Shown one piece after another: positions 1 through 64,000 of a stretch of DNA of 64,000 nt. The DNA lies in contig CAIXGS010000054.1 in NCBI GenBank assembly GCA_903919125.1, positions 1-64,000 of the forward strand, read 5' to 3'. The stretch comes from an uncultured Spartobacteria bacterium. Its GTDB lineage: Bacteria; Verrucomicrobiota; Verrucomicrobiia; Chthoniobacterales; Chthoniobacteraceae. Made by a program: the position numbers and the translations under genes. The notes under the pieces were generated by a model. The model had not been told where the DNA came from. It worked only from the letters and a program-made list of their open reading frames with translations, and did not search any database. Positions within the stretch are counted from its first letter, which is position 1. Each line of letters opens with the position of its first letter.

Positions 1-79
1 CTTTCACCCACGTGGACGCCAGCTTCCCCAGCGCACGCCCCAGCTCCGCAATGCCTGTCCGAGCTTTTGGGGCGTCAAA

Positions 80-97
80 GCGGAGCTAGGGCTCCGC
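80..97. other. Perfect inverted repeat (hairpin)
   Basis: GCGGAGC at 80-86 and GCTCCGC at 91-97 form a perfect 7 bp stem around a TAGG loop. No T-run follows, so it is not a typical intrinsic terminator, although it lies downstream of the minus-strand gene ending at 219. It may be a dispersed palindromic repeat or part of the end of a gene outside the window. Nothing else is recognisable in bases 1-218. Confidence 0.4.
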
Positions 98-218
98 GTT
101 CCCGGGAGAGAAGAACCAGTTTTCTTCAAGATTTGGTATGACTTAAGGTTGCCATCTCTTTTGAAGCGCGGGATCTCGCGCCTCTTGACAACCTCATGCC
201 ATTTATCCGCATCCCTTT

Positions 219-3200
219 TTACGGTTTGGCAAGCTGATGAATCGTTCCATGAAGCACCCGGTCGCCAATCTTCACCTCACAGCATTGTGTCGGGGCCAAG
301 TCGGGGACGTCCAAGGTGACGGTGCGCTTGTCTCCGCTTAATTCCACCTTGCGGATCGTAAGCTCATGCTCGTCGTAGTGGTTCGAACCATAATTCTTGC
401 TGCGTTTCAGCGACCAGACTTTGATGCTGCTGTTCGGGTCTGTCACCGGATCACTGAACTTGACACTCAGAGCGCCTTTTTTCGCGTGAAAAGCGAGCGG
501 CACCTGCGCAGGTGTCGCACCGCGGCGAATACGGTAGAAACCGCCGGGCGCCGTAGCGTTTCCAGCCCAAGCGAAAAGACCGCACGTATAAAGCGCACCA
601 TCGTTGGCAAATCGTCCCCGCATGATGCCAGTGGAGGAGGCGGGCATGGGCAGTTCGCACACCGCTCCTTGCCATTGGCCGTTCACCTCCTCATGCGGAA
701 CAATAAAGACTCGGCCCGTTCCATAGCTTATGTTGAGCAGGGATCCGCCGAGATTACCCCACGCGTTTTTCGGTACCCAAATCAGCTCTGCCGGACTGCG
801 GTCCTTGTTGTTGGTGATCCAAACCATCGGTTGCTCCATGGCTGTGTCCGATTCGTCCGTCACATTCGTATAGCCGTACATGTTACCGTAGAAGCCGCTT
901 GTTTTTACACGGTTGATCCGGTTCTTCGGTGTCCAAAACCCTTCCTGATCGGTTACAAAAAAAGTGCCGTCGTCGTTGAGGCATGTGCCGTTTGCAGCAC
1001 GGAAGCCAGTGGCGAGGATTTCCGTTCTGGAGCCATCGGCGCTTATTTTGAGTAAAGTGCCGTGCTGCGGAATCACGCTATCCGCGCCGTGCCGGCCAGA
1101 CTTTGCATAATAGAAATTGCCCGCATCATCGGTTTGGAGCCCCATCGCAAACTCATGGAAGTGCTCGGTAACCTGAGCGTCGTTATTGAAGCACTCGATG
1201 AAATCAGTTTCTCCATCGCCATTAAGGTCGACCAGCTTCGCGAGCTGATCCCTGCAAAGCACGAAAAGCTCACCGTTGCGAAACTTGACGCCGAGCGGCT
1301 GAAACAGGCCGCTTGCAATCCGCTTCCACGTCAGCGTTGCCGGCGCTTTTTCCATCAGGCCATCCACGCGCCACACATCGCCATTCCACATCGCGACCAC
1401 AGCCGCCCTTCCGTCCGGAGAGAAATCAAAGCCTCCTGGCCGCATCCAGCTGTGGAAGGGATTCTCGACGGGCAGCGGAAAATCATCGGTGATAAACGAC
1501 GCGTCTTCCCTGCCAGCCACGGAGGTTGTTGTCACGGTCTGAGGCCACTGGGCCGGCCCCCCGTGGGTGTAGGCGGCAAGATCAAGCGGCTCGGCGAAGT
1601 TTTGCGCCATCGTCTCGAGAGACGAAGGATCGGCGCGCGACAGGAAAACCCGCGTGCGTGCTCCCGACGGCAGCCGAGCGACCCAAAAGCCGTTTAACCG
1701 TTTCAACTCACCGCTTCCCTTCAAAACGACATTCATGCCCTCGGGAGCCACGCGGAGGAAAAGAGGCTGCGACGCCTCGCCGACAACCACGGTGCGTACA
1801 AGAATCGGCGTGGCACCGTAATCAATCCACGCGGGCGATTCGAGGACGCGCGTTCCATGGATTTCTGCAGCGAAGATTTGCTTGCTCTGATGTTTGTAGA
1901 GACCGAGGAAGCGCAACCCCGAAACCGGCCCGTACTTTTTCCCGTCTTTGGCCACAGCCCGCGTGTCTTCAAACTGACCGTTCAAACTCCAGCCCGGCTC
2001 TGCGGGCAAAACAAACTGCGGTTCTCCAGCGAGGTGCGTGTGCGTCCCGTGACTGCCGTCGAAGGCGATGCCTTTCCAGTCCACAAAGGCGCCGGTCGTG
2101 GCGGCGACGCTCGTCATTGTGTCGTGGTCGTAAATCATCCACGCGCGGCCCTTCGTCACGCCTCCGGCGCCTTCATCGAGGCGGATGGCGATGCCTTTTT
2201 GGGCAATATTGCCGGCCGACACCTCGAGCGTCCAAAACAACGCGTTCCCAAGCTCCATGCGTCGGTAGGGTGGCTGGGAGGTGTCAGCCTTTTCGACCTC
2301 TGCCCGCACCATTCCAAAAGGTAGATCCGAAAGATTCGCGTCCTTGAGCTGCGAAGGATTGTGGGGACGGAGGAAGGTTTCGCGGATGTACTGAATGACC
2401 GCGTACTTCTGCGCGGTTGTGTATTGAGGCTGAGCGACCATTTGTCCAAAACCTCGGGTGAGCGTAAGATACATTGAAAATGGGTCGCTTCCATTTTTGA
2501 ACTGCCCCTCGGCAAAACGCAGTGCGGTCGGCAGCGAGCCCGGTTGCTCCTTCGTGCCGTGGCAGACAGCGCAGAGCGCTTTGTAAATCGCGGCGCCTTC
2601 TTCCAACGTCTTCTCGTTCCACCCACGGACGACCTCTGCATGATCGCTGCGTTCGAGCGCTTGCACCCATCCGCTACCCCCTTCAATCACAGGCCTGTTT
2701 GCGCCTCTCGGCCTGTGGGTGAAATCCGGAGTATTGGCACCGGCGCCGCCGTCTTCAAACAGCGAGGCGATCTCGCCCTCTGCCAGGGCACGGTTCCAAA
2801 CCTTGACGAGGGAAACTTTTCCGTCGGCCAAGTCACCGGCAAAATTGGATGCGGCGCGGCCTACTTTAAAAACATGATCCTGTTGATCCGGCTTGCTGAA
2901 GTCTGCGCGCTCCGCGATCTGCTTGCCATCTAACCACAGGCGCGCGTTCCCACCGCTTACGCACAGGACTGCTGAATGCGGCTTGCCGTCATCGGCCCTA
3001 ACATCGGACTGCATCGCACCACGCCAGCCGATGTCGTAAACCAGCCTGCCGTTGCGAATAAAAAGCGCTTTTGCATTCGGCGACCATTTACCAACCGGCG
3101 CACACATCGAGAATAGGGTTCCTTCGCCTTTTGATTCAAATTGGACTATTGCCGTGAAGTCCGCTCCAAAATTGACTCCGGCATCTGGGAAATCGTGTGC

Positions 3201-3497
3201 GCCGTTGATGCACAGGGCGGGGACTTCTTCCGGGCCGCGCACGAGTTTGCCATCCGTCCACACCCGCAGGACAGGTGGGCCTTTCACTGGATGCTCGATT
3301 GCCAAGTCGTGAAATTCTCCCGCGTCGAAAGAAAGGACCAGATCATCGGCCATACGAATTTGAGCGCTGCCTTCGAGATGCAGCCGGTAATTCATCGGCC
3401 ACTCTGGCGCTGCGAGGGGAAGCGCATCCCGGGGAGTTTCGGACAAGGCGAGAAAAGGAACCAGGATGAAGGAGAGCAGGGGCCTGATGTCCGGCAT
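219..3497 (-). CDS. Secreted LamG / cytochrome c / beta-propeller protein (PVC heme-binding type)
   Basis: A 1092-residue exported protein. The start was placed at the ATG at 3497 because a signal peptide (MPDIRPLLSFILVPFLALS) follows it; the reading frame stays open further upstream but that part is low-complexity and glycine-rich. A LamG-like concanavalin A domain lies at about residues 95-250. A cytochrome c segment with one heme motif (CAVCH, near residue 308) follows, then a region resembling DUF6797 and a glucose/sorbosone-dehydrogenase-like propeller to the C-terminus. Members of this family are common in Verrucomicrobiota and Planctomycetota and are thought to act in periplasmic oxidation of sugars or polysaccharide products; the substrate is unknown. 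It stands alone, with an accessory region upstream. Confidence 0.85.
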   Translation of the reverse strand: MPDIRPLLSFILVPFLALSETPRDALPLAAPEWPMNYRLHLEGSAQIRMADDLVLSFDAGEFHDLAIEHPVKGPPVLRVWTDGKLVRGPEEVPALCINGAHDFPDAGVNFGADFTAIVQFESKGEGTLFSMCAPVGKWSPNAKALFIRNGRLVYDIGWRGAMQSDVRADDGKPHSAVLCVSGGNARLWLDGKQIAERADFSKPDQQDHVFKVGRAASNFAGDLADGKVSLVKVWNRALAEGEIASLFEDGGAGANTPDFTHRPRGANRPVIEGGSGWVQALERSDHAEVVRGWNEKTLEEGAAIYKALCAVCHGTKEQPGSLPTALRFAEGQFKNGSDPFSMYLTLTRGFGQMVAQPQYTTAQKYAVIQYIRETFLRPHNPSQLKDANLSDLPFGMVRAEVEKADTSQPPYRRMELGNALFWTLEVSAGNIAQKGIAIRLDEGAGGVTKGRAWMIYDHDTMTSVAATTGAFVDWKGIAFDGSHGTHTHLAGEPQFVLPAEPGWSLNGQFEDTRAVAKDGKKYGPVSGLRFLGLYKHQSKQIFAAEIHGTRVLESPAWIDYGATPILVRTVVVGEASQPLFLRVAPEGMNVVLKGSGELKRLNGFWVARLPSGARTRVFLSRADPSSLETMAQNFAEPLDLAAYTHGGPAQWPQTVTTTSVAGREDASFITDDFPLPVENPFHSWMRPGGFDFSPDGRAAVVAMWNGDVWRVDGLMEKAPATLTWKRIASGLFQPLGVKFRNGELFVLCRDQLAKLVDLNGDGETDFIECFNNDAQVTEHFHEFAMGLQTDDAGNFYYAKSGRHGADSVIPQHGTLLKISADGSRTEILATGFRAANGTCLNDDGTFFVTDQEGFWTPKNRINRVKTSGFYGNMYGYTNVTDESDTAMEQPMVWITNNKDRSPAELIWVPKNAWGNLGGSLLNISYGTGRVFIVPHEEVNGQWQGAVCELPMPASSTGIMRGRFANDGALYTCGLFAWAGNATAPGGFYRIRRGATPAQVPLAFHAKKGALSVKFSDPVTDPNSSIKVWSLKRSKNYGSNHYDEHELTIRKVELSGDKRTVTLDVPDLAPTQCCEVKIGDRVLHGTIHQLAKP

Positions 3498-4034
3498 ATA
3501 ATTTTTCGGTTGAAGAGGTTGTGGCGTGGAACGAGATTCCCCAATTTTAAATACCCTGACAACAGCAAATGATTTTAGCGCGCCCGGCGGTAACGGCACG
3601 CGCGAGTTGCGCACACGAGTGTCCGGGAGTGTCTGTCCCCGACGCTCTTCTTGGCCTCCCCCGCCACCACCCCCGATTCGGAGCGAAGTACAACGGTGCG
3701 GGAGGCTCGCGATTTTTTGCGGTTTTAGGGCACAAAGTTGGTTTATTTCCGCCGCAGAGAAGCCTTTTCTCTTGAGCACTCAGAAAGTCTTAAAACCCGT
3801 GTTATTCGAGGTGGTAAGCTGGGCGTACGAGCGAACGAGTCTTGTGGCGATAACGACCCAGCCGTTTGAGATTTGGCCTGATGTTAGGAAGTGAGCGTAA
3901 AGCACGATTACCTTTTTGGGCCGAGCTTGATGGGGGCTCGGGCTGTGGCAACTTCGACCCTGCCGCATTCCAGTCTGAAACGTTAATAAGTGTCGAACAT
4001 AGCCTGCTGTGTGCTACAGTTTCAAACAAACGGT
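3498..4034. other. Intergenic stretch without a convincing gene
   Basis: This 537 bp gap separates the secreted cytochrome gene from the AbiE locus. It holds one exact copy of the 14 bp seam repeat (3627-3640) and a small inverted repeat CCGAGC/GCTCGG at 3921-3941. Several open frames cross it but none has a recognisable product or ribosome binding site. Its last 40 bp must carry the promoter of the AbiEi-like gene; no strong -35/-10 pair was identified. Confidence 0.5.
3627..3640 (+). repeat. Seam repeat copy 1 (GAGTGTCTGTCCCC)
   Basis: An exact 14 bp copy of a repeat that recurs at module boundaries between 3.6 and 9.6 kb. This copy lies left of the AbiE and first Phd/PIN modules and is inverted relative to copy 2 at 6430-6443, so the two bracket that 2.8 kb segment. 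Confidence 0.85.
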
Positions 4035-4643
4035 ATGCGAGACTTCTCTGTAACCCAAAAAATTACCCAGTTCGCGAAGGATCGTGAATTGGTGAGTATT
4101 GCCGAACTCCGCTCCGCAGGGTTTGCGGATATGGAAGTATCGCGGCTTACGGCCTCGGGGATGCTTGAACGGATAGGCCGCGGAATTTATCGCTGCCCTG
4201 ATGCTCCCCTAACCGAGCACTTTGATCTCAAGGTCATTTTCTCCAGAAAAACGAATGCTGTTTTGGCACTTCTAAGTGCGCTTCGTTTTCATAAGGTCGG
4301 GACGCAGGCCCCACGGGAGGTTTGGCTTCAAATTCCGGCAAAAGACCGCGTTCCTGCTATTTCTTGGCCCCAGATTCGCGTGATTCGCTCCCGAACGGCA
4401 GCTGCCTTTACCGAGGGAGTTGTTCTGCACGAGCTGGAGGGGATCCAGGTACCCGTAACGACGCCGGCTAGAACAGTTGCAGATTGTTTCAAACACCGCA
4501 CTCAAGTCGGCATTGATACGTGTGTGGAAGCACTGCGAGAAGTCCTGCGAAGTGACCGTAATGTCATGCCGGAACTCACCCGCCACGCTCAGATGAACCG
4601 CGTATTCCAAGTGATGCAGCCTTACATGGAGGCGTTGGTATGA
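4035..4643 (+). CDS. AbiEi-family antitoxin / transcriptional regulator
   Basis: A protein of about 202 residues from the ATG at 4035 (an alternative ATG lies at 3990). The N-terminal ~70 residues match the winged-helix AbiEi antitoxin domain (SIAELRSAGF, then LERIGRGIYRCPD), which in characterised type IV AbiE systems binds the promoter and represses the operon. The C-terminal part carries the usual VTTPARTVADCF segment. Its TGA overlaps the toxin's ATG (ATGA at 4640-4643), the normal AbiE arrangement with antitoxin first. The frame is intact, whereas the partner toxin is broken, so this is an antitoxin left without a working toxin. Confidence 0.88.
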   Translation: MRDFSVTQKITQFAKDRELVSIAELRSAGFADMEVSRLTASGMLERIGRGIYRCPDAPLTEHFDLKVIFSRKTNAVLALLSALRFHKVGTQAPREVWLQIPAKDRVPAISWPQIRVIRSRTAAAFTEGVVLHELEGIQVPVTTPARTVADCFKHRTQVGIDTCVEALREVLRSDRNVMPELTRHAQMNRVFQVMQPYMEALV

Positions 4644-5535
4644 AAAATGCCGCCACTTCGATCCGGGGGCGCCTTCTTAATCTTTCACGGCTGAGCGGAT
4701 TGCCCTTTAATGGTGTTTTGGAGCAGTGCGCGATAGGGCGTTTTTTGTGGAGGCTCAGTCAGAGTCGAGACCGAAGCCGGTTCATTCTGAAGGGAGCTCA
4801 ACTCTTTCGGCTTTGGAGTAGTGACCTGCACAGGCCCACTCGGGACATAGACCTGCTTGGCTACGGAGACTCTGACGCGACTTAGTTTGTTCGTAGATTT
4901 ACAGAGCTTCTGGAAGCAGGTGGGCATTTTGAAGACGGTCTTGTCTGGGGGCCTGTCAAAACCGAATCAATCCGTAATGAAATGGGTTATGGAGGAGTAC
5001 GTGTGCTCTTACTGGCCAGACTGGACGGAGCGCGAATTCCGCTGCAGGTGGACGTGGGATTTGGCGATGCCGTTACGCCTAATCCCAGAGAATCAGTCTG
5101 GGAGGGCCTGCTGGGTTTTCCTTCAGCAGAATTACTGGTTTATCCTCCCGAGACAGTTGTCGCTGAAAAACTCGAAGCCGCAGTGCTGTTGGGCCTCCGC
5201 AATAGTCGGATGAAAGATTTTTTAATCTGTATTGGCTGAGCTGCAACATGGAGTTTCAGCTAGCAACGCTTTGCGCGGCGGTCCGGGCGACATTTGAGAC
5301 GAAAGGAACGGCCTTGCCTGAGATGATTCCGGTGGCCCTGACCGAGACCTTTTCATCCGAGCACAGCAAGGTGACCCAGTGGGAGGCATTTCTCAGGAAG
5401 AGCAAACTCCCAGCGGGGGGACTAAAAGAGGTTGCCGTCAGGCTCCGGGCTTTCCTCACTCCCGTGCTCTTTCCCCCGTTGAATTTGGAACTGATGGTTT
5501 GGCGCCCGGGCTCAGGATGGAAGCCAGTGGACTAA
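4640..5535 (+). pseudogene. AbiEii-family nucleotidyltransferase toxin, disrupted by a stop and a frameshift
   Basis: Joined across two lesions, this encodes about 298 residues that read as a complete AbiEii/AbiGii nucleotidyltransferase, the toxin of type IV AbiE systems. The first part ends LKGAQLFRLW...RDIDLLGYGD, containing the nucleotidyltransferase core. An in-frame TAG at 4883-4885 interrupts it, and the same frame resumes at once with recognisable AbiEii sequence (YGGVRV, IPLQVDVGFGDAVTP, YPPETVVAEKLEA, NSRMKDF). At the six-T run 5218-5223 one T appears to be missing; adding it joins the frame to NLYWLSCNMEFQLA and on to the TAA at 5533. As written only an 81-residue N-terminal piece would be made. 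Sequencing error is possible for the T-run but less so for the TAG. Confidence 0.85.
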
Positions 5536-5748
5536 AATCTGGACCGCCACTTCGCTGGGGTCTTCTAGGTCTTTGAGCAAGATCGGGAGCAGTTTTACAG
5601 CTCTTCGTTACGCATCGATCAGCGAATCCCAAAGTGTCTCTCCCTTGCAGCCCACTTTGTCCCACGTTTCCCATCCGATGCACTGAATTTCGGTTCGCCT
5701 TTCTAAAAGACTTTGCAAAACCGTTCGTCTTTCTAAAGTGGTCATTAT

Positions 5749-5761
5749 ATAGTCAAACTAT
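5749..5761. promoter_or_regulatory. Inverted repeat at an antitoxin start codon, candidate operator
   Basis: ATAGT-CAA-ACTAT is a perfect 5 bp inverted repeat with a 3 bp spacer that runs into the ATG at 5760. Phd/YefM antitoxins usually repress their own operon by binding short palindromes of this kind; that this repeat does so is inferred from position only. Confidence 0.4.
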
Positions 5762-5987
5762 GGAAATGAGCGTTTCTGAGTTCAAAGCGAAATGCCTCGC
5801 GATTGTGGAGGACATCGCAAACAAAAAAGAGCGGGTGGTAATCACCCGGTACGGACGCGCCGCAGCCGAGGTTATTCCATTCACAGGCGCTACAGGCACG
5901 CCTCTCTTCGGGCGCGCTACCCATACGACCAAGATTCTGGGAGACCTCACCAGCACGGGGGAAACTTGGAATGCAGAATCTTGCTAA
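5760..5987 (+). CDS. Phd/YefM-type antitoxin, module 1
   Basis: A 75-residue protein. The N-terminal half has the Phd/YefM pattern (MSVSEFKAKCLAIVEDI, then VVITRYGRAAAEVIPF), which forms a DNA-binding dimer. The C-terminal tail would wrap around and neutralise the toxin. The start at 5760 was chosen because the family begins at that methionine; the open frame upstream has no family resemblance. The 3' end overlaps the following PIN toxin gene by 17 bp, which implies coupled translation. Function inferred: autorepressor and antidote of the PIN nuclease. Confidence 0.9.
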   Translation: MEMSVSEFKAKCLAIVEDIANKKERVVITRYGRAAAEVIPFTGATGTPLFGRATHTTKILGDLTSTGETWNAESC

Positions 5988-6378
5988 CATCGGGGCGGCA
6001 GTGCTCGACACGCACGCTTGGCTTTGGATAAGTGCTGGCGCTCCCGAGGCCGTCGCAACGGCCACCTTCCGAGGTCGCTGCATTGTGTCGGCCATTTCTG
6101 TCTGGGAAGTTTCGATGCTGGCTGAAAAAGGCCGCTTGGAACTCGCCCCCGACTTGGATGTTTGGATTTCAAACAACCTCACTGCCCCTGTGGAATTGGA
6201 GCCAATCTCGCCGGCAATTTGCATCGCCAGTTGTCGCCTGCTGGAATTTCATGGAGATCCAGCCGACCGACTGATTGTCGCCACAGCAATTACTCTCGGA
6301 CTTCCCTTGATTACCGCGGACAAAAAAATCATCGCGTGGAACCAATCCCAGGCTCGCCTTCAAATTTTGAGTCTTTGA
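5971..6378 (+). CDS. VapC-like PIN-domain toxin, module 1
   Basis: A 135-residue PIN-domain ribonuclease. All four acidic metal ligands are present: D13 (VLDTHAWLW), E46 (SVWEVSML), D99 (DPADRLIVATA) and D117 (LITADKKI). The DTHAWLW form is typical of the VapC subgroup paired with Phd-like antitoxins. The family cleaves structured RNA, often tRNA; the target here is unknown. It overlaps the upstream antitoxin and looks intact. It shares domain architecture but modest sequence identity with the second PIN protein at 8947-9348. Confidence 0.92.
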   Translation: MQNLANIGAAVLDTHAWLWISAGAPEAVATATFRGRCIVSAISVWEVSMLAEKGRLELAPDLDVWISNNLTAPVELEPISPAICIASCRLLEFHGDPADRLIVATAITLGLPLITADKKIIAWNQSQARLQILSL

Positions 6379-6416
6379 AAGGAACGATCCGTACTCACCC
6401 ACCCCTGTGAAAGACT

Positions 6417-6734
6417 TTAACGAGACGAGGGGGACAGACACTCACTCACCACCCCGACCAACGTGATCGAGCCCACCTGTACCGACACCGGATACTCCAC
6501 CTCCACACGCTCCGTGATCGGATGCCCGTTCACCAGCGTCCCACCACCAAGGTCTTCCACCTGCATCCGCTCCCCCGCGAGCCACAACCAAGCGTGTCTG
6601 GCGGCTACATCGTCACCGGCAATCGTGAACACATCAGCCGCCTCTTCCGTGCCGATCACAAACTGGGTCTCCCCAGAGTCAACCGCGCTCAATATCCCAC
6701 TGGGGCCGTGAAGAGTGAGGGACCATTGTTTCAT
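6417..6734 (-). CDS. Small FHA-domain protein whose 3' end runs into a seam repeat
   Basis: A 105-residue protein that is little more than one forkhead-associated domain: FVIGTEEAAD, then DDVAARHAWLWL in the phosphothreonine-binding loop and GGTLVNGHPI. The consensus SxxH appears as AARHA, so the conserved serine is replaced by alanine. The last codons (SECLSP) are encoded by the repeat at 6430-6443, which suggests the original 3' end was replaced when the repeat arrived. FHA domains read serine/threonine kinase signalling or secretion systems; no kinase lies nearby. The start at 6734 was chosen because the FHA fold begins there. Confidence 0.65.
   Translation of the reverse strand: MKQWSLTLHGPSGILSAVDSGETQFVIGTEEAADVFTIAGDDVAARHAWLWLAGERMQVEDLGGGTLVNGHPITERVEVEYPVSVQVGSITLVGVVSECLSPSSR
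6430..6443 (-). repeat. Seam repeat copy 2 (GGGGACAGACACTC)
   Basis: The exact reverse complement of copy 1. It lies 51 bp after the first PIN toxin stop and inside the 3' end of the FHA reading frame. Confidence 0.85.
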
Positions 6735-6870
6735 CAGCGTTACACTTACCGAAATAGACGAAGTGAGCAAGCCGGTGCTGGAGAACGTCGTAAGTCCAAA
6801 GTACAGGAACTCGATGCACGCAAGAGCACACTGAAGAAATCGCGCTGGGGGAGCAAAAAGCAAATTCCAC

Positions 6871-6889
6871 GCCTGACTTCAAGTCAGGC
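6871..6889. promoter_or_regulatory. 19 bp palindrome between divergent genes
   Basis: GCCTGACTT-C-AAGTCAGGC is a perfect 9 bp inverted repeat around one base, between the FHA gene (minus) and the PhzF gene (plus). A regulator-binding site or a dispersed palindrome are both possible. No regulator gene is adjacent. Confidence 0.4.
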
Positions 6890-7061
6890 CGGGTAAAGGA
6901 GAGAGTTGCTACGCCCCCATGACGGCTCAAGGCGTCAACGTCGCGCGCAAGTCCGACAAGAAAGCCACCGGTTCGCAGGCTGGAGACACGCAGGGAAAAG
7001 ATACTTTCTCCTCGGGCAATGTCGTAGACAATGAATTTACCGCTCCGAATGGAGTGATGAT

Positions 7062-7853
7062 ATGAGCCAGACAATCCACATCATCGACGCTTTCACCGAC
7101 AAACCATTCGGCGGCAATCCCGCTGCCGTTTGTCTGCTCAAACACCCCGCTGACGAACAGTGGATGAAACTCGTCGCGCGGGAGATGAACCTTTCGGAGA
7201 CCGCATTCCTTTATCCAATCGAAGGAGGCTTCTCGCTGCGATGGCTGACTCCAGCGGTGGAAGTGAAGCTCTGCGGCCACGCTACGCTGGCGAGCGCCTT
7301 CACACTCTGGGAGACCGGCGTGTTGAAGCCCGATGAAGCAGCGCGCTTTCACACCCTAAGCGGGTGGCTGACCTGCTGGAGAGAAGTCGACTGGATTGCC
7401 ATGGATTTTCCTGCGAAAAGCTGCGCCCCATGCGCGCCTCCCGTTGGTCTCGCCGTAGCCTTGGGCTGCGAGCTCATCGCTTGTGGTCTCAACGGCATGG
7501 ATTATCTCGTGGAGGTGGCAACCGAAACGGTGCTGCGAGGGTTGAAGCCCAATTTCTCGGCACTCTCGCTCCTGCCCGTGCGCGGAGTCATCGTTACCTG
7601 CCGGAGCGAATCGCTTGAGCACGATTTCCTTTCCCGTTTCTTTGCTCCGGCGGCGGGCGTAAATGAAGATCCCGTGACCGGTTCCGCCCATTGTGCCCTA
7701 GGTCCATATTGGCAGGCAAAACTCGGCAAGGCGCACTTCACCGCCTACCAAGCCAGCGAGCGCGGCGGCATCGTGAAGCTAAGTGTGCAAGGCGAGCGTG
7801 TGCTGCTGCGCGGACAGGCCTTGATGATGAGCAGGGCAGAGCTGCTGTGTTGA
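7062..7853 (+). CDS. PhzF-family isomerase/epimerase
   Basis: A 263-residue protein with the PhzF double-hotdog pattern: FTDKPFGGNPAAV near the N-terminus, catalytic-type glutamate E46 in NLSETAFL, CGHATLASA in the middle and DPVTGSAHC in the C-terminal half. In phenazine producers PhzF isomerises trans-2,3-dihydro-3-hydroxyanthranilate; most relatives have unknown small-molecule substrates. No other phenazine gene is present, so the metabolic role is open. A GGAG at 7051-7054 precedes the ATG. It sits alone between two seam repeats. Confidence 0.9.
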   Translation: MSQTIHIIDAFTDKPFGGNPAAVCLLKHPADEQWMKLVAREMNLSETAFLYPIEGGFSLRWLTPAVEVKLCGHATLASAFTLWETGVLKPDEAARFHTLSGWLTCWREVDWIAMDFPAKSCAPCAPPVGLAVALGCELIACGLNGMDYLVEVATETVLRGLKPNFSALSLLPVRGVIVTCRSESLEHDFLSRFFAPAAGVNEDPVTGSAHCALGPYWQAKLGKAHFTAYQASERGGIVKLSVQGERVLLRGQALMMSRAELLC

Positions 7854-7863
7854 GGGGCCGGAA

Positions 7864-7876
7864 GGGACAGACACTT
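7864..7876 (-). repeat. Seam repeat copy 3 (GGGACAGACACTT)
   Basis: A 13 bp copy just after the PhzF stop and 10 bp from the stop of the DUF1553 fragment. It forms an inverted pair with copy 4. Confidence 0.8.
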
Positions 7877-7885
7877 TTGCCCCCT

Positions 7886-8687
7886 TTAGTGGTTGAACAT
7901 AAATTCCGTGGAGTTGAGAAGCGCCCAGACTACGTCCTCATACGGGCGGACGTTGACGGGTGGGGCGGGGATCATTTCCTGAAAACCGGAGAGCTCTTCG
8001 CTTGAGGGACTGCGGCTCAGGCACTTGATGAAAAGTTCGTCAATCACCATGGCAGGCTGCGCCTTGTCCTTCACGTAAGCCTCCAGCGCACCTCCGCAAC
8101 TGAGCCGCGGATTGACGGTGTCTCCAACGGAGAAGTGCAGGGCCTGTGAAAGGGTCGGGGCGGATTTTGTTTCCGTTGAAGAGACGCTTCCGCGCGGACT
8201 GCGTCCCAAGCACTTGAAAACATCGTCGCCGTAGTTTGGACCCTCCGTGCCTCCGGAGGAGCGCGGATAATAATCGATGGCGCGCACGCCGTCAGGGAAG
8301 CCGCTGAAGCGGCGAGGCATTCCCGTGACGGCGATCACACTATCGACGAACACGTCGCCGCGCAGTCTGCGCAAATACGCGCGCGAAAATTGGCGTGTGT
8401 CTCCTCGGTTGGATGCATTGGGGGTGGAGCTGAGCTGGTAGGTGCGCGAGTTGCAGATGTCGCGCACCAGCGCTCGCAGGCTGAAGTTTGAAGCGACGAG
8501 ATGCGTGGCAAGGTCGGCGAGAAGCGGCTCGTTGACGGGCGGATTGGTGACGCGCACGTCGTCTACGGGATGGACGATGCCGCGTCCCATGAGCTGCGCC
8601 CAGACGCGGTTGGCGAGGTTGCGGCTGAAGAGGCTGTTTTCGGGCGACGTCAGCCACTGGGCGAGTGTCTCGAAAAGTGTCTGTCCC
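7886..8687 (-). pseudogene. C-terminal fragment of a DUF1553 (PSD1-type) protein
   Basis: The frame begins inside a DUF1553 domain (ETLAQWLTSPENSLFSRNLANRVW...MGRGIVHPVDD) and continues to a natural end (STEFMFNH then stop), about 265 residues. A full DUF1549/DUF1553 protein has several hundred more N-terminal residues with a cytochrome c-like segment; none of that is present, and an in-frame TGA lies about 20 bp upstream of the break. The break coincides with seam repeat copy 4, and the natural 3' end is followed within 10 bp by copy 3. Read as a gene fragment trapped between two inverted repeats; no start codon or signal peptide suggests expression. Confidence 0.85.
8675..8687 (+). repeat. 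Seam repeat copy 4 (AAGTGTCTGTCCC)
   Basis: A 13 bp copy, exact reverse complement of copy 3, marking the point where the DUF1553 fragment is truncated and the promoter region of the second Phd/PIN module begins. Confidence 0.8.
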
Positions 8688-8705
8688 TCCCAACCCGTGC
8701 TTCAC

Positions 8706-8740
8706 TTGACATCAGACAGAATATCAGACAAATTTGTAGA
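8706..8740 (+). promoter_or_regulatory. Promoter/operator region of Phd/PIN module 2
   Basis: A perfect TTGACA lies at 8706-8711. The octamer ATCAGACA occurs twice, at 8711-8718 and 8723-8730, spaced 12 bp, about one helical turn. No clear -10 box was found at standard spacing. The direct repeat between promoter and start codon fits an operator for the autoregulating antitoxin. The 17 bp AATATCAGACAAATTTG (8720-8736) recurs with 14 of 17 matches at 19529-19545. Confidence 0.45.
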
Positions 8741-8965
8741 ATGCAGACGACTGTCACCGAGCTGTTGCGGGAATTTCCTAAGGTTCGGAGGGCTGTGCTC
8801 TCCGGAGAAACCGTCATCATCCGCAGCCGAGAGGGGAATATGCGCCTCACTCTGGACCACGGAGAAGACCAGCCACGGGTAGGCGCGCTCCGAGGCCTGG
8901 TTCAAACTCAGGAGGACCTTGCCGCTCCAACAACCGTAGCTACCGAATGGAGTCCGTCTCTGTGA
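8741..8965 (+). CDS. Phd/YefM-type antitoxin, module 2
   Basis: A 74-residue protein (TVTELLREFPKVRRAVLSGETVIIRS, with the N-terminal fold of Phd-like antitoxins) followed by a charged tail. The start at 8741 is the first methionine after the promoter-like region; the open frame before it is antisense to the DUF1553 fragment. It overlaps the downstream PIN toxin by 19 bp, the same layout as module 1. Sequence similarity to the module 1 antitoxin is low, so this is a separate acquisition rather than a recent duplication. Confidence 0.82.
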   Translation: MQTTVTELLREFPKVRRAVLSGETVIIRSREGNMRLTLDHGEDQPRVGALRGLVQTQEDLAAPTTVATEWSPSL

Positions 8966-9348
8966 AGTATCTTCTAGACACACACGCCGCCATCTGGGCG
9001 GCTGAAGAGGATCCAAAGCTTGGCCAACGTGCGAAGCTCGCGCTCCTCGCCTCAGCTGCGGGCGACGCTTTGATTTCGGATATCACGCTCCTCGAAATCT
9101 CGATGCTGGTGAAAAAGGGTAAAATCCAAATTCAAATTTCGACTTCGGAGTATCTGAGACGCCTCCAATTCCTCTACCCTCCCGTTCGAATCACACCCAA
9201 CATAGCAACTCTTGCGATGGACCTCAATCTCCCACACGGAGATCCGTTTGACAGGATCATCGTGGCAACGGCCAGCGAGCTGCAGTTAACTTTGCTCACT
9301 AAAGATCATCACATCATGGAAAGTAAACTCGTGCCCACTCTGTGGTAA
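8947..9348 (+). CDS. VapC-like PIN-domain toxin, module 2
   Basis: A 133-residue PIN-domain nuclease with D11 (LLDTHAAIW), E50 (TLLEISML), D102 (DPFDRIIVATA) and D120 (LLTKDHHI), the complete acidic set. The ISMLVKKGKI stretch parallels VSMLAEKGRL in the first PIN protein, so both belong to the same VapC subgroup. Likely an RNase restrained by the overlapping upstream antitoxin. The module is framed by seam repeats at 8675-8687 and 9452-9465, 791 bp from first to last repeat base. Confidence 0.92.
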   Translation: MESVSVKYLLDTHAAIWAAEEDPKLGQRAKLALLASAAGDALISDITLLEISMLVKKGKIQIQISTSEYLRRLQFLYPPVRITPNIATLAMDLNLPHGDPFDRIIVATASELQLTLLTKDHHIMESKLVPTLW

Positions 9349-9451
9349 CCTCCGAGGGTCGGCAATCTCTGCGAGCGGACTCCGGGATGAGGACACAATC
9401 CTTTAACGCGCCCCGCGACGGGACGGCGCGTGAGCTTCGGGCGTCCATGGA

Positions 9452-9465
9452 GGGGACAGACACTT
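9452..9465 (-). repeat. Seam repeat copy 5 (GGGGACAGACACTT)
   Basis: A 14 bp copy at the right side of Phd/PIN module 2. Together with copy 4 it brackets that module in the same orientation as copies 1 and 2 bracket the first toxin-antitoxin segment. Confidence 0.85.
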
Positions 9466-9556
9466 CCCCCTCCCTCAGTCAAGTTGTCAGAACCGAAGTT
9501 ACTGCTCCACGCTAGTACATCTCTCGCTACGGATGCAGGGGGAAAAGGCTTTACCC

Positions 9557-9570
9557 GAGTGTCTGTCCCC
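9557..9570 (+). repeat. Seam repeat copy 6 (GAGTGTCTGTCCCC)
   Basis: An exact 14 bp match to copy 1. It forms an inverted pair with copy 5, with 91 bp between them, and lies just downstream of the 3' end of the truncated minus-strand AbiEii gene. Confidence 0.85.
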
Positions 9571-9697
9571 TGCGTCTTCCCTTGATGAAATCGCAGAGTG
9601 GAAATGTACGAATTTTACGGATTTGGACGACGGCACCAGAGAATTGCCATTGCGCCTCCATTGGAAGGCGGTTCACTGGATTCCCCCCGTCAGGAAA

Positions 9698-10357
9698 TCA
9701 GAGTTGAGCCAATGCAAGCCTGACTTGCTCTTCGATGACCTGCGTGAGGTAAGTCCACCAGGCTGGATTTTCCAGCGTGTCCCGCACCGTAGTGGCGGGG
9801 AGAAAGCGGCGCATTTCCTTTAGAAAATCTTCGCGCAACTGCGGCTCATCTTTCAGAGCTACGGAGCGCCTTTGCAGCAGTGATACAAACTCGTCCTCTT
9901 CGCGCCGATGGTCTCGGATCTTTACGGGGATAAGCTCTGCGGGCAACTCAACGCCCTGCTGCACCAGCCACGCTATGTCCCATAGATCTCGGTTTTTAAT
10001 GCGGCTCGCGCGGAAAGCCAGTGCGACCATTTTGTCGGCCAATATCTCCTCGCGGCTCTGTGCTTGCAGGATAAGGCCCGAGGTCCCGAGGTCGATCCCG
10101 TACAGGTTGCGCAACATCATCGGACGCGGGGCATGGCTGGGAATCGCGCAAATATCCAAATGAATGCGCTGCGCGGGCAGATGCCGCTGCCCCGAGCGGG
10201 TCTCAATGGTGAGCTTCCAAGTGGAAACATTGCCCCCAGATTTCACCGGTTCGCTGATGCGAACAGGCAGTCCATAACGGCTTTGCAGTCGTTCAGTGAG
10301 TACAACCGCAAGAGCCGAGAGATCCTCCTTTTTGAAACCACTGACGTGGGCTGGCGC
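9698..10357 (-). pseudogene. 5'-truncated AbiEii/AbiGii nucleotidyltransferase toxin
   Basis: About 219 residues in the frame directly after the IclR stop codon match the C-terminal two thirds of a second AbiEii subtype: FKKEDLSALAVVLTERLQ, LPAQRIHLDICAIPS, RNLYGIDLGTSGLI, EEILADKMVALAFR, IKNRDLWDIAWL. The N-terminal nucleotidyltransferase core (the glycine-serine motif and first catalytic aspartates) is missing; homology stops where the IclR gene ends. A GTG near 10246 could start a shorter piece but would remain inactive. No antitoxin is adjacent. It differs from the AbiEii at 4640-5535, so two unrelated AbiE toxins have decayed in this region. Confidence 0.85.
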
Positions 10358-11188
10358 TCAAGCGTGCGGAACGCTGACGAAATGCGGCGCATTCGGCCGG
10401 TAACCCAAATGAAGCGAAAGCTGATCGGCGAGCTGCTTCACCTTGAGTCCTAGTTTTTCAAAAGCGCCCGCCGTGACGCGATCCGAGGGGCCGCTGATCC
10501 AGATCGAGGCGAGCGGATGGCCGCGATGATCGAACACAGGCGCGGCGACGCAGGCAAAGGTTTCGCTCTCTTCTCCACGGTCGAGGGCGAAGCCTTGCGT
10601 TTTTACCTTCCTGAGTTCGGCCAGGTAGGCAGTGGCGCTGGTGATCGTGTGGCGGGTGTGTTTGGTGAACTTGATCTGCTGCACGAATGCCTTCTGTGCC
10701 TCGGGGCTCCAGCACGCGAGCATGGCCTTTGCGGGCGCGGCAGTGTGCAGGGGGAAGGCATGACCGATTTCAACCATGACCTTCACCGGATGCGACGACG
10801 GCACCTGATCAAGCACTACGCCGTGATTGCCGGCCAGCGTTCCCAGCAGCGCGGTTTCGCCCGTGGCATCGCGCAAGGCGATGAGGATGAGGGCGGCGGC
10901 TTGGGTGAGGCGCTCGCCGCCTACGGCCGCATGACCGAGGCTGAGGAGCTTGCGGCTGGCGCGGTAGGTCTTCGTGTCTTCATCGCGCTCGACGTAGCTC
11001 CGAAGGGTGAGCGTGGTGGCGATGCGGAAGACCGAGTTCTTCGGCATCTTCAGCGCTTCGGTCATCGTGGTGAGCGTCATGCCTTCCGGGTGCCGCGAGA
11101 GCAGCTCCAGCAGATCTAGCGTGCGCCCCAAGATGGGCACCATGTAGCGGCTGAGAGGGTTGACGGCAGGCTTCCGAGCTTTAGGCAT
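10358..11188 (-). CDS. IclR-family transcriptional regulator
   Basis: A 276-residue regulator. The N-terminal winged helix-turn-helix lies at about residues 17-75 (LGRTLDLLELLSRHPEGMTL...MPKNSVFRIATTL), followed by the IclR effector domain (FPLHTAAPAKAMLA, GFALDRGEESETFACVAAPVFD, ASIWISGPSDR). The start at 11188 was chosen for family length; the frame is open to 11245. It is divergent from an SDR remnant and a beta-helix gene. IclR proteins often control the divergent catabolic gene; here the probable target, a dehydrogenase, survives only as a fragment. Paired TTTG/CAAA sites upstream may be its operators. Confidence 0.92.
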   Translation of the reverse strand: MPKARKPAVNPLSRYMVPILGRTLDLLELLSRHPEGMTLTTMTEALKMPKNSVFRIATTLTLRSYVERDEDTKTYRASRKLLSLGHAAVGGERLTQAAALILIALRDATGETALLGTLAGNHGVVLDQVPSSHPVKVMVEIGHAFPLHTAAPAKAMLACWSPEAQKAFVQQIKFTKHTRHTITSATAYLAELRKVKTQGFALDRGEESETFACVAAPVFDHRGHPLASIWISGPSDRVTAGAFEKLGLKVKQLADQLSLHLGYRPNAPHFVSVPHA

Positions 11189-11190
11189 GC

Positions 11191-11224
11191 GTTTGATATA
11201 CAAAACAAGGTTTGATATTGCAAA
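11191..11224. promoter_or_regulatory. Twin TTTG-N5/6-CAAA sites upstream of the IclR gene
   Basis: GTTTGATAT occurs at 11191-11199 and again at 11210-11218. Each is followed by CAAA, giving two half-palindromes TTTG-ATATA-CAAA (11192-11204) and TTTG-ATATTG-CAAA (11211-11224), 19 bp apart. They lie immediately upstream of the IclR start and in the region shared with the divergent frame, where an autoregulatory operator is expected. Binding is inferred. Confidence 0.45.
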
Positions 11225-11275
11225 TGTACATTCGGTAGCCTTCACTCCGGTTTTTCATTTCAAGACTATTCCCAA

Positions 11276-11416
11276 ATGACAAACACGTCCTCATTCACCG
11301 TCATCGCCACCGGCGCTTCCAGTGGAGAGGGCGCGGACATCACGGATGCCTTTCTAAAAGTGGAGACTCGCGGCTGGATCACCGGCCGCACCTCAGCGCA
11401 GCTCCACGCCAAAACT
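11276..11416 (+). pseudogene. N-terminal remnant of a short-chain dehydrogenase (SDR)
   Basis: The ~45 codons before the beta-helix gene, in the same frame, read as an SDR N-terminus: a VIATGASSGEG segment matches the nucleotide-binding TGxxxGxG motif, and AFLK followed by ITGRTSAQL matches the helix and second strand of the Rossmann fold. The match then stops and the signal peptide of the next gene begins. Inferred: an SDR gene divergent from the IclR regulator lost everything after its first ~45 codons in a deletion that brought the beta-helix gene next to it, in frame. Confidence 0.6.
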
Positions 11417-12679
11417 ATGCGTACCCTTTTGTTTCTCATCGCCTTCGCACCGCTCCTTCATGCGGCGGAACATTTAATCCAGCCCGGCAATCATCCCCAA
11501 GAAATTCTGGATCGCGCAGCCTCAGGTGACCGCCTCGTGTTTCAGCCCGGCCTGCACGAACACCAACCCGGCAAATACCGTGCGCTTCTATACGTGGACA
11601 AATCCGTCGAAATCGAACTTAAGCAGGGGGCGACACTCAAGCTCGCGAACAATGCCACAAAGCTCGAGGCCACCCCCGAAATCACCACCGACCAAGATGC
11701 CGGCAAGAAGCTCGACGATATGGAGGTCGGCGGCGCTTTCGACCTCACCAGTTCTTCCATCTTTACGATCGTCACAGATTCCGAGGGTCCTGAAGGACAG
11801 ACAGACACGTTTGCATGGGGGGTCTTTCACAATGTGGAAAATCCCGAGGGTAGCGGGCGGCTCGCAGCCTCCGAAAGCAAGTTTGCAGAAACGCCCCACC
11901 GGGGCGTCCCGATCACCGGCGACTGGCAGGAGCTTGCGAACGGCGTGAAGATCCGCTTCGCTCACAAGTCCGGCCACAACAAGGGTAGCCGCTGGTTTGT
12001 TACCTACGACGGGCCCGAGGCCTACGGCATCCGAATCGGCTACGGTCGCCAGTCCGACTACATCGAAAACGTGCGCATCACCGGCAAAGGCACCATCGAT
12101 ATGAACGCTACACACAATGTGCAGCCTGGCTTTCTCGTGAAGGATATCAACGCCTGCGTGCTCATTCACGGGCGCGTGCGCGGCGTGGTGGTCGAGGACA
12201 TCACGATGACCGATACCAACCGCTCGGTCATGTGCTACGGCGAACATAGCGGCAAATTCCTGCCAGGCGGGGCTGTGACGCCCGGCACATCCTTCGACGC
12301 CGAAGACATCACCATTCAGCGCACCCGTACTTTGAATCCCAACGGAGCCGCTTACCTACTCGGTCACCCTTCGTTCCGGGGCAATCTGCGCAAAGTGAAA
12401 TGCAACTACAACTACATGGAGACCGCCGTCACTGCCATCGAACCGAACTTCAATCTCGATGGCTATGAGGTGATCGGAAACGTGATCAAAAGTGGCGGCA
12501 ACGCGATCCACTGCTGGCGCCACTCGAAGAATGGCGTCATCGCCGACAACCTCCGCATCCACGATAACACGGGCAGGGCCGTCGTTGTGATGGGCGCCCC
12601 GAAAGGCTGGGAAGCCCCAGAGAAGCCCGTGTCGAGAAACAACCGGAATCATCTCGCTGACACCGCGCCCAAGCCATAG
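11417..12679 (+). CDS. Secreted right-handed parallel beta-helix protein
   Basis: A 420-residue protein with a signal peptide (MRTLLFLIAFAPLLHA). Repetitive short strands such as VRITGKGTIDM, VVVEDITMTDTN, EDITIQRTRT and GVIADNLRIHDN, with stacked asparagine/valine positions, indicate a right-handed parallel beta-helix, the fold of pectate lyases, polysaccharide lyases and epimerases. No catalytic signature of a specific lyase family was recognised. The start at 11417 was chosen because it begins the signal peptide; the in-frame upstream stretch is an SDR remnant. A role in polysaccharide binding or cleavage is inferred from the fold and from the carbohydrate genes that follow. Confidence 0.75.
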   Translation: MRTLLFLIAFAPLLHAAEHLIQPGNHPQEILDRAASGDRLVFQPGLHEHQPGKYRALLYVDKSVEIELKQGATLKLANNATKLEATPEITTDQDAGKKLDDMEVGGAFDLTSSSIFTIVTDSEGPEGQTDTFAWGVFHNVENPEGSGRLAASESKFAETPHRGVPITGDWQELANGVKIRFAHKSGHNKGSRWFVTYDGPEAYGIRIGYGRQSDYIENVRITGKGTIDMNATHNVQPGFLVKDINACVLIHGRVRGVVVEDITMTDTNRSVMCYGEHSGKFLPGGAVTPGTSFDAEDITIQRTRTLNPNGAAYLLGHPSFRGNLRKVKCNYNYMETAVTAIEPNFNLDGYEVIGNVIKSGGNAIHCWRHSKNGVIADNLRIHDNTGRAVVVMGAPKGWEAPEKPVSRNNRNHLADTAPKP

Positions 12680-13111
12680 GCCCATAGCTAAACCATTTTC
12701 AAGCCAGAGGCGGACGTTTATCGTCTCTTCTCCACCGCCTCTCTGTGCTTCCACGAGGAAATTCAGGCGAATCACTTTTCGAGAAACGTCTCGATCGCAA
12801 GTTTCCAAATTTTCTTTGTGGTAACACCAACAAATACAAGTTCAGGCTGCACTCATGTGCGTCTGAACAGACAAGGCCAAAATGATATTTGCGGGGATCG
12901 CGACGGCTAAGGTGATCGGGCAATAACCGTCGCCGTGCCCAGCGGTGTTCAGCAGCGTTTTAACCGTGTTGCCCTGATTGAGTCCAACCCTAGCGAATCG
13001 GCGGTGTAAGAGTTCGATGACCGTCAAGTGCGGCGCATTAAATCCCACGGGACCGTGCGGGGTACTGATTCGGGAATTGGCATCGCCATTCAAGCGATGT
13101 CGCACAGCTTA
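12680..13111. other. Gap between convergent genes, no gene recognised
   Basis: A 432 bp region between the beta-helix gene and the LacI gene. The first part contains a hairpin (12706-12742). Short open frames exist on both strands but show no recognisable domain. Confidence 0.5.
12706..12742. terminator. Possible terminator hairpin after the beta-helix gene
   Basis: AGAGGCGG (12706-12713) pairs perfectly with CCGCCTCT (12735-12742), with an inner GACG-TTTAT-CGTC hairpin in the loop. It lies 27 bp after the stop. No U-run follows, so it may slow or stabilise rather than terminate by itself. Confidence 0.3.
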
Positions 13112-14149
13112 TTAGGGCCGGATACTGGCGCCATCGATCCATGCCGGTGGAATGAGAATCTGTCGTGGCACTTCGGGGAGCCCCCGCTCGTTGTGCTGCA
13201 GCTGAGTCGCGACAAGATTAATGGCGGCGGCGGCAACGTGGTTTCGCCGTTGATGGATGCCCGCAAATCCCGCCATGCGCGCGGTCCAGTCGTGAACAAC
13301 GAGCCCGATATCGTCGGGAATCCTCAGCCCCAATTTCGCCAACCACTCCGGAACGTAAGTATCGAATGAAATAAGCGCGTCGGGAGTGCTGTCCTTCATC
13401 CATGCCCTGAACGCGCCTCCACATCGGCTGAGGTTGTTGTGAGGCAGCAGTAAAAGAGGGACCCGCTGGGAACGGGGCAGGCTCTTTTGAAAATGCAGCA
13501 TGGATGCCGAGTACGTGTGTTCGCTGCGGTCGTCAACCCACTTGGTCACCGCCAAACCAATCCTTTTATAACCGCGTGCAGCGAGTTCGCTAGCCGCCTG
13601 ATGAATACCCAAAGTCATATTCCCTGCTGCACGGTGGAGCGGCGTTTTTAATCCGTACCCGAAGGTTGCCGCGGCGAAATCGGTATAATCCAACTGCCCG
13701 CACCGCATTTCGGAAGACTGCGGTGACACAATCATGCCCTCTATGCCGCGAGCCTTCAGGATGTTTGTGAGCCGCGCAGGGGTGAGTCGATCGATCCCCA
13801 GATGGAACTCTTCGATCTGGTAGCCGTGCTGTCCCGCCCGCACTGCAATATCCTCCAGTGAAACGTATTGGTAGGCTGCATCGTGGAGTTCGTCCTGCGC
13901 ACCAACCTCCCGAATCACCGCAAGGGTAGCCCGAGTCCCGCTCGCCTTCCGGCCCCGTACCAAGTGCATCATCCGGCTCAGGTGCGGGTCCGGTTGATAA
14001 CCCAGTTCCTCAGCCGCCTGCAGTACGCGCGTCCGGGTGGAAGCTGCCACTTTCGGAGATCCACGAAGCACGCGCGAAACCGTCATTGCGGATGCGCCGG
14101 ATTTAGCTGCAATCGCCCTCACTCCAATCATCCCAGATCCGGTGCTCAT
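13112..14149 (-). CDS. LacI-family transcriptional regulator
   Basis: A 345-residue LacI-type regulator. The DNA-binding headpiece is at residues 8-56 (VRAIAAKSGASAMTVSRVLR, then TRTRVLQAAEELGYQPDP), followed by a periplasmic-binding-protein-like effector domain (GIEGMIVSPQSSE, RGYKRIGLAVTK, DALISFDTYVPEWL, GLRIPDDIGLVVHD). The start was set at 14149, next to the headpiece; the frame is open to 14266. It is divergent from the sialidase operon with a 22 bp inverted repeat in between, so it most likely represses that operon until a sugar-derived ligand binds. Confidence 0.92.
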   Translation of the reverse strand: MSTGSGMIGVRAIAAKSGASAMTVSRVLRGSPKVAASTRTRVLQAAEELGYQPDPHLSRMMHLVRGRKASGTRATLAVIREVGAQDELHDAAYQYVSLEDIAVRAGQHGYQIEEFHLGIDRLTPARLTNILKARGIEGMIVSPQSSEMRCGQLDYTDFAAATFGYGLKTPLHRAAGNMTLGIHQAASELAARGYKRIGLAVTKWVDDRSEHTYSASMLHFQKSLPRSQRVPLLLLPHNNLSRCGGAFRAWMKDSTPDALISFDTYVPEWLAKLGLRIPDDIGLVVHDWTARMAGFAGIHQRRNHVAAAAINLVATQLQHNERGLPEVPRQILIPPAWIDGASIRP

Positions 14150-14209
14150 CTCAGTTTGTGCGGTTGGTTTTGAGAAAGGAATGCGTTCCAGCATCCTCCA
14201 CGCGCTCTT

Positions 14210-14231
14210 TTGTAACCTAAAAATGTTACAA
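14210..14231. promoter_or_regulatory. 22 bp inverted repeat, candidate LacI-family operator
   Basis: TTGTAAC (14210-14216) and GTTACAA (14225-14231) form perfect 7 bp arms around an A/T-rich 8 bp spacer. The site lies roughly midway between the divergent starts at 14149 and 14305, where a single operator could control both genes. LacI-family operators are near-palindromes of this size, though usually with a central CG, which is absent here. Confidence 0.6.
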
Positions 14232-14304
14232 TACCACGAAGTATCTTTTGAGGGCATCAACGCCACAAGCTAAAGCCTATCCCAGCTCAAAAACACATCC
14301 CTTC

Positions 14305-16644
14305 ATGAACTCCCCAGTCCGCTCGTTCGTTTTCTCGTTGCTCTTGTCTGGTTTCGCTCATGCCGCAGACGCGCCGTTAGCGAGTTCCTTTAACCCCGAT
14401 CTGTCGCTGGAACCGCCAGTAATTAACACCCAGCCCGGGCCGGAATACGCCGATGCCGTTCGCCCAGGCAATATGATCCTCGGCATAGATCGCACCCCAA
14501 AAGGGCGTCTCTGGGCCGCGTGGGTCGGCAATGGCGATAGTCCCAACGGGTTCTTCATGCTCGCCACCAGCGACGACGAGGGGAAGTCGTGGTCCAAACC
14601 ACGGGTCGTCATTGATCCCACCGATCCCGAAGGACAACCCAACCGACGTTCCCTTGTCGGTAATTTATGGACGGATCCAATGGGGCGCCTCTGGTGTTTC
14701 TTCGATCAAAGCCTTGGGTACTTTGATGGCCGCGCAGGCGATTGGTACATTCGGTGTGATGATCCTGATGCGGCGGACCCCGTCTGGACAAAGCCTGTGC
14801 GGTTTGCCGATGGCTGCACGCTTAATAAGCCAACAGTGCTGGCCAACGGTGATTGGTTGCTGCCGGTGTCGCTCTGGACGCGGAACTGGATCGGGGCTTG
14901 GAGCGGTGCACGCAATTTTCCTCGGGTCGAGAAGTTCAAGGATTTGCACAAGGATCTAGATTCGATCCGCATGGCGAATGTCTATGTCTCCAGCGACAGG
15001 GGCGAGACTTGGACGCGGCGCGGCGGAGTCGCTTTTCCCGAAAGCCAGTTCGATGAACACATGATCATCGAACGCAAGGACGGTTCGCTATGGATGCTCG
15101 GGCGAACCAACCAAGGTTTGAGCGAAAGCACGTCCATAGACCAAGGTCGGACGTGGAGCGCACCCACACCCAGCTCGATTCGCAACCCGAGTGCGCGTAT
15201 CTTTATCCGCCGCTTGGCATCTGGAAATCTGCTTTTGGTGAAACATGGACCAATCGATGTGGCGCTCTCCAGGCGATCCAATCTGACTGCATTTCTTTCG
15301 CAGGATGACGGCAAATCCTGGGGGACGGGACTGCTTTTGGATGAGCGTTCCGAGGTCTCGTATCCCGACGGCTTTCAAGCACCGGATGGGACGATCCATA
15401 TTCTCTACGATTGGAACCGGCACACCGACGCGGAGATTTTGCTTACGAAGTTTCGTGAAGAAGACATCGTTTCCGGAAAGCTTAGCTCGCCAGGGTCAAA
15501 GTCGCGAATGCTTGTAAACAAAGCATTTGCGCCGCAGTTGCCGCGCGCCATCGTGCCCGATCCAAAATGGACCGCGCAGGCGGAGCAAGACGCGAAAGAG
15601 GACTACAATAGCGTCCCGTATGACGGAGTGACACCAAACAAAATGGTGTGTGACACCACCCTACGCCAGTTGCCGGATGGCTCGTGGATTCTCTTCATGC
15701 TCGCCGGTGGCGACACCGAACCATCGCCCCTGAACTACACCGGAGTTACGCGAAGCAACGACAAAGGACGGACATGGACACCGCTGGAACCCTTCAATGT
15801 AGGGTTTCCGCGCGAGGGAAAAACAATGGGGCAAGGGCCAACAGAACTCATGATTCTGGGCCAACAGAGCACACTCTTTTTCTCCACGCACTCGAAGCAC
15901 TGGGCGAATGACTGGCGCTCGTGGTTTCTGACTAGCGACGATTCCTTTAAGACTTGGAGCATTCCGCAAGAAGTGCCGGGACGTTTAAAAGAGCGTACCT
16001 TCATTCGGAAACACATCGTCACCCGCGATGGTCGCCTCATGATACCTTTCCAGCACTATATCGGTCCCGATGCCGAGCAAGACAAGGCGCCGCTGGATCG
16101 CGCATTCACAAACCCACGTAACGGCGTGCTCATCAGTAGCGACAAGGGCAAGACGTGGACCGAACACGGCAACATTCGCCTTACGCCGAACGATCGTTAT
16201 TTTGGTTGGGCGGAGAACGATCTCTTTGAGCACCCGGACGGCAGGATCACTATGGCAATCAGGGCCGACGGTCTAGGCGGCTTGCTCTACAAGGCAGAGA
16301 GCAAGGACGGTGGTAAAACATGGCCAGAATTCGCCAGCATCACGCCGATACCAAATCCTGGAAGCAAGACGACGCTCTATAATCTCGGGGGTGAAACCGT
16401 CGCCATTTTGCACAACCCGAACAGCAAACACCGCAGCCCGATGGCCCTTTGGATCAGCTTCGACGGAATGAAGACGTGGCCCTACCAGCGCGTCCTGCAA
16501 CAGGAGTCCGTCGATGGCCCCAAGGGAAGAATGAATTACCCCGATGGCTTCGTGAGCGACGACAAACAGTGGCTCCACTTCGCCTTCGATGACAACCGCC
16601 ACCGGGCAGTGCATTACTCGGCGAAGCTCCCGCCGCTTAAATGA
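14305..16644 (+). CDS. Secreted sialidase-family protein with two BNR propellers
   Basis: A 779-residue exported protein; signal peptide MNSPVRSFVFSLLLSGFAHA. It carries at least seven Asp-box (BNR) motifs of the form S-x-D-x-G-x-T-W: SDDEGKSW, SSDRGETW, SIDQGRTW, SQDDGKSW, SNDKGRTW, SSDKGKTW and SKDGGKTW, spread over two halves (about 40-400 and 430-779). That is twice the size of a single six-bladed sialidase domain, suggesting two fused or duplicated propellers. Exo-alpha-sialidases and related hydrolases or lyases remove terminal acidic sugars; the substrate cannot be told from sequence. It is the first gene of a three-gene operon with a kinase and an aldolase, overlapping the next gene by ATGA. 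Confidence 0.85.
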   Translation: MNSPVRSFVFSLLLSGFAHAADAPLASSFNPDLSLEPPVINTQPGPEYADAVRPGNMILGIDRTPKGRLWAAWVGNGDSPNGFFMLATSDDEGKSWSKPRVVIDPTDPEGQPNRRSLVGNLWTDPMGRLWCFFDQSLGYFDGRAGDWYIRCDDPDAADPVWTKPVRFADGCTLNKPTVLANGDWLLPVSLWTRNWIGAWSGARNFPRVEKFKDLHKDLDSIRMANVYVSSDRGETWTRRGGVAFPESQFDEHMIIERKDGSLWMLGRTNQGLSESTSIDQGRTWSAPTPSSIRNPSARIFIRRLASGNLLLVKHGPIDVALSRRSNLTAFLSQDDGKSWGTGLLLDERSEVSYPDGFQAPDGTIHILYDWNRHTDAEILLTKFREEDIVSGKLSSPGSKSRMLVNKAFAPQLPRAIVPDPKWTAQAEQDAKEDYNSVPYDGVTPNKMVCDTTLRQLPDGSWILFMLAGGDTEPSPLNYTGVTRSNDKGRTWTPLEPFNVGFPREGKTMGQGPTELMILGQQSTLFFSTHSKHWANDWRSWFLTSDDSFKTWSIPQEVPGRLKERTFIRKHIVTRDGRLMIPFQHYIGPDAEQDKAPLDRAFTNPRNGVLISSDKGKTWTEHGNIRLTPNDRYFGWAENDLFEHPDGRITMAIRADGLGGLLYKAESKDGGKTWPEFASITPIPNPGSKTTLYNLGGETVAILHNPNSKHRSPMALWISFDGMKTWPYQRVLQQESVDGPKGRMNYPDGFVSDDKQWLHFAFDDNRHRAVHYSAKLPPLK

Positions 16645-17702
16645 GCCGCAAAGATATCTATTATTGGAAATGCGACCGTCCCTCCGCGTTTCACGGCACC
16701 CAAACGCGTGGCGAACCAGATCTAGCGCTGCAGTCGCAACTTGTTGAGGAGTTGCAGCGTTACTTCCATTGCGACTCGGTAGTTCTGAGTGCCGGCGGTG
16801 GGCAAGGAAACCACCTCACATGGGTCGGCCGCGTGGACGGGAAGGAGATGTTTGTGCGCGTCGAAAACGGCCCGGAAATGGACGGTCAACTCGCGGTAGA
16901 ATCCGCCGTTTTGGAGCTTGTGCGCGGAGTGGGCGTTTCGACTCCGCAGGTATATGGGTGTGATGCGTCGCGTAGTCGTGTCCCCTTTGCGTGGCAGGCC
17001 CTCGAAAAAATATCTGCTCCCGACCTCAACCATTGGTACAAGCAAGGCGTGCTCGAGTTGCCGAACATTGCGTTCGCAATCGGTGTCGAAGTGGCGAAAT
17101 GGCAGGCCCTCACATTGCCGGGCATGGGCGTGCTTGATGGCTCACTCAAAGGTTTTCATTCGAGGTACGAGGACTATTACCACCTTCGTCTCGACCAACA
17201 TTTGGGATTCTTGGTCCAAAGAGGTTTGCTGACGCCTCCCGAACGGAGTGCCATAGAAGCCGTGATTAACGAGCACGCCTCGCTGCTTCGCATCGAACAC
17301 GGGTGCTTCGTTCATAAAGACCTCGCACTTTGGAATATCCTTGGGACCCAATCCGAAATCCAAGCCTTTATAGACTTTGATGACGCCATAAGCGGGGACA
17401 CGATGGACGATCTTTCGCTGTTGGCCTGTTTTCACGGCGCTGCGTTCCTCGAACGTGCATTCGATGGCTACCAAAGCGTACGACCGTTGCCAGAAGAATA
17501 CAGACGACGCTTCTGGTTGCACCTGTTGCGAAACATGATCGTGAAGGCGGTAATTCGTGTCGGGGCCGGTTACTTCGATCGTGCCGGGGATTTCTTTCTT
17601 CTCGGTAATGGCGGCGGCGAAGCCTTGCGCAAATTCACCCAAGCCCGACTGCACCTCGCTTTAGAGGGTATCGAAAAAGATTCAGAACTTTCAATTCTAT
17701 GA
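16641..17702 (+). CDS. APH-fold phosphotransferase (probable small-molecule kinase)
   Basis: A 353-residue cytoplasmic protein with the aminoglycoside-phosphotransferase/choline-kinase fold. The catalytic loop reads VHKDLALWNIL (H225, D227, N232; HxDxxxxN) and the metal site IDFDD (D245). Relatives phosphorylate antibiotics, choline, homoserine or sugars. It overlaps the sialidase gene by ATGA at its start and the aldolase gene by ATGA at its end, so the three products should be made together. In that setting the natural substrate is more likely a sugar or sugar acid released by the upstream enzyme than an antibiotic; this is inference. Confidence 0.85.
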   Translation: MSRKDIYYWKCDRPSAFHGTQTRGEPDLALQSQLVEELQRYFHCDSVVLSAGGGQGNHLTWVGRVDGKEMFVRVENGPEMDGQLAVESAVLELVRGVGVSTPQVYGCDASRSRVPFAWQALEKISAPDLNHWYKQGVLELPNIAFAIGVEVAKWQALTLPGMGVLDGSLKGFHSRYEDYYHLRLDQHLGFLVQRGLLTPPERSAIEAVINEHASLLRIEHGCFVHKDLALWNILGTQSEIQAFIDFDDAISGDTMDDLSLLACFHGAAFLERAFDGYQSVRPLPEEYRRRFWLHLLRNMIVKAVIRVGAGYFDRAGDFFLLGNGGGEALRKFTQARLHLALEGIEKDSELSIL

Positions 17703-18439
17703 ATACAAATGCATTGCAACTTGGAACATTCCTCTCCATCGGATCGCCAGCCATCGCTGAATTGGCAGCAGAGTCTGGTTTTGACTGGGTGTTGATTGAT
17801 CTGGAGCACGGCTGCGAATCCGATGGTAGCCTGCCACATCAACTGCGCGCTTTGCGGGGCAGTCGCACCAAGGCGATCGTCCGAGTTGGCGCACCGCATG
17901 CGGAACTGATTTCGCGCGTGCTGGACTGGGGCGCGGATGGCATCATGGTGCCGCACGTGAATTCGGCCGCGGAAGCCGAGGCTATTGTTCAGGCTGCCCA
18001 CTACGCCCCGCGCGGGCATCGAGGATTTTCGCGGACCGTCCGCGCTTATGGTTATGGACTTCGCCCGCCAGGCGACAAAATGCCGATGCCACTCCTTATG
18101 GCCCAAATCGAAAGCGTTGTTGGCGTGACGCACGCCGCTGAAATCGCCCGCGTGGAAGGGGTCGACGTGCTCTTTGTTGGGCCTGCCGACTTACAGTTCG
18201 ACCTCCAGCACCAGCCCGCAGCCGACTGGGACTATGCAGCGTGTCTTCGTTCCGTTGTTACCGCGACTCAGACGGCGGGAAAAGCCGCTGGCATTCTGGT
18301 GCGGGAGTTGACGGATCTTCATTCCCACGTCGACCTTGGCTTCACCCACGTCGCAGTGGATTCCGATTTATCGATCCTCCGAAACGCTTACAGACAAGTG
18401 CTTTCACATGTGGGTCAGTCGTTGTTGCGAAGGCGGTAG
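17699..18439 (+). CDS. HpcH/HpaI-family aldolase
   Basis: A 246-residue class II (metal-dependent) aldolase of the HpcH/HpaI family. Recognisable elements are FDWVLIDLEHG (catalytic histidine), AIVRVGAP (substrate arginine), MAQIES (metal glutamate) and VLFVGPADLQ (metal aspartate). Family members cleave 2-keto-3-deoxy acids such as 2-keto-3-deoxy-rhamnonate or 4-hydroxy-2-ketoheptanedioate into pyruvate and an aldehyde. Here it would finish a pathway begun by the sialidase-like enzyme and the kinase. Its 3' end overlaps the convergent gene 18415-19338 by 25 bp. Confidence 0.9.
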   Translation: MNTNALQLGTFLSIGSPAIAELAAESGFDWVLIDLEHGCESDGSLPHQLRALRGSRTKAIVRVGAPHAELISRVLDWGADGIMVPHVNSAAEAEAIVQAAHYAPRGHRGFSRTVRAYGYGLRPPGDKMPMPLLMAQIESVVGVTHAAEIARVEGVDVLFVGPADLQFDLQHQPAADWDYAACLRSVVTATQTAGKAAGILVRELTDLHSHVDLGFTHVAVDSDLSILRNAYRQVLSHVGQSLLRRR

Positions 18440-19338
18440 GCGGCCTGAAGCATTTCCTTCAGAAGATCGCGATGTTTTGTGATTTCCTGAGCGGTCAGGC
18501 GAATCCGGTATTTGCGGTAACGAGCGTTGTAGTCAATGAGGGTGATTCCACTTTTTTCAACCCGCTCGTCAATTTCGGGCGATTGCGGAAGAATTATCTC
18601 CAAAGTCATCACGTTTTTACGAGGGAGACACAGCGCGAAAAGGACGGACTTTCCGCCAACTTGAAACCCGATATAGGGCTTTTTGTACGTGAGCTGGATA
18701 TCAGGTGACGCAAAACTACGCGCTAGCTCCAAGATCTGGTCCGCCATTTTCACAGCGGTCGGTGTGGCACGGGATTCCCAGTAGGCGCGGTCGGCTGGGG
18801 TGTAGGCCTCCTCATCCTCATCTTCCAAACCACGTTGAGTGGCATCGAGCACCTTCGTAAAAATTAGTCCGACGCCCTCAGGCATCTGAACGGCCCGCAT
18901 CTGGATAGCAATGATAGGAATCGAGCCGTTGAAAAGACCGATGACATTCAGAAAACGGCTAGTGATGTCCTCGGCAATGATAACGGCTATGTGCTCGTAC
19001 TGCGGGTAGCGCTTCCGCTCGATGTCCCAATATTCAAGCGTGCGGATGATGTGGGATGGATCGGTGGCGCCAAGCTGGATTTCGACTTCGTAGCGGGCCG
19101 CAGATTCCGTATCCTGAAGAAGCATGTCGAGGCGACCGGCACCAGGATGGAGGCGTTCTCGATCGCGGACGGCGACATCGCCTAGGCCGAGGATGGATGG
19201 GTCCTCAGCGATGCGGTCATGAATCCAGACTTCGTTGATTTCCTTGGATGCCTTCAGATCGACGGGGGCTATGCGAACATGTTTCATGGGGCGAGGAGAA
19301 GGGGTACGCAAAGAAAAGGGAATTTTGTCAGGAGACAT
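18415..19338 (-). CDS. PD-(D/E)XK-like protein of unknown function (DUF5655-like C-terminus)
   Basis: A 307-residue cytoplasmic protein of a widespread uncharacterised family. The N-terminal half (residues ~35-160) has a restriction-endonuclease-like pattern: LHPGAGRLDMLLQD, then ARYEVEIQLGATD, where the usual E-x-K of the PD-(D/E)XK site is E-x-Q. YWDIERKRYPQYEHIAVIIAEDI and RFLNVIGLFNG follow. The C-terminal ~95 residues (LTYKKPYIGFQVG to YRIRLTAQEI) resemble DUF5655. ATGs at 19338 and 19287 are both possible starts. DNA binding or nuclease activity is suggested but the altered lysine makes catalysis uncertain. Confidence 0.8.
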   Translation of the reverse strand: MSPDKIPFSLRTPSPRPMKHVRIAPVDLKASKEINEVWIHDRIAEDPSILGLGDVAVRDRERLHPGAGRLDMLLQDTESAARYEVEIQLGATDPSHIIRTLEYWDIERKRYPQYEHIAVIIAEDITSRFLNVIGLFNGSIPIIAIQMRAVQMPEGVGLIFTKVLDATQRGLEDEDEEAYTPADRAYWESRATPTAVKMADQILELARSFASPDIQLTYKKPYIGFQVGGKSVLFALCLPRKNVMTLEIILPQSPEIDERVEKSGITLIDYNARYRKYRIRLTAQEITKHRDLLKEMLQAAYRLRNND

Positions 19339-19647
19339 TTCTGGGTCCTAGTGCTGGGGTTGTCGAGTAGGCTGTGAACAATATCAACCAACTGCATGAG
19401 GTGCCGAACGGTGCGTTTCCGCCCGTCTAATAACTAGGTATGCCCGAGTTGTTCGCGAGCGTGGAACCAATGAGTGGGCACCCAAGACCGCAACGGCCGC
19501 AGTGGACAGACATTTTCCGTAGTCACACAATATCTCACAAATCTGACTCAACCTTTCAGCGGTCTGGGTCGTTGATCCCTCACTAATAAAACGGCAATTT
19601 CAGGATCCTCTCACATCTATACTTTGAGGCTCACTCCGAACTACTTT
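19339..19647. other. Gene-free stretch with a repeat variant and an operator-like relic
   Basis: This 309 bp gap between divergent genes must hold both promoters. At 19504-19518 lies GGACAGACATTTTCC, a variant of the seam repeat lacking one base. Eleven bases later AATATCTCACAAATCTG (19529-19545) matches 14 of 17 positions of the antitoxin operator region at 8720-8736. No antitoxin or toxin gene follows. Confidence 0.5.
19504..19518 (-). repeat. Seam repeat variant (GGACAGACATTTTCC)
   Basis: The only copy-like sequence found outside 3.6-9.6 kb. It lacks the leading G residues and the C of GACAGACAC. It is followed by a relic of the module 2 antitoxin operator. Confidence 0.5.
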
Positions 19648-22600
19648 ATGAAATCCAACATTACGCTGGTCGCCCTAGGAATCCTCTGCACCCTGCCTGG
19701 GATTGGGGCGTCTGATGAGGGCCCCGTAACGGCTGCTGACCTGCTGAAGGATGTCACTGTAGCCGATGGGTTTGAGGCCACTATTTTCGCCACTCCAGCC
19801 CAGGCCAATTACCCCGTGTTCTCTGCCGCGGCCCCCGATGGAACGCTGTACGTTAGCTCTGACCGCAATGGTTCCCTTGGGCGCCTGCCAAACATGGGCC
19901 GTGTTCTGAGACTGCGCGATACCAAAGGCACTGGTCAGGCGGACGAGGTGAAAGAGTTTGTCAAAGATGTAGATTCCCCGCGCGGACTGGTTTGGGACAA
20001 GGATCGTCTTTATCTGGTGCATCCTCCGCATTTAAGCGTGTACATCGACAAGGACGGAGATGGCGTGGCCGACGAGGAAAAAGTGTTGGTTAAAAATCTC
20101 GCCTTCACTTTCAAAGACCGCCCTGCGGATCACACGACCAACGGGCTTTCCATCGGCGTGGACGGCTGGCTCTATATCGCTTGCGGCGATTTCGGGTTCA
20201 TGGAGGCTGAGGGAACCGATGGTCGAAAGCTTCAGTTGCGCGGGGGCGGAGTGATCCGCGTGCGTCCCGATGGTACTGGGCTTGAGCTTTTCAGCTATGG
20301 CACCCGCAATATCTTGGAAGCTGCAATCAGCCCGTTGTTGGACGGGTTCACCCGCGACAACACCAACGATGGCGACGGTTGGGACATCCGTTTCCACCAC
20401 TTCACTGGGCTTGAAGACCACGGCTATCCAAAACTCTTCAAGTTTTTTGCCGATGAGCACGTCAAGCCTTTAGCAGATTACGGTGGCGGTTCCGGTTGCG
20501 GCGCGGTTTGGATTGATGAACCGGGCTTTCCCACGGCTTGGAACAACTTGCCCTACACCTGTGACTGGGGACCCGGCCCGCTATTTCGGCACACGGTGCG
20601 TCCAAAAGGAGCTACATTTGAGGAACTTGAAAAGCCTGTTTCCCTCGTCAAAGTCCCCAAGTCGACGGATGCCGACGTCGACGGCATGAGTCACGTTTAC
20701 GTAAACAGTTGGCGCAACGGTGGCTTTGCGTTCAGCACGCCGGACATCGGATTCATCACACGCGTCACCCCAAAAGGGTTTACCCCTGAGCCGCTTCCTG
20801 ATTTCGCCAAGGCTGGCGAGGAGGAGTTGTTGCGCTTGCTTGAAACAAACAGTCATCGCCGCCGCTTGGAAGCACAGCGCGAATTGCTACGCAGAGGGCT
20901 CACCCCCCCCGGCATCGCCGCGCTTGAAGCTTTGAGTGCGAATTTGCAGAAACCTTTGGCAACTCGTGTGGCAGCCGTATTCGCCCTTAAACAAGGAAGA
21001 GGCGAGAGCTCGCATCCGTTCCTTCTTAGATTATGCGAAGACCAAACAATCGCAGCATGGGCCATTCGCGCGCTGGGTGACCGCTGGGATCAAGTGGCAA
21101 ATGTCCCCACCGAGCCGATTGCCCGTCTCGGACTTAAGAGCTCGGACGCTCGTACGCGGCGCGAAGCGGCCGGCACGCTGGCTCGTATAGGGAAAGAGGA
21201 TCTTGCATCAGCTATTGCGCCGTTAATGGAAGACGCGGACGAGGTGGTCGCACATACCGCGGTTCAGGCGCTCATTCGTCTGAAGGCAATGAAAGCCACG
21301 CTGGCGATCATAGACCGTCAGGATGCTACGGAAGCGCTGCGCAATGGGGGTTTGCGCGTTCTACAGGCGATTCATGAACCAGCCGTTGTGGACGCGTTGG
21401 TGGCGCGGTTGGAGCATGAAGAAAATAAGGGACGGCGTTTGGGACTGTGTCGCGCATTGAGTCGTTTGTATTCTGTCGAAGGCGAATGGAAGGGCGATTC
21501 TTGGTCGACGCGCCCCGACACACGGGGGCCTTACTACCAGCCTGAAAAGTGGGCTCAATCAGACCGAATTGGCGAGGCGCTTCTGGCTGCGCTCAATCGA
21601 GCTGACGCAGAAGAGGCCGCAGCACTAAGTTCGGAGTTTGGCCGGCATCGCATCAAACCGGGAGACGCCATTGGGAAGCTGTTAAAACTGGCGGAGATCA
21701 ACACCGCAGTTCTACCCACCTTGGCAAGGCAATTGTCCCAAGAGGATAGCGTTCCTGCGCAGGCGATTCCACTACTTCTAAAAATCATACGAGACAACGA
21801 TCAGCCAACGTTCACGCGCGCAATGGCTGGAATTGCCCTCGCAAAATCTGACGGCACTGACGCGCTCATGGATCTATACGAGATTCTTCCAACCATCCCC
21901 AACGGCGGTAATGGTTCTGATTTGGACAAGGCCAAGAATGCGTTCTACAACGCTCCAAAATTGGAAAACTTCCATCAACATTTCGAGGAAGTGGCGGCGA
22001 CTGAAAAGGGAGACAAAGCAAAGCAGGCGGACGTTGTTCTCATTAAGCTGGCCAAGCGCTCCACGGGCGCGCCGGAGTCTCGGATCATGTCGCAAAAAGC
22101 GCTCGAGGACGGGTGGATGGCGAGTCCAGCACGGCGCCGTCAGATCATGTCGGCGATGATGGCAGCGCGCACCACGCTGAACTCGCTGGAGATTAAAATT
22201 GTCGAGGCGTTGAACGATCCCGATGTTGCCGTGCAAAAAACCGCCGCAGATGCAGTGAAGGCGCTCAGGCTGAATACGGACAAAATTCTCGCCTCCTCAA
22301 AACCCGCCGGCCCGCCAATTAGTACGCTCAAGGGAGAAGATGTGATTCACCAAATTGTTAGCGTGAAGGGAGAACGCAGTCGCGGCGAACAACTCTTTAC
22401 CCAGCAGGGTTGTGTGAACTGCCACACCGTCGCTCAAGGTCAGCCTCTCAAGGGACCTTACCTCGGAACCATTGCGCAAACTTACAATCGGACTGAATTG
22501 GCGGAAGCCATTTTGTACCCCAACAAAACCATTGCCCAAGGGTTCGCGACCAACGTCTTCACCCTCAAGGATGGTTCGGTGCAAATGGGCTTTGTCGTGC

Positions 22601-22791
22601 AAGAGGGAGCAGACAAAATCATGGTGCGCAATATTGCCGGTCAGGAAATTGCCATCGCCGTGAATCAGGTGGCCTCACGTGCCACAGATCCAAAATCCCT
22701 GATGCCCGAGGGGTTGATTGGAAATCTTGCAGTGAAAGATTTTGCGGCGCTCTTGGACTATCTCGAGGCGCTTGCCAAGGGGGGCAACTAG
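19648..22791 (+). CDS. PVC-type heme-binding protein: propeller, HEAT repeats and C-terminal cytochrome c
   Basis: A 1047-residue exported protein; signal peptide MKSNITLVALGILCTLPGIG, start at 19648. Residues ~40-390 form a glucose/sorbosone-dehydrogenase-like beta-propeller (FEATIFATPAQANYPVFSAA, DHTTNGLSIGVDGWLYIACG, YGTRNILEAAISP). Residues ~400-850 are HEAT-like helical repeats. A mono-heme cytochrome domain ends the protein (QGCVNCHTVAQGQ; first cysteine near residue 922) with LYPNKTIAQGF downstream. Such PVC proteins are believed to oxidise sugars or alcohols in the periplasm and pass electrons through the attached heme; the substrate is unknown. Confidence 0.9.
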   Translation: MKSNITLVALGILCTLPGIGASDEGPVTAADLLKDVTVADGFEATIFATPAQANYPVFSAAAPDGTLYVSSDRNGSLGRLPNMGRVLRLRDTKGTGQADEVKEFVKDVDSPRGLVWDKDRLYLVHPPHLSVYIDKDGDGVADEEKVLVKNLAFTFKDRPADHTTNGLSIGVDGWLYIACGDFGFMEAEGTDGRKLQLRGGGVIRVRPDGTGLELFSYGTRNILEAAISPLLDGFTRDNTNDGDGWDIRFHHFTGLEDHGYPKLFKFFADEHVKPLADYGGGSGCGAVWIDEPGFPTAWNNLPYTCDWGPGPLFRHTVRPKGATFEELEKPVSLVKVPKSTDADVDGMSHVYVNSWRNGGFAFSTPDIGFITRVTPKGFTPEPLPDFAKAGEEELLRLLETNSHRRRLEAQRELLRRGLTPPGIAALEALSANLQKPLATRVAAVFALKQGRGESSHPFLLRLCEDQTIAAWAIRALGDRWDQVANVPTEPIARLGLKSSDARTRREAAGTLARIGKEDLASAIAPLMEDADEVVAHTAVQALIRLKAMKATLAIIDRQDATEALRNGGLRVLQAIHEPAVVDALVARLEHEENKGRRLGLCRALSRLYSVEGEWKGDSWSTRPDTRGPYYQPEKWAQSDRIGEALLAALNRADAEEAAALSSEFGRHRIKPGDAIGKLLKLAEINTAVLPTLARQLSQEDSVPAQAIPLLLKIIRDNDQPTFTRAMAGIALAKSDGTDALMDLYEILPTIPNGGNGSDLDKAKNAFYNAPKLENFHQHFEEVAATEKGDKAKQADVVLIKLAKRSTGAPESRIMSQKALEDGWMASPARRRQIMSAMMAARTTLNSLEIKIVEALNDPDVAVQKTAADAVKALRLNTDKILASSKPAGPPISTLKGEDVIHQIVSVKGERSRGEQLFTQQGCVNCHTVAQGQPLKGPYLGTIAQTYNRTELAEAILYPNKTIAQGFATNVFTLKDGSVQMGFVVQEGADKIMVRNIAGQEIAIAVNQVASRATDPKSLMPEGLIGNLAVKDFAALLDYLEALAKGGN

Positions 22792-22896
22792 TCAGTTAAG
22801 CTAGATGCTTCCAGCACGCGATTGGGGCGCTAGATCAAGGCGCACGTTAAGAAGTTTCCCCCTCTTCCCTCCCAATGTGATATTGCCTAAATCTCC

Positions 22897-24168
22897 ATGA
22901 ATCGACGTTCCTTCATCCTGCGTTCCCTTGGTGCGACGCTTGCCTTGCCGAAATTGCCGTCTTTGATGGCCTCTTCGGTACAGTCGAATTCTGCCGTACA
23001 GAAAATCACTGGGGCCGGCTCCGGAGTTCCTCGCTTTGTCGCGATCGGGAATCTTCTCGGGTTTCAAGTGAAACAGTTTTTCCCGACGACACCCGGCAAG
23101 GAATACGAAAGCACCGCGCTGCTACAGCCCTTGGAGGAGAATCGGAGTCAGATGACCGTTTATCGCGGACTGGATCACGGCGTGAAGGGCGGACACTTCG
23201 CGGTTCATTCTTTTCTGTCCGGCGTGCTGAATTCCGAGGCGCAAAATCGCCCAGACAGCAATGTAACTCTTGACCAGTACCTCGCCGATGCAGTTGGCTT
23301 CCAGACGCGGTTCCCGTCGCTCACGATCGGTTCGGAAGGGGGCATCCACGGCGGCTGCCAAATCGCATGGACGAAATCCGGCGTGCGCGTACCGCCCGTG
23401 ACCGGTCCAGCGCAGTTGTTTGAAAAGCTTTTCGTCAGCGACTCCCCCGAACGACAAACACGCAGGGTGCAGGAGAATCATCTTCAGGGTTCGATTCTGG
23501 ATTCGGTCCGAGAAGAGGCCAACCGCCTCTCCCGCCAGATGAATCGAGAAGATCAGGACAAACTGGACGAATATCTAAGCTCAGTACGGGATGTGGAAAA
23601 GCGTCTGGAGTTGCGCCAACGCTGGGCCACGCAGCCCAAGCCGAAAGCGCCCTTCGACCAACCATCCAACCGCAGTATGGTTGAAGATCTCCCGCTACTC
23701 TACGAACTGATCGCACTCGCTTTGCAGACCGATTCCACCCGCATCGCCACGCTCGAAATCGGTGGCGACTTCATGCCGCAACACCTCGGTATTAAGAAGG
23801 ACTACCATGGCCTTTCGCATCACGGAAATGAGCCGGAAGCGATCGCGTCCCTGATTGCGCTGGAGAAGTATCAAATCATGCACTTCGGCAAGTTCCTCAC
23901 CCGCCTCTCGAAACTGAACGACGGAGACCGCTCACTGCTCGATTCTACGATGGTGCTTTTTGGGAGCGGTATGGGCGATGCGAACTCTCACAAAAACTCG
24001 GATCTTCCCATCGTCCTAGCCGGCGGCGGCTACCGACACGGCGAATTCCGCAAGGTTCCACTCGAGGGCAACCGTAAGACGCCACTGTGCAATCTCTTCG
24101 TTGATATTCTTCAAAGAATGGGCCTTGAGAGCGATCATTTCGGCAACAGCACCGGACGATTCGCCTAG
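22897..24168 (+). CDS. DUF1552 protein, Tat-type export signal
   Basis: A 423-residue protein that starts with a twin-arginine-like signal (MNRRSFILRSLGATLALPKL). The body matches DUF1552: VAIGNLLGFQVKQFFP, VYRGLDHGVKGGHFAVHSFL, DSNVTLDQYLADA, GHDFMP-like QHLGIKKDYHGLSHHG and a closing NLFVDILQRMG. DUF1552 proteins, related to sulfatase-like DUF1501 proteins, almost always sit beside a DUF1592-type cytochrome gene in Planctomycetota and Verrucomicrobiota, as here with the gene at 24190. The function of the pair is not known; a joint periplasmic enzyme is inferred. Confidence 0.9.
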   Translation: MNRRSFILRSLGATLALPKLPSLMASSVQSNSAVQKITGAGSGVPRFVAIGNLLGFQVKQFFPTTPGKEYESTALLQPLEENRSQMTVYRGLDHGVKGGHFAVHSFLSGVLNSEAQNRPDSNVTLDQYLADAVGFQTRFPSLTIGSEGGIHGGCQIAWTKSGVRVPPVTGPAQLFEKLFVSDSPERQTRRVQENHLQGSILDSVREEANRLSRQMNREDQDKLDEYLSSVRDVEKRLELRQRWATQPKPKAPFDQPSNRSMVEDLPLLYELIALALQTDSTRIATLEIGGDFMPQHLGIKKDYHGLSHHGNEPEAIASLIALEKYQIMHFGKFLTRLSKLNDGDRSLLDSTMVLFGSGMGDANSHKNSDLPIVLAGGGYRHGEFRKVPLEGNRKTPLCNLFVDILQRMGLESDHFGNSTGRFA

Positions 24169-24189
24169 GGCATCTTCGAGCCATCCGTG

Positions 24190-26688
24190 ATGAGAAGCAT
24201 CCGTCAGCTTTGCCTAGCCATTGTCCTGAGCGCGTCCGCGTCGTCCCACTCCTCGCTCGCCGAGGAACTCCCGCCGTCCGCCAAAGTGGCGCGAGAGTTC
24301 ATCGAGCAATACTGTCTGGACTGTCACGACTCCGGGACCCAGAAGGGCAAACGGAATTTCGAATCGTTCACGCTGCCACTGAAGTCGCTCCCAGACGCGA
24401 CTTCGGCGAGGCAGATGATGAATCAGATCGTGCTAAAAGAGATGCCGCCGAAAAAGGCTGAACAGCCAAGCGATGAGCAGCGACTGGCCGTAGTGCGTGC
24501 CCTCCGAGAAAGTTTGACCGCAGTCCGCAGCCAACTCGAAGCCAAACCATCGCACGCCGCCATGCGAAGACTTTCGAGCCGCGAATACGAAAACACGCTC
24601 GCCACTTTGTTTGGTCGGCGCGTGGACACCCTCGGGTTGACCGCAGATTTTCCGAAGGAAAAAACCACTCAACATATCGACACCATCGGACGAACGCTCG
24701 TGACGTCCGGCTTCCTCGTGGATCAATACTTTCAAGCGGCGAATCGTCTCGTGGAAACACGACTCGGAAAACCCACGCTGAAGCCTCAGCAATGGCGTTT
24801 TAACGGTCACTTCGTCCAGTACGAAGAACTTCATGGCGCCCACAGAGACGTCTTCAACTTCGGCTTCCTCAATCTCTACGAGCAGCCCAATACCGACACG
24901 CGCCAAGGTGGTTACGCCCACATCGAAGATTTCCTTCAGGGCGTTCCAGTCTCCGGTCTCTACGATATCGAAGTCGAAGCACAAGCGATGCATCGCGACA
25001 CGCATTACGATCCCACCATCTTTGGCATCGACTTCTCGGAGCCCTTTATTCTGGGCGTTGTTCCCGGCGATATTACCAAGGGCCACATTCATTACCCGCA
25101 GCCGATCGAACCACTACTCGCCAGCCAAACTGTTCCAGACGAAAAACTCACGTCCTTAAAATTTCGAGTCTGGCTGGAAGCCGGACAAACGCCTCGGTTC
25201 ATCTTCCCGAATGGTCCCTACGAGTCGCGTGCCTCGGTGATGACCATCAACAGGCTTTATAAAGATGAATTTAAAGCGAAGAACCCGGGTGCCGTGGATC
25301 GCGCTCATATTTTGCGCGAAGGGAAGTTGCCGCATATTCGCATTAGCAGCGTCAGGATCCAAGGACCGGCAGTCGAGGCAGGCGGCAGCGTCGAAGAAGT
25401 TGCGGTCTTCGGTAAAGACGGCTTTAAAGCAGAGCGCGCTTTGGACCAACTTCAAGTCTTCGCGGAAAAGGCGTGGCGTCATCCGCTGACAGAGACCGAT
25501 CTAGAGCCGATCCGCAGGCTTTTCGAAAAGCGACTGGAGGAAAAAGCCACTCCGCGCCAAGCCGCCCTTGACGCGCTGAAACTCATCCTCTGCTCCCCGA
25601 ATTTTCTGTATCTCAGCGAGAATACCGAGACAGGCTCGGCGACGCTAAAATCGTACGCCCTCGCATCTCGGCTTTCTTATGCCCTGTGGGCTGCTCCGCC
25701 AGATGGCGTTTTGCTTCAAGCCGCAAAGTCGGGCCAACTCACAAAGGAGGACGAACTTAAAAAACAGATCCAACGGATGATCTCCGATGAACGCATTTCT
25801 GGATTCGTGAACGGTTTTCTGGACAGTTGGCTGAATTTCCGTGATCTCGGCAGCCAACCGCCGCCACGAGAGACAAGCCGCTCTTACTACGCCGAAGATC
25901 TTCCCTCATCAATGAAAACGGAAGCTCGTCTATTCTTCCTAGACCTGCTCAAGAATAACGGCGCCGTCACACAATTCCTCGACGCCGATTACACTTTTGT
26001 TGATAAGAAGTTAGCTAAATTTTATGAGTTACCCGAGCAAAAGAGTCTGCGTCTCGCTGATGGCTTCAAAAAGGTAAGCCTCCAAGGCAATCATCATCGC
26101 GGTGGGCTACTGGGGATGGCAGGCGTACTCACGGTGAGCGCGAACGGAGTCGAAACCTCACCCGTCACCCGAGGCGTATGGGTCAGCGAAAATATCCTCG
26201 GCATCCAGCCGCCTCCTCCACCAAACGACGTGCCCGCGATTGAGGCCGATATCTCCGGAGCAACCTCCCTCCGCGAACGTCTAGAAAAACACAGGGCAGA
26301 CAAAATCTGCGCAGAGTGTCATCGCAAGATCGACCCACTCGGATTCAGCTTGGAGAGCTTCGATCCCATTGGACGGTGGCGAAGCAAATATCCAGAGCCG
26401 ACGAAAAAGGGAGTGGCCGCTCCAAAAGTGGATGCCTCTGGTGAATTTCTATCCGGCGAAACCTACGAGGACTTTACAGGCTTCAAAAAAATTATCCGTG
26501 AAACGCGTGAGGACCTTTTTACTCGGCACCTCATCAGCGAATTTCTTAGCTACGGAACCGGACGATTGATGGAACCTTCGGATGAGTTCCTGATTGATGA
26601 TCTTCTTGAGAAGGTGAAAAAAGACGGTCTCGGCTTGCGCACGCTGCTGGCCGAGAGCCTAACAAGCGGAATCTTCCGTTCACGGTAA
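24190..26688 (+). CDS. DUF1592-type planctomycete cytochrome protein
   Basis: An 832-residue secreted protein with the domain series DUF1587-DUF1595-DUF1592-DUF1588-DUF1585. The signal peptide lies in the first ~25 residues. A heme motif CLDCH follows near residue 42. DUF1592-like signatures include SYALWAAPPDG and DSWLNFRDLG; DUF1588 gives the second CxxCH (CAECHRKIDPLGFSLESFDP, near residue 705); DUF1585 closes with HLISEFLSYGTGRLM and DDLLEKVKKDGLGLRTLL. A GTG at 24187 directly precedes the ATG chosen here. It follows the DUF1552 gene after ~20 bp and is probably cotranscribed. Confidence 0.9.
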   Translation: MRSIRQLCLAIVLSASASSHSSLAEELPPSAKVAREFIEQYCLDCHDSGTQKGKRNFESFTLPLKSLPDATSARQMMNQIVLKEMPPKKAEQPSDEQRLAVVRALRESLTAVRSQLEAKPSHAAMRRLSSREYENTLATLFGRRVDTLGLTADFPKEKTTQHIDTIGRTLVTSGFLVDQYFQAANRLVETRLGKPTLKPQQWRFNGHFVQYEELHGAHRDVFNFGFLNLYEQPNTDTRQGGYAHIEDFLQGVPVSGLYDIEVEAQAMHRDTHYDPTIFGIDFSEPFILGVVPGDITKGHIHYPQPIEPLLASQTVPDEKLTSLKFRVWLEAGQTPRFIFPNGPYESRASVMTINRLYKDEFKAKNPGAVDRAHILREGKLPHIRISSVRIQGPAVEAGGSVEEVAVFGKDGFKAERALDQLQVFAEKAWRHPLTETDLEPIRRLFEKRLEEKATPRQAALDALKLILCSPNFLYLSENTETGSATLKSYALASRLSYALWAAPPDGVLLQAAKSGQLTKEDELKKQIQRMISDERISGFVNGFLDSWLNFRDLGSQPPPRETSRSYYAEDLPSSMKTEARLFFLDLLKNNGAVTQFLDADYTFVDKKLAKFYELPEQKSLRLADGFKKVSLQGNHHRGGLLGMAGVLTVSANGVETSPVTRGVWVSENILGIQPPPPPNDVPAIEADISGATSLRERLEKHRADKICAECHRKIDPLGFSLESFDPIGRWRSKYPEPTKKGVAAPKVDASGEFLSGETYEDFTGFKKIIRETREDLFTRHLISEFLSYGTGRLMEPSDEFLIDDLLEKVKKDGLGLRTLLAESLTSGIFRSR

Positions 26689-26762
26689 GACCGAATTTGG
26701 AGTACCTCGCGTGAGTCGCCAGAGCCGTCTTCCCAATGAAGGATGCAAAAGACTCGGAGTTT

Positions 26763-27047
26763 TCAGAAACCCGTCTCGTTGAGCTTTTTGGCAAACTCCA
26801 AGTCCAGCTCCGTGATTCCCCCAGCACTATGCGTCGTCAACTCCAAACGCACCCGCCGGTATCGAATGTCTATCTCGGGGTGATGATCCATCGCCTCCGC
26901 CAATTCACCCAACCGATTTACGAAATTTAGCGCATCCCGAAATTCTTTGAATTCAAACCAACGCTCCAAAACCTTACCGTCACAACTCCACCCAGTAGGC
27001 AATCGCTCAGCCGTAAGTTGAGTCAGCTCAGTTAATTTATACTTCAT
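26763..27047 (-). CDS. phhB: Pterin-4a-carbinolamine dehydratase
   Basis: A 94-residue protein of the usual size for this family, which dehydrates 4a-hydroxytetrahydrobiopterin to recycle the cofactor of aromatic amino acid hydroxylases. Family motifs are FKEFRDALNFVNRLGELAEAM..DHHPEI and LTTHSAGGITELDLEFA. No phenylalanine hydroxylase gene is nearby, a common situation; some members have other roles. Its promoter lies between it and the metalloprotease gene 27096-29804, which is in the same direction upstream with 48 bp between them, so cotranscription is possible. Confidence 0.93.
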   Translation of the reverse strand: MKYKLTELTQLTAERLPTGWSCDGKVLERWFEFKEFRDALNFVNRLGELAEAMDHHPEIDIRYRRVRLELTTHSAGGITELDLEFAKKLNETGF

Positions 27048-27095
27048 CTAGAACGTTGGATGTCGCGTTAAAAAAGCTGCTACTGCGTGATTCAA

Positions 27096-29804
27096 TTAAG
27101 GAGTCTGCGCCGGTGGCTTTGGTGCCGGCACCGAGGGCATTCCATTCATCGGCTTGTGCCCCAAGGCCCCGAGCACGTTCTGCTGGTTGAGGTACCAGTC
27201 GCGCAACGGACGTGAAAGCTGGGATTCCTTAAACTCGCGAAAGTTCTGGGCGTTTAGCGAAGCGTCTACAGCTTCCTTCAATTGTTTGCCCAAATCTGTC
27301 CGCGGCTCCGTCGCCCAACTTCGAAACGAGCCCGCGCCGTCGGCAAGCATACGCGCTGCGCTTAAACGCGTTTCAAGCTCGTACCGAAAGTCCGCGACCT
27401 CAACAAAGGACTTGTCCACCTTGCCTTTGTGCCGTTTCTCTTCGTTGCGACTGAGAATGATTTCCTTCGCCAAGTCGATGATACGCTTCTCCAATCGAGC
27501 CACGACGTCATCCTCTGCGACCTCCTCAAAACCCTGCACTGCAATATCCCGCGGGGCCTTTTCCAATTTCTGGCATAACAGTTTTAGCACCTCTTTTTCC
27601 AATGCCGTGAAGTACATTTTCCCACGACGAAGAATCAGGTCTTTGTCCTCTTTTGAGAACGACGCCGGCTGCTCATCCAAACCGGTAAACTGCGTATATT
27701 CAGGGGACTCTAGCAGCTTTTCCAACCTCTCTGAGAGCTGCTTCGCATCGACCTTCGCGACAACTTCTACGCCTGCGGGCTCCCCTTTAAGCTCCAGTTT
27801 CAAATCCACGGGAACGAACGAAAATACCGCGCGATCCACACCTCCGAGTTTTTCCACTTGCTCGTTGAGCGCTTTGAAATGCGCGCGGTAAACCTCCTTT
27901 TGATTCAGCGGTCCAACAAACGGAAAATTCCGTTCCACGCGCAGGGAACGCTGTCCTGCCTTGAACCAAGATAAGAGCCGACCGTAGATTTCAGCTATCC
28001 GCTTCGCAGCCACTTCAGGATTCAAACCCAGCTGATCCAGTGGGCGCTTATCTCGGGGATCGCGCGGAGCCTTTGCCGCAATGAACTGCTCAATGACGCT
28101 ATTTGGCAGATTTTTAATCTCCTCTCCAATAGAGGCATAAGCCCCCACCAAAGGCTCATTGCCATAATCAAAAGGAGCCACATCCCCATAAGTCTGCGCA
28201 TCTTGATCCGTTCCAAACAGCATCCGTTTGTCCACCACTTCGGTGCTCGCTAAATAGCCCCAGCGAATCGCCGCGTTGTCATACGGCAAAATCTCTGTCG
28301 TCTTACGAATCTTGCGGCCCACAAAAGCAGCGGATTTCAAATCAAGGTAATCCATCACCGATGCCGCGGGCACTCGGTCGGTATGGAGCTTAGTTTCGTC
28401 ATCGGCGATATAAGCTGAGAACCACTCGGAAAGCTCCTTCTGCGTCAAAGTCGCACTCACACTCGCGCCAAAATTGTGACGGAGCCCAAGCACATGCCCC
28501 ACTTCATGTGCGACCACTTCCCGAACATAATCCCCGGCGACGCGTTTAGCTGCGGCGTCACTAAACTTTGGATCCGCAAGCGCGGCCTCTAGCCCCGCAG
28601 CGAAACTTTCCGCAAAAGCCACGACGTCTGTTTCGCACGCCCGAGCGTTCGAAAAAAACGCACCATGTTCCGACCCAGCTTGCTCTCCAAACTTCTTCGG
28701 CGCAGGTGCCGGCGGATTCGCGGTGACAGAACGCATATTCCGCAATAAGGCGCGGGCGCGAGCACGTCCCGTAAACGAGAACGTACTCGTCATAAACGCC
28801 TGCCCTCGCTGGGACGCCCCCGAGCGTGGATCCACGATCACGTCGGCATACGCGAACCCCGCGTTATCCCAAGGCACCCACTGCACCAAACTGAACCGCG
28901 AATCGGGAGCCGTCACGCCCTCAGGCGCTTTTGCAGCTTGCACCACCTCTCGGCCAAACGCTCGGTTCCAATACAAAATCCCATCCTTCACAGCCCCCTC
29001 GTATTCTGCAGGCGTATTGGCACTGTAATAAATGACCACAGGTTTGCGGATATCAAAAAGAGCGATGTGACTCGCAGTCCGGCCCGTTTCATTTTCAATT
29101 TGTGGGTAAGACTCAAAAAAACGCACATAGCGAGAAACCGAGGGCCCCTGCTCCTTGGTCTTAAAATCACTGGGGAGATATTCCGAAATGAAATAACGAA
29201 TCTCAAAGCGGTCCTCCTTATTCGGGTCGTTTTGACGGTCGCGCACCTGCGCGCTCTGACGCACCACGAGCTGATCGCCCTCTGGACGCACCTCAAAGAT
29301 TCGCCCTTGAGGAATCTCCAAAGATCGCGCTTGAGAAATGGGACTGCGCCCGGGAATCGCAGTGGACGGCTCGGAGGCCGCATACCAAATGTCGTTGAAG
29401 ACACGGCGCATCCCCGCGTTGAAGTCGAAAACAACTCTCGAATCATCCTGCGAGACGATTGGAAACGTGGTAAGCAAACGTCTGGTAGGCAGGTCTTTCG
29501 TAACGACCAACCCCTCGCTCGATTCGTACATATCGACTCCATCATGAAAGATCTCGAATCGAACAATTCTACCGGCGAGGGAGGTGCTTGTCGCGGCCAC
29601 CATTTGCGGAATAACAGAGGCTGAAATCAAAAATTCGCGCCCTAATGCAGCCTTATCCAAGGCCAAGTGATTGTTTGCAGCAGGTCTAATCGCCCAAGAC
29701 TTCGAGGCAACGGGCGCCGTGGATGGCGGAGGTTCCTGCGCCCTCAACGGAATGAGGGTCGAGGTACAAAATGCAACGGTAAAGCTCAGGAGGGGTGTCT
29801 TCAC
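27096..29804 (-). CDS. Secreted zinc-dependent metalloprotease
   Basis: A 902-residue exported protein, GTG start at 29804, signal peptide MKTPLLSFTVAFCTSTLIPL. It matches the DUF5117/DUF5118-type bacterial metalloproteases: an N-terminal beta-rich region (~60-260), KPVVIYYSANTPAEY, and the metzincin zinc site HEVGHVLGLRH (H433, E434, H437, H443) followed by NFGAS and a Met-turn-like SVMDY. A long helical C-terminal part (600-880) has no assigned role. Probably a periplasmic or outer-surface peptidase. Confidence 0.9.
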   Translation of the reverse strand: MKTPLLSFTVAFCTSTLIPLRAQEPPPSTAPVASKSWAIRPAANNHLALDKAALGREFLISASVIPQMVAATSTSLAGRIVRFEIFHDGVDMYESSEGLVVTKDLPTRRLLTTFPIVSQDDSRVVFDFNAGMRRVFNDIWYAASEPSTAIPGRSPISQARSLEIPQGRIFEVRPEGDQLVVRQSAQVRDRQNDPNKEDRFEIRYFISEYLPSDFKTKEQGPSVSRYVRFFESYPQIENETGRTASHIALFDIRKPVVIYYSANTPAEYEGAVKDGILYWNRAFGREVVQAAKAPEGVTAPDSRFSLVQWVPWDNAGFAYADVIVDPRSGASQRGQAFMTSTFSFTGRARARALLRNMRSVTANPPAPAPKKFGEQAGSEHGAFFSNARACETDVVAFAESFAAGLEAALADPKFSDAAAKRVAGDYVREVVAHEVGHVLGLRHNFGASVSATLTQKELSEWFSAYIADDETKLHTDRVPAASVMDYLDLKSAAFVGRKIRKTTEILPYDNAAIRWGYLASTEVVDKRMLFGTDQDAQTYGDVAPFDYGNEPLVGAYASIGEEIKNLPNSVIEQFIAAKAPRDPRDKRPLDQLGLNPEVAAKRIAEIYGRLLSWFKAGQRSLRVERNFPFVGPLNQKEVYRAHFKALNEQVEKLGGVDRAVFSFVPVDLKLELKGEPAGVEVVAKVDAKQLSERLEKLLESPEYTQFTGLDEQPASFSKEDKDLILRRGKMYFTALEKEVLKLLCQKLEKAPRDIAVQGFEEVAEDDVVARLEKRIIDLAKEIILSRNEEKRHKGKVDKSFVEVADFRYELETRLSAARMLADGAGSFRSWATEPRTDLGKQLKEAVDASLNAQNFREFKESQLSRPLRDWYLNQQNVLGALGHKPMNGMPSVPAPKPPAQTP

Positions 29805-29968
29805 AATGGTGTGTTTCTTTAGCGGATGAGATGCCGTTTTACCCGCCCTTTTGCAAAAAATCCGTTTTCTCGGGACGGCTACGATATCCCGCGCTCGGCC
29901 TCACGACATCATAAACAGCCGCGATCAGGAGCTGTTGATAATGTCGAGTAGCCTCTCTCCTTTGGCTT

Positions 29969-31102
29969 CTATTCGCGCAAAAGACGGGCCACAGCAGAGG
30001 CCGCACGTGAACCTGCACCGGGCTCACCCAACTTGCTGATGACCTCCATAAACGCCTCCTGCTGGTTACTGCGTTCCTTCTGCTTATCAAGCAGTTCGCC
30101 CATCGCACGAGCCAGTCGCTTTGGTGTGGCCCGCCCCTGCAAAAGTTCGGGAGCCACGAGGCGCCCCGCAATCACATTGGGCATGCCAATGAATGGAATG
30201 CGCACCAGCAGCTTGCCCGCCAGCCAAGTGAGTGCCGCAACCTTGTAGGTTATGATCATCGGCAAACCAAAATACGCCGCCTCCAAAGTCGCGGTCCCCG
30301 AACAAACCATACCCGCCGTCGCCTCCTGCGCGAGGGAGTAAAACCGATCCTGTCCCACCTTGCAAAAGGACGGATCAAAGCGACGCTCGCTCAGGTGCTC
30401 AAGCATCCACGCAGCCTGGCGTACGTCGGCCGCCGCCGCCTCAAAACGGATCCCCGGCTGACTCGCGCTTAGCAGACGAGCCGCCTCCAGCATAACCGGG
30501 AATAAGCGGCGCACTTCACGGTCGCGACTTCCGGGAAAAAGGCCGACAAGATGATCGTTACGCGGTGGGTTTGTCTTGAGGGGAGCGAGGCTGTCCAGCA
30601 TTGGGTGGCCCACAAACTCGGTATGCAGCCCCGAGGCCTCGTACAGAGCCTTCTCGAAGGGGAAAATACACAGCATTAAATCCAGATAGCGCGCCATCTT
30701 AGGAATACGCCCGCGGTTCCAAGCCCAGACTTGCGGGCTGATATAAAACACCGTTTTGAGCTGCGGACACCTCGCCTTCGCAGCCTCCGCCAACCGCAAA
30801 TTAAAACCAGGATAGTCGATTAAGAGCAGCATCTTAGGCTGCAACAATTCGATCTCTCCCAACATTCGCGCCATCTCCCGCTTAAAATAGCCCCACTTTT
30901 TCGCAACCTCCCAAATCCCCACGACGGCCTCCTCCGTCCACTCGCTAAAGGAGCTGGTTGCAAAGCGCCGCATTTTTGGACCGCCCGCGCCGCAAACCTG
31001 AAGCTTGGGTATTTCCGCCGTAAGCGCGGCAAGCAATTCCGCTCCGCGAGTGTCCCCGCTCGCTTCCCCAGCCACTACATATAGCAAAGGCTCGTCGCTC
31101 AC
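29969..31102 (-). CDS. lpxB: Lipid-A-disaccharide synthase
   Basis: A 377-residue LpxB, which condenses UDP-2,3-diacylglucosamine with lipid X to the lipid A disaccharide. Seen: VVAGEASGDTRGAELL, LLIDYPGFNLRLAEAAK, YISPQVWAWNRGRI, LCIFPFEKALY, VGHPMLD, LFPGSRDREV, GTATLEAAYFGLPMII, GMPNVIAGR and LLQG. GTG start at 31102 within a GTGA overlap (31099-31102) with the Gfo/Idh/MocA gene, so the two are translationally coupled. It shows the cell has lipid A and therefore an outer membrane. Confidence 0.97.
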   Translation of the reverse strand: MSDEPLLYVVAGEASGDTRGAELLAALTAEIPKLQVCGAGGPKMRRFATSSFSEWTEEAVVGIWEVAKKWGYFKREMARMLGEIELLQPKMLLLIDYPGFNLRLAEAAKARCPQLKTVFYISPQVWAWNRGRIPKMARYLDLMLCIFPFEKALYEASGLHTEFVGHPMLDSLAPLKTNPPRNDHLVGLFPGSRDREVRRLFPVMLEAARLLSASQPGIRFEAAAADVRQAAWMLEHLSERRFDPSFCKVGQDRFYSLAQEATAGMVCSGTATLEAAYFGLPMIITYKVAALTWLAGKLLVRIPFIGMPNVIAGRLVAPELLQGRATPKRLARAMGELLDKQKERSNQQEAFMEVISKLGEPGAGSRAASAVARLLRE

Positions 31103-32124
31103 AGCTTTTTGGAGACGAAGGGATGCGCCTTTCCATGCGCTTGAATCCGGTTAGTAATGTCCAGCGCTAGCGCCAACGCAGCCGTCGCTTCCCGACCGCT
31201 GACCTTCGGTTCGGCTCCCGCTTTTGCGCAGCGCACGAAGTCCAGCAACTCGCGCTTAAGCGGCTCCCCTTTTTCAATCGGCACAGGTTCCCGCAGGATT
31301 TTGCGGCCCGCAAATTCGCTGACCAAAGTCGTATCGCCCGAGGCGAAAAGCTTGGTTAAAAGCGAACTCTCCCTCCGATGTTCCTCAGCCATGCGATACA
31401 CAAAACCTTCCTGCCGCATGTAATCCAGCGAGAGATAACAATCCTCCTGAAACACTCGAATCTTTCGTAACCGCTCCGGACTCACACGAGAGACGGTCAA
31501 ATTAGCAATGCAGCCGTTCTCGAAATGAAGCCGCGCATTGGCGATGTCCTCACTGGCACTGAGAACTGGCACCCCAACCGCGTCCACAGAAAGCAAAGGG
31601 GAACGCACGAGATGCAGAATAATTTCCAAATCGTGAATCATAAGATCGAGCACGACACCAATTTCAGTGCTGCGATTGGGATAAGGAGAAAGCCGATGAC
31701 TTTCGATAAAACGAGGCTGATGTAACCGCGCCTCAAGGGCAGAAAGAACGGGATTAAATCGCTCCACATGGCCGACCTGCAGGGACAAGCCTTTGGCCTT
31801 CGCAAGATCTACCAATGCCTGAGCGTCAGCGGTGGTTTCCGTAATGGGTTTTTCAATCAGCACATGACGCCCACTCTCCAACAAGCGCTTGCCAATACTG
31901 AAGTGAAATGGCGTCGGAGTGGCTACTGTGGCGGCATCTACCGAGTTGATGAAGTCCTCCATCGAATCCGCAGCCCTGACCCCATGCGCGCGGGCCACTT
32001 CATTCGCCGCCTGAGTGTTTTGGTCGTAAACACAGCAGAACTCCGCGCCCGCAACCTCTGAAAGGATGCGGGAATGCAACCGGCCAATATGACCGGTACC
32101 TATGACGCCAATTCGAAAAGACAT
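31099..32124 (-). CDS. Gfo/Idh/MocA-family dehydrogenase coupled to lpxB
   Basis: A 341-residue NAD(P)-dependent oxidoreductase. It has a Rossmann start (FRIGVIGTGHIGRLHSRIL), the EKPITET motif and substrate-side residues VGHVERFNPVL and LDLMIHDLEIIL. The start at 32124 was chosen as the methionine just before the Rossmann strand. It overlaps lpxB by GTGA. In Acidithiobacillus, GnnA, a member of this family, oxidises UDP-GlcNAc for lipid A with amide-linked acyl chains; coupling to lpxB suggests a similar lipid A role, but the partner aminotransferase GnnB is not in the window. Confidence 0.9.
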   Translation of the reverse strand: MSFRIGVIGTGHIGRLHSRILSEVAGAEFCCVYDQNTQAANEVARAHGVRAADSMEDFINSVDAATVATPTPFHFSIGKRLLESGRHVLIEKPITETTADAQALVDLAKAKGLSLQVGHVERFNPVLSALEARLHQPRFIESHRLSPYPNRSTEIGVVLDLMIHDLEIILHLVRSPLLSVDAVGVPVLSASEDIANARLHFENGCIANLTVSRVSPERLRKIRVFQEDCYLSLDYMRQEGFVYRMAEEHRRESSLLTKLFASGDTTLVSEFAGRKILREPVPIEKGEPLKRELLDFVRCAKAGAEPKVSGREATAALALALDITNRIQAHGKAHPFVSKKL

Positions 32125-32286
32125 TACTCCTAAGCTTGGAACGGAAACGGGATTCTGCCAAGAGATAGTGCAAGGCTCGAAACGGGCGTCCATCTGCACT
32201 CGCCCCCAAGTGACACCAGCCAAGGACCAGAATGTATTGCTGGAACCTTTGAACCCACCCGATGATGTTCGACTCAAATCAAATTT

Positions 32287-34170
32287 ATGTCCCCCATGAG
32301 AACCCTCTTTTTTTTAATCTTCTGCGCGTGCTCCGTGCCCAACGTATTGGCAACTCCCATCGCGACGCAGCCAACCCATCCCAACATCGTCTTCATTATG
32401 GCCGACGACCTCGGCATCAATGACCTTGGCGTGTACGGGCGCACCGGACATTACACCCCAAACATCGACCGGCTGGCGGCCGAAGGCAAAAGGTTCACCA
32501 ACGCCTACGCCCCCGCAGCAGTTTGTTCGCCAACACGGGCCGCCATCATGACCGGACAAGCCCCCGCACGCCTCCAAATCACCAGTTTCCTCCCAGGACG
32601 CGCCGATTGGCCCGGTCACCGCCTGCTTCAACCCGCAATGCCCTCCGGACTTCCCACTGATGCTCCGACTATAGCTGAGAAGCTCAAGAAAGTGGGCTAC
32701 GCAACCGCTTGCATTGGTAAATGGCACCTTGGGACTCGCGCTCCGCTTAACCCCGCCTCACGCGGTTTCGACTTCGTCTTTGCTGGGCAGCCGAACTCCA
32801 AACCGAGCGCCACGGAAGGCGGCAAGGGCGAGTTTGGTCAGGCAGAACAAGCCGCCGAATTTCTGACTACCAATAAAGATCGTCCATTCTTTTTGTATCT
32901 CGCTTTTGATTGTCCACACGTCCCGTTGGGGGCGCAGCCCGAGCGCGTCGCGGCAAAGGCTGGATCCTTCAACCCAGTATACGCGGCGATGGTGGAAACG
33001 TTGGATTCCGCCGTGGGAAAAGTGCTCGAAAAGCTGGACGCCTTAGGGCTGCGCGAATCCACCATCGTCGTATTTTGTTCCGATAATGGCGGCCTCCATG
33101 TGCTTGAACTCAAGGATCCTCCAGCCACCCACAATACACCTTACCGCGCAGGAAAAGGGTTTCTGTACGAAGGCGGCATACGAGAGCCATTGCTCGTGCG
33201 CTGGCCCGGAAAAATTGCGCCTGGGCTGGAGTCCTCTCCGGTGGTGTTGGCTGACTTCGCTCCAACCATTGCGGCGCTTACAGGAGCAGAGCCGTGCCTT
33301 CCTTGTGATTACTCGAACCTCGCTCCCCTTCTTCTCGGCACAGGTACCCTCGCGGAAAGACCGCTTTTCTGGCATATGCCGAATTACACAAACCAAGGAG
33401 GCCGCCCTTCAGGGGCCGTGCTAGAGGGCGATTGGAAGTTGATCGAGCATTACGAAGACGGGCGATTGGAGTTGTTTAATCTGAAAACGGACGTCTCGGA
33501 AAAAGTCGATGCCTCCGCCACCGAAGCCGCTCGCGTGGCTACGCTGCGTGGCAAATTGGAAGCCTGGCGCAGAAGCGTGAACGCCTCGATGCCCAAGGCA
33601 AACCCCGCGTTCGACCCTGCCATTTGGGACGCCTGCTATGGCACCACGGACCCCTCTCGTGTGGAACTGCGCGCCACAGCGCTCGAAACGGCCGCTCCAA
33701 TGGAGCCGTGGCGGAAAGCGATGGATGGCGCCAACCCGCGCAACAGAAACGAGACAGCTACACCGAACCCCGCCACTGCATCAGGCTTCGTCATGCTGGA
33801 GGCTCGCGATGCGGAAGTGCATGCCGAAAAGCTGCGTTACGAACTGCCCCCGCAAAAGGACACACTCGGCTTTTGGGTGGATCCCCGGGACTTTGCACAG
33901 TGGGACTGTAATATCCCAAGCGCAGGACGTTACGCTGTGGAGGTCCTACAAGGTTGCGTAAAAGGCGGCTCGATCGTGGACGTTATCGTCGGCGATTCCA
34001 GCGTCCGTTTTACGGTCGAGGACACCGGTCATTTCCAACGGTTCGTTCCTCGGCGCGTCGGAATTGTGGAGTTGCCTGCCGGCAAAACCATACTCGCCGT
34101 CAAGCCCGTGGAGAAAAAAGGCGGCGCCGTCATGGATCTGCGCCGAGTGTCGCTGGTGCGGGTTCCCTGA
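32287..34170 (+). CDS. Secreted sulfatase with a C-terminal extension
   Basis: A 627-residue S1-type sulfatase. A signal peptide (to about residue 22) is followed by HPNIVFIMADDLGINDLGVYG, the metal-binding start of the fold. The modification site is C80-S-P-T-R, the cysteine being converted to formylglycine by an anaerobic- or FGE-type enzyme encoded elsewhere. IGKWHLG and IVVFCSDNGG complete the active site. The last ~120 residues form a beta-rich domain typical of sugar-binding extensions. Probable substrate: a sulfated polysaccharide. Stands alone, convergent with mutL. Confidence 0.93.
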   Translation: MSPMRTLFFLIFCACSVPNVLATPIATQPTHPNIVFIMADDLGINDLGVYGRTGHYTPNIDRLAAEGKRFTNAYAPAAVCSPTRAAIMTGQAPARLQITSFLPGRADWPGHRLLQPAMPSGLPTDAPTIAEKLKKVGYATACIGKWHLGTRAPLNPASRGFDFVFAGQPNSKPSATEGGKGEFGQAEQAAEFLTTNKDRPFFLYLAFDCPHVPLGAQPERVAAKAGSFNPVYAAMVETLDSAVGKVLEKLDALGLRESTIVVFCSDNGGLHVLELKDPPATHNTPYRAGKGFLYEGGIREPLLVRWPGKIAPGLESSPVVLADFAPTIAALTGAEPCLPCDYSNLAPLLLGTGTLAERPLFWHMPNYTNQGGRPSGAVLEGDWKLIEHYEDGRLELFNLKTDVSEKVDASATEAARVATLRGKLEAWRRSVNASMPKANPAFDPAIWDACYGTTDPSRVELRATALETAAPMEPWRKAMDGANPRNRNETATPNPATASGFVMLEARDAEVHAEKLRYELPPQKDTLGFWVDPRDFAQWDCNIPSAGRYAVEVLQGCVKGGSIVDVIVGDSSVRFTVEDTGHFQRFVPRRVGIVELPAGKTILAVKPVEKKGGAVMDLRRVSLVRVP

Positions 34171-34184
34171 GCCGATTGTCCACA

Positions 34185-36041
34185 TCAGGCTTTACGACCA
34201 AACTTTTTCTCCAACTCCAAATAGCTAAGTTGAATCATCGTGGGACGCCCATGCGGACAGCAATACGGCAAATCGCATCGCAGTAAGTCTTCGACCAATT
34301 TGACCAACTCCGGTTCGCGGAGCGTATCATTGGCTTTCACGGCATGCCGACAAACCGTCTTGGCGATCATGTCTTGGCCCATGCGAAGCCGTGCGCCCTG
34401 CGCGTTTGTCTCCCGCAAATCGTCGATAATGTCGTGCAGTAATTGCACTGGGTCTTCTGATTTTAGAAACGTAGGTAGCGCGTCCACCTTGAAGGTTCCG
34501 GCTCCGAAGCTCTCCATGGTAATACCAGCGCGATCCAGGAGCTCCATGTTGCGCTCCACCCAGTCGCCATCCTTGGGCGCAAGACGGAGCGTCAATGGAA
34601 GCAGTAAGCGTTGGGAAGGAACCCCTTGAGCCTCCATTCTGCGCTGCATTTCCTCGAATAAAATACGTTCGTGCGCCGCGTGCTGGTCGACCAATACCAA
34701 GCCGGAAGCGTTCTCCATGAGCACGAATAACTTCCCAAGCACTCCTAAAAATCGGAACGTCTCGGGGACAGGTGCCGGTGCGGGCTCTGCTTCCTCCTCC
34801 CGAGGCAACTCACTAGGAAGACCGGACGCTGCCGAGACAACAGGAAGCGCAGACGTCGAGGACGCGGACGTCGCTCCAGCAGACGTCGGCGTAGCTAAGG
34901 GAGTGGAACGGGGCGGCGGGATCTGGAGTGTCGGGCGTGGCGCGGGAGCTGGCAGCGGCAAATCAGGATGAGGTATCTCTTGCTCTGAATTTGGTTGGCG
35001 TAAATGGCTATCCAGCGGGGCGGCACGAAATTCACCAGACCAACGGGCTCTATCCCCCTCCAACGCAGCGCGAACTGCCTTGATCACCGTATCCCGAACT
35101 TCCGATGGAGTCCGAAAACGCACTTCACGTTTCGCAGGATGAACGTTCACGTCGACAGCGCCGGGATCCATTTCAATAAACAAAAACGTCACGGGGTGTT
35201 GCCCCTTCATCAGCGCCGTGTGATAGCCCTCGCGCAGTCCTTGGGAGAGCGTAATGTTTTCCACCGCACGTCCATTGAGAAAGCAAAGTTGCTGCTGACG
35301 CGAAGACCGGCTCACGCCAGCGCGCCCGACGTAGCCTGAAATCTTGATTCCATTCTCCTCTATAAGAGGAACCTCCAGCAATTCACTCGCAAGCTCCGCA
35401 CCGGAAAGATCGCGAATCCGATCCAGTAACGTCGGAGCTGGGGCAAGTTGAAGCGCAACTCGGTCATCCACGAGATGCACAAAACTGATGCTAGGATGCC
35501 CCAAAGCCAGCAAATGCAACTGATGCTCGACGTGACTCGCCTCCGTCGCCTCAGTGCGCAAAAACTTTCGCCTTGCAGGCAAATTATAAAACAACGACCG
35601 CACCTCAATTTGCGTTCCCGGAGCATCCCCACCATCACGAACCGCTTCCAACTTGCCTGCGTTGACCAAGACCTCGGTCCCCACCAACGCGCCATGTTCC
35701 CGCGTAGAGAGTCTAAACCGCGAGACCGACGCGATGCTCGGCACCGCCTCTCCCCGAAATCCCAACGTGTGAATGAGTGCCAGATCCGCGCCAGTCCGTA
35801 TTTTGCTGGTGGCATGACGCTCCAAACAAAGCAGCGCGTCGTCCCTGTCCATCCCAGTACCGTTGTCAGTAACGCGGATGAGGGAAATCCCTCCCCTTCG
35901 AGTAAGAACCTCGATACGAGTGGAATGCGCGTCTATCGAATTTTCCACCAACTCTTTAACTACGGCAGCGGGACGCTCGACCACCTCGCCGGCAGCGACC
36001 TGACTTGCAACCTCCTCACTCAGCAGACGAATTCGGGACAT
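34185..36041 (-). CDS. mutL: DNA mismatch repair protein MutL
   Basis: A 618-residue MutL. N-terminal GHKL ATPase motifs: VAAGEVVERPAAVVKELVEN, DNGTGMDRDD, HATSKI, GFRGEAVPSI. The C-terminal domain carries the endonuclease motif DQHAAHERILFEE (near residue 451) and the CPHGRP zinc-site motif, so this is the nicking type used in organisms without MutH. A low-complexity proline/alanine linker (~350-430) joins the two. The start at 36041 is the methionine next to the conserved SRIRLLSEEV. Confidence 0.97.
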   Translation of the reverse strand: MSRIRLLSEEVASQVAAGEVVERPAAVVKELVENSIDAHSTRIEVLTRRGGISLIRVTDNGTGMDRDDALLCLERHATSKIRTGADLALIHTLGFRGEAVPSIASVSRFRLSTREHGALVGTEVLVNAGKLEAVRDGGDAPGTQIEVRSLFYNLPARRKFLRTEATEASHVEHQLHLLALGHPSISFVHLVDDRVALQLAPAPTLLDRIRDLSGAELASELLEVPLIEENGIKISGYVGRAGVSRSSRQQQLCFLNGRAVENITLSQGLREGYHTALMKGQHPVTFLFIEMDPGAVDVNVHPAKREVRFRTPSEVRDTVIKAVRAALEGDRARWSGEFRAAPLDSHLRQPNSEQEIPHPDLPLPAPAPRPTLQIPPPRSTPLATPTSAGATSASSTSALPVVSAASGLPSELPREEEAEPAPAPVPETFRFLGVLGKLFVLMENASGLVLVDQHAAHERILFEEMQRRMEAQGVPSQRLLLPLTLRLAPKDGDWVERNMELLDRAGITMESFGAGTFKVDALPTFLKSEDPVQLLHDIIDDLRETNAQGARLRMGQDMIAKTVCRHAVKANDTLREPELVKLVEDLLRCDLPYCCPHGRPTMIQLSYLELEKKFGRKA

Positions 36042-36154
36042 AACGTAATCATGGCACCATTTCGTTTCTGGCAAATCCGAAATCCAACATACCCGACCAA
36101 ATGAAAGACTGACCTACACCTGACAGCTTCAAAACAAATTCTGAAACTCGACGC

Positions 36155-36562
36155 TCAATACGTCGGCATCACCAGCATCTGCCAAGCCCAAAACGCCGCC
36201 GCTATCAGACCGGCGACCAAAAGAAAGAACAGCCACTTGCCCTGCTGCCTGTTGCGGCGCCGCGTGCGTGGCAAAGCCATCCCGTCTGCCTCAAGGTAAC
36301 GGTTGTCGGGAAGACGGAACTCTCCACGGGAGCCGCGCGAGTCAATCTGGGCTGCGTTGCGAATAAAGCGCTCGCGTTGCTCTTTTTGAATCTTCTCCGC
36401 AATTTTCGGCGCCTTCTCGATGAATTGCTCGTGCCGCTTGGTTGCCGCCTTCAGGGAATTTTCCTGCTCGGCGAGCTCACGCCGACGCGCCTCAAAAGGA
36501 GTTTCAACTCCTGGGGATTTTGTTTTTTTTGCGGGTGCAGGCCTGCTGGATCGAAAAATCAT
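36155..36562 (-). CDS. Small basic coiled-coil protein with a C-terminal membrane anchor
   Basis: A 135-residue protein of no recognised family. Residues ~20-70 are rich in charged and glutamine residues and predicted by eye to be helical/coiled-coil (FEARRRELAEQENSLKAATK). One membrane segment lies near the C-terminus (WLFFLLVAGLIAAAFWAW) after a strongly basic stretch, suggesting the N-terminus is cytoplasmic. It follows gene 36615-37226, also a coiled-coil tail-anchored protein, in the same direction 52 bp apart; the two may work together. Confidence 0.6.
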   Translation of the reverse strand: MIFRSSRPAPAKKTKSPGVETPFEARRRELAEQENSLKAATKRHEQFIEKAPKIAEKIQKEQRERFIRNAAQIDSRGSRGEFRLPDNRYLEADGMALPRTRRRNRQQGKWLFFLLVAGLIAAAFWAWQMLVMPTY

Positions 36563-36614
36563 AGCAACTGGAGTGGAACAGATGTGCGCAACAAAATCAG
36601 TGCATTGTAACCTA

Positions 36615-37226
36615 TTAAGCTTTTGAAATTAGAAGGATACAAATGATTGCACCTATAATCACCAAAGGCAAAGTGAACGCGAGACCAGCCTTGAGCCAGT
36701 ACAAGAAGTCGTTTGGCAGTCCGCCGTGTCCGTAGCCCGTTTGTCCCAGATCTTCCGCCAGATCGGCGTTGCTCATTTCCGGCGAGCCAATTCGGGGAAT
36801 CGTCCGCGTATAGTCGGAACGCGCATCATCCAAGGCGCTCAGCGCACGAGTGAGTTCGCGGGTCAAATCCTGCCCCTCAAATCCCTTGAGATCCAAAGTT
36901 TCAAAATACTGCAGGTGCAGACCGAAACTTTCCCGCACTCCACGGAGCATTTCCGCTCGACGTTGAGTCTCAAATTCTTCCCGCTCAATAACGACCATTG
37001 CGCGCGTCAACTTCTCAACCATGTCCGCCTGCCCCACATGAAGCTGATCCTGTCGGCGGCTCATTTCCTCCAACTCCCGCTTCTGGCGCTCAATCACCTC
37101 CTGCTGCCGCTTGAGCGACATCAACTGCTCCTGTGCCTTCTGCACCTGAGAATCAAGGTGTTCTGGTGAAACTTCGTCTTCGGATAATTCGAAGTTTTCT
37201 TGATTGGAGCGAGAGCGTTCGGCCAT
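36615..37226 (-). CDS. Coiled-coil protein with a C-terminal membrane anchor
   Basis: A 203-residue protein. Residues 25-95 are a long charged heptad-like coiled coil (QKAQEQLMSLKRQQEVIERQ and on), followed by a linker and a single C-terminal membrane segment (FTLPLVIIGAIICILLI). No enzymatic motif was seen. The start at 37226 begins MAERSRSNQEN and is preceded by an AAGAGGTG-like stretch. Tail anchoring with a cytoplasmic coiled coil fits a scaffolding or envelope-organising role, but that is only inference. Confidence 0.65.
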   Translation of the reverse strand: MAERSRSNQENFELSEDEVSPEHLDSQVQKAQEQLMSLKRQQEVIERQKRELEEMSRRQDQLHVGQADMVEKLTRAMVVIEREEFETQRRAEMLRGVRESFGLHLQYFETLDLKGFEGQDLTRELTRALSALDDARSDYTRTIPRIGSPEMSNADLAEDLGQTGYGHGGLPNDFLYWLKAGLAFTLPLVIIGAIICILLISKA

Positions 37227-37367
37227 GTGAAAAAGAGGTGTGCATGATGGTTCGCACAGCCGCATTTTGGACGCCAGCGTTTTTCCAACAAAACTAGAGG
37301 TTAGCGACCCGAATCCCCAAAACCTCACGTCTTGAGATGCACGAAAGCAAAAACAGCGCCCTGCTTT

Positions 37368-38537
37368 CTACCTCCCCGGCACCAGTTCAAACAGAAAGCC
37401 CCGTAGATAACCAGATTCAGGGATCGTGGAAATAATGGGGTGATCGAGGCCCTGAGAGTAAGTTTCCATCAAGCGCAAAGTCTTCTTGGCGTCCACAGCG
37501 GCTTCGTTAATCACGCCCATAAACAAGTCGTGAGTCATGTGGTGAGAACAACAAAACGTCGCAAGAAGCCCATCGGGTTTTAGTAACTTCAACGAGCGCA
37601 GATGGATCTCTTTGTATCCACGTAGCGCGTCACTAATTTTTCCCTTGGATTTAGTAAAGGAAGGAGGATCTAAAACGATTAAATCGTAGGTTGCCTCGGC
37701 CTTTTCCCGCTCGTGCAGAAAATCGAAAACGTTCGCCTCGACAGCTCGAACGGCGAGTCCGTTAGCTAGGGCGTTTTTCTGCGCCAACTCGACAGCGCCA
37801 GCGCTGATATCCACCGCCGTCACATCCTTCGCTCCGGCCTTGGCGCAACTTAGTGCAAACGCTCCCTGATTCGTGAAACAGTCCAACACGCTGCGCCCCT
37901 TGGCATGGCGGGCGACGGAGCGGTAATTCGAAAGTTGGTCCAAATAAAAACCCGTCTTCTGACCAGTGAGCAAATTCACTTCAAACTTCAGCCCGTCGGT
38001 GGTGATCGTACCGGAACCTGGATCCTCACCGTGCAGCACGCCACAAACAAGTTCCATCCCCTCGGCTTTGCGTATGGGCGTATCGTTGCGCTCGATGATG
38101 GATCGGGGTTGAAAGGCATCCACCAGCGCCTGAACAAGCAAATGCTTTCTCTTATCCATCGCAAGAGTAAGTGTTTGCAGCACAAAATCATCTTCGTAGC
38201 GATCCACCACAACGCCCGGCAAACCATCGCTTTCACTCCAGATTAAACGCCCTAGGCGCTCCGCCAGCCCATGACGGCGGCGATACTCCATGGCGATTTG
38301 CAGACGGCGTTTAAAAAAATCCAAGTCGAGATCCTGACGCTGACGGGAAAAACGACGCGCTATGATTTGCGAACGACTGTTGTAAATCGCTGTACCCAAC
38401 ATCCGGTCACGTCCGTCCTTTAAGGAAACAAGCTCTCCATCTTGGGGATCTCCAAAGGTTTTGAGAACCTCGGTGGAGTACACCCAGTCGTGGCCATGAA
38501 AAAGCCGGGCGCGTGGTTGAATGATAAGACCTGCCAT
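37368..38537 (-). CDS. RlmI-like class I SAM-dependent rRNA methyltransferase
   Basis: A 389-residue protein with an N-terminal PUA-like domain (HDWVYSTEVLKTF...DGELVSLKDGRDRMLGTAIYN), a central region (SDGLPGVVVDRY) and a C-terminal Rossmann methyltransferase domain (VLDCFTNQGAFALSCAKAGA, VTAVDISAGAVELAQKNA, LIVLDPPSFTKSKG). RlmI methylates C5 of a cytosine in 23S rRNA in E. coli; the exact target here is not proven. Divergent from the HtrA-like gene. Confidence 0.92.
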   Translation of the reverse strand: MAGLIIQPRARLFHGHDWVYSTEVLKTFGDPQDGELVSLKDGRDRMLGTAIYNSRSQIIARRFSRQRQDLDLDFFKRRLQIAMEYRRRHGLAERLGRLIWSESDGLPGVVVDRYEDDFVLQTLTLAMDKRKHLLVQALVDAFQPRSIIERNDTPIRKAEGMELVCGVLHGEDPGSGTITTDGLKFEVNLLTGQKTGFYLDQLSNYRSVARHAKGRSVLDCFTNQGAFALSCAKAGAKDVTAVDISAGAVELAQKNALANGLAVRAVEANVFDFLHEREKAEATYDLIVLDPPSFTKSKGKISDALRGYKEIHLRSLKLLKPDGLLATFCCSHHMTHDLFMGVINEAAVDAKKTLRLMETYSQGLDHPIISTIPESGYLRGFLFELVPGR

Positions 38538-38643
38538 GATGTGGCGACCACGCTAGAAGCTTGCCACGCGAAGTCAACGCATGCGACTAACTTTGAGAGG
38601 ACTGGCGCCAAGCCTCAGCTCATGCCAGCTTTTACCCATTGTC

Positions 38644-40041
38644 ATGCAACCTCGGTGTGCCCTACTTCCTTTTGGCTTTATCCTAGCGGCGGTTTTTTTA
38701 TGCACCGGCCGTCTCCCTGCGGCTCCGGATGGCACATTACAACCCACTGATGTTCTCCGCTTAGTAGAGCAAGCTCGGATTAATATTTTCCGGGCCGCCG
38801 CACCGTCAGTCGTCATTCTCGAGGTGGAATTGGCTCAAAATTCTACAGAACCTGAGGTAGAAACCGACCCCGTTCCCAAGCGACCGGCCAAGGTCGAACC
38901 GTTGCGCAGCCAGGGCTCTGGCTTTGTCGTGCGCAGCAACGGCGTACTAGTCACTAACCTGCACGTCGTAGCACAAGCTCGCCGCATTGTGGTGAGATTC
39001 AAAGATGGACGACGCCTTGATGCCCGCATTCTGGGCAGCGACGAGCGAACCGATATAGCTGTGTTACAGGTAGATGCCACCAACCTGGCCGCGTTGCCCT
39101 TTGCTGACAGCGACACCGCTGCTGTGGGACAATTTGTGTGCGCCATCGGCGTTCCGTTTGGTCAGGAATGGTCCTTCACTTCAGGGCTCTTGAGTGGAAA
39201 GGGGCGCTCCAGACTGCTCGCGCCAAAAAGTCTTTTACCCCTCTACGAAGATTACTTACAGACCGACGCGGTGATTAATCCGGGCCACAGCGGCGGTCCA
39301 CTTTTAGACGGCGCCGGCCATGTCCTCGGCATGAATACGCTCATTGCCCGCGTGGAACACGGTCTCGCTTTCGCTGTGCCCTCCAATTTGTTGCAACAGA
39401 CCGTGGTCCAGATTTTGGAGACGGGTAAGGTAACTCGGCCTTGGTTGGGGATTCGTGCGGAAACGCTTGGGGAGACAGTCGCACTTCGTGAACGCCTCGC
39501 CGAGGCCCAATCGGGCGTGGTGGTGCTCTCTATCGAAATGGATGGACCGGCGTTTAAAACCGACCTGCGCCCAGCGGATGTGATTCAAGCGCTCGATGGC
39601 ACGCCGGTGAATTCCGCACTTGAGCTGCAACGGGCCCTCTTCGAGCGCAAAACTGGCCAGACGGTGAGGATCGATATTTGGAGACAAGGCGTTCGAAAGG
39701 TTCTCAAAATCACCCTTGCCCAGTTGCCGGAAGCGCCACAAACAATCCACGAGCCGGAAAGAAACCAACGCACCCAAGAATCTGTACCAGACAAGGTTGG
39801 ATTAACGCTAAAGGAGCTCAAAGGGCGCGGTGTTCGGGTCGAGGCCGTCGCAGAAGGAAGTCAGGCGGCCAAAGCCGACTTGCAGCTGCAGGACATTATT
39901 ACAGAAGTAGAGGGACGCTCGGTCCATACGGTTGCAGAGTGCATGAGCGCGCTTCGGTCCGGTACTGGACGAGGCGCAGGAACTGGCGTTTTAGTACAGG
40001 TGGAGCGGATGGGGCGGCGAACTTTCGTGCTTTGGCGCTAA
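38644..40041 (+). CDS. HtrA/DegP-like serine protease with two PDZ domains
   Basis: A 465-residue secreted protease; the start at 38644 gives a clean signal peptide (MQPRCALLPFGFILAAVFLC). The chymotrypsin-fold domain has the complete triad: H107 (TNLHVV), D137 (RTDIAVL) and S216 (NPGHSGGPL). Two PDZ-like modules follow, at about 260-355 (LGIRAETLGE, ADVIQALDGTPVNS) and 385-460 (GVRVEAVAEGSQAAKADLQLQD). Members degrade misfolded periplasmic proteins. A charged insert around residues 60-85 sits before the protease core. Confidence 0.92.
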   Translation: MQPRCALLPFGFILAAVFLCTGRLPAAPDGTLQPTDVLRLVEQARINIFRAAAPSVVILEVELAQNSTEPEVETDPVPKRPAKVEPLRSQGSGFVVRSNGVLVTNLHVVAQARRIVVRFKDGRRLDARILGSDERTDIAVLQVDATNLAALPFADSDTAAVGQFVCAIGVPFGQEWSFTSGLLSGKGRSRLLAPKSLLPLYEDYLQTDAVINPGHSGGPLLDGAGHVLGMNTLIARVEHGLAFAVPSNLLQQTVVQILETGKVTRPWLGIRAETLGETVALRERLAEAQSGVVVLSIEMDGPAFKTDLRPADVIQALDGTPVNSALELQRALFERKTGQTVRIDIWRQGVRKVLKITLAQLPEAPQTIHEPERNQRTQESVPDKVGLTLKELKGRGVRVEAVAEGSQAAKADLQLQDIITEVEGRSVHTVAECMSALRSGTGRGAGTGVLVQVERMGRRTFVLWR

Positions 40042-40055
40042 TTTAACAACGTAGT

Positions 40056-40907
40056 TCAGCCTTGCTTAAACGCGCGACGGGCTAGGTAAAAGGGAAAGCT
40101 CAGCACCTCCTGTACCGCCCGTAACACGCCGCTAAACAGAAACATCGGGAGGCGCACAATTTTGAAGATGGGCATCAGAACCTTTTGCAAGACAAGTGAT
40201 TTCGCGTAAACGAGCGCCGAAGCCAATATCGCAACGATTCCGACAAACTTCTGCGGCGCATTGATATGTATTGGCCCGGGCAGAAGCTGAAACCCGCCCT
40301 GCGGGTCGCTTAGTATTTCAATGAGCAGAATGAAACCCACATATCCAATGAGCAAAAACGCCGCCTCTTCGAGGATCGGATGCTTTTCCATAAGCTTCAA
40401 GCAAGCTCCCGCAACAAACCGCAACGCCAGTATTCCAATGAAAACCCCAGTGCAAACTACCCACAATTTTGGGCTCATCGCGACGGCCGCTACGACGTTG
40501 TCCACGCTCAGGCTAAGGTCCATAATCTCGATGGAAACAACCGTCGATACAAAGCCACCGACGCCCCTAGACGACGAATTTAACACATCAGAATTAGAGT
40601 TCTTGGAATCAGTGAAATGCTTGCTCATCAGACAGATAAGATAAGCAGATCCGCCTATTTTCAACCAAGGATTCTCAATTATCCACGCGGCGAGCGCCAT
40701 GCAAACTCCACGAAAAAAATACGCGCCAAGAATACCGAGACGCAACGCCCTGATGCGCTGTACCTCGGGGAGATGCCGAGCCATAGCCGCAATCGCAAGC
40801 GCATTATCAACGCTTAATAATCCCTCGATGATCACCAGCGAAATAATCACAGGTAACGCCTGAATACAGTCGTCGAGACTCGGGAGCGGTAGGCCAAAAA
40901 AATCCAT
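40056..40907 (-). CDS. TerC-family integral membrane transporter
   Basis: A 283-residue polytopic membrane protein with about seven hydrophobic segments. It holds the two TerC signatures: EGLLSVDNALAIAAMA near the N-terminus and DLSLSVDNVVAAVAM in the middle, each with the conserved S-x-D-N. TerC proteins export metals such as manganese or calcium and support secretion stress. The ATG at 40907 follows GAGG and was preferred; an ATG at 40934 is an alternative. No yybP-ykoY manganese riboswitch was recognisable upstream. Confidence 0.88.
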   Translation of the reverse strand: MDFFGLPLPSLDDCIQALPVIISLVIIEGLLSVDNALAIAAMARHLPEVQRIRALRLGILGAYFFRGVCMALAAWIIENPWLKIGGSAYLICLMSKHFTDSKNSNSDVLNSSSRGVGGFVSTVVSIEIMDLSLSVDNVVAAVAMSPKLWVVCTGVFIGILALRFVAGACLKLMEKHPILEEAAFLLIGYVGFILLIEILSDPQGGFQLLPGPIHINAPQKFVGIVAILASALVYAKSLVLQKVLMPIFKIVRLPMFLFSGVLRAVQEVLSFPFYLARRAFKQG

Positions 40908-41111
40908 GAGCCTCGACTTACCGCGTATTTCCATCGGCAAACAAGTATTATCAGGCGTCGGGGCAATTTCCGAATCTCACTAAAATCCGATCTGACTCCG
41001 CCCGAGCTCACGCGAGGCCCTTAGTCCCTGAGTTGACCGACTCAAGGATGAACGATACTTTCAGGCTTTGGGCCGCATCACGGCTCACTTCAGCGATCCG
41101 CGTCCATCTCC

Positions 41112-43871
41112 ATGAGCCAGAACTACAAAGACACTCTTTTATTACCAAAGACCGATTTTCCGATGAAAGCGGATTTGGTCAAGCGCGAGCCCGAAAGACT
41201 GGCGCGCTGGGATGCGAGCGATCTTTACCACGAAATTTTAAGGTCACGCGCGACCTGTCCTTCCTTTGTGCTGCATGACGGCCCACCGTTTGCCAACGGC
41301 GATGTCCACATGGGCACCGCACTCAATAAGGTGCTTAAGGATCTTATTGTAAAATCCCGCAGCATGGCCGGATTTCGGGCGCCATTCGTGCCGGGCTGGG
41401 ACTGCCACGGGCTGCCGATTGAGTTCAAAGTCGTCAAGGAAACCAAGGGACTACCGCCGGTAGAAATCCGCCGCCGCTCGGCTGAATACGCGCAAAAGTA
41501 CGTGGACATTCAACGCAAGCAGTTCCGGCGTTTGGGTGTCTTGGGGGACTGGTCCGCGCCCTACCTGACGATGTCCGCGGGCTACGAGGCTGATATCATT
41601 CGCGCCTTTGCTGGCTTGCTGGAAAAGGGACTGGTGTATCAAAGTAAGAAGCCAGTTTTTTGGAGCACTGGGGCACAAACTGCTCTGGCCGAGGCTGAGG
41701 TTGAATACGCAGACCGAGAAGATCCCGCCATTTTCGTGGAGTTCCCACTGGTGACCGGACAGTTGGCGGGACGCGCTTCGATGGTGATCTGGACCACCAC
41801 ACCCTGGACGCTTCCCGCAAATGTCGCCATCGCCTTGCACCAAAAGGAGCGTTATGTCGTGCGCTCTTTTCTCTTAGGAGGGGTTCAAAAATCGCTGGTT
41901 CTCGCCGAAAAACGGATCGACTCCTTCATAGCAGAAACCGGCGCTCATCTTTTGCCCATCGCCTCCAGTACCGAGATGCTCGAAGCCAGTGAACACGAGT
42001 CCTTCTGTGGCGCGGACTTTGTGGGAATGATGGCGCAACATCCGTTCCTTAAGCGGACCTCGCTGCTCATCACCGCTGATTTTGTCACCATGGATTCCGG
42101 CACCGGCCAAGTTCATGTGGCTCCGGGACACGGCACGGACGATTACCTTGCCGGAATGCAGAACGGTTTGCCCGTCCTCTCGCCTGTGGATGCGCACGGG
42201 AGACTTACGGAAGATTGCGGCGTAGCGGAATGGGTTGGACGCAACGTATTTGAGGCAAACCGCGGAGTCATCGACCACCTCAAGGAACTGGGACTCTTAA
42301 TGGGCGAGCACCCCTACACACACTCTTACCCTCATTGCTGGCGCTCGAAAACACCGATCATTTTCCGCGCCGTGGAGCAACTATTCATCCGCGTTGATGC
42401 AATCCGTGAGACTGCACTAGCCGCCGCAGCGAGTGTAAATTGGCTCCCACTTTGGGGCCGTAACCGAATGAGTTCGACGGTCGAGGCGCGCGCTGATTGG
42501 TGCATCTCTCGCCAACGCACATGGGGCGTACCGGTACCCGTATTTTATGGGGCAGACGCGCTACCAATTTTGAGTGCCGAGACGGCGGGGAAAATTGCGG
42601 ATATTGTCGAAACGCGGGGCACAAACGTTTGGTTTGAACAGGATGATGCTTGGTGGTGTGCGGAACTCGGCCTACCCGCTGGCACCGTTCGGCGCATGGA
42701 TACTCTCGACGTCTGGATTGATTCTGGAGTTTCGCATCAGGCAGTGCTGCGCCGCCATCCGGAACTGCACTTTCCGGCGGACGTTTACATTGAGGCCACG
42801 GATCAACATCGTGGTTGGTTCCAGTCCTCACTTTTAACTTCAGTGGCTCTGGAAGGGCAGGCGCCTTATCGCACCGTCATCACTCACGGCTTTGTGGTGG
42901 ACAAAGACACGCGCAAGAAGGTGTCCAAATCCGCGCAAGGCACCTACGTCAAACCGATGGACGCCGCGCATTTCGTCGATAAATACGGCGCCGACGTCGT
43001 ACGCTTATGGGCTGCTAGCGTGGAATTTACGCACGAGGTTCCATTCTCGGAGGAATCCTTTGCCCTGCTCACGGACGCCTACCGTCAGTTTCGTAACGTA
43101 TTGCGCATTCTACTGGCAAACATCCATGATCTGCCGCCCGAAGAGGCTTCCCTCGACGGAGCAACGACGGTCGACCGCTGGATGTTGAGCCGCCTTCAGG
43201 ACGTCATCACGACCTGCCGGGAAGCGTACGACGCCTACGATTTCCGCCGAGTTTTCCAGACACTAAACCAGTTCTGCACGGTCGACCTTTCCGCGATTTA
43301 CGTGGATCTGACAAAGAACCGCTTGTACTGCGACGCCGCAAATTCTCGGAAACGTCGTGCCTCGCAAACGGTCATGGCAAACGCATTTGAGACACTGTGC
43401 CGCCTGCTCGCACCCATTTTGGCATTCACCGCGGACGAGGCCTGGGAACATGCAGGACACAAGGGCTCGGTTCATTTAGAAGTGTTTCCCGAGGCGAATC
43501 CAAAGCTCAAAGACGACGCCGCGGAAAAACGCTTTGCACAATGGTTGGAACTGCGGAGCGTCATCGCTCAAGCTATGGAACCAGCTCGTCAGCAGAAATT
43601 AGTGGGCAATGCACAAGAGGCGGTCGTAGTCCTCGAGATCGCGGATGCCAACTTGCTCGAGGAGGCTGGGAAATTTCTACCTGAACTAGAGGAGGCCTTT
43701 ATTTTAAGCCATCTCGAACTACGCAAGGGAACTCTTAACGTGGCGCACGTCACAAGAAACCCGAACGCAAAGTGTAGTCGGTGCTGGCGGCACAAGCCCT
43801 CAGTGGGAAGATTTGTCGTACATCCTGAATTGTGCGAAGACTGCCAAGCAGTGATAGGGGAAACGGTATGA
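41112..43871 (+). CDS. ileS: Isoleucyl-tRNA synthetase
   Basis: A 919-residue class I synthetase. Class signatures: DGPPFANGDVHMGTALNKVL (HIGH form HMGT at 66-69) and KKVSKS (602-607; KMSKS form). The editing domain lies between about 200 and 400 (TTTPWTLPANVAIA, GTGQVHVAPGHGTDDY). The C-terminal zinc ribbon is CSRCW...CEDC. Bacterial-type short form with the N-terminal extension KTDFPMKADLVKREPERL. It overlaps lspA by ATGA, a common ileS-lspA operon. Confidence 0.97.
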   Translation: MSQNYKDTLLLPKTDFPMKADLVKREPERLARWDASDLYHEILRSRATCPSFVLHDGPPFANGDVHMGTALNKVLKDLIVKSRSMAGFRAPFVPGWDCHGLPIEFKVVKETKGLPPVEIRRRSAEYAQKYVDIQRKQFRRLGVLGDWSAPYLTMSAGYEADIIRAFAGLLEKGLVYQSKKPVFWSTGAQTALAEAEVEYADREDPAIFVEFPLVTGQLAGRASMVIWTTTPWTLPANVAIALHQKERYVVRSFLLGGVQKSLVLAEKRIDSFIAETGAHLLPIASSTEMLEASEHESFCGADFVGMMAQHPFLKRTSLLITADFVTMDSGTGQVHVAPGHGTDDYLAGMQNGLPVLSPVDAHGRLTEDCGVAEWVGRNVFEANRGVIDHLKELGLLMGEHPYTHSYPHCWRSKTPIIFRAVEQLFIRVDAIRETALAAAASVNWLPLWGRNRMSSTVEARADWCISRQRTWGVPVPVFYGADALPILSAETAGKIADIVETRGTNVWFEQDDAWWCAELGLPAGTVRRMDTLDVWIDSGVSHQAVLRRHPELHFPADVYIEATDQHRGWFQSSLLTSVALEGQAPYRTVITHGFVVDKDTRKKVSKSAQGTYVKPMDAAHFVDKYGADVVRLWAASVEFTHEVPFSEESFALLTDAYRQFRNVLRILLANIHDLPPEEASLDGATTVDRWMLSRLQDVITTCREAYDAYDFRRVFQTLNQFCTVDLSAIYVDLTKNRLYCDAANSRKRRASQTVMANAFETLCRLLAPILAFTADEAWEHAGHKGSVHLEVFPEANPKLKDDAAEKRFAQWLELRSVIAQAMEPARQQKLVGNAQEAVVVLEIADANLLEEAGKFLPELEEAFILSHLELRKGTLNVAHVTRNPNAKCSRCWRHKPSVGRFVVHPELCEDCQAVIGETV

Positions 43872-44479
43872 GTGAACCGTCTGCCTCGCTAGAATCGAAC
43901 GTCCCAGAAGCTCCAGGCCAAGCTCACAAGCCGGTACTGGCGTGCTGTAGTGCTGGTTGGTTTATCGCAGCGACGGCGGTCCTGTTCTTGTACGCGCTCG
44001 ACCAAGCCACGAAGCTCTGGACGGCGGGGTTGGCGGGCTGGCCCAGCTTGCCTCAACACGTGCCACTCGGGGGCCACATTCCTTTGACCAGCACCGGTTG
44101 GTTTGAATGGGTGCACTTCAGCAACACGGGCGCGGCCTTCGGTATGTTGCAGGACAACAACCTGTTCTTCGTTGCACTGTCCCTCGCCGCACTGATCGGC
44201 TTAGGCTGGGCAATGAAGGCGGCGATCTTTCCCGGTGCTCTGAATCTCGCTGGATTGCTGCTGTTGCTTGCTGGCATATTGGGAAATCTCACCGACCGTC
44301 TTCTCCACGGCTACGTTGTGGATTTCCTATTCTTCGATTTCGGTTTTCCTCCGTTTAATCCATGGCCCGCCTTCAATGTCGCGGACAGTTGCATCTGCAT
44401 CGCAGTAGGTTGTTTAATGCTAGCAACTTTCTTTGACGGCAGTTCGAAGCGCGAACCGAGCTCCGATCCCAAAACTTAG
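43868..44479 (+). CDS. lspA: Signal peptidase II (prolipoprotein)
   Basis: A 203-residue membrane aspartyl protease that removes lipoprotein signal peptides. Four membrane segments are visible. Conserved blocks are DQATKLW, NTGAAFGML, GNLTDRLLHGYVVDFL (first catalytic Asp) and FNVADSCI (second catalytic Asp). It has an N-terminal tail (~30 residues) and a stretched loop (PLGGHIPLTSTGW) that make it longer than the E. coli enzyme. Coupled to ileS by ATGA. Confidence 0.95.
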   Translation: MSEPSASLESNVPEAPGQAHKPVLACCSAGWFIAATAVLFLYALDQATKLWTAGLAGWPSLPQHVPLGGHIPLTSTGWFEWVHFSNTGAAFGMLQDNNLFFVALSLAALIGLGWAMKAAIFPGALNLAGLLLLLAGILGNLTDRLLHGYVVDFLFFDFGFPPFNPWPAFNVADSCICIAVGCLMLATFFDGSSKREPSSDPKT

Positions 44480-44552
44480 CTCTGGCAATAGCTGGGGAGA
44501 ACCAAGTCCCGACGGAGGAATTTGGGAGTTAAACCTCGCCGCCCATTCAAAT

Positions 44553-45647
44553 TTAATACACCTCCACTGGAGAGCGCTTTCCATTTTCCGGGCTTTGCTT
44601 GTCGGCCTCATCCGCTCCTAGCGTATCAATTCGCAACTGCCGCACGGCTCCGTCTCGGCGCAAGAATTCGGCTTCGCTCCACGGATCTGGTGGAGTCATT
44701 TTAGCTTTGAAACCAGCCACTTGCGCGAGCGCGCGCTGAAGATCTTCCGAGGGCACACGCTCTAGATGCTTGAAGGCTTCCTCCACGCACTCCACTCGGT
44801 GGCAGATCATCGCGAGGTCGTTACCGGCAGTGATCGCCAGACGAATGGTCTCCTCCAAGCCGTGATGATTTAAAATTGCGCCCATGTCCAAATCGTCGGT
44901 CATGATCAGGCCTTGGAAGCCAAAATCCCGTCGCAACAAATCCTGCACAATCTTTTTAGAAAGAGAGGAACAAAGCGCTCCCTCTCCCAGCCCAGGATAA
45001 AGCCCGTGGCCGACCATCATGGAATCGACATGCGGAATAAAATGCTCGAATACAGCAAGTTCATGCTGATCAAGCTCCTGCCGTGTCAGTGGAATTTCCG
45101 GCAGTTCATGATGCGCATCCAGGGGGGCGCGGGAGTAACCGGGAAAATGTTTGCCGCAGCTGAGAATACCCGTGGCACGGAGTGCGTCGTTGAACAGTCC
45201 CGCATTCTCAATAACCTGAGAGACTGAGTTTCCGTAACATCTACCACGCAACGAGTTGTCGGCTTCGTCATCAAACGAAATATCCAACACCGGGCAAAGA
45301 TCGAGATTGAACCCAAACAGGCGCAACAGCTCCCCAGTAATGCGACCGTGCCGAGTAATCAGTTCGGGCTCACCTCGGTCTCGCAACGCGTTGGCATTCG
45401 GCGGCTCGTGACCAACCAAACGCAGACGCGACACACGGCCCCCTTCCTGATCGATGGTGATGATGGGCTCCACGACGCTCAGATCCCGCAGCTCATCAAT
45501 CAAGGCGCGCAACTGATTAGCTGAATGAATGTTGCGTCCAAATAAAATGTAGCCTCCGGGCTGGATGCGTTTAAAAATGGAAGCCGTTTCAGGATCCAGG
45601 CGTAAGCCGGGAACCCCTGTGAGAAGAAGTTGTCCAAGGGAACTCAT
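44553..45647 (-). CDS. nagZ: Beta-N-acetylhexosaminidase, GH3
   Basis: A 364-residue GH3 enzyme of the NagZ type, which removes terminal N-acetylglucosamine from peptidoglycan fragments or chitooligosaccharides. Family blocks: GYILFGRNI, ITIDQEGGRVSRLR, CPVLDISFDDEADN, the catalytic-acid loop KHFPGYSRAPLDAHHELP and the nucleophile strand LIMTDDLDMGAI. In the loop the usual PGHGxxxxDSH is PGYSxxxxDAH; D and H are kept. The start at 45647 excludes a 26-residue extension. Divergent from dapF. Confidence 0.93.
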   Translation of the reverse strand: MSSLGQLLLTGVPGLRLDPETASIFKRIQPGGYILFGRNIHSANQLRALIDELRDLSVVEPIITIDQEGGRVSRLRLVGHEPPNANALRDRGEPELITRHGRITGELLRLFGFNLDLCPVLDISFDDEADNSLRGRCYGNSVSQVIENAGLFNDALRATGILSCGKHFPGYSRAPLDAHHELPEIPLTRQELDQHELAVFEHFIPHVDSMMVGHGLYPGLGEGALCSSLSKKIVQDLLRRDFGFQGLIMTDDLDMGAILNHHGLEETIRLAITAGNDLAMICHRVECVEEAFKHLERVPSEDLQRALAQVAGFKAKMTPPDPWSEAEFLRRDGAVRQLRIDTLGADEADKQSPENGKRSPVEVY

Positions 45648-45727
45648 GGACAGAAGCTTCGCCGAGTCGCCATCAAATTTCCAACTGGAACTGGAGTCCG
45701 CTGTGAAGCCGGTGTTAAAGTCCACAG

Positions 45728-46543
45728 ATGCTCAACTTCACCAAGATGAACGGCGCAGGAAACGACTTTGTTATGCTCGACAATCGTTTGGGCGAATTTT
45801 TGTATGATCGCGGAACCATTGCCCATCTTTGCGATAGACACCGAGGCATAGGAGGAGACGGGCTCATCGCCGCCGAGCCGCCAGAAACCGCCGATGCACA
45901 GCTGAAGATGCGCTACTTTAACGCTGACGGTGGCGAGGCGGAAATGTGTGGCAACGGGGCGCGCTGTTTTTCGCGATTCGGAGCGCGTTTACTGGGTGAG
46001 AATCAGGCTCTTACTTTTGAAACGCTAGCTGGCACTCTAAGAGCTGAGCTAAAGGGAAACCTCGTCCAACTTGCAATGAGCCAGCCACATAGCTTGTCAC
46101 TTGGCGCATCGCTGAAGCTTGCAAATGAGACCCTGACTGTGCATTTTTTAAATACTGGGGTTCCCCATGCCGTAGTTTTCCAAGAAAACCTTGCTGCCAC
46201 AAACGTGCGTAATTTAGGCGCGGAAATCCGATTTCACCAACACTTTGCCCCTAAGGGCACCAATGCGAATTTCCTCCAGATCGAGGCGCCCGGACAACTC
46301 GCAATTCGTACTTACGAGCGCGGCGTCGAAGATGAAACCCTCGCGTGCGGGACTGGAGTGGTTGCCTCAGCTCTTTTGCACCATGTGCTGCACGGGGCGC
46401 CCTCGCCCATCAATGTGCGAGTAAAAGGTGGCGATACGTTGCAGGTAGCCTTCGCTCGAGAAGGTGAGGGATTCACGAATGTCACGCTGCTTGGCCCCGC
46501 CGATTTCACCTTCGAAGGTCAAGTCGATCCCAGAAGTCTGTGA
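45728..46543 (+). CDS. dapF: Diaminopimelate epimerase
   Basis: A 271-residue DapF interconverting LL- and meso-diaminopimelate for lysine and peptidoglycan. The two catalytic cysteines are C74 (EMCGNGARC) and C207 (LACGTGVVAS). The start FTKMNGAGNDFVMLDN is the family N-terminus. Both halves of the pseudo-symmetric fold are present and intact. Confidence 0.97.
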   Translation: MLNFTKMNGAGNDFVMLDNRLGEFLYDRGTIAHLCDRHRGIGGDGLIAAEPPETADAQLKMRYFNADGGEAEMCGNGARCFSRFGARLLGENQALTFETLAGTLRAELKGNLVQLAMSQPHSLSLGASLKLANETLTVHFLNTGVPHAVVFQENLAATNVRNLGAEIRFHQHFAPKGTNANFLQIEAPGQLAIRTYERGVEDETLACGTGVVASALLHHVLHGAPSPINVRVKGGDTLQVAFAREGEGFTNVTLLGPADFTFEGQVDPRSL

Positions 46544-46549
46544 AGCTTC

Positions 46550-47056
46550 CTACGCCGTTGATTGAGCTTCAGTAAACGCGACGGCTAGACGCTCGTACAT
46601 GGCGTCCAACGCTTCTGGCAAAACACGGGTCCCATCCAGTACCGCCATAAAATTGTTGTCCCCAGTCCAGCGCGGGACAATGTGCAAATGTAAATGCGTC
46701 GCCATACTGGCTCCCGCACAGGAACCAAGGTTGAGGCCCACGTTAAACCCTTCAGCCTTTATTACCTCGCGCAACACCCTCTGCGCAAGCGTGGTCAGCT
46801 CCCACAACTCCATCCATTCCCCCTCGCACAGCTGCGCCAGATCCTCCGTCTTTCGGTAGGGCACCGCCATCAAATGCCCAACTGCGTACGGATAAGCGTT
46901 CATTATTAAAAAACAATAACGCCGACGCACCAGTACTAGATGAGCTCGATCATCCGTAGTCTGGGCCGCTTCCAGTAGAAAATCAGGCTTTCGCGGGGCG
47001 CTGAAATACTGCACGCGCCATGGGGCCCAAAGAGCCTGAAATTCAGAAGCGTCCAT
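46550..47056 (-). CDS. HIT-domain nucleotide hydrolase/transferase
   Basis: A 168-residue protein with the histidine triad HLHLHIVPRW near residue 122-131. The opening WAPWRVQYFSAP and the NAYPYAVGHLMAVPYR segment put it in the Ap4A-phosphorylase-like branch common in bacteria. Probable role: hydrolysis or phosphorolysis of dinucleoside polyphosphates. It follows the Gfo/Idh/MocA gene by 19 bp in the same direction. Confidence 0.92.
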   Translation of the reverse strand: MDASEFQALWAPWRVQYFSAPRKPDFLLEAAQTTDDRAHLVLVRRRYCFLIMNAYPYAVGHLMAVPYRKTEDLAQLCEGEWMELWELTTLAQRVLREVIKAEGFNVGLNLGSCAGASMATHLHLHIVPRWTGDNNFMAVLDGTRVLPEALDAMYERLAVAFTEAQSTA

Positions 47057-47075
47057 GAAATTATGAATGCAGATG

Positions 47076-48149
47076 CTATTCGATACGCACCGCCATGGCC
47101 TGCGCCTTTAAGCACAACTCCGCAGCCTTGAAAGCGTGCTCTTGGGTCATCGCATTTTCAGTCCGATTCAAACAATCCAAAATCAACTGACCGAAAAACG
47201 GGTAGCCCACCTCACCGTGACAACGCAAGTGATGCTCCCCTTTTTGATCAACCAAATAAAGATTATCGCCCTCCTCAGAACCCGCAACGTTGAGATACTT
47301 TCGGATCTCTATGTAACCTTCAGTCCCAAGGATGAAGGTGCGACCGTCGCCCCAAACACGCAACCCCCACGGAGTGAGCCAGTCCAAACGGATGTAATTG
47401 GTCGCGCCGTTCTCAGCCACCAGATTCGCCTCCCCCCAGTCCTCAAACGTCGGATGATCTTTGTGGTGATAATTTGCTACAGCAGAACGCACTATGGTTG
47501 GATCTTTCGATCCTGAAAAATATAGAAATTGCTCAAACTGATGCGAACCGATGTCGCACAAAATGCCACCATTTTTTGCCGGATCCCAAAACCAATCGGG
47601 CCGAGAAACAGGATTGGAACGATGCGGCCCAAGACCGAGCACCTGCACGACCCGTCCAATAGCGCCTTCAGCGATTAACTGACCAGCACGCACGCCACAT
47701 TCTGCGTGGAGCCGCTCCGCATAATAAACCATGTACTTACGAGCGGACTCGGCGACCTTCACTCGCGCGGCGGCAAGTTGCTCGAGCGTCGTGAATGGCG
47801 CCTTATCGGTGAAGTAGTCTTTTCCGGAAGCAAGCACGCGCAGGCCGAGTGGCCCTCGATCGCACGGAATGGCGGCCGAAGCGATCATGTGAATGTCCGT
47901 TTTATCCAAGGCCTCCTCGATACTCCGGAGCGGTTGCACGCCCGGGAAGGTCGCGCAAAATTTTTCCACCTTGGCAGGATCAGGGTCGAAGACGTAGCGG
48001 AGTTCAGCCCCTGCCTCCGTTAATCCCCTCGACATCCCGTAAATGTGCCCGTGATCCAAGGCTACGGCGGCGAATGCAAACTCGCCAGATTTAACCACTG
48101 GAGAGGGCTTCCCAACCGGAGCGTAATTCATGCCGTCAGACTTTTGCAT
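47076..48149 (-). CDS. Gfo/Idh/MocA-family oxidoreductase
   Basis: A 357-residue NAD(P)-dependent dehydrogenase. Family features: [20 protein letters not shown] at the nucleotide-binding start, [12 protein letters not shown] in place of the usual EKP loop, [17 protein letters not shown] and [16 protein letters not shown] (the histidine region of the active site). No signal peptide, so cytoplasmic. ATGs at 48149 and 48131 are possible starts. Substrate unknown; not close in sequence to the lpxB-linked member. Confidence 0.88.
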
Positions 48150-48178
48150 ATAGGTGTAGAGTATGCGAAAGATGGGGT

Positions 48179-48195
48179 AGCGGTGTCACGCCGCT
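48179..48195. other. Small inverted repeat upstream of rfbA
   Basis: AGCGG (48179-48183) and CCGCT (48191-48195) flank TGTCACG; looser G/C-rich pairing (GGGG at 48174, CCCC at 48205) extends it. It lies between divergent genes and may be a dispersed palindrome or a regulatory hairpin. Confidence 0.3.
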
Positions 48196-48281
48196 TTCCT
48201 ACTTCCCCAGCGTTGGAGTGTTTGCGCTTTGATGCGAATTTCCTGTTTTCAGAACGCCTTCCATCGCCGATTCTAACCATG

Positions 48282-49175
48282 ATGAACAAGGCTATCATTC
48301 TCGCAGGCGGCGCTGGCACCCGACTCTATCCGCTCACTCAACTCGTCTGTAAACAACTGCTGCCAGTTTACGACAAGCCGATGATCTATCACCCGCTTTC
48401 CACCCTCATGCTTGCGGGCATCCAGGACATCCTGATCATTTCCACTCCGCACGATCTCCCACGCTTCCGCGAACTTCTTGGCGATGGCGCTCGAATCGGG
48501 ATCCGCATTTCCTACGCGCCTCAACCTAAGCCCGAAGGCATCGCTCAAGCGTTTTTGATCGCCGCAGATTTCCTCGCTGACGCCACCCGCACCACGCTGA
48601 TTTTGGGCGACAATATTTTCTACGGTAACTTGGACTTCCTGAGGGAGGCGCTTCACCTAGAATCAGGTGCATGCGTTTTTGCGTATCCTGTGCGCGATCC
48701 AGAACGCTATGGGGTAGTGGAATTTGACTCCACCGGTAAGGCGATCAGCCTCGAGGAAAAGCCGACCCATCCACGCAGCAATTTCGCTGTCCCTGGCCTC
48801 TACGTTTACGACAATCAGGTAGTCCCGATTTGCAGGGCGCTTAAACCTTCGCCACGTGGCGAACTGGAAATCACAGACGTCAACCTCACCTACCTTGAGC
48901 GCGGAAAACTTCAAGTGCGCCCGCTCAACCGAGGCATGGCATGGTTGGATACGGGCACCCCAGTGAGCCTGATGGAGGCGAGCAATTATATCGCCGCCAT
49001 CGAACACCGGCAGGGACTCAAAATTGCATGCCTTGAAGAAATAGCCTTCGCCAAAGGGTACATCGACCGCACCCAATTGGAGGCGCTAATCGCCAAGCTT
49101 CCGAAGTGTGAATACCGCGCTTACCTCGAACAGAGCCTTCTAGGTCGCTGGGACGGCGAATCCAGCGGTCTTTAA
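48282..49175 (+). CDS. rfbA: Glucose-1-phosphate thymidylyltransferase
   Basis: A 297-residue nucleotidyltransferase producing dTDP-glucose, first step of dTDP-rhamnose synthesis. Signature blocks: [85 protein letters not shown] and MAWLDTGTP. Two consecutive ATGs (48279 and 48282) can start it. No rfbB, C or D gene lies beside it. Confidence 0.95.
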
Positions 49176-49185
49176 ATAGCTTCTA

Positions 49186-50496
49186 ATGCGAGGAACGGTC
49201 GCCATCTTTGGTTTGGCATTCACGCTGGCGACCGCTGCCTTGGCGCAGACGCCTCCACCGGTGCGTCCGGTGAAGACGTCGGATCAGTTCAGTCAACTGC
49301 TGGTCTCAGGCGGAGACTTTCCCCAACGAGTGGCGCTGCTGCGGGCGGCATCGGAATTACGCACAGTGGTGCTGGAGACCCTCGGCCAACCCCAGCTGCG
49401 CTACCCTGCTGCAAGGCCAATCTTGTTGGTCATTAATCCTCTGATTTCAAATCGGAGCCAGCCACAGCCGAGCGTTACGGAGGATCCGGGTGGAATCAAA
49501 TTACAGCTCAATTTCGCGCCACCCTCCCCGACCTCAGCCCCACAACTGGAACGGGCTTTGGTTGTCACAATTCTCACAGAACTCGCCGTCCGCCCAAATG
49601 ACACGCCCACAGGCACTACCAATTACGCTGTGCCGCAAATTCCCCGTTGGCTCGTTGATGCGCTATGCCACAAAGCACACAATCCCAATCCGTTGCAGGC
49701 ACCTATTGCACTGCTTCCCCTTCTGGACGCCGGCCGACTTCCTCCTCTGACTACCTTACTCTTGCGTCCGGAGACGGATCCCATTGGTTCCACTGTGGAG
49801 GAGGTTGACCTCCATCGCTGCTTGCTTTCTTTTTTAAAAAACAGGGAGGACGCCAGCTCCGGATTCCGCAGACTGCTTAGCAACCAGACTGCCGGAGACG
49901 CTCTCCGTTACTTGCAAGGCTGCTTTGCTTCAATTACCGGCTCAGAAGATACATTACAGCGCGAGTGGACGCTGCACGTTGCGACCAACAGTTCTCAAGC
50001 CACGATCGTGGCATTGGACGGACCACAGACCGAATTGGAAATTCAAAACCTTCTACTCCTTGATGTCACAGATCCAGAATCCGGTCGGCATTTCTCCTAC
50101 CCTCTCTCTCAATTTGATGACTACCTGCGCCTTCCCGGCTCGAGAAATTTACTGCTCCACAGACAACTCGAGTTTAACGCGCTTCGAGATCGCGCGCATT
50201 TTTTTTACACCGAGGTGATTAACACCTACGCAGCCGCCTGCAATGAACTCGCAGCGGGCCGCACCAAAGACATTGTGCGTCGCCTCCGGAATGCCACGTT
50301 GGAACGCGAAAGTATCGCTGCGCGACTGAGTCGTATCCGGGATCAACTCAACTGGTTTGAGGCAGTCGCAGCGCCTCGGCAATGGACACCACAGTTGGCA
50401 GAGTTTTACCGCGCACTGGATGAATTGCCGCCCCTCTCCGAGCGGACAAAAGCTGAGTTAGACCGCGCGCAACGAGAGTTTAACCCGAGGCGTTAA
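49186..50496 (+). CDS. Exported protein of unknown function
   Basis: A 436-residue protein with a signal peptide (MRGTVAIFGLAFTLATAALA). No recognised domain. The central part (WLVDALCHKAHNPNP, LPPLTTLLLR) recalls peptidase-MA-like superhelical proteins but has no HExxH, so catalysis is not supported. The C-terminal ~110 residues are helical and charged. It starts 10 bp after rfbA and is likely cotranscribed with it. Confidence 0.75.
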   Translation: MRGTVAIFGLAFTLATAALAQTPPPVRPVKTSDQFSQLLVSGGDFPQRVALLRAASELRTVVLETLGQPQLRYPAARPILLVINPLISNRSQPQPSVTEDPGGIKLQLNFAPPSPTSAPQLERALVVTILTELAVRPNDTPTGTTNYAVPQIPRWLVDALCHKAHNPNPLQAPIALLPLLDAGRLPPLTTLLLRPETDPIGSTVEEVDLHRCLLSFLKNREDASSGFRRLLSNQTAGDALRYLQGCFASITGSEDTLQREWTLHVATNSSQATIVALDGPQTELEIQNLLLLDVTDPESGRHFSYPLSQFDDYLRLPGSRNLLLHRQLEFNALRDRAHFFYTEVINTYAAACNELAAGRTKDIVRRLRNATLERESIAARLSRIRDQLNWFEAVAAPRQWTPQLAEFYRALDELPPLSERTKAELDRAQREFNPRR

Positions 50497-50510
50497 GCTT
50501 TTCACGGGAA

Positions 50511-52061
50511 CTACTTGGTTGGAATTTCGTTCAGCGTGTAGTAGGCCACCGGATGGAGCACAGGCTTGCCCGAAGCCGAGCGCACGCCGTCCAAGTGGAG
50601 CTCGTGAATGTGGCCTTTAGTGAGGACATCAAACTTCAAACGAACCGACTTGCCGTCCTTGGCGACTTCAGCCTTCTCAATTTTCGGCATCACGTCGTCC
50701 ACCTCAGGACTGCCATACTTCTCCTGATAAATGTAGGTGAACTCTCTGGCGGAATAGCTTTCCAAATTTCCAGCACTCACTGGATCTACCGGTTCAGTAA
50801 ACGTGAGTTCAAATCCGTCCGGTTTAGCATGCATCTCATGAACCTCGAAAGGCACCTTCCCGGTCCAGTCCACGCGCTCGAAAGCAAACGGTTGACCACC
50901 CTTCGCGCCCCAACCGCGATCGGAACCGCCCACTAAAAACTTACCATCCACTCCCATCCTGGCACCGATGGGGCCAGAGCGCAGTCCCTTCAAGAACGGA
51001 AACACAACACCCTGCTTCACTCCGTTGACCGTCTCCAAATACACGCGGGAGACATTAGAATGCGACTGGTCTGGAATAAATAGTTGCTTCGCAAAGGGAC
51101 CGAAGCGCCCTTCACTCATATCACAAATCACTGCTGTCGACGAATTTCCAATCTTGCCAGACCCGTAGACCATATACACGGCGGGAGGCACCAACTCCTT
51201 AATACGCTCGCGCTCAATCACCATTCTGCTCTTGTCGTTGGGATCCACGGGGCGAGGTCCCATGTTTGGAGCCATGTCGTACCACATATTCCCTCCCGGA
51301 TGGCCTTGGAAAGTACCCGGAATGAGATGCTGCAAAGTACAGGCACCGTGCCACGGTCCTTGGTTGTCGGTATAATAAACCTCTCCCTCAGCATCAAAGC
51401 CGACACCTCCAGGAGAACGCACTCCACTGCACGTTGGCACCATCGTTCCATCTGGCTTTACGCGCAGCGCCCAACCACGAAACGGAGTCTTGCTAGAAAA
51501 TGAACCAGTGAGGCAAGCCAGCACCCAAAGGTCTCCGTTTTTATCAAAGCGCGAGCCAAAAGAGTACTCGTGATAATCACCGCTGACGCCCCACTTATCG
51601 CAGACAGTCTCGAACCGAGTGGCCTTGCCCGCGCCGGTCTCGTCTTTCATTCGAAGCACTTCGTAGCGATTCGTGGCATAAAGCCAACCGTCCTTGTACG
51701 CTAACCCGAGGATCTCATGCTGTCCCTCAGCAAACCTAGTGTACTGAATTTTAGCCGTAGCAGGCAGCGAGGGATCCGCCACAAAGGAGGCGGAATTCTG
51801 ATCCCAAACTCCCTCTGCAGAAGCCGTTTGCACATTTGAAGCAATCCACACTTCTCCACGGCGCGTACCCAAAGCCACCCGTCCGTCTGGGAGTAACTCA
51901 ACCGCTCCCACCTCAAGCGCAGTTCCCGGCGGGGTGGGAAATGTCGTGATTTTATAATACTCAGCCTCGGCAGGATTAGGCGTCTCAGCGGCAAATCCCC
52001 AGCAGACAAATCCACCCAAAACGAAAGGCAGAGCAAATACGGAAAAACGAAGTGTTTTCAT
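50511..52061 (-). CDS. Secreted sorbosone-dehydrogenase-like propeller protein
   Basis: A 516-residue exported protein, signal peptide MKTLRFSVFALPFVLGGFVC, start at 52061. It has a beta-propeller resembling glucose/sorbosone dehydrogenases: GAVELLPDGRVALGTRRGEVW, YKDGWLYATNRYEVLRMKDETGAG, SFGSRFDKNGDLWVLAC, RSPGGVGFDAEGEVYYTDNQG. The C-terminal ~100 residues are a beta-sandwich (FELTFTEPVDPVSAGNLESY). No heme motif. It follows the azurin-PA14 gene by 20 bp, a likely two-gene operon in which that copper protein could accept its electrons. Confidence 0.88.
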   Translation of the reverse strand: MKTLRFSVFALPFVLGGFVCWGFAAETPNPAEAEYYKITTFPTPPGTALEVGAVELLPDGRVALGTRRGEVWIASNVQTASAEGVWDQNSASFVADPSLPATAKIQYTRFAEGQHEILGLAYKDGWLYATNRYEVLRMKDETGAGKATRFETVCDKWGVSGDYHEYSFGSRFDKNGDLWVLACLTGSFSSKTPFRGWALRVKPDGTMVPTCSGVRSPGGVGFDAEGEVYYTDNQGPWHGACTLQHLIPGTFQGHPGGNMWYDMAPNMGPRPVDPNDKSRMVIERERIKELVPPAVYMVYGSGKIGNSSTAVICDMSEGRFGPFAKQLFIPDQSHSNVSRVYLETVNGVKQGVVFPFLKGLRSGPIGARMGVDGKFLVGGSDRGWGAKGGQPFAFERVDWTGKVPFEVHEMHAKPDGFELTFTEPVDPVSAGNLESYSAREFTYIYQEKYGSPEVDDVMPKIEKAEVAKDGKSVRLKFDVLTKGHIHELHLDGVRSASGKPVLHPVAYYTLNEIPTK

Positions 52062-52081
52062 GAAGGTCTGATTGAGAGTTT

Positions 52082-53734
52082 TTACTGAGCTACATGGGAG
52101 TGGCCACCAACCGCCTCGGGCCATGTATAGGTAATTTGAATTTTTGACCGCGCAGGCACTAACAAGGAGTCCCCAACCACGGTCGCTCCGTCAGCCTTAA
52201 TCAAGATTTGGTTCGGATAATTAGTCCCCACCAATGACAGCTTCTCAGCCTGCACCGCAAACGCTCCAGCCGCTGAAGCGACCTTCGCTTTCTTTGAGAG
52301 CAGCAAAAAAGATTTCGCAGGGATTTCTCCCTTAAGCGTTAGCGTACGAACCAGAGCGCCGCCCGTCTTGAAACTGCCCGTCGAATCAATACGTTCCTCC
52401 ACTTCCACGCCATTCCATGTATAACGAAACGAGGGAATTCCATCCTTATCAAGAGAGTAGCCCTTCCAGGAATAGCCCACCGGAGGCTGATCCGGCGTGA
52501 ACGTGGGCCATTCGGCATTCGCCTCCCCAAGCACCGCAAAAGGCGGAGCCAGTTCGGCAGGACGCACCACGTCAAATCCAGCAGGCGGTTGATGGCCACC
52601 GCCGCGATTCTTCCAATGCCGAGCCGTGTCAATGAACGCCCCACGCCATGCCATGGAGAAGTTCATCGCCTCTGCACTCCAAGCGAAATTCAAACCGCTC
52701 GGAAAGCCCACACCGATCGCACGGTTGCCCGCGCCCGCGATGAAATTACGGTAAATCACCGGTGCATTTTTGGGCTCTAAAGGCATCCCGACGAACTCAT
52801 TCACTTTTTGTTCCACCCCAGCCTTCCAATTGGGAGGAGTCCATTTGGACCATGCGGTAGTGTCGAATTTGTCGCCCTTCCATCCCACGTACAAAGCCGC
52901 ACCGCCGTCAGCTTGGAAATACTCCACACGCACTGCATGCGTTCCCTTTTTGAGCTTCTTCTTGGAGTCTTTGATACTCGCAGGGTGAATGCCGTCTGCA
53001 TTCAAGACCCGTTCTTCATCAATAAAAATTCGGCAACCGTCGTCGCTCGCCACGTAAAAAGTATACTCGGAGTTTTCCGGAACATTGAGACTTCCGGTGA
53101 AGACCAGCGCATACTGGTTTTTGTAATCGTCAAAATTTAGCTGGATAAGATTATCCGGGACATCGCCAACTCGGTGTGGCGTTAAAGTGGTGAAGTCGGG
53201 AAGACTTTTCCAAGCACCAAGGTAAAGCGCGAACTTTAAGTGCTCGAGCCTCGGGCCGTTCCCCAGCACTCGCAACACGCCCTGCATAGAGGCTGCGTGA
53301 CCAGGGAAACTGCACACGTACGGGTAATTGCCCGCCACCGTCGGAGCCGTGAACTCGATCTCCTGCTTTTCGTGGGGATTAACAAGTCGAGACTTCAACC
53401 ACACTTTGGGATCATCGGGCAAAAAGTTGTTCTTCAAAGCCAACTCAGGCTGCTCCAGCATTTTGTTGACCAGCTGCACCACGTCTGTGCCAGGACTGCA
53501 AAACACCACGTTGTGAGGCATGTCGTCCGGATTTTCAAAAGTAAGCTTCACTCGAGCGCCGGGCGGAACGGCGATATCCGTCAGATCAAACTTCATCTGA
53601 GCGGTTAACGTCTTGAGCGTGATCTGCACCGGCTCTTCGGCTTGGGCATGACCCGCAACTAACGCCACTGCTGCGATGACGCAGGAAAAAGTAGCGCGAA
53701 CAAACGAGGCTGAAACAGGAGAGGTAGAACTCAT
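52082..53734 (-). CDS. Secreted azurin-like cupredoxin fused to a PA14 domain
   Basis: A 550-residue protein with a signal peptide (to about residue 32). Residues ~35-155 form a type I copper domain with H74 (MPHNVV), C141, H146 and M150 (YVCSFPGHAASM). A PA14 domain, usually carbohydrate-binding, follows at about 165-310 (NQYALVFTGSLNVPENSEYTFYVASDDGCRIFIDEERV). The C-terminal ~230 residues resemble a second beta-sandwich with no named family. It is the first gene of the pair with the propeller protein at 50511-52061. Inferred role: periplasmic electron acceptor and substrate tether for it. Confidence 0.88.
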   Translation of the reverse strand: MSSTSPVSASFVRATFSCVIAAVALVAGHAQAEEPVQITLKTLTAQMKFDLTDIAVPPGARVKLTFENPDDMPHNVVFCSPGTDVVQLVNKMLEQPELALKNNFLPDDPKVWLKSRLVNPHEKQEIEFTAPTVAGNYPYVCSFPGHAASMQGVLRVLGNGPRLEHLKFALYLGAWKSLPDFTTLTPHRVGDVPDNLIQLNFDDYKNQYALVFTGSLNVPENSEYTFYVASDDGCRIFIDEERVLNADGIHPASIKDSKKKLKKGTHAVRVEYFQADGGAALYVGWKGDKFDTTAWSKWTPPNWKAGVEQKVNEFVGMPLEPKNAPVIYRNFIAGAGNRAIGVGFPSGLNFAWSAEAMNFSMAWRGAFIDTARHWKNRGGGHQPPAGFDVVRPAELAPPFAVLGEANAEWPTFTPDQPPVGYSWKGYSLDKDGIPSFRYTWNGVEVEERIDSTGSFKTGGALVRTLTLKGEIPAKSFLLLSKKAKVASAAGAFAVQAEKLSLVGTNYPNQILIKADGATVVGDSLLVPARSKIQITYTWPEAVGGHSHVAQ

Positions 53735-53842
53735 GGGAGGATGATAAAAGCGGGGCGGAAGTAAACCCGCGGGTGACTCACGAAACTAGGGAAATTCTGC
53801 TTACAGGAGCGGCTTTTTTGAGCCTGCTCGACGGTCTCAAAA

Positions 53843-54400
53843 TTAGACAGATGGAGCTGCCCCAGCGATCATGCCGCTCTGCCGAGCAAAATTAAAGATT
53901 CCGCCCGCATCGATCACAGGCCTGACTTCCCCTAGGGGCTTGAGCGAGTAAACGGTGCCTCCCACCGTCAAGGTATCGGAGTCGAAATCCAAGGTCGCGA
54001 CGTCACCAGTTTTGAGAACGTCACACAAACGCACTGCGGAGTCGTAGGGATACACCTCTCCAGTGGCAACACAGTTACGGAAGAATATTCGGGCAAAGCC
54101 ATCAGCCACAACAGCCTCCACTCCAGCTGCTCCAAGTGCAATCGGGGCATGTTCGCGTGAGGAGCCGCAACCGAAATTCCGTCCGGCGATCACAATTTTG
54201 TAAGGGGTAGAAGTCTGTCCTTCGCTAACAAAGCGCGTGGGGTAAAGGGCGTCTGGCAACCCGATCAGCGCATACGCGCCCAGCTTGACGTACTCTTCTG
54301 GAATCGTCGGTACAAGCGTTAGATATTGAGCTGGAATGATTTGGTCTGTGTCAATGTTGTCTCGAACAACGTACACGGGGGAAGTCACTGTGTGTGCCAT
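53843..54400 (-). CDS. leuD: 3-isopropylmalate dehydratase small subunit
   Basis: A 185-residue swivel domain subunit. Motifs: VRDNIDTDQIIPAQYL at the start, GRNFGCGSSREHAPIAL in the middle and FARIFFRNCVATGEVYPY. With LeuC it isomerises 2- to 3-isopropylmalate in leucine synthesis. It lies 66 bp downstream of leuC in the same direction. Confidence 0.95.
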   Translation of the reverse strand: MAHTVTSPVYVVRDNIDTDQIIPAQYLTLVPTIPEEYVKLGAYALIGLPDALYPTRFVSEGQTSTPYKIVIAGRNFGCGSSREHAPIALGAAGVEAVVADGFARIFFRNCVATGEVYPYDSAVRLCDVLKTGDVATLDFDSDTLTVGGTVYSLKPLGEVRPVIDAGGIFNFARQSGMIAGAAPSV

Positions 54401-54466
54401 AGGAAGGGGTGCTTGGTTGAGAATGAGGTTTGCGAAGTTTCTCTAGTGCCAAAGATTCTGAGAATT

Positions 54467-55837
54467 CTAGGAGATGAACGTGCGCGGATCAGTGATATGC
54501 CCAGTTAACGCACTGGCAGCGACGGTGTAAGGACTTGCCAAGAACACTTCAGACTCTTTGTTGCCCATTCGCCCGGGGAAGTTACGGTTCGTGGCCGAGA
54601 TGCACTTCATGGGTTTGTTGAGCCTCCCGAAGGTATCAACTGGCCCGCCCAAACATGCTGCGCAAGAAGCGTTTTCAGTGAGCTGCACGCCCGCGCTTTG
54701 CAAGATCTGCCACACCGACTGTCCACCCCAGAGTGTCTCCTTGAGCTCGCGGACGACCTTCGTTGTGGCCGGCACGCCCACAGTGTCTATCTTAACTGTT
54801 TTTCCTCTAACAACTTCCGCGAACGCAAAGAAGTCGCTCGTTTTACCACCCGTACACGAACCGATGTACGCCCGATCCAGGCTAATATGCTCGAGCTCCT
54901 TTGCCAGCTTGCGGTTACCTGGATCAGGATGACAGGCAACGGTGGGTTCAAGCTTCGAGAGATCGAAAACCTTATCATATGAAAACACCTGGTCTGCATC
55001 AATTTCCACAGGCTTAAACTCCGACTTGGTCCCATTCTCCAAAACGCGCTCGTTCACGTAATCGAGTGTCTTTTGGTCACACGGAAAAATCCCATTCTTG
55101 CCACCGGCTTCGATCGCCATATTCGCGATGGTCATCCGGTCATCCATCGAAAGCGAATAAACACCGGGCCCCTCCCACTGCATCGCGCGATAAGTCGCAC
55201 CATCAAAACCGATCTCTCCGATGACATGAAGAATCACGTCCTTCGCCATCACTCCGAGTGGCAATGCCCCCTCTAGAAAGAAACGCATCGTTTCGGGAAC
55301 CTTGATGAGCAATTTTCCCGTGCCAAGGATGAACCCTGCGTCGGTGTTGCCGATGCCCGTGGCGAACTGGTTGAACGCCCCGGCCATGCAGGTGTGGGAG
55401 TCCGTCCCGAACAAAATCTCTCCGGGGCGGGTGTGTCCTTTCCAAGGAAGCGTGGTATGACAAACGCCCGTGTAGTTAGAACCATACTGTCTTTCCAACT
55501 GCCCTTTCGAGGCGTCGAATTTCCACTCGCCGGAGGGATCATCAATCACATCATAGAAGTAGGGCAACTCTTGCTCACGAACGAAGCTCCTCAGGATGTC
55601 GACATTACGATTAGACATGCTGTCTGCCGTAAAAATATAGTGGTCTGGGATGATGACCACTTTGCTCTGATCCCACACCTTGGCGTGCTGACCGAATTCC
55701 CTTTTGAAGACACCGATGGTCCCGGGCCCGCACACATCGTGGGTCATGAGGACGTCGACATTTACCCAAACATTGTCGCCGGGTTGTACGTGAGCTTTGC
55801 CTGAGGCACGGGCGAGAACTTTTTCCGTGAGAGTCAT
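54467..55837 (-). CDS. leuC: 3-isopropylmalate dehydratase large subunit
   Basis: A 456-residue aconitase-family subunit. The [4Fe-4S] ligands are in SCTGGK and in CAACLGGP. Other blocks: TLTEKVLARASGKAHV, DHYIFTADSMSNRNVDILR, CHTTLPWKGHTRPGEILFGTDSHTC split over residues ~135-160, and FPGRMGNKESEVFLASPYT. It resembles the HacA/LeuC type of archaeal and PVC enzymes. The start at 55837 excludes an upstream 13-residue extension. leuA and leuB are not adjacent. Confidence 0.95.
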   Translation of the reverse strand: MTLTEKVLARASGKAHVQPGDNVWVNVDVLMTHDVCGPGTIGVFKREFGQHAKVWDQSKVVIIPDHYIFTADSMSNRNVDILRSFVREQELPYFYDVIDDPSGEWKFDASKGQLERQYGSNYTGVCHTTLPWKGHTRPGEILFGTDSHTCMAGAFNQFATGIGNTDAGFILGTGKLLIKVPETMRFFLEGALPLGVMAKDVILHVIGEIGFDGATYRAMQWEGPGVYSLSMDDRMTIANMAIEAGGKNGIFPCDQKTLDYVNERVLENGTKSEFKPVEIDADQVFSYDKVFDLSKLEPTVACHPDPGNRKLAKELEHISLDRAYIGSCTGGKTSDFFAFAEVVRGKTVKIDTVGVPATTKVVRELKETLWGGQSVWQILQSAGVQLTENASCAACLGGPVDTFGRLNKPMKCISATNRNFPGRMGNKESEVFLASPYTVAASALTGHITDPRTFIS

Positions 55838-56053
55838 AGAGTTTCTTAGACTGCACTCAAAAAATCGCGGGGGCAAGGCGAGGATGAAGAAGTGCCGCTG
55901 ATGATTAATCTTTGCTGACGTTTACCTCGAGATCCCCAATGTAGATCAGAGAAGCGCATTCTCCCGATTGCATCTCAAACCAATTCAGTTTTGGGTAGGT
56001 TGCGCTACGCGTTAAATTCCATCTCACTGCTCAATCTGACTTATCCTCCCAAC

Positions 56054-56956
56054 ATGAACCGCCGCCACTTCCTCCATGCCAGCGCTGCAGCGATTGCCTC
56101 AACAGCCCTCCAGCCGCTCTTCGCTCAAACACCTAGCGCATCGAACAAACCCCTCAAAATGGCGGTGAACCTCGGGATGATTAAAGGCGCGGCGGATGCG
56201 AGCATCGCAGACCGATTCAAAATGGCCCGAGACGCTGGATTCCAAGGGATAGAGCTCAATCTGCCGGACGATAAACTGGATCCTGATATAATTCATAAAG
56301 CCCTAAATGAAAGCGGCCTCGAACTTGCTGGAATTATCTGTACTCCGCACTGGAGCTTCCCCTTATCGGACCCAGATCCGGCAAAGCGCGAACGCACCGT
56401 CAAGGGACTTCAGTTGGCGCTGACGCAGGGTGGCCAGCTAGGGTGCAAGCGGGTGCTACTGGTACCGGGAGTGGTCAACGCCCAGGTGACTTATGCGCAG
56501 TGTTGGGAGCGGGCCATTGAGGGGATCAAGCGCTGCGTTGAAACTGCAGAGAAAGCAAACTGCGACATCGCTGTAGAGAACGTGTGGAACCAGTTCATTA
56601 TGAATCCCGTGGAGGCCGCTCGTTTCGTCGACGAATGCCAAAGTCCCCGCGTGGGCTGGCATTTTGACATCGGCAATTGCGTCGCCTACGGCTGGCCCGA
56701 GCACTGGCCAAAGATTTTAGGGAAGCGTATTTTCAATCTGCACATCAAAGAGTTTAGCCGCAAAAAAGCGAATGACGAAGGCCTTCGCAAAGGCTTCGGC
56801 GTTGAGTTGGGCGAGGGCGATGTGCCGTGGCCTCTAGTCATGGCGGCGCTCCGCGAAACCGGCTACGCAGGCTACGCGATTGCCGAGGTTCCAGGGGGCG
56901 ACGCGACGCGGCTGCAGTTTCTTTCTGAGCGCATGACCAAACTTTTAAACTCGTGA
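56054..56956 (+). CDS. Sugar phosphate isomerase/epimerase, Tat-exported type
   Basis: A 300-residue protein with a twin-arginine-like signal (MNRRHFLHASAAAIASTALQ). The rest is an AP-endonuclease-type TIM barrel (GFQGIELNLPDDK, CDIAVENVWNQF, HFDIGNCVAYGWPEH, IFNLHIKEFS, GYAIAEVPGG) with the metal-binding glutamates and histidines of xylose-isomerase-like proteins. Reaction unknown. It overlaps the aldo/keto reductase gene by GTGA, so both probably act on the same sugar. Confidence 0.9.
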   Translation: MNRRHFLHASAAAIASTALQPLFAQTPSASNKPLKMAVNLGMIKGAADASIADRFKMARDAGFQGIELNLPDDKLDPDIIHKALNESGLELAGIICTPHWSFPLSDPDPAKRERTVKGLQLALTQGGQLGCKRVLLVPGVVNAQVTYAQCWERAIEGIKRCVETAEKANCDIAVENVWNQFIMNPVEAARFVDECQSPRVGWHFDIGNCVAYGWPEHWPKILGKRIFNLHIKEFSRKKANDEGLRKGFGVELGEGDVPWPLVMAALRETGYAGYAIAEVPGGDATRLQFLSERMTKLLNS

Positions 56957-57831
56957 ACTGCCCGACATTCCTCCTTGGCGGTGATATCTCGGTAAACCGC
57001 ATGGGCATGGGCACCATGCGGTTGTGTGGGCAACCAGGCAACTTTGGCCCATATAAAGACTGGGCGAGCGCGCTACGTTTGCTGAGACAAGCTCGTGATT
57101 TGGGGGTGAACTTCTTTGACACCGCGCACGCCTATGGACCGGGATGGAACGAGTCTTTGCTGGGCGAAGCATTCGCTGGAGAATTCGCTGGAGAGAGTGC
57201 CCGCCCAATTTTTGCCACCAAAGGCGGCGTCGAAAAAACGGCCCCAGACAAAGTCTTCCCAGACGGGCGCCCCGAGCAATTACGCCTGCGCTGCGAAGAA
57301 AGCCTGAAAAGACTAAAGGTCGAAAAAATAGATCTCTATCAACTGCATCGTCCCGACCCCGCAGTGCCTTTTGAAGAAAGCGTTGGGGCGCTGCATGATT
57401 TGCAGAAGGAAGGCAAGATTCACCACGTGGGACTTTCCAATGTGTCTTTGTCGCAGTTGGAGAACGCTACTAAGTTGGGTTCAATCGCCTCGGTACAAAA
57501 TCGTTACAATCTTGACGAACAGGAGGACGACCCCGTTCTAAACTACTGCACACAACACGGAATTGCTTATCTGCCTTGGGGGCCGCTAGCGGCAAAGCCT
57601 TTCGCAAAAGACGCGCCGCTCAGTTCCAGTCCGCGACTGGCAACGCTTGCCGAAACCCACAAGGCTACCGCATCGCAAATCGCGCTGGCATGGTTGCTCC
57701 ACCGTGCGCCGAACATCGTCCTCATCCCCGGCACCACGGATCCCGAGCATCTGGTTGAAAACATGAAAGCTGCCACGCTCAAACTCACGGCAAACGAGCT
57801 CGCGCAATTAAGCGCTGCAGCGAACATATAG
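56953..57831 (+). CDS. Aldo/keto reductase
   Basis: A 292-residue NADPH-dependent reductase starting with GTG in a GTGA overlap. Catalytic tetrad visible: Asp and Tyr in [12 protein letters not shown], Lys in FATKGGV, His in [12 protein letters not shown]. Further family blocks: [43 protein letters not shown] and [13 protein letters not shown]. Cytoplasmic, unlike its coupled neighbour, which appears exported; the pairing is therefore of interest. Confidence 0.92.
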
Positions 57832-57833
57832 AG

Positions 57834-60407
57834 GTGCCCACTTCGTCTCCAAACAGGCCGACTGATTCCCTGACGCTCGCCCAAAGGCTTCCATCCGGAG
57901 CTCGTGATAATGATGCGATTCTGGACGCCTTTTTAGAGCATCTGACAGCTCGAGGCACGAGCCTTTATGCCGCGCAGGAAACTGCTATTCTGGAACTATT
58001 TGATGAGAAGAATGTCATTCTCAACACCCCCACAGGTTCAGGCAAATCTCTAGTCGCTACTGCGCTTCATTTCAAAGCGTGGGCACAAGGCAAACGTTCC
58101 ATCTACACGTGTCCAATTAAGGCATTGGTTAATGAAAAGTGGCTCGCCCTTTGCCGCGACTTCGGGCCGGAAAATGTTGGTCTAAGCACTGGGGACGCCA
58201 CCATCAACCGCGACGCCCCCATTCTATGCTGCACTGCGGAAATCCTCGCGAACATCGCGTTACGTGAAGGTTCCCAAACACCATTCACTGAAGTGATCAT
58301 GGACGAGTTTCACTATTACTCGGACCGAGATCGCGGCGTGGCTTGGCAGGTGCCACTTCTATGTCTGCCTAAGGCCCGCTTTCTTTTGATGTCAGCGACG
58401 CTGGGTGAAACCTCATTTTTCGAGGAAGATCTCACGCGCTTGAACCAACGCGAAAGCGTCACGGTGCATTCTACGGAGCGGCCCGTACCGCTGGAATTTT
58501 CATACGCGGAAACACCTCTTACCAACACGCTCGAAGGGCTAGTTCAATCAGGCAAGCAGCCCGTCTATGTGGTCCATTTCACTCAGGCCGAAGCCGCGCG
58601 TAACGCTCAAAATTTCACGAGTCTCACGCTGTGTTCTCGTGAGCAAAAGGCTGCCATTAGTTCTGTGCTCGAGGGGTTTCGCTTCAACAGCCCCTACGGA
58701 GCCGAACTTAAACGCTGGCTGCGATCTGGAATCGGCTTGCATCACGCGGGACTGCTTCCCAAGTATCGCATTCTAGTGGAACACCTTGCTCAGAAGGGCC
58801 TACTCCCCGTCATCTGCGGCACCGACACACTTGGCGTGGGAGTCAACGTGCCAATCCGAACGGTTCTTTTGACCCAACTCTGCAAATATGGCGGAGAAAA
58901 AAATACCGTATTAAGCGCCCGCGACTTTCATCAGATCAGCGGCAGAGCCGGCCGTAAAGGCTTCGACTCAACCGGGTGGGTCGTCGCGCAGGCTCCAGAG
59001 CATGCCATCGAAAATCTTCAACTCGAGCGCAAGCAGGCGGATACCGGTAAGAAGTTTGTGAAGCGCAAAGCGCCTGAAAAAAACTACTCTCACTGGGACA
59101 AGCATACCTTCGAAAAACTCATCTCTGCCTCTCCCGAAAGGTTGGTCAGTCGCTTTCAGATCGGACACGGAATGTTGCTAAACGTACTAAGCCGCAGCAC
59201 GGACGGAGCCGCAGCAATGCGTTCGCTCATAAAGGATTCCCATGAGGCTCCAAAAAGTAAAAAGGCACTCACTCGGCGCGCCTGGCAATTATTCCGCGCA
59301 CTTCTTGAACGCCAAATTGTAGAAATTATTCCCCGCACTGACTCCGGTGCCCGAGTTCGAGTGAATGTCGAGCTACAGGACGATTTCTCGATGAACCAAA
59401 CTCTTTCGCTGTACCTCCTCGACACGCTGAGGCTACTGGATCCCGCAGATCCTTCCTATCCACTCTCCGTATTGACCTTGGTCGAATCGATTCTTGAGAA
59501 CCCGGAACCCATACTGCGCAAACAGTTAGACAAAATCAAAAGCGAGGCGATGGCGGAAATGAAATCGCAGGGATTGGAGTTCGATCAGCGTATCGAGGAG
59601 CTTGAAAAGTTGGAACATCCCAAGCCGCTCCGTGAATTCATCTACACCACCTTCAATGTTTTTGCGGCGGCTCACCCTTGGGTCGGGCAGGAAAACATAC
59701 GCCCCAAGTCCATTGCCCGCGAGATGTTTGAGGAATTCCGAAGTTTTTCGGATTACGTAAAAATTTATGAACTTCAACGGGTTGAGGGGCTTCTGCTACG
59801 CCATTTAGCTTCCGTCCACAAGGTGCTCGCTCAAACCGTGCCGGATTTGGCTAAGACGGATGCACTTATGGAGATGGAGCTCTACCTCGGAACTCTTGTG
59901 CGTGAAGTAGATTCCAGCCTCCTCGAGCAATGGGAACGCTTACGAAATCCAAGCTTCAAGAGCGAGGGAACCACCGAGTCAAAGCCTCCCGGCGCCGAGG
60001 CAGCGGAGGCAGACATCACTCGTGATGTGAAGACGTTCCGCAATCTGGTTCGCAATTGCATTTTTCAATTTCTGAGAGCGCTTGCCAGCAACGAGCTGAC
60101 AGCGGCTCTCGCGCTACTTTCCCACACAGCGCCCGCAGAGGACTCTCTTTGGACCGAGCCCGCCTTGGAAGCGGCTTTGGCACCGTTCTACGCCGTACAC
60201 TCCCGTCTCAGGCTGGATCCCGAGGCGCGCAACGCAAAACATACCCGCTTTGAAAACGACTCCGAGGCAGGGGTGACGCACGTTTTCCAGCGCTTGGTCG
60301 ATCCGGAGGATCGCAACGAATGGGTGGCTGTTTTTAGTGTGGATGTTGTTGCCTCTCGTGAGTTAGGAACACCTCAATTGCAGTTAGTTAGGGTCGAATT
60401 AGATTAA
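57834..60407 (+). CDS. Ski2-like DEAD/DEAH-box helicase (DUF3516 type)
   Basis: An 857-residue superfamily 2 helicase with GTG start at 57834, two bases after the preceding stop. Helicase motifs: Walker A TPTGSGKS (K71), [38 protein letters not shown] and [10 protein letters not shown]. The remainder (450-857), with long helices and [30 protein letters not shown], resembles DUF3516 found in actinobacterial helicases. Its position suggests cotranscription with the aldo/keto reductase, though functional linkage is doubtful. RNA unwinding is inferred from Ski2/Mtr4 relatives. Confidence 0.9.
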
Positions 60408-60529
60408 CCCACTACTGAGGCTGCTTGCGGAGCTAAAAATGTCATCACCGCCGTTAGCGGGAGCGTTCCTTGTCTTCGGACTTCGTAAGTTACCCTCGCA
60501 TTGAAACTCGGAATTTTGCACAAAGCCGT

Positions 60530-61060
60530 GTGCAACTATCTAAACGCGCCGAATACTCCCTGCGGGTTTTGCTAAGTCTTGCGATGGCTCGGACTGTTGG
60601 GCGACCGCTTGTACCGCTTACCGCGCTGGCCGAGGTGGAACGCATTCCAGTGCATTTTCTGGAGCAGATTCTCTTTAGCCTGCGACAAGGCGGGCACCTT
60701 CACTCGACGCGCGGCAAGAACGGCGGGTACTCGCTCACGGAAGCTTCGGCCGCGATGCGGGTGGGTGATCTTATCCGTTTTTTAGATGGACCGCTAGCGC
60801 CTATCGCCTGCGCAAGTCAGACAGCGTATCAGCGTTGTACCTGCCAAGATGAGGCGACTTGCGGCGTCCGGCGCCTCATGATCCAAGCCCGCGATGCCTT
60901 GTCACAAGTCTTCGACAGCCTAACCCTTCAAACTTTTGCGGAGCGCACTCTGGCCGAATACCAAGCCGTAAACCTACGGCCTCCCCTGCTTGCATTTTTG
61001 GAGACCGTCGCCAAAACCAAAGGCCACCACAAGGAGGCAGAGCCAGAATATCTAATCTGA
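60530..61060 (+). CDS. Rrf2-family transcriptional regulator
   Basis: A 176-residue winged-helix regulator. LSKRAEYSLRVLLSLAMA at the start, IPVHFLEQILFSLRQGGHLHSTRGKNGGY across the recognition helix and wing. The C-terminal half holds five cysteines (CASQTAYQRCTCQDEATC), which in IscR- and NsrR-type members ligate an iron-sulfur cluster; the spacing here differs somewhat from IscR. The in-frame GTG at 60530 matches the family N-terminus; a TTG at 60470 would add 20 residues. No isc or suf operon follows. Confidence 0.88.
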   Translation: MQLSKRAEYSLRVLLSLAMARTVGRPLVPLTALAEVERIPVHFLEQILFSLRQGGHLHSTRGKNGGYSLTEASAAMRVGDLIRFLDGPLAPIACASQTAYQRCTCQDEATCGVRRLMIQARDALSQVFDSLTLQTFAERTLAEYQAVNLRPPLLAFLETVAKTKGHHKEAEPEYLI

Positions 61061-61066
61061 GTTACG

Positions 61067-62224
61067 TCAAACTACGCGCTGCCCGTTCACAAACGTCATA
61101 GCAACCGACAGCCCTTCCTCCAAAACAACCAAGTCGGCGAGCGCTCCCTCTGTCAGAATCCCTATTTGATCCTCCAATCCCAATGCCCGTGCTGGATTTA
61201 ATGTGGCCATCTTGACCGCTTCAAAAAGAGGCACATCCACTTTTTCAACCATAGTCTTCACCAACTGGTTCATCTGGGAGACACTGGAGCACAGGGCCTT
61301 ACCATCCGCAGTGAGCGCCACACCACCAGCAACAACACCTTGGATTTCACCCAGCGTGAAACTCTCGCCCTCTGCCAGTCCGGCTCCGGCTCCGGCATCC
61401 GTCACCAGCGCAATCCCATCGACTCCCTTGGCACGGTACAGGGCCCGCATGAGGGTCGGACTGACGTGGTAACCGTCGGCGATTAGTTCGCACAGGATCT
61501 CAGGCTCACCCATGGCGAATTCCAGCAACCCAGCGACCCTGAAAGCGCCCCGCCGACGCGCCCCAGACATACAGTTGAAGGTGTGGGTGACTTGACGCAT
61601 CCCGCAGGCAAACGCCGCAGCAGCGTCCTCATCCCACGCGTCGCTATGACCACCGCTTGCTCGAATTCCGTGCCGCTCCAGCGCCTCGATAAGCTCAAGC
61701 GCGCCAGGCAACTCCGGCGCTAGCGTCATCTGGGTGATGCGCTCCTTGTACTTCAACCATTCGCCGTACTCCGCTGGATTAGGGTTGCGAATGATTTCCA
61801 AGGGATGCGCCCCGGGCTTTTCTTTTGAAAAATAAGGTCCCTCAATGTGGACGCCGAGTATGCGCGCCCCACCGGTGGCGTTGGGATCCAGTGCCGCGAC
61901 GGCCTCCAAGACAGCCGTGATTTTTGGAGTCGATGCTGTGACGGTAGTCAATGCGAGAGATGTAGTTCCTCCGGTAGCGTGAAAGCGGCAAATTACCTGG
62001 AAGGCGTCCGTGGAAGCCTCCATCGTGTCGCGCCGGAGCGCTCCATGAATATGCAAATCCACAAAGCCCGGAGCGAGGAACTTGCCGCAAAGATCCAGCA
62101 CCGCCTCGCGCGGTTCGGGAGGCAAAGTCTCTCCCAACGCAACGATACGGTTTTCTTTAACCCGCAAATCTCCCTTGGGTTGAATTCGATCTGGCAGTAG
62201 CAACCGGGCGTTACGAAAGAGCAT
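61067..62224 (-). CDS. nagA: N-acetylglucosamine-6-phosphate deacetylase
   Basis: A 385-residue amidohydrolase that deacetylates GlcNAc-6-phosphate. Metal and substrate motifs: FVDLHIHGA, GVHIEGPYFS, ASGGHSDAW, THTFNCMSG, LVTDAGAGAG (catalytic Asp) and MATLNPARALGLE. It is the last gene of the amino-sugar run with the ROK protein and SIS isomerase; the GH3 hexosaminidase at 44553-45647 could supply GlcNAc. Convergent with the Rrf2 gene at 6 bp. Confidence 0.94.
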   Translation of the reverse strand: MLFRNARLLLPDRIQPKGDLRVKENRIVALGETLPPEPREAVLDLCGKFLAPGFVDLHIHGALRRDTMEASTDAFQVICRFHATGGTTSLALTTVTASTPKITAVLEAVAALDPNATGGARILGVHIEGPYFSKEKPGAHPLEIIRNPNPAEYGEWLKYKERITQMTLAPELPGALELIEALERHGIRASGGHSDAWDEDAAAAFACGMRQVTHTFNCMSGARRRGAFRVAGLLEFAMGEPEILCELIADGYHVSPTLMRALYRAKGVDGIALVTDAGAGAGLAEGESFTLGEIQGVVAGGVALTADGKALCSSVSQMNQLVKTMVEKVDVPLFEAVKMATLNPARALGLEDQIGILTEGALADLVVLEEGLSVAMTFVNGQRVV

Positions 62225-62278
62225 AGATACTGGATTTGAATCGAAACCTTTAAAGTGCCACGGGACAAACCCTTCAAC

Positions 62279-62497
62279 TTACTTCGCTGCCGGATCAGCT
62301 ATTGCTTTAAAATAGCCGGCGCGGCTTGGAGGCTTATCACAACAGGCCTCGCCACCCGAGCCGTTTGATGTGGCAAGTTCAGGCGAGGGCTCGCTCCGAG
62401 TTTTTCCTCGGGAGTTTAATCCAAGAGAGATCAAACCCCCTGCTAGCAAAAGAGCAGCGAATAGAATAACAGACCACTTGTGTTTAACTAAACCCAT
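62279..62497 (-). CDS. Small membrane-anchored protein with a CC motif
   Basis: A 72-residue protein: one N-terminal membrane segment (WSVILFAALLLAGGLISLGL) and a periplasmic tail with GGEACCDKPPSRAGYF. The adjacent cysteines and C-terminal position recall small metal-binding tails, but no family was recognised. It sits between the SIS isomerase and nagA. Confidence 0.5.
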   Translation of the reverse strand: MGLVKHKWSVILFAALLLAGGLISLGLNSRGKTRSEPSPELATSNGSGGEACCDKPPSRAGYFKAIADPAAK

Positions 62498-62517
62498 ATG
62501 GCAGAGATTATTAGCGA

Positions 62518-63087
62518 CTAATGTGCCAGTTCAGGCAGTTCCATGAACGCGTAGCAAAGCATGTGCAGTATGTGCATTTGAACATCTTCCACGCGGCCGT
62601 AATGCGTATCTTCCACGACCAGAACTTCGTCGGCGATTTCTGCCAGACGCCCGCGCTTGGCCCCGACTAGAGCTGCAGTCTCCACGCCGTGCTCCTTTGC
62701 CCATTCGACAACACGCACCAGATTTGGCGAGTTGCCGCTGACGCTCACCACAATCAACAGGTCGCCGGGTTGCGCGTAATTGGCCAGCTGACGGCTAAAA
62801 ATGTCCTCATATGCGTAATCATTTCCCAACGCAGTTATCCACGAAACATTATCGGTAAGAGAAAGCACTCGAAAACGTTTTCCCAGTTTATCAGAAGCAC
62901 CTTTCCCCAAGTCAGTGACAAAATGGGAGGCATTCGAAGCACTGCCTCCATTGCCAGCGATGAATATCTGACGGTCCGCTTTCCAAACTTTTTGCAGCGT
63001 GTGAGTAAGCTGCTCCAGAGCAGTTTGTGAGATAGAATCCAGTGCCTGGTGCTGGGCTTGGATATAGTTAGAGATCCATGTTTTCAT
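62518..63087 (-). CDS. SIS-domain sugar-phosphate isomerase (GmhA-like)
   Basis: A 189-residue protein of the phosphoheptose isomerase type: IFIAGNGGSASNASHFVTDLGKG and GDLLIVVSVSGNSPNLVRVVEWAKEHGV. GmhA makes heptose phosphate for lipopolysaccharide core. Residues DTHYGRVEDVQMHILHM at the C-terminus match the family. It lies between the ROK kinase and nagA genes, so a ketose/aldose amino-sugar isomerase role cannot be excluded. Confidence 0.88.
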   Translation of the reverse strand: MKTWISNYIQAQHQALDSISQTALEQLTHTLQKVWKADRQIFIAGNGGSASNASHFVTDLGKGASDKLGKRFRVLSLTDNVSWITALGNDYAYEDIFSRQLANYAQPGDLLIVVSVSGNSPNLVRVVEWAKEHGVETAALVGAKRGRLAEIADEVLVVEDTHYGRVEDVQMHILHMLCYAFMELPELAH

Positions 63088-63124
63088 ATAGAGACAGGAC
63101 TAAAAGATTACGGCCGTTCAGCCT

Positions 63125-64000
63125 CTATAGCAAACGTTGAGCCGCTACGGCAAAGCTCCCCGCAAGCACTGCGTCTTCCATGAGTTCCGCGAGCCGCACA
63201 GTTGGCCCCGGACGGAAGGCGTCCATGAGAAGCGGAGGAAGCGCCGCCGCCACTCGCCCTCGCAAGGCCTCGCCCAGCAACGCCAGTCCTCCGCCAAGCA
63301 CAATCACCTCCGGATGCAGCAAGTGCACCGCATGGGACAAAGCGTACGCCATAGAGCCCGCAACCTCATCCAGAATTTCAGCCGCAGCCCGGTCAGCAAT
63401 TGCCAGAGCCGGAGTCAGAGCGCGCGCTTCGCCTGAAACCCAGCCCTCTTGCCGAACCACTCTTGCAAGTGCGCCATCTGTATTTTTAGCGATCTCCTCA
63501 CGCACCAAACGGTCCACGCTCCAACCCGAACAAAAATCTTCCGTAATCGCCCCGCGCCTATCCAAACGCAAATGCCCCAACTCCATCTCGCCCGGAGGTG
63601 CGCCATGATACAAATGCCCGCCCACCACCAAACCACCACCCACGCCGCTTCCTGCATTCATCCAAAACACCGGATCCAACCCCCTGCCCGCGCCGAAATG
63701 CGCCTCGCCCAAAGCCGCAGCGTTGGCGTCGTTCTCCACAAAAGCGGGAAGCCCTGTACGGTTCGTTATCCAATCCGCCAAATTAAACCCATCCCACCCC
63801 TCAATGTGATGGGAGCAGACGATTTGACCAGTACGCCAATTAACAGGCCCGCCGTAGCCAACACCTACGGCAACGGGCTTTGAATGTTCCAACAGAGACT
63901 GAAGGCCCGCGTCAATCTGCTGCAAAATTCCCTCTGCACCCGCTTTACGATTCACTTCGAATCGAGTGCGTTGTGCAATAAAACCGGAAGTATCACCAGT
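63125..64000 (-). CDS. ROK-family sugar kinase, partial and lacking the usual zinc-site cysteines
   Basis: At least 291 residues; the gene runs off the right edge of the window (the frame is open to base 64000), so the N-terminal phosphate-binding loop is missing. VENDANAAALGE carries the catalytic Asp, NAGSGVGGGLVVGGHLYHGA and VIVLGGGLALLGEAL are typical of the fold. After ELGHLRLDRR, where ROK proteins have CxCGxxGCxE, this protein has GAITEDFCSGWSVDR, with one cysteine only. Likely a hexose or GlcNAc kinase of the amino-sugar cluster. Confidence 0.88.
   Translation of the reverse strand, partial: TGDTSGFIAQRTRFEVNRKAGAEGILQQIDAGLQSLLEHSKPVAVGVGYGGPVNWRTGQIVCSHHIEGWDGFNLADWITNRTGLPAFVENDANAAALGEAHFGAGRGLDPVFWMNAGSGVGGGLVVGGHLYHGAPPGEMELGHLRLDRRGAITEDFCSGWSVDRLVREEIAKNTDGALARVVRQEGWVSGEARALTPALAIADRAAAEILDEVAGSMAYALSHAVHLLHPEVIVLGGGLALLGEALRGRVAAALPPLLMDAFRPGPTVRLAELMEDAVLAGSFAVAAQRLL

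Follow-up and report, generated by a model that had tools for sequence, protein, structure and literature searches.

How did the last third of a DUF1553 gene come to lie between two inverted copies of a short repeat? The window, a 64,000-nucleotide stretch of DNA from an uncultured Spartobacteria bacterium, contains such a fragment, and an earlier note on this DNA had described it as a discrete segment that arose by repeat-mediated capture or deletion rather than by random decay. The features of the region are given in Table 1, in which G numbers denote related genomes and C numbers contigs.

Table 1. Features of the region around the DUF1553 fragment (positions are those of the window)
Feature	Position	Strand	Evidence
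Outermost repeat copy	3629..3639	-	motif scan
Imperfect repeat copy, 1 mismatch	5634..5644	-	motif scan
Phd-PIN toxin-antitoxin module, left of the copy at 6431	5723..6411	+	92% nt to G008:C205
Repeat copy, cut C-terminal side of FHA remnant	6431..6441	+	motif scan
5' remnant of FHA-domain gene, cut about 11 nt from repeat	6452..6893	-	FHA 22.1 bits; 88% nt to G003:C169
PhzF-like gene between FHA remnant and DUF1553 fragment	7062..7853	+	PF02567 1-278/281
Repeat copy GGGACAGACACTTTT, 3' side of fragment	7864..7878	+	one of 161 exact genome copies of GGGACAGACACT
3'-terminal third of DUF1549/DUF1553 gene	7883..8667	-	PF07587 domain; 90% nt to G003:C65:3278-4062; 76% nt to G002
Inverted repeat copy, truncated 5' side of fragment	8673..8687	-	inverted pair
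Toxin-antitoxin-like (phd-PIN) module	8703..9358	+	91% nt to G001:C94, 90% to G004:C109
117-bp element between inverted copies	9453..9569		minus-strand end 88-90% to transposase 5' ends at C69, C84, C36
Truncated AbiEii remnant	9581..10346	-	PF08843 85-236/238; 90% nt to G004:C293, 85% to G003:C115

The minus-strand frame at 7886-8674 encoded the C-terminal domain of a DUF1553 protein, matching PF07587 from position 4 to position 243 (of 244) with E 2e-37. It was open over 262 codons, ended in a stop codon at 7886-7888, and had no start codon on its cut side. The closest protein relatives, G003:C65:3284-4063 (92% amino acid identity) and G002:C25:19549-20328 (85%), were parts of open frames of 744-748 codons. 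In these two relatives the orthologous gene was whole (739-743 aa; 739 aa in G003) and was the final gene of an operon, the other members of which, judged from their sequences, appear to be WD40/cytochrome-like, DUF1501-like, and 816-aa genes.

The inverted pair named in the earlier note was present, with arms at 7855-7878 and 8673-8696 that were 24 nt long and 88% complementary. On the 5' side of the fragment, the nucleotide alignment stopped at 8667 with G003 and at 8665 with G002, and the repeat began at 8673 (15-mer AAAAGTGTCTGTCCC) or 8677 (11-mer). Homology therefore broke beside the copy, as had been claimed, but not at the adjoining base, since it fell about 6-10 nt short. Past this cut the orthologues stayed coding, and the window crossed about 6 nt and then entered AAAAGTGTCTGTCCC. 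A continuation of DUF1553 homology beyond 8687 in another frame was searched for and was not found; the coding sequence of the orthologues had no counterpart there, and the window from 8703 onwards aligned instead with a phd-PIN module, unrelated to DUF1553, that occurs in G001 and G004. On the 3' side, G003 and G009 agreed with each other for 48 nt past the stop codon; the window agreed for 3 nt, followed by GGGC and then the repeat. The stop codon lies 10 bp from the 7864-7876 copy, as the earlier note stated, but it is not merely the natural end of the segment, because this side is broken as well. As judged from these alignments, the two ends of the fragment are genuine breakpoints, each 4-10 nt from inverted GGGACAGACACTTTT copies.

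Substitutions in the fragment on the branch of this genome numbered 4, 1, and 18 at codon positions 1, 2, and 3, respectively, and codon changes were 12 synonymous versus 3 non-synonymous. The pattern suggests that most of the substitution history of the fragment was that of a selected gene, and because the branch substitutions still showed protein selection, the cut is probably young.

Whether the segment was captured or left behind was to be decided, according to the earlier note, by a donor copy in the same genome or by an intact orthologue at this locus in a relative. Neither comparison settled the matter: no donor copy was found among 43 matches in the genome (the best other match had 43% identity), and in G003 and G002, where the gene is whole, it sat at other loci than this one. 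The neighbours of the orthologues in G003, G002, and G009 differed from one another. A simple in-place deletion was rejected when 20 kb of G003 C65 was compared with this genome. The search returned the fragment, a neighbouring block (203-1586) that lies here on another contig, C79, and otherwise weak paralogue matches only; consequently, the rest of the operon is gone here and the fragment is not beside its old neighbour. With the remainder of the operon absent and the neighbour of the G003 copy elsewhere, capture and two-sided loss appear indistinguishable for this fragment at the level of sequence. When G000:C79:39710-44420, from this genome, was aligned with the G003 block, about 3.3 kb extra was present here and missing in G003, and this break had no repeat.

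The fragment was one piece of a mosaic. In a search of the 12 genomes of the genus, pieces of 3780-10420 matched unrelated positions in relatives. At the cut point of the FHA gene, reading frames of hundreds of amino acids (up to 889) ran across in the relatives. FHA genes form a large family with many members in the genus; one at G000:C16 (L145) is a single open frame of 1221 codons, and what seem to be remnants of both gene ends, 5' and 3', also occur here, with a repeat copy at the cut in each. The phd-PIN module right of the fragment consisted of an antitoxin-position ORF from 8741, which had no Pfam match, and a PIN protein at 8947-9348. The element at 9453-9569 folded as a long hairpin (z -2.4). 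The AbiEii remnant had its left boundary at this repeat element and its right cut, at 10346, lacked a repeat, which indicated that not every cut needs one. A short ORF following the AbiEi gene occupies 4640-4885 on the left side of the mosaic, and the ORF of the AbiEii remnant, 9701-10246, is on the right.

We then considered the repeat itself. The window had 7 occurrences of GGGACAGACAC with at most one mismatch, where 0.86 would be expected, and no shuffle reached this count. Exact copies of GGGACAGACACT numbered 161 in the 4.34-Mb genome, and the reversed-motif control gave 0; among the 57 genomes examined, 14 had at least 1 copy and 6 at least 10. The copies had about 20-25 nt in common (consensus CGCAGGGGACAGACACTTT), and the consensus upstream was CGCAG, with GCAG present at 46 of the 104 sites. 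The column frequencies contained no palindrome, and a palindromic REP reading of the repeat was discarded. In G020, contigs C3, C5, and C7 (L048-L050) carry repeat runs with a spacing of about 30-50 nt and one orientation per run, several of them near contig ends. Two other short repeat families unrelated to the motif (L059:5487-5577 and L056:1252-1330) have many copies in G009 and in this genome.

Among 100 listed copies of the 161, neighbouring pairs were oriented ++ in 14 cases, +- in 20, -+ in 20, and -- in 25 (79 pairs). The orientation of neighbouring copies is random, and the inverted pair around the fragment is not special; the inverted bounding on which the earlier note had relied was not a telling feature. 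A rule of cassettes with fixed terminal inverted repeats was likewise abandoned, given the random orientation and one segment capped by copies in both orientations. The copy that capped the 5' end of this 255-bp segment was oppositely oriented from one locus to another, and segments are thus without the fixed ends of a transposon.

The repeat was traced to a transposase element. A search of this genome for Y1 transposases found five places. The transposase on C36 is 334 aa long and scored 44 bits with Y1_Tnp (PF01797; cut-off 23), and its HUH-type and Y.DLNP residues (H62, H64, Y177, and D179-L-N-P) were invariant in 11 sequences. The repeat, GGGGACAG/GGGACAGACAC, stood about 54 nt before the transposase start, and an inverted CTGTCCC stood 40 nt after the stop. 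GGGACAG was found 52-86 nt upstream in 16 of 21 homologues in relatives (23 homologous loci had the N-terminus, and two with upstream sequence that was too short were dropped), as against a same-strand density of 0.77 per kb. In a wider set it was the commonest upstream 7-mer, at 18 of 71 loci; a search of the species-genome collection had given 80 loci, and the set comprised those with enough upstream sequence, with starts estimated where the match began late. A transposase match was present in five of the six genomes with at least 10 copies (in G009 as a fragment only) and in 9 of the other 51; the sixth, G006, had 19 repeat copies, and the transposase search there gave no match. These comparisons identify GGGACAGACACT as the terminal sequence of an element of the TIRYT/TIRtron kind, with a RAYT-like Y1 (HUH) transposase. 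In C69 the transposase gene itself was cut at a copy. The right end of the element (...CTTAACTAAGTGCCATTC) directly abuts the repeat at several sites (L391, L064, L145, L062, L054, and L057), an arrangement that resembles the meeting of right and left ends in an excised circle, or else a targeted insertion.

TIRYT/TIRtron elements are described as RAYT-like genes between inverted repeats that share GGGGWSAS (Di Nocera et al. 2013, PMC3733652). According to PMC3733652 and PMC6006769, these repeats keep a set distance from the gene, with further copies across the genome, single or grouped, and the elements are placed mainly in TnpA-Y1 subclass 2.1, in which subclass 2.3 is nested (the latter in PMC6006769). 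The C36 element agreed in having a RAYT-type Y1 HUH transposase, in the inverted terminal repeats flanking the gene, of which GGGGACAG fits GGGGWSAS, and in the set repeat-to-gene distance in the homologues counted above. The segment at 7864-8687 differed, since between its inverted copies there was a DUF1553 fragment only and no tyrosine transposase gene. The sections of PMC3733652 and PMC6006769 consulted contained no account of repeat copies acting as breakpoints within genes or as borders between island segments. In the literature searched, the word TIRYT was met in these two papers only. The closest papers met in searches on Verrucomicrobia RAYT, TnpAREP gene capture, REP junctions, adjacent deletion, and transposases with toxin-antitoxin in Chthoniobacteraceae were PMC3733652, PMC6006769, and PMC8266576; for the motif letter strings, the titles among the matches listed concerned medical, animal, plant, yeast, and primer-design work.

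The repeat was also compared with other systems. It is like the REP/REPIN/RAYT system in having a Y1 transposase and short non-coding copies dispersed through the genome, some of which form inverted pairs (the 9453-9569 hairpin), but it has no GTAG/GTGG tag at a hairpin foot and is not palindromic. With the NCBIfam model NF047646 (REP_Tyr_transpos), the C36 transposase scored 61.9 bits, below the curated cut-off of 80. With regard to the subterminal hairpins of IS200/IS605, folding of the element ends gave z -0.56 on the left (C36, no better than shuffles) and z 0.58 on the right. The likeness to an integron array lay in many small toxin-antitoxin-like modules split by a common site, with a module content that varied among relatives; G009 and this genome even kept the order of modules with extra modules between them. 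Cassettes moved by an unseen site-specific recombinase, with the repeat as its attachment site, would give such arrays. However, the sites were randomly oriented, unlike co-oriented attC arrays, no attC-like core was seen by eye, and the site belongs to the Y1 transposase, so that we regard an integron-like origin as very improbable.

The association between copies and breaks was evaluated in four islands of this genome (window 3780-10420, C12, C24, and C31) with 40 copies, using matches of at least 200 nt and a 15-nt margin. None of the 180 listed homologous stretches crossed a copy, whereas shifted copies were crossed by 60 on average and by 17 at the minimum (5000 shifts). Distinct stretch ends within 30 nt of a copy numbered 33 of 159 (null 7.5, maximum 22). 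Among the matches below 200 nt, which this count leaves out, were dispersed small elements with a copy inside them. In C31, two matches (4700-5436 in G009 and 4714-5437 in G011) ended inside a copy common to those genomes. One explanation would be that the repeats are passengers, which favour broken, gene-free DNA in which ordinary decay had cut the genes beforehand; the islands in which copies sit do abound in toxin-antitoxin modules and remnants, and such repeats are mostly extragenic according to PMC3733652. Yet when random placement of copies was confined to bases that no stretch covers, and the match list was shortened, 3.9 near-boundary ends were expected and 29 of 102 observed (maximum 13 in 5000). 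In addition, both ends of the fragment and a break after GACACT common to three genomes (below) require the break to be at the repeat, and the open frame and selected substitutions argue against long decay. We therefore consider passenger insertion unlikely. Stretches end beside copies far above chance, with gene avoidance allowed for.

When 185 copies in five genomes were compared by arms of at least 40 nt, 13 pairs shared the left arm, 26 the right, and 0 both. Many pairs sharing the right arm were transposase 5' ends, as expected of element copies at new sites. The L001/L067 pair agreed over 238 nt to the left and about 30 nt to the right, showing that breaks do not invariably coincide with the repeat. 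The gap between repeat and homology was 4-10 nt at the fragment and up to 30 elsewhere, which is without explanation. No pair of empty and filled sites was found for any copy, and insertion of the repeat itself was thus unseen.

Besides the DUF1553 and FHA genes, frames that continued across the cut in relatives, with an excess of third-position mismatches, were found at C24:4071, C24:4766, C12:9821, and C31:2440 (positions within the extracted stretches). In G009:C41 a gene, presumably HepT-like from its arrangement, was cut at a copy, and the 96% identical array of this genome kept the longer gene. At another C31 junction, this genome and G009 were 98% identical over 737 nt ending in ...GACGCAGGGGACAGACACT and then unrelated; G011 (82%) had the same end with one change, followed by a third right flank. 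The left side was thus common to three genomes through GACAGACACT (...GACACT), and the right flanks were entirely different. Misjoining of short-read contigs at the repeated 20-25 nt word might be suspected in a draft of 87 contigs, several of which end near copies. The word is, however, shorter than usual assembly k-mers, the pattern recurred in the assemblies of G009, G011, G003, and G020, the same segment-plus-repeat units occurred in two genomes at 97-99%, and the fragment lies inside a 113-kb contig; an assembly artefact is accordingly given hardly any weight.

The main rival is recombination by the host. The transposase would merely have scattered the copies, and the islands would then have been rearranged through deletion, inversion, and reshuffling by homologous or short-homology recombination between the copies, or by replication slippage, with a copy remaining wherever segments were joined. 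Such recombination would yield many of the same patterns: it accounts for the random orientation, the unrelated arms at the same repeat, and the capping in either orientation, and the copies have about 20-25 nt in common. This length is short for RecA-type exchange. Recombination also needs a copy inside each gene before the cut, and no copy-bearing gene with both halves intact was seen in the four islands, in line with the absence of crossing stretches. We regard it as possible, although the less probable course.

In this Chthoniobacteraceae-type genome, then, copies sit at the breakpoints between unrelated segments, and the DUF1553 fragment is one such segment, with a break next to a copy on either side. 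On balance, it seems probable, if only just, that breakage and joining linked to the transposase took place at the repeats. Weighing against this reading are the missing pairs of empty and filled sites, the random orientation of copies, the 255-bp segment capped in either orientation, the gaps between repeat and homology, the repeat-free cut at 10346, the L001/L067 pair, the copies of G006 without a transposase match, and the short matches with a copy inside. The part of the earlier note that called for a repeat-mediated event has held up in that both ends break at copies and repeat-linked breakage is seen genome-wide. In this reaction, the transposase would act on single strands, cutting them at the repeat or immediately behind it, putatively after GACAC (GACAC/T), and would join the freed end to distant DNA. 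Segments would thereby be caught between repeats, or DNA adjoining a repeat would be lost; the final 785 bp of the DUF1553 gene would have been captured between two copies or would have remained after losses from both. PMC8266576 reports that E. coli TnpAREP cleaves single-stranded REP DNA between C and T, with formation of a phosphotyrosine at the 5' side and a free 3' OH, and that it transfers strands and makes some distant cuts. A related enzyme that cut at GACAC/T and joined the end to a distant cut would give junctions of the kind observed.

We suggest, tentatively and with considerable doubt, a wider role in which TIRYT repeats may serve as break and join sites that build mosaic islands of gene cassettes, with toxin-antitoxin modules and gene pieces, through single-strand cutting and joining after GACAC/T, with a Y1 transposase in the place of an integrase. 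The junction with the same left and different right sides after GACACT offers a direct test site. If the terminal repeats of the abundant RAYT/TIRYT proteins are breakpoints, to which the comparison between relatives points, then in Verrucomicrobiota they would give rise to truncated genes, captured gene pieces, and newly assembled toxin-antitoxin islands.

Follow-up and report, generated by a model that had tools for sequence, protein, structure and literature searches.

A conserved sialidase-fold, APH-fold kinase and HpaI-type aldolase cassette of Verrucomicrobiota as a probable LacI-controlled module for 3-deoxy-2-ulosonic acid catabolism

Bacterial nan operons, which combine a sialidase, a transporter, NanA, NanK, NanE and NagA/NagB, are the natural starting point for describing the gene cluster considered here. 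Like them, this cluster and its relatives join a secreted hydrolase of the sialidase fold, an importer, a pyruvate aldolase, a sugar kinase and a local regulator. Unlike in nan operons, the aldolase is of the HpaI/GarL rather than the DHDPS type, the kinase has an APH fold instead of belonging to the ROK family, the transporter is an SBF protein, the regulator is of the LacI type, and no NanE-like gene was found in the genome. A comparable food source, glycan-derived non-sialic ulosonic acids, may be seen in the release of Kdo and Dha from rhamnogalacturonan-II in gut Bacteroides, although the clusters have no identified set of RG-II enzymes next to them. Kdo, Dha and similar ulosonic acids are present in plant, algal and bacterial glycans. 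GH33 sialidases hold the C1 carboxylate of an ulosonic acid with an arginine triad, HpaI-type aldolases cleave 4-hydroxy-2-keto acids with formation of pyruvate, and SBF proteins transport organic anions together with sodium. In the literature searched, no description was found of the present gene set, nor of the catabolism of Kdo, Dha or ulosonic acids with HpaI aldolases.

In the window, i.e., the whole stretch of 64,000 nucleotides that was analysed, the list of open reading frames places a LacI-type regulator gene divergent from three co-directional genes encoding a sialidase-fold protein, a kinase and an aldolase (Table 1). The sequence-only reading had named these three genes, their families and their ATGA overlaps, all of which are borne out by the reading frames and by Pfam and NCBIfam matches. 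The products of the four genes are assigned to the LacI, BNR_2, APH/fructosamine kinase and HpcH/HpaI aldolase families, and four-base overlaps lie at both junctions, at 16641-16644 (sialidase/kinase) and 17699-17702 (kinase/aldolase). The listed frame of the sialidase-fold gene opens upstream of its ATG, at TTG 14248. The regulator probably starts near 14131, because its helix-turn-helix begins only near residue 46 of the listed frame. The source genome is of the metagenome type, comprises 87 contigs and is 95% complete; genome-wide statements on it refer to family searches only. Two further reading frames of the window may be mentioned. A predicted 422-aa protein with no Pfam or NCBIfam match (11411-12679) adjoins an IclR regulator gene (10358-11245), and the end of a 307-aa minus-strand frame with no Pfam match (18415-19338) runs into that of the aldolase gene.

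Table 1. Coordinates of the genes, domains and candidate regulatory sites of the locus within the window
Feature	Position	Strand	Evidence or remark
LacI-family regulator	13112..14131 (listed ORF 13112-14266)	-	PF00356 5e-14, PF13377 2.4e-7
Perfect inverted repeat TTGTAAC-8-GTTACAA, candidate regulator site	14210..14231	.	Between the divergent starts
TGTTACAATACCA, operator-like motif copy	14224..14236	.	Two mismatches to TGTTAnCATAACA of orthologous operons
Type B protein, secreted, double sialidase fold, 779 aa	14305..16644	+	PF13088 in both halves
N-terminal propeller of type B protein	14410..15537	+	Arg63, Glu251, Arg267, Arg324, Tyr353
C-terminal propeller of type B protein	15583..16641	+	Arg454, Asp470, Glu637, Arg653, Arg710, Tyr745
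APH-fold kinase	16641..17702	+	PF01636 1.8e-16, PF03881 1.7e-7; 61-sequence alignment
HpaI/GarL-type class II pyruvate aldolase	17699..18439	+	PF03328 2.5e-37

The type B protein begins with what by eye is a Sec-type signal peptide (MNSPVRSFVFSLLLSGFAHA/AD). Its AlphaFold model (pLDDT 81) has the six-bladed propeller fold of GH33-type sialidases, and the Foldseek matches are headed by sialidases. The structural comparison covers mainly the C-terminal propeller, which aligns with the Micromonospora viridifaciens sialidase over 317 residues (VIA comparison, Z 34.1, rmsd 2.8), while the N-terminal propeller is assigned from its sequence, its residues and its profile match. Both propellers retain the Arg triad, Glu and Tyr of sialidases, and the Glu-to-Arg spacing is 16 in each, which we take to match that of Glu260 and Arg276 in the Micromonospora enzyme. 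The N-terminal Glu, Tyr and last two arginines occur in every aligned row covering that domain, and Arg63 in most. Asp78 and Asp470 lie at about the position of the GH33 acid/base Asp; Asp78 is replaced by Pro or Glu in some relatives, and secure conservation of the acid/base residue in the N-terminal propeller is uncertain. BNR_2 proteins are diverse, and the type B protein may still be related to Kdo or Dha hydrolases, none of which appears among the structural match rows.

The aldolase carries the metal ligands (Glu, Asp) and the active-site His and Arg of class II enzymes, its residues Glu36-His37, Arg62, Glu138 and Asp164 being invariant in 40 sequences and corresponding to Glu46, His47, Arg72, Glu151 and Asp177 of AbHpaI (PMC8560999). 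In vitro, aldolases of the HpcH/HpaI family take polyhydroxy aldehydes, erythrose and ribose among them, as substrates (PMC7610986). The protein shares PF03328 and the metal- and pyruvate-binding residues with GarL, HpaI and RhmA (YfaU), but it stays far below the NCBIfam equivalog cut-offs (151.6 vs 368.8 bits for HpaI, 146.5 vs 406.75 for GarL), and its genomic partners are a sialidase and a kinase. The best profile match is GarL (1dxe, E 3.5e-57), a likeness that would be in line with an aldarate such as Dha without being discriminating. It also fits a different scheme, in which the propellers act on another acidic glycan (e.g., glycosides of uronic acids, or products of lyases), with the kinase and aldolase belonging to a GarL/RhmA-like 2-keto-3-deoxy-aldonate or aldarate pathway. 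A polysaccharide lyase gene within one orthologous operon (L033), a protein with a PcRGLX-like lyase domain encoded near another (L079), and the Gfo/Idh/MocA and 2-hydroxyacid dehydrogenase genes that adjoin some clusters are in keeping with such a scheme. However, the sialidase residues are retained in both propellers, and no dehydratase converting an aldonate into a 2-keto-3-deoxy acid is seen among the annotated cluster genes; this scheme is regarded as unlikely.

The kinase shows the HxDxxxxN signature of the APH superfamily in the motif VHKDLALWN (His225, Asp227, Asn232), followed by Asp245, and these four residues are invariant in the alignment. Its model (pLDDT 90) matches a fructosamine-3-kinase-like protein (Z 23.6) and APH(4)-Ia (Z 23.4) at 10-22% identity in structural alignments, and its fold is equally compatible with many small-molecule kinases. 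Compared with fructosamine-3-kinase, methylthioribose kinase and APH(4)-Ia, the fold and catalytic motif are the same, whereas the window kinase has conserved motifs of its own, YWKCDRPxAF and RFWLHLLRNMIVKAVIR, and an invariant arginine (R73) at the ATP-binding position that is usually lysine in APH-fold kinases. It constitutes a separate subfamily.

Searching genomes, one per species, with the kinase as query yielded 73 other loci at 46-68% identity. The nearest relatives by kinase are mostly Verrucomicrobiaceae and Prosthecobacter MAGs; the titles of MAG records (some Planctomycetes, Klebsiella) are unreliable as taxonomy. When 388 genomes were sampled evenly across the phylum, the kinase was present in 19, and the distribution of the cassette is therefore patchy. 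Where it occurs, the aldolase gene directly follows the kinase gene in 65 of the 71 loci with enough sequence, with overlapping ends in 42 of these pairs. A BNR/sialidase gene lies within 10 kb of the kinase in 40/49 testable loci, and an SBF (sodium/bile-acid-symporter family) transporter gene lies just upstream of it in 47/64 and is absent there in 17/64. The recurrent order is LacI, a second type of double-propeller BNR protein (type A), sometimes B, SBF, kinase, aldolase and sometimes B. In Larkinella, a member of another phylum, four loci (L074-L076, L080) contain SusC/SusD, one or more BNR proteins, kinase and aldolase, and the direct succession sialidase-kinase-aldolase of the window is repeated. 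A few kinases (e.g., L058, L083) have neither aldolase nor sialidase nearby. Pairwise distances of kinases and aldolases are correlated (r=0.79; best of 300 permutations 0.24). The prospect that relatives would carry the three genes only separately did not materialise: they are co-inherited in Verrucomicrobiota and several Bacteroidota, and this, together with the recurrence of the core set across about 70 genomes, rules out a chance gene order.

The same gene context bears on the idea of an antibiotic or metabolite-resistance kinase that stands beside sugar genes by accident. Its fold does match aminoglycoside and hygromycin kinases, but identity to them is only about 15%, and in phyla far apart it is found together, and evolves in concert, with the aldolase. 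Activity on antibiotics only, a possibility raised in the sequence-only reading, is improbable because the aldolase gene almost always comes directly after the kinase gene; on these grounds, an accidental resistance gene was judged a very remote explanation.

Among the BNR proteins of the relatives, frames of about 1600-1830 aa (L068:3642-8981, with similar ones in L034, L035, L038, L045, L052 and L056) resemble single-frame fusions of an A-type with a B-type double propeller. Type A proteins often end with a conserved stretch of about 125 residues beyond the matched BNR domains (e.g., L022:6356-9034, residues ~768-892).

The remark that no transporter is included holds for the window and fails for the system. 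In orthologous operons, the SBF gene lies between the sialidase and kinase genes, and the contig of the window (G000:C54) carries a copy at about 104.4-105.3 kb; its immediate predecessor is an A-type double-propeller gene, itself preceded by Gfo/Idh/MocA and 2-hydroxyacid dehydrogenase genes. This distant half (L092) lies 85-91 kb from the operon of the window. Two relatives, L061 and L096, have the continuous order dehydrogenase, Gfo/Idh/MocA, A, SBF, kinase, aldolase, B. This contiguous order corresponds to the two halves found apart here. Most simply, the arrangement was divided in this genome, and the window seems to contain one of the resulting parts. Near the distant half, a 1653-aa repetitive frame (L092:13079-18040) has the look of an autotransporter.

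The LacI gene of the window has counterparts with 55-60% identity beside orthologous operons. When one mismatch is allowed, 31 other fetched loci contain a 13-bp operator-like palindrome, TGTTAnCATAACA, compared with a chance expectation that we estimate at about 0.04 sites per 20 kb. Where these genes were mapped, it adjoins the LacI gene or the first gene of the operon, and it also precedes B in L031, L033 and L067. Its copy in the window overlaps the perfect 7+8+7 inverted repeat TTGTAACCTAAAAATGTTACAA, whose first base is the position 14210 at which the sequence-only reading let the locus begin. This repeat has no other exact match in the genome, and no GTAAC/GTTAC repeat of such kind was found in the other fetched loci; it was thus rejected as a family-wide operator, the shared motif being TGTTAnCATAACA. 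The LacI protein may bind at these candidate sites. The 18 kb fetched around the distant half contain no such motif; joint regulation of both halves is consequently unsupported, and control of the distant half by the LacI protein of the window was dropped. A scan of 14050-18700 for sigma-70-type promoters found none and is uninformative.

Taken together, the role of the GH33 Arg triad, the cleavage catalysed by HpaI-type enzymes and the transport of anions by SBF proteins point to a 3-deoxy-2-ulosonic acid that would be released, imported, cleaved and phosphorylated. The locus is, with moderate confidence, a LacI-controlled catabolic module for such an acid, which may be a variant of sialic acid or resemble Kdo, KDN or Dha. 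The secreted enzymes with double sialidase folds would release the acid from a glycan, and the SBF-family sodium symporter would import it in most relatives. The HpaI/GarL-type aldolase would then cut it into pyruvate and an aldose or aldose acid, and the APH-fold kinase would phosphorylate the product of the aldolase, as NanK acts after NanA, or else the acid before cleavage. In the present genome, these functions would be divided between the regulator, sialidase B, kinase and aldolase of the window and the sialidase A, transporter, hydroxyacid dehydrogenase and Gfo/Idh/MocA protein of the distant half. Known HpaI/GarL enzymes act on substrates that carry no phosphate, and free sugars are the substrates of several APH-fold kinases; for this reason, cleavage before phosphorylation is slightly favoured and appears at least as likely as the reverse. 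The original proposal of a pathway for an acidic, possibly ulosonic, sugar is in this way strengthened by the sialidase residues of both propellers, the pyruvate-type aldolase, the conserved SBF gene and the shared candidate operator, while its order of phosphorylation followed by cleavage is the slightly less favoured of the two.

The best reading is that of a sialic-acid-type module with a non-orthologous kinase, aldolase and, probably, transporter. More specifically, and at somewhat less than even confidence, the cassette spread among Verrucomicrobiota and some Bacteroidota may encode a hitherto undescribed route for breaking down a non-sialic ulosonic acid (e.g., Dha, Kdo or KDN of algal, plant or bacterial glycans). 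Its members would include a new APH-family kinase for sugars or sugar acids, as well as a class II aldolase and an SBF-family symporter, both for ulosonic acids. The conserved transporter, kinase, aldolase and candidate operator would then offer testable enzymes for a missing ulosonic acid route. They would also give functions to groups annotated by family only, i.e., double-propeller BNR proteins, a subfamily of APH-fold kinases and a branch of SBF transporters.

It had further been stated that the usual sialic acid genes are missing. This is correct for the cluster, which has an HpaI-type aldolase in place of a DHDPS-type NanA and an APH-fold kinase without a ROK-type NanK, and for NanE, since the genome, at 95% completeness, gives no PF04131 match. 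It does not extend to NanA, as NanA-like genes occur elsewhere in the genome. One of them belongs to a locus (L114, G000:C23:39000-49315) in which genes for a NanM-like epimerase, a NanA-like DHDPS-family lyase, an RraA-like protein and a BNR sialidase stand in a row (5011-10035). Although NanE is unmatched, this is a likely Neu5Ac locus. A further frame beside these genes, at 5011-5715, looks by eye like a GntR regulator.

Because L114 pairs these genes, Neu5Ac is a less likely substrate of the window's cluster than other acids. An ordinary Neu5Ac operon, with an HpaI protein in the role of NanA and an APH protein in that of NanK, would agree with the closest solved structures of the propellers, which are true sialidases, and with the presence of an aldolase and a kinase both here and in nan operons. 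Such an operon is nevertheless rather improbable here, given the better candidate in L114 and the failure to find NanE, which the ordinary route needs; nor are SBF proteins, to our knowledge, a known type of sialic acid transporter. A third locus (L115, G000:C4:83000-99500) encodes a BNR protein, a DHDPS-type aldolase and a ribulokinase-type FGGY kinase (6929-11644), with an AraC regulator adjoining. It could serve another ulosonic acid route, a path from Kdo to arabinose/ribulose being one guess. The three BNR loci of this genome each adjoin different pyruvate-type aldolase genes, which supports a general sialidase-aldolase logic.
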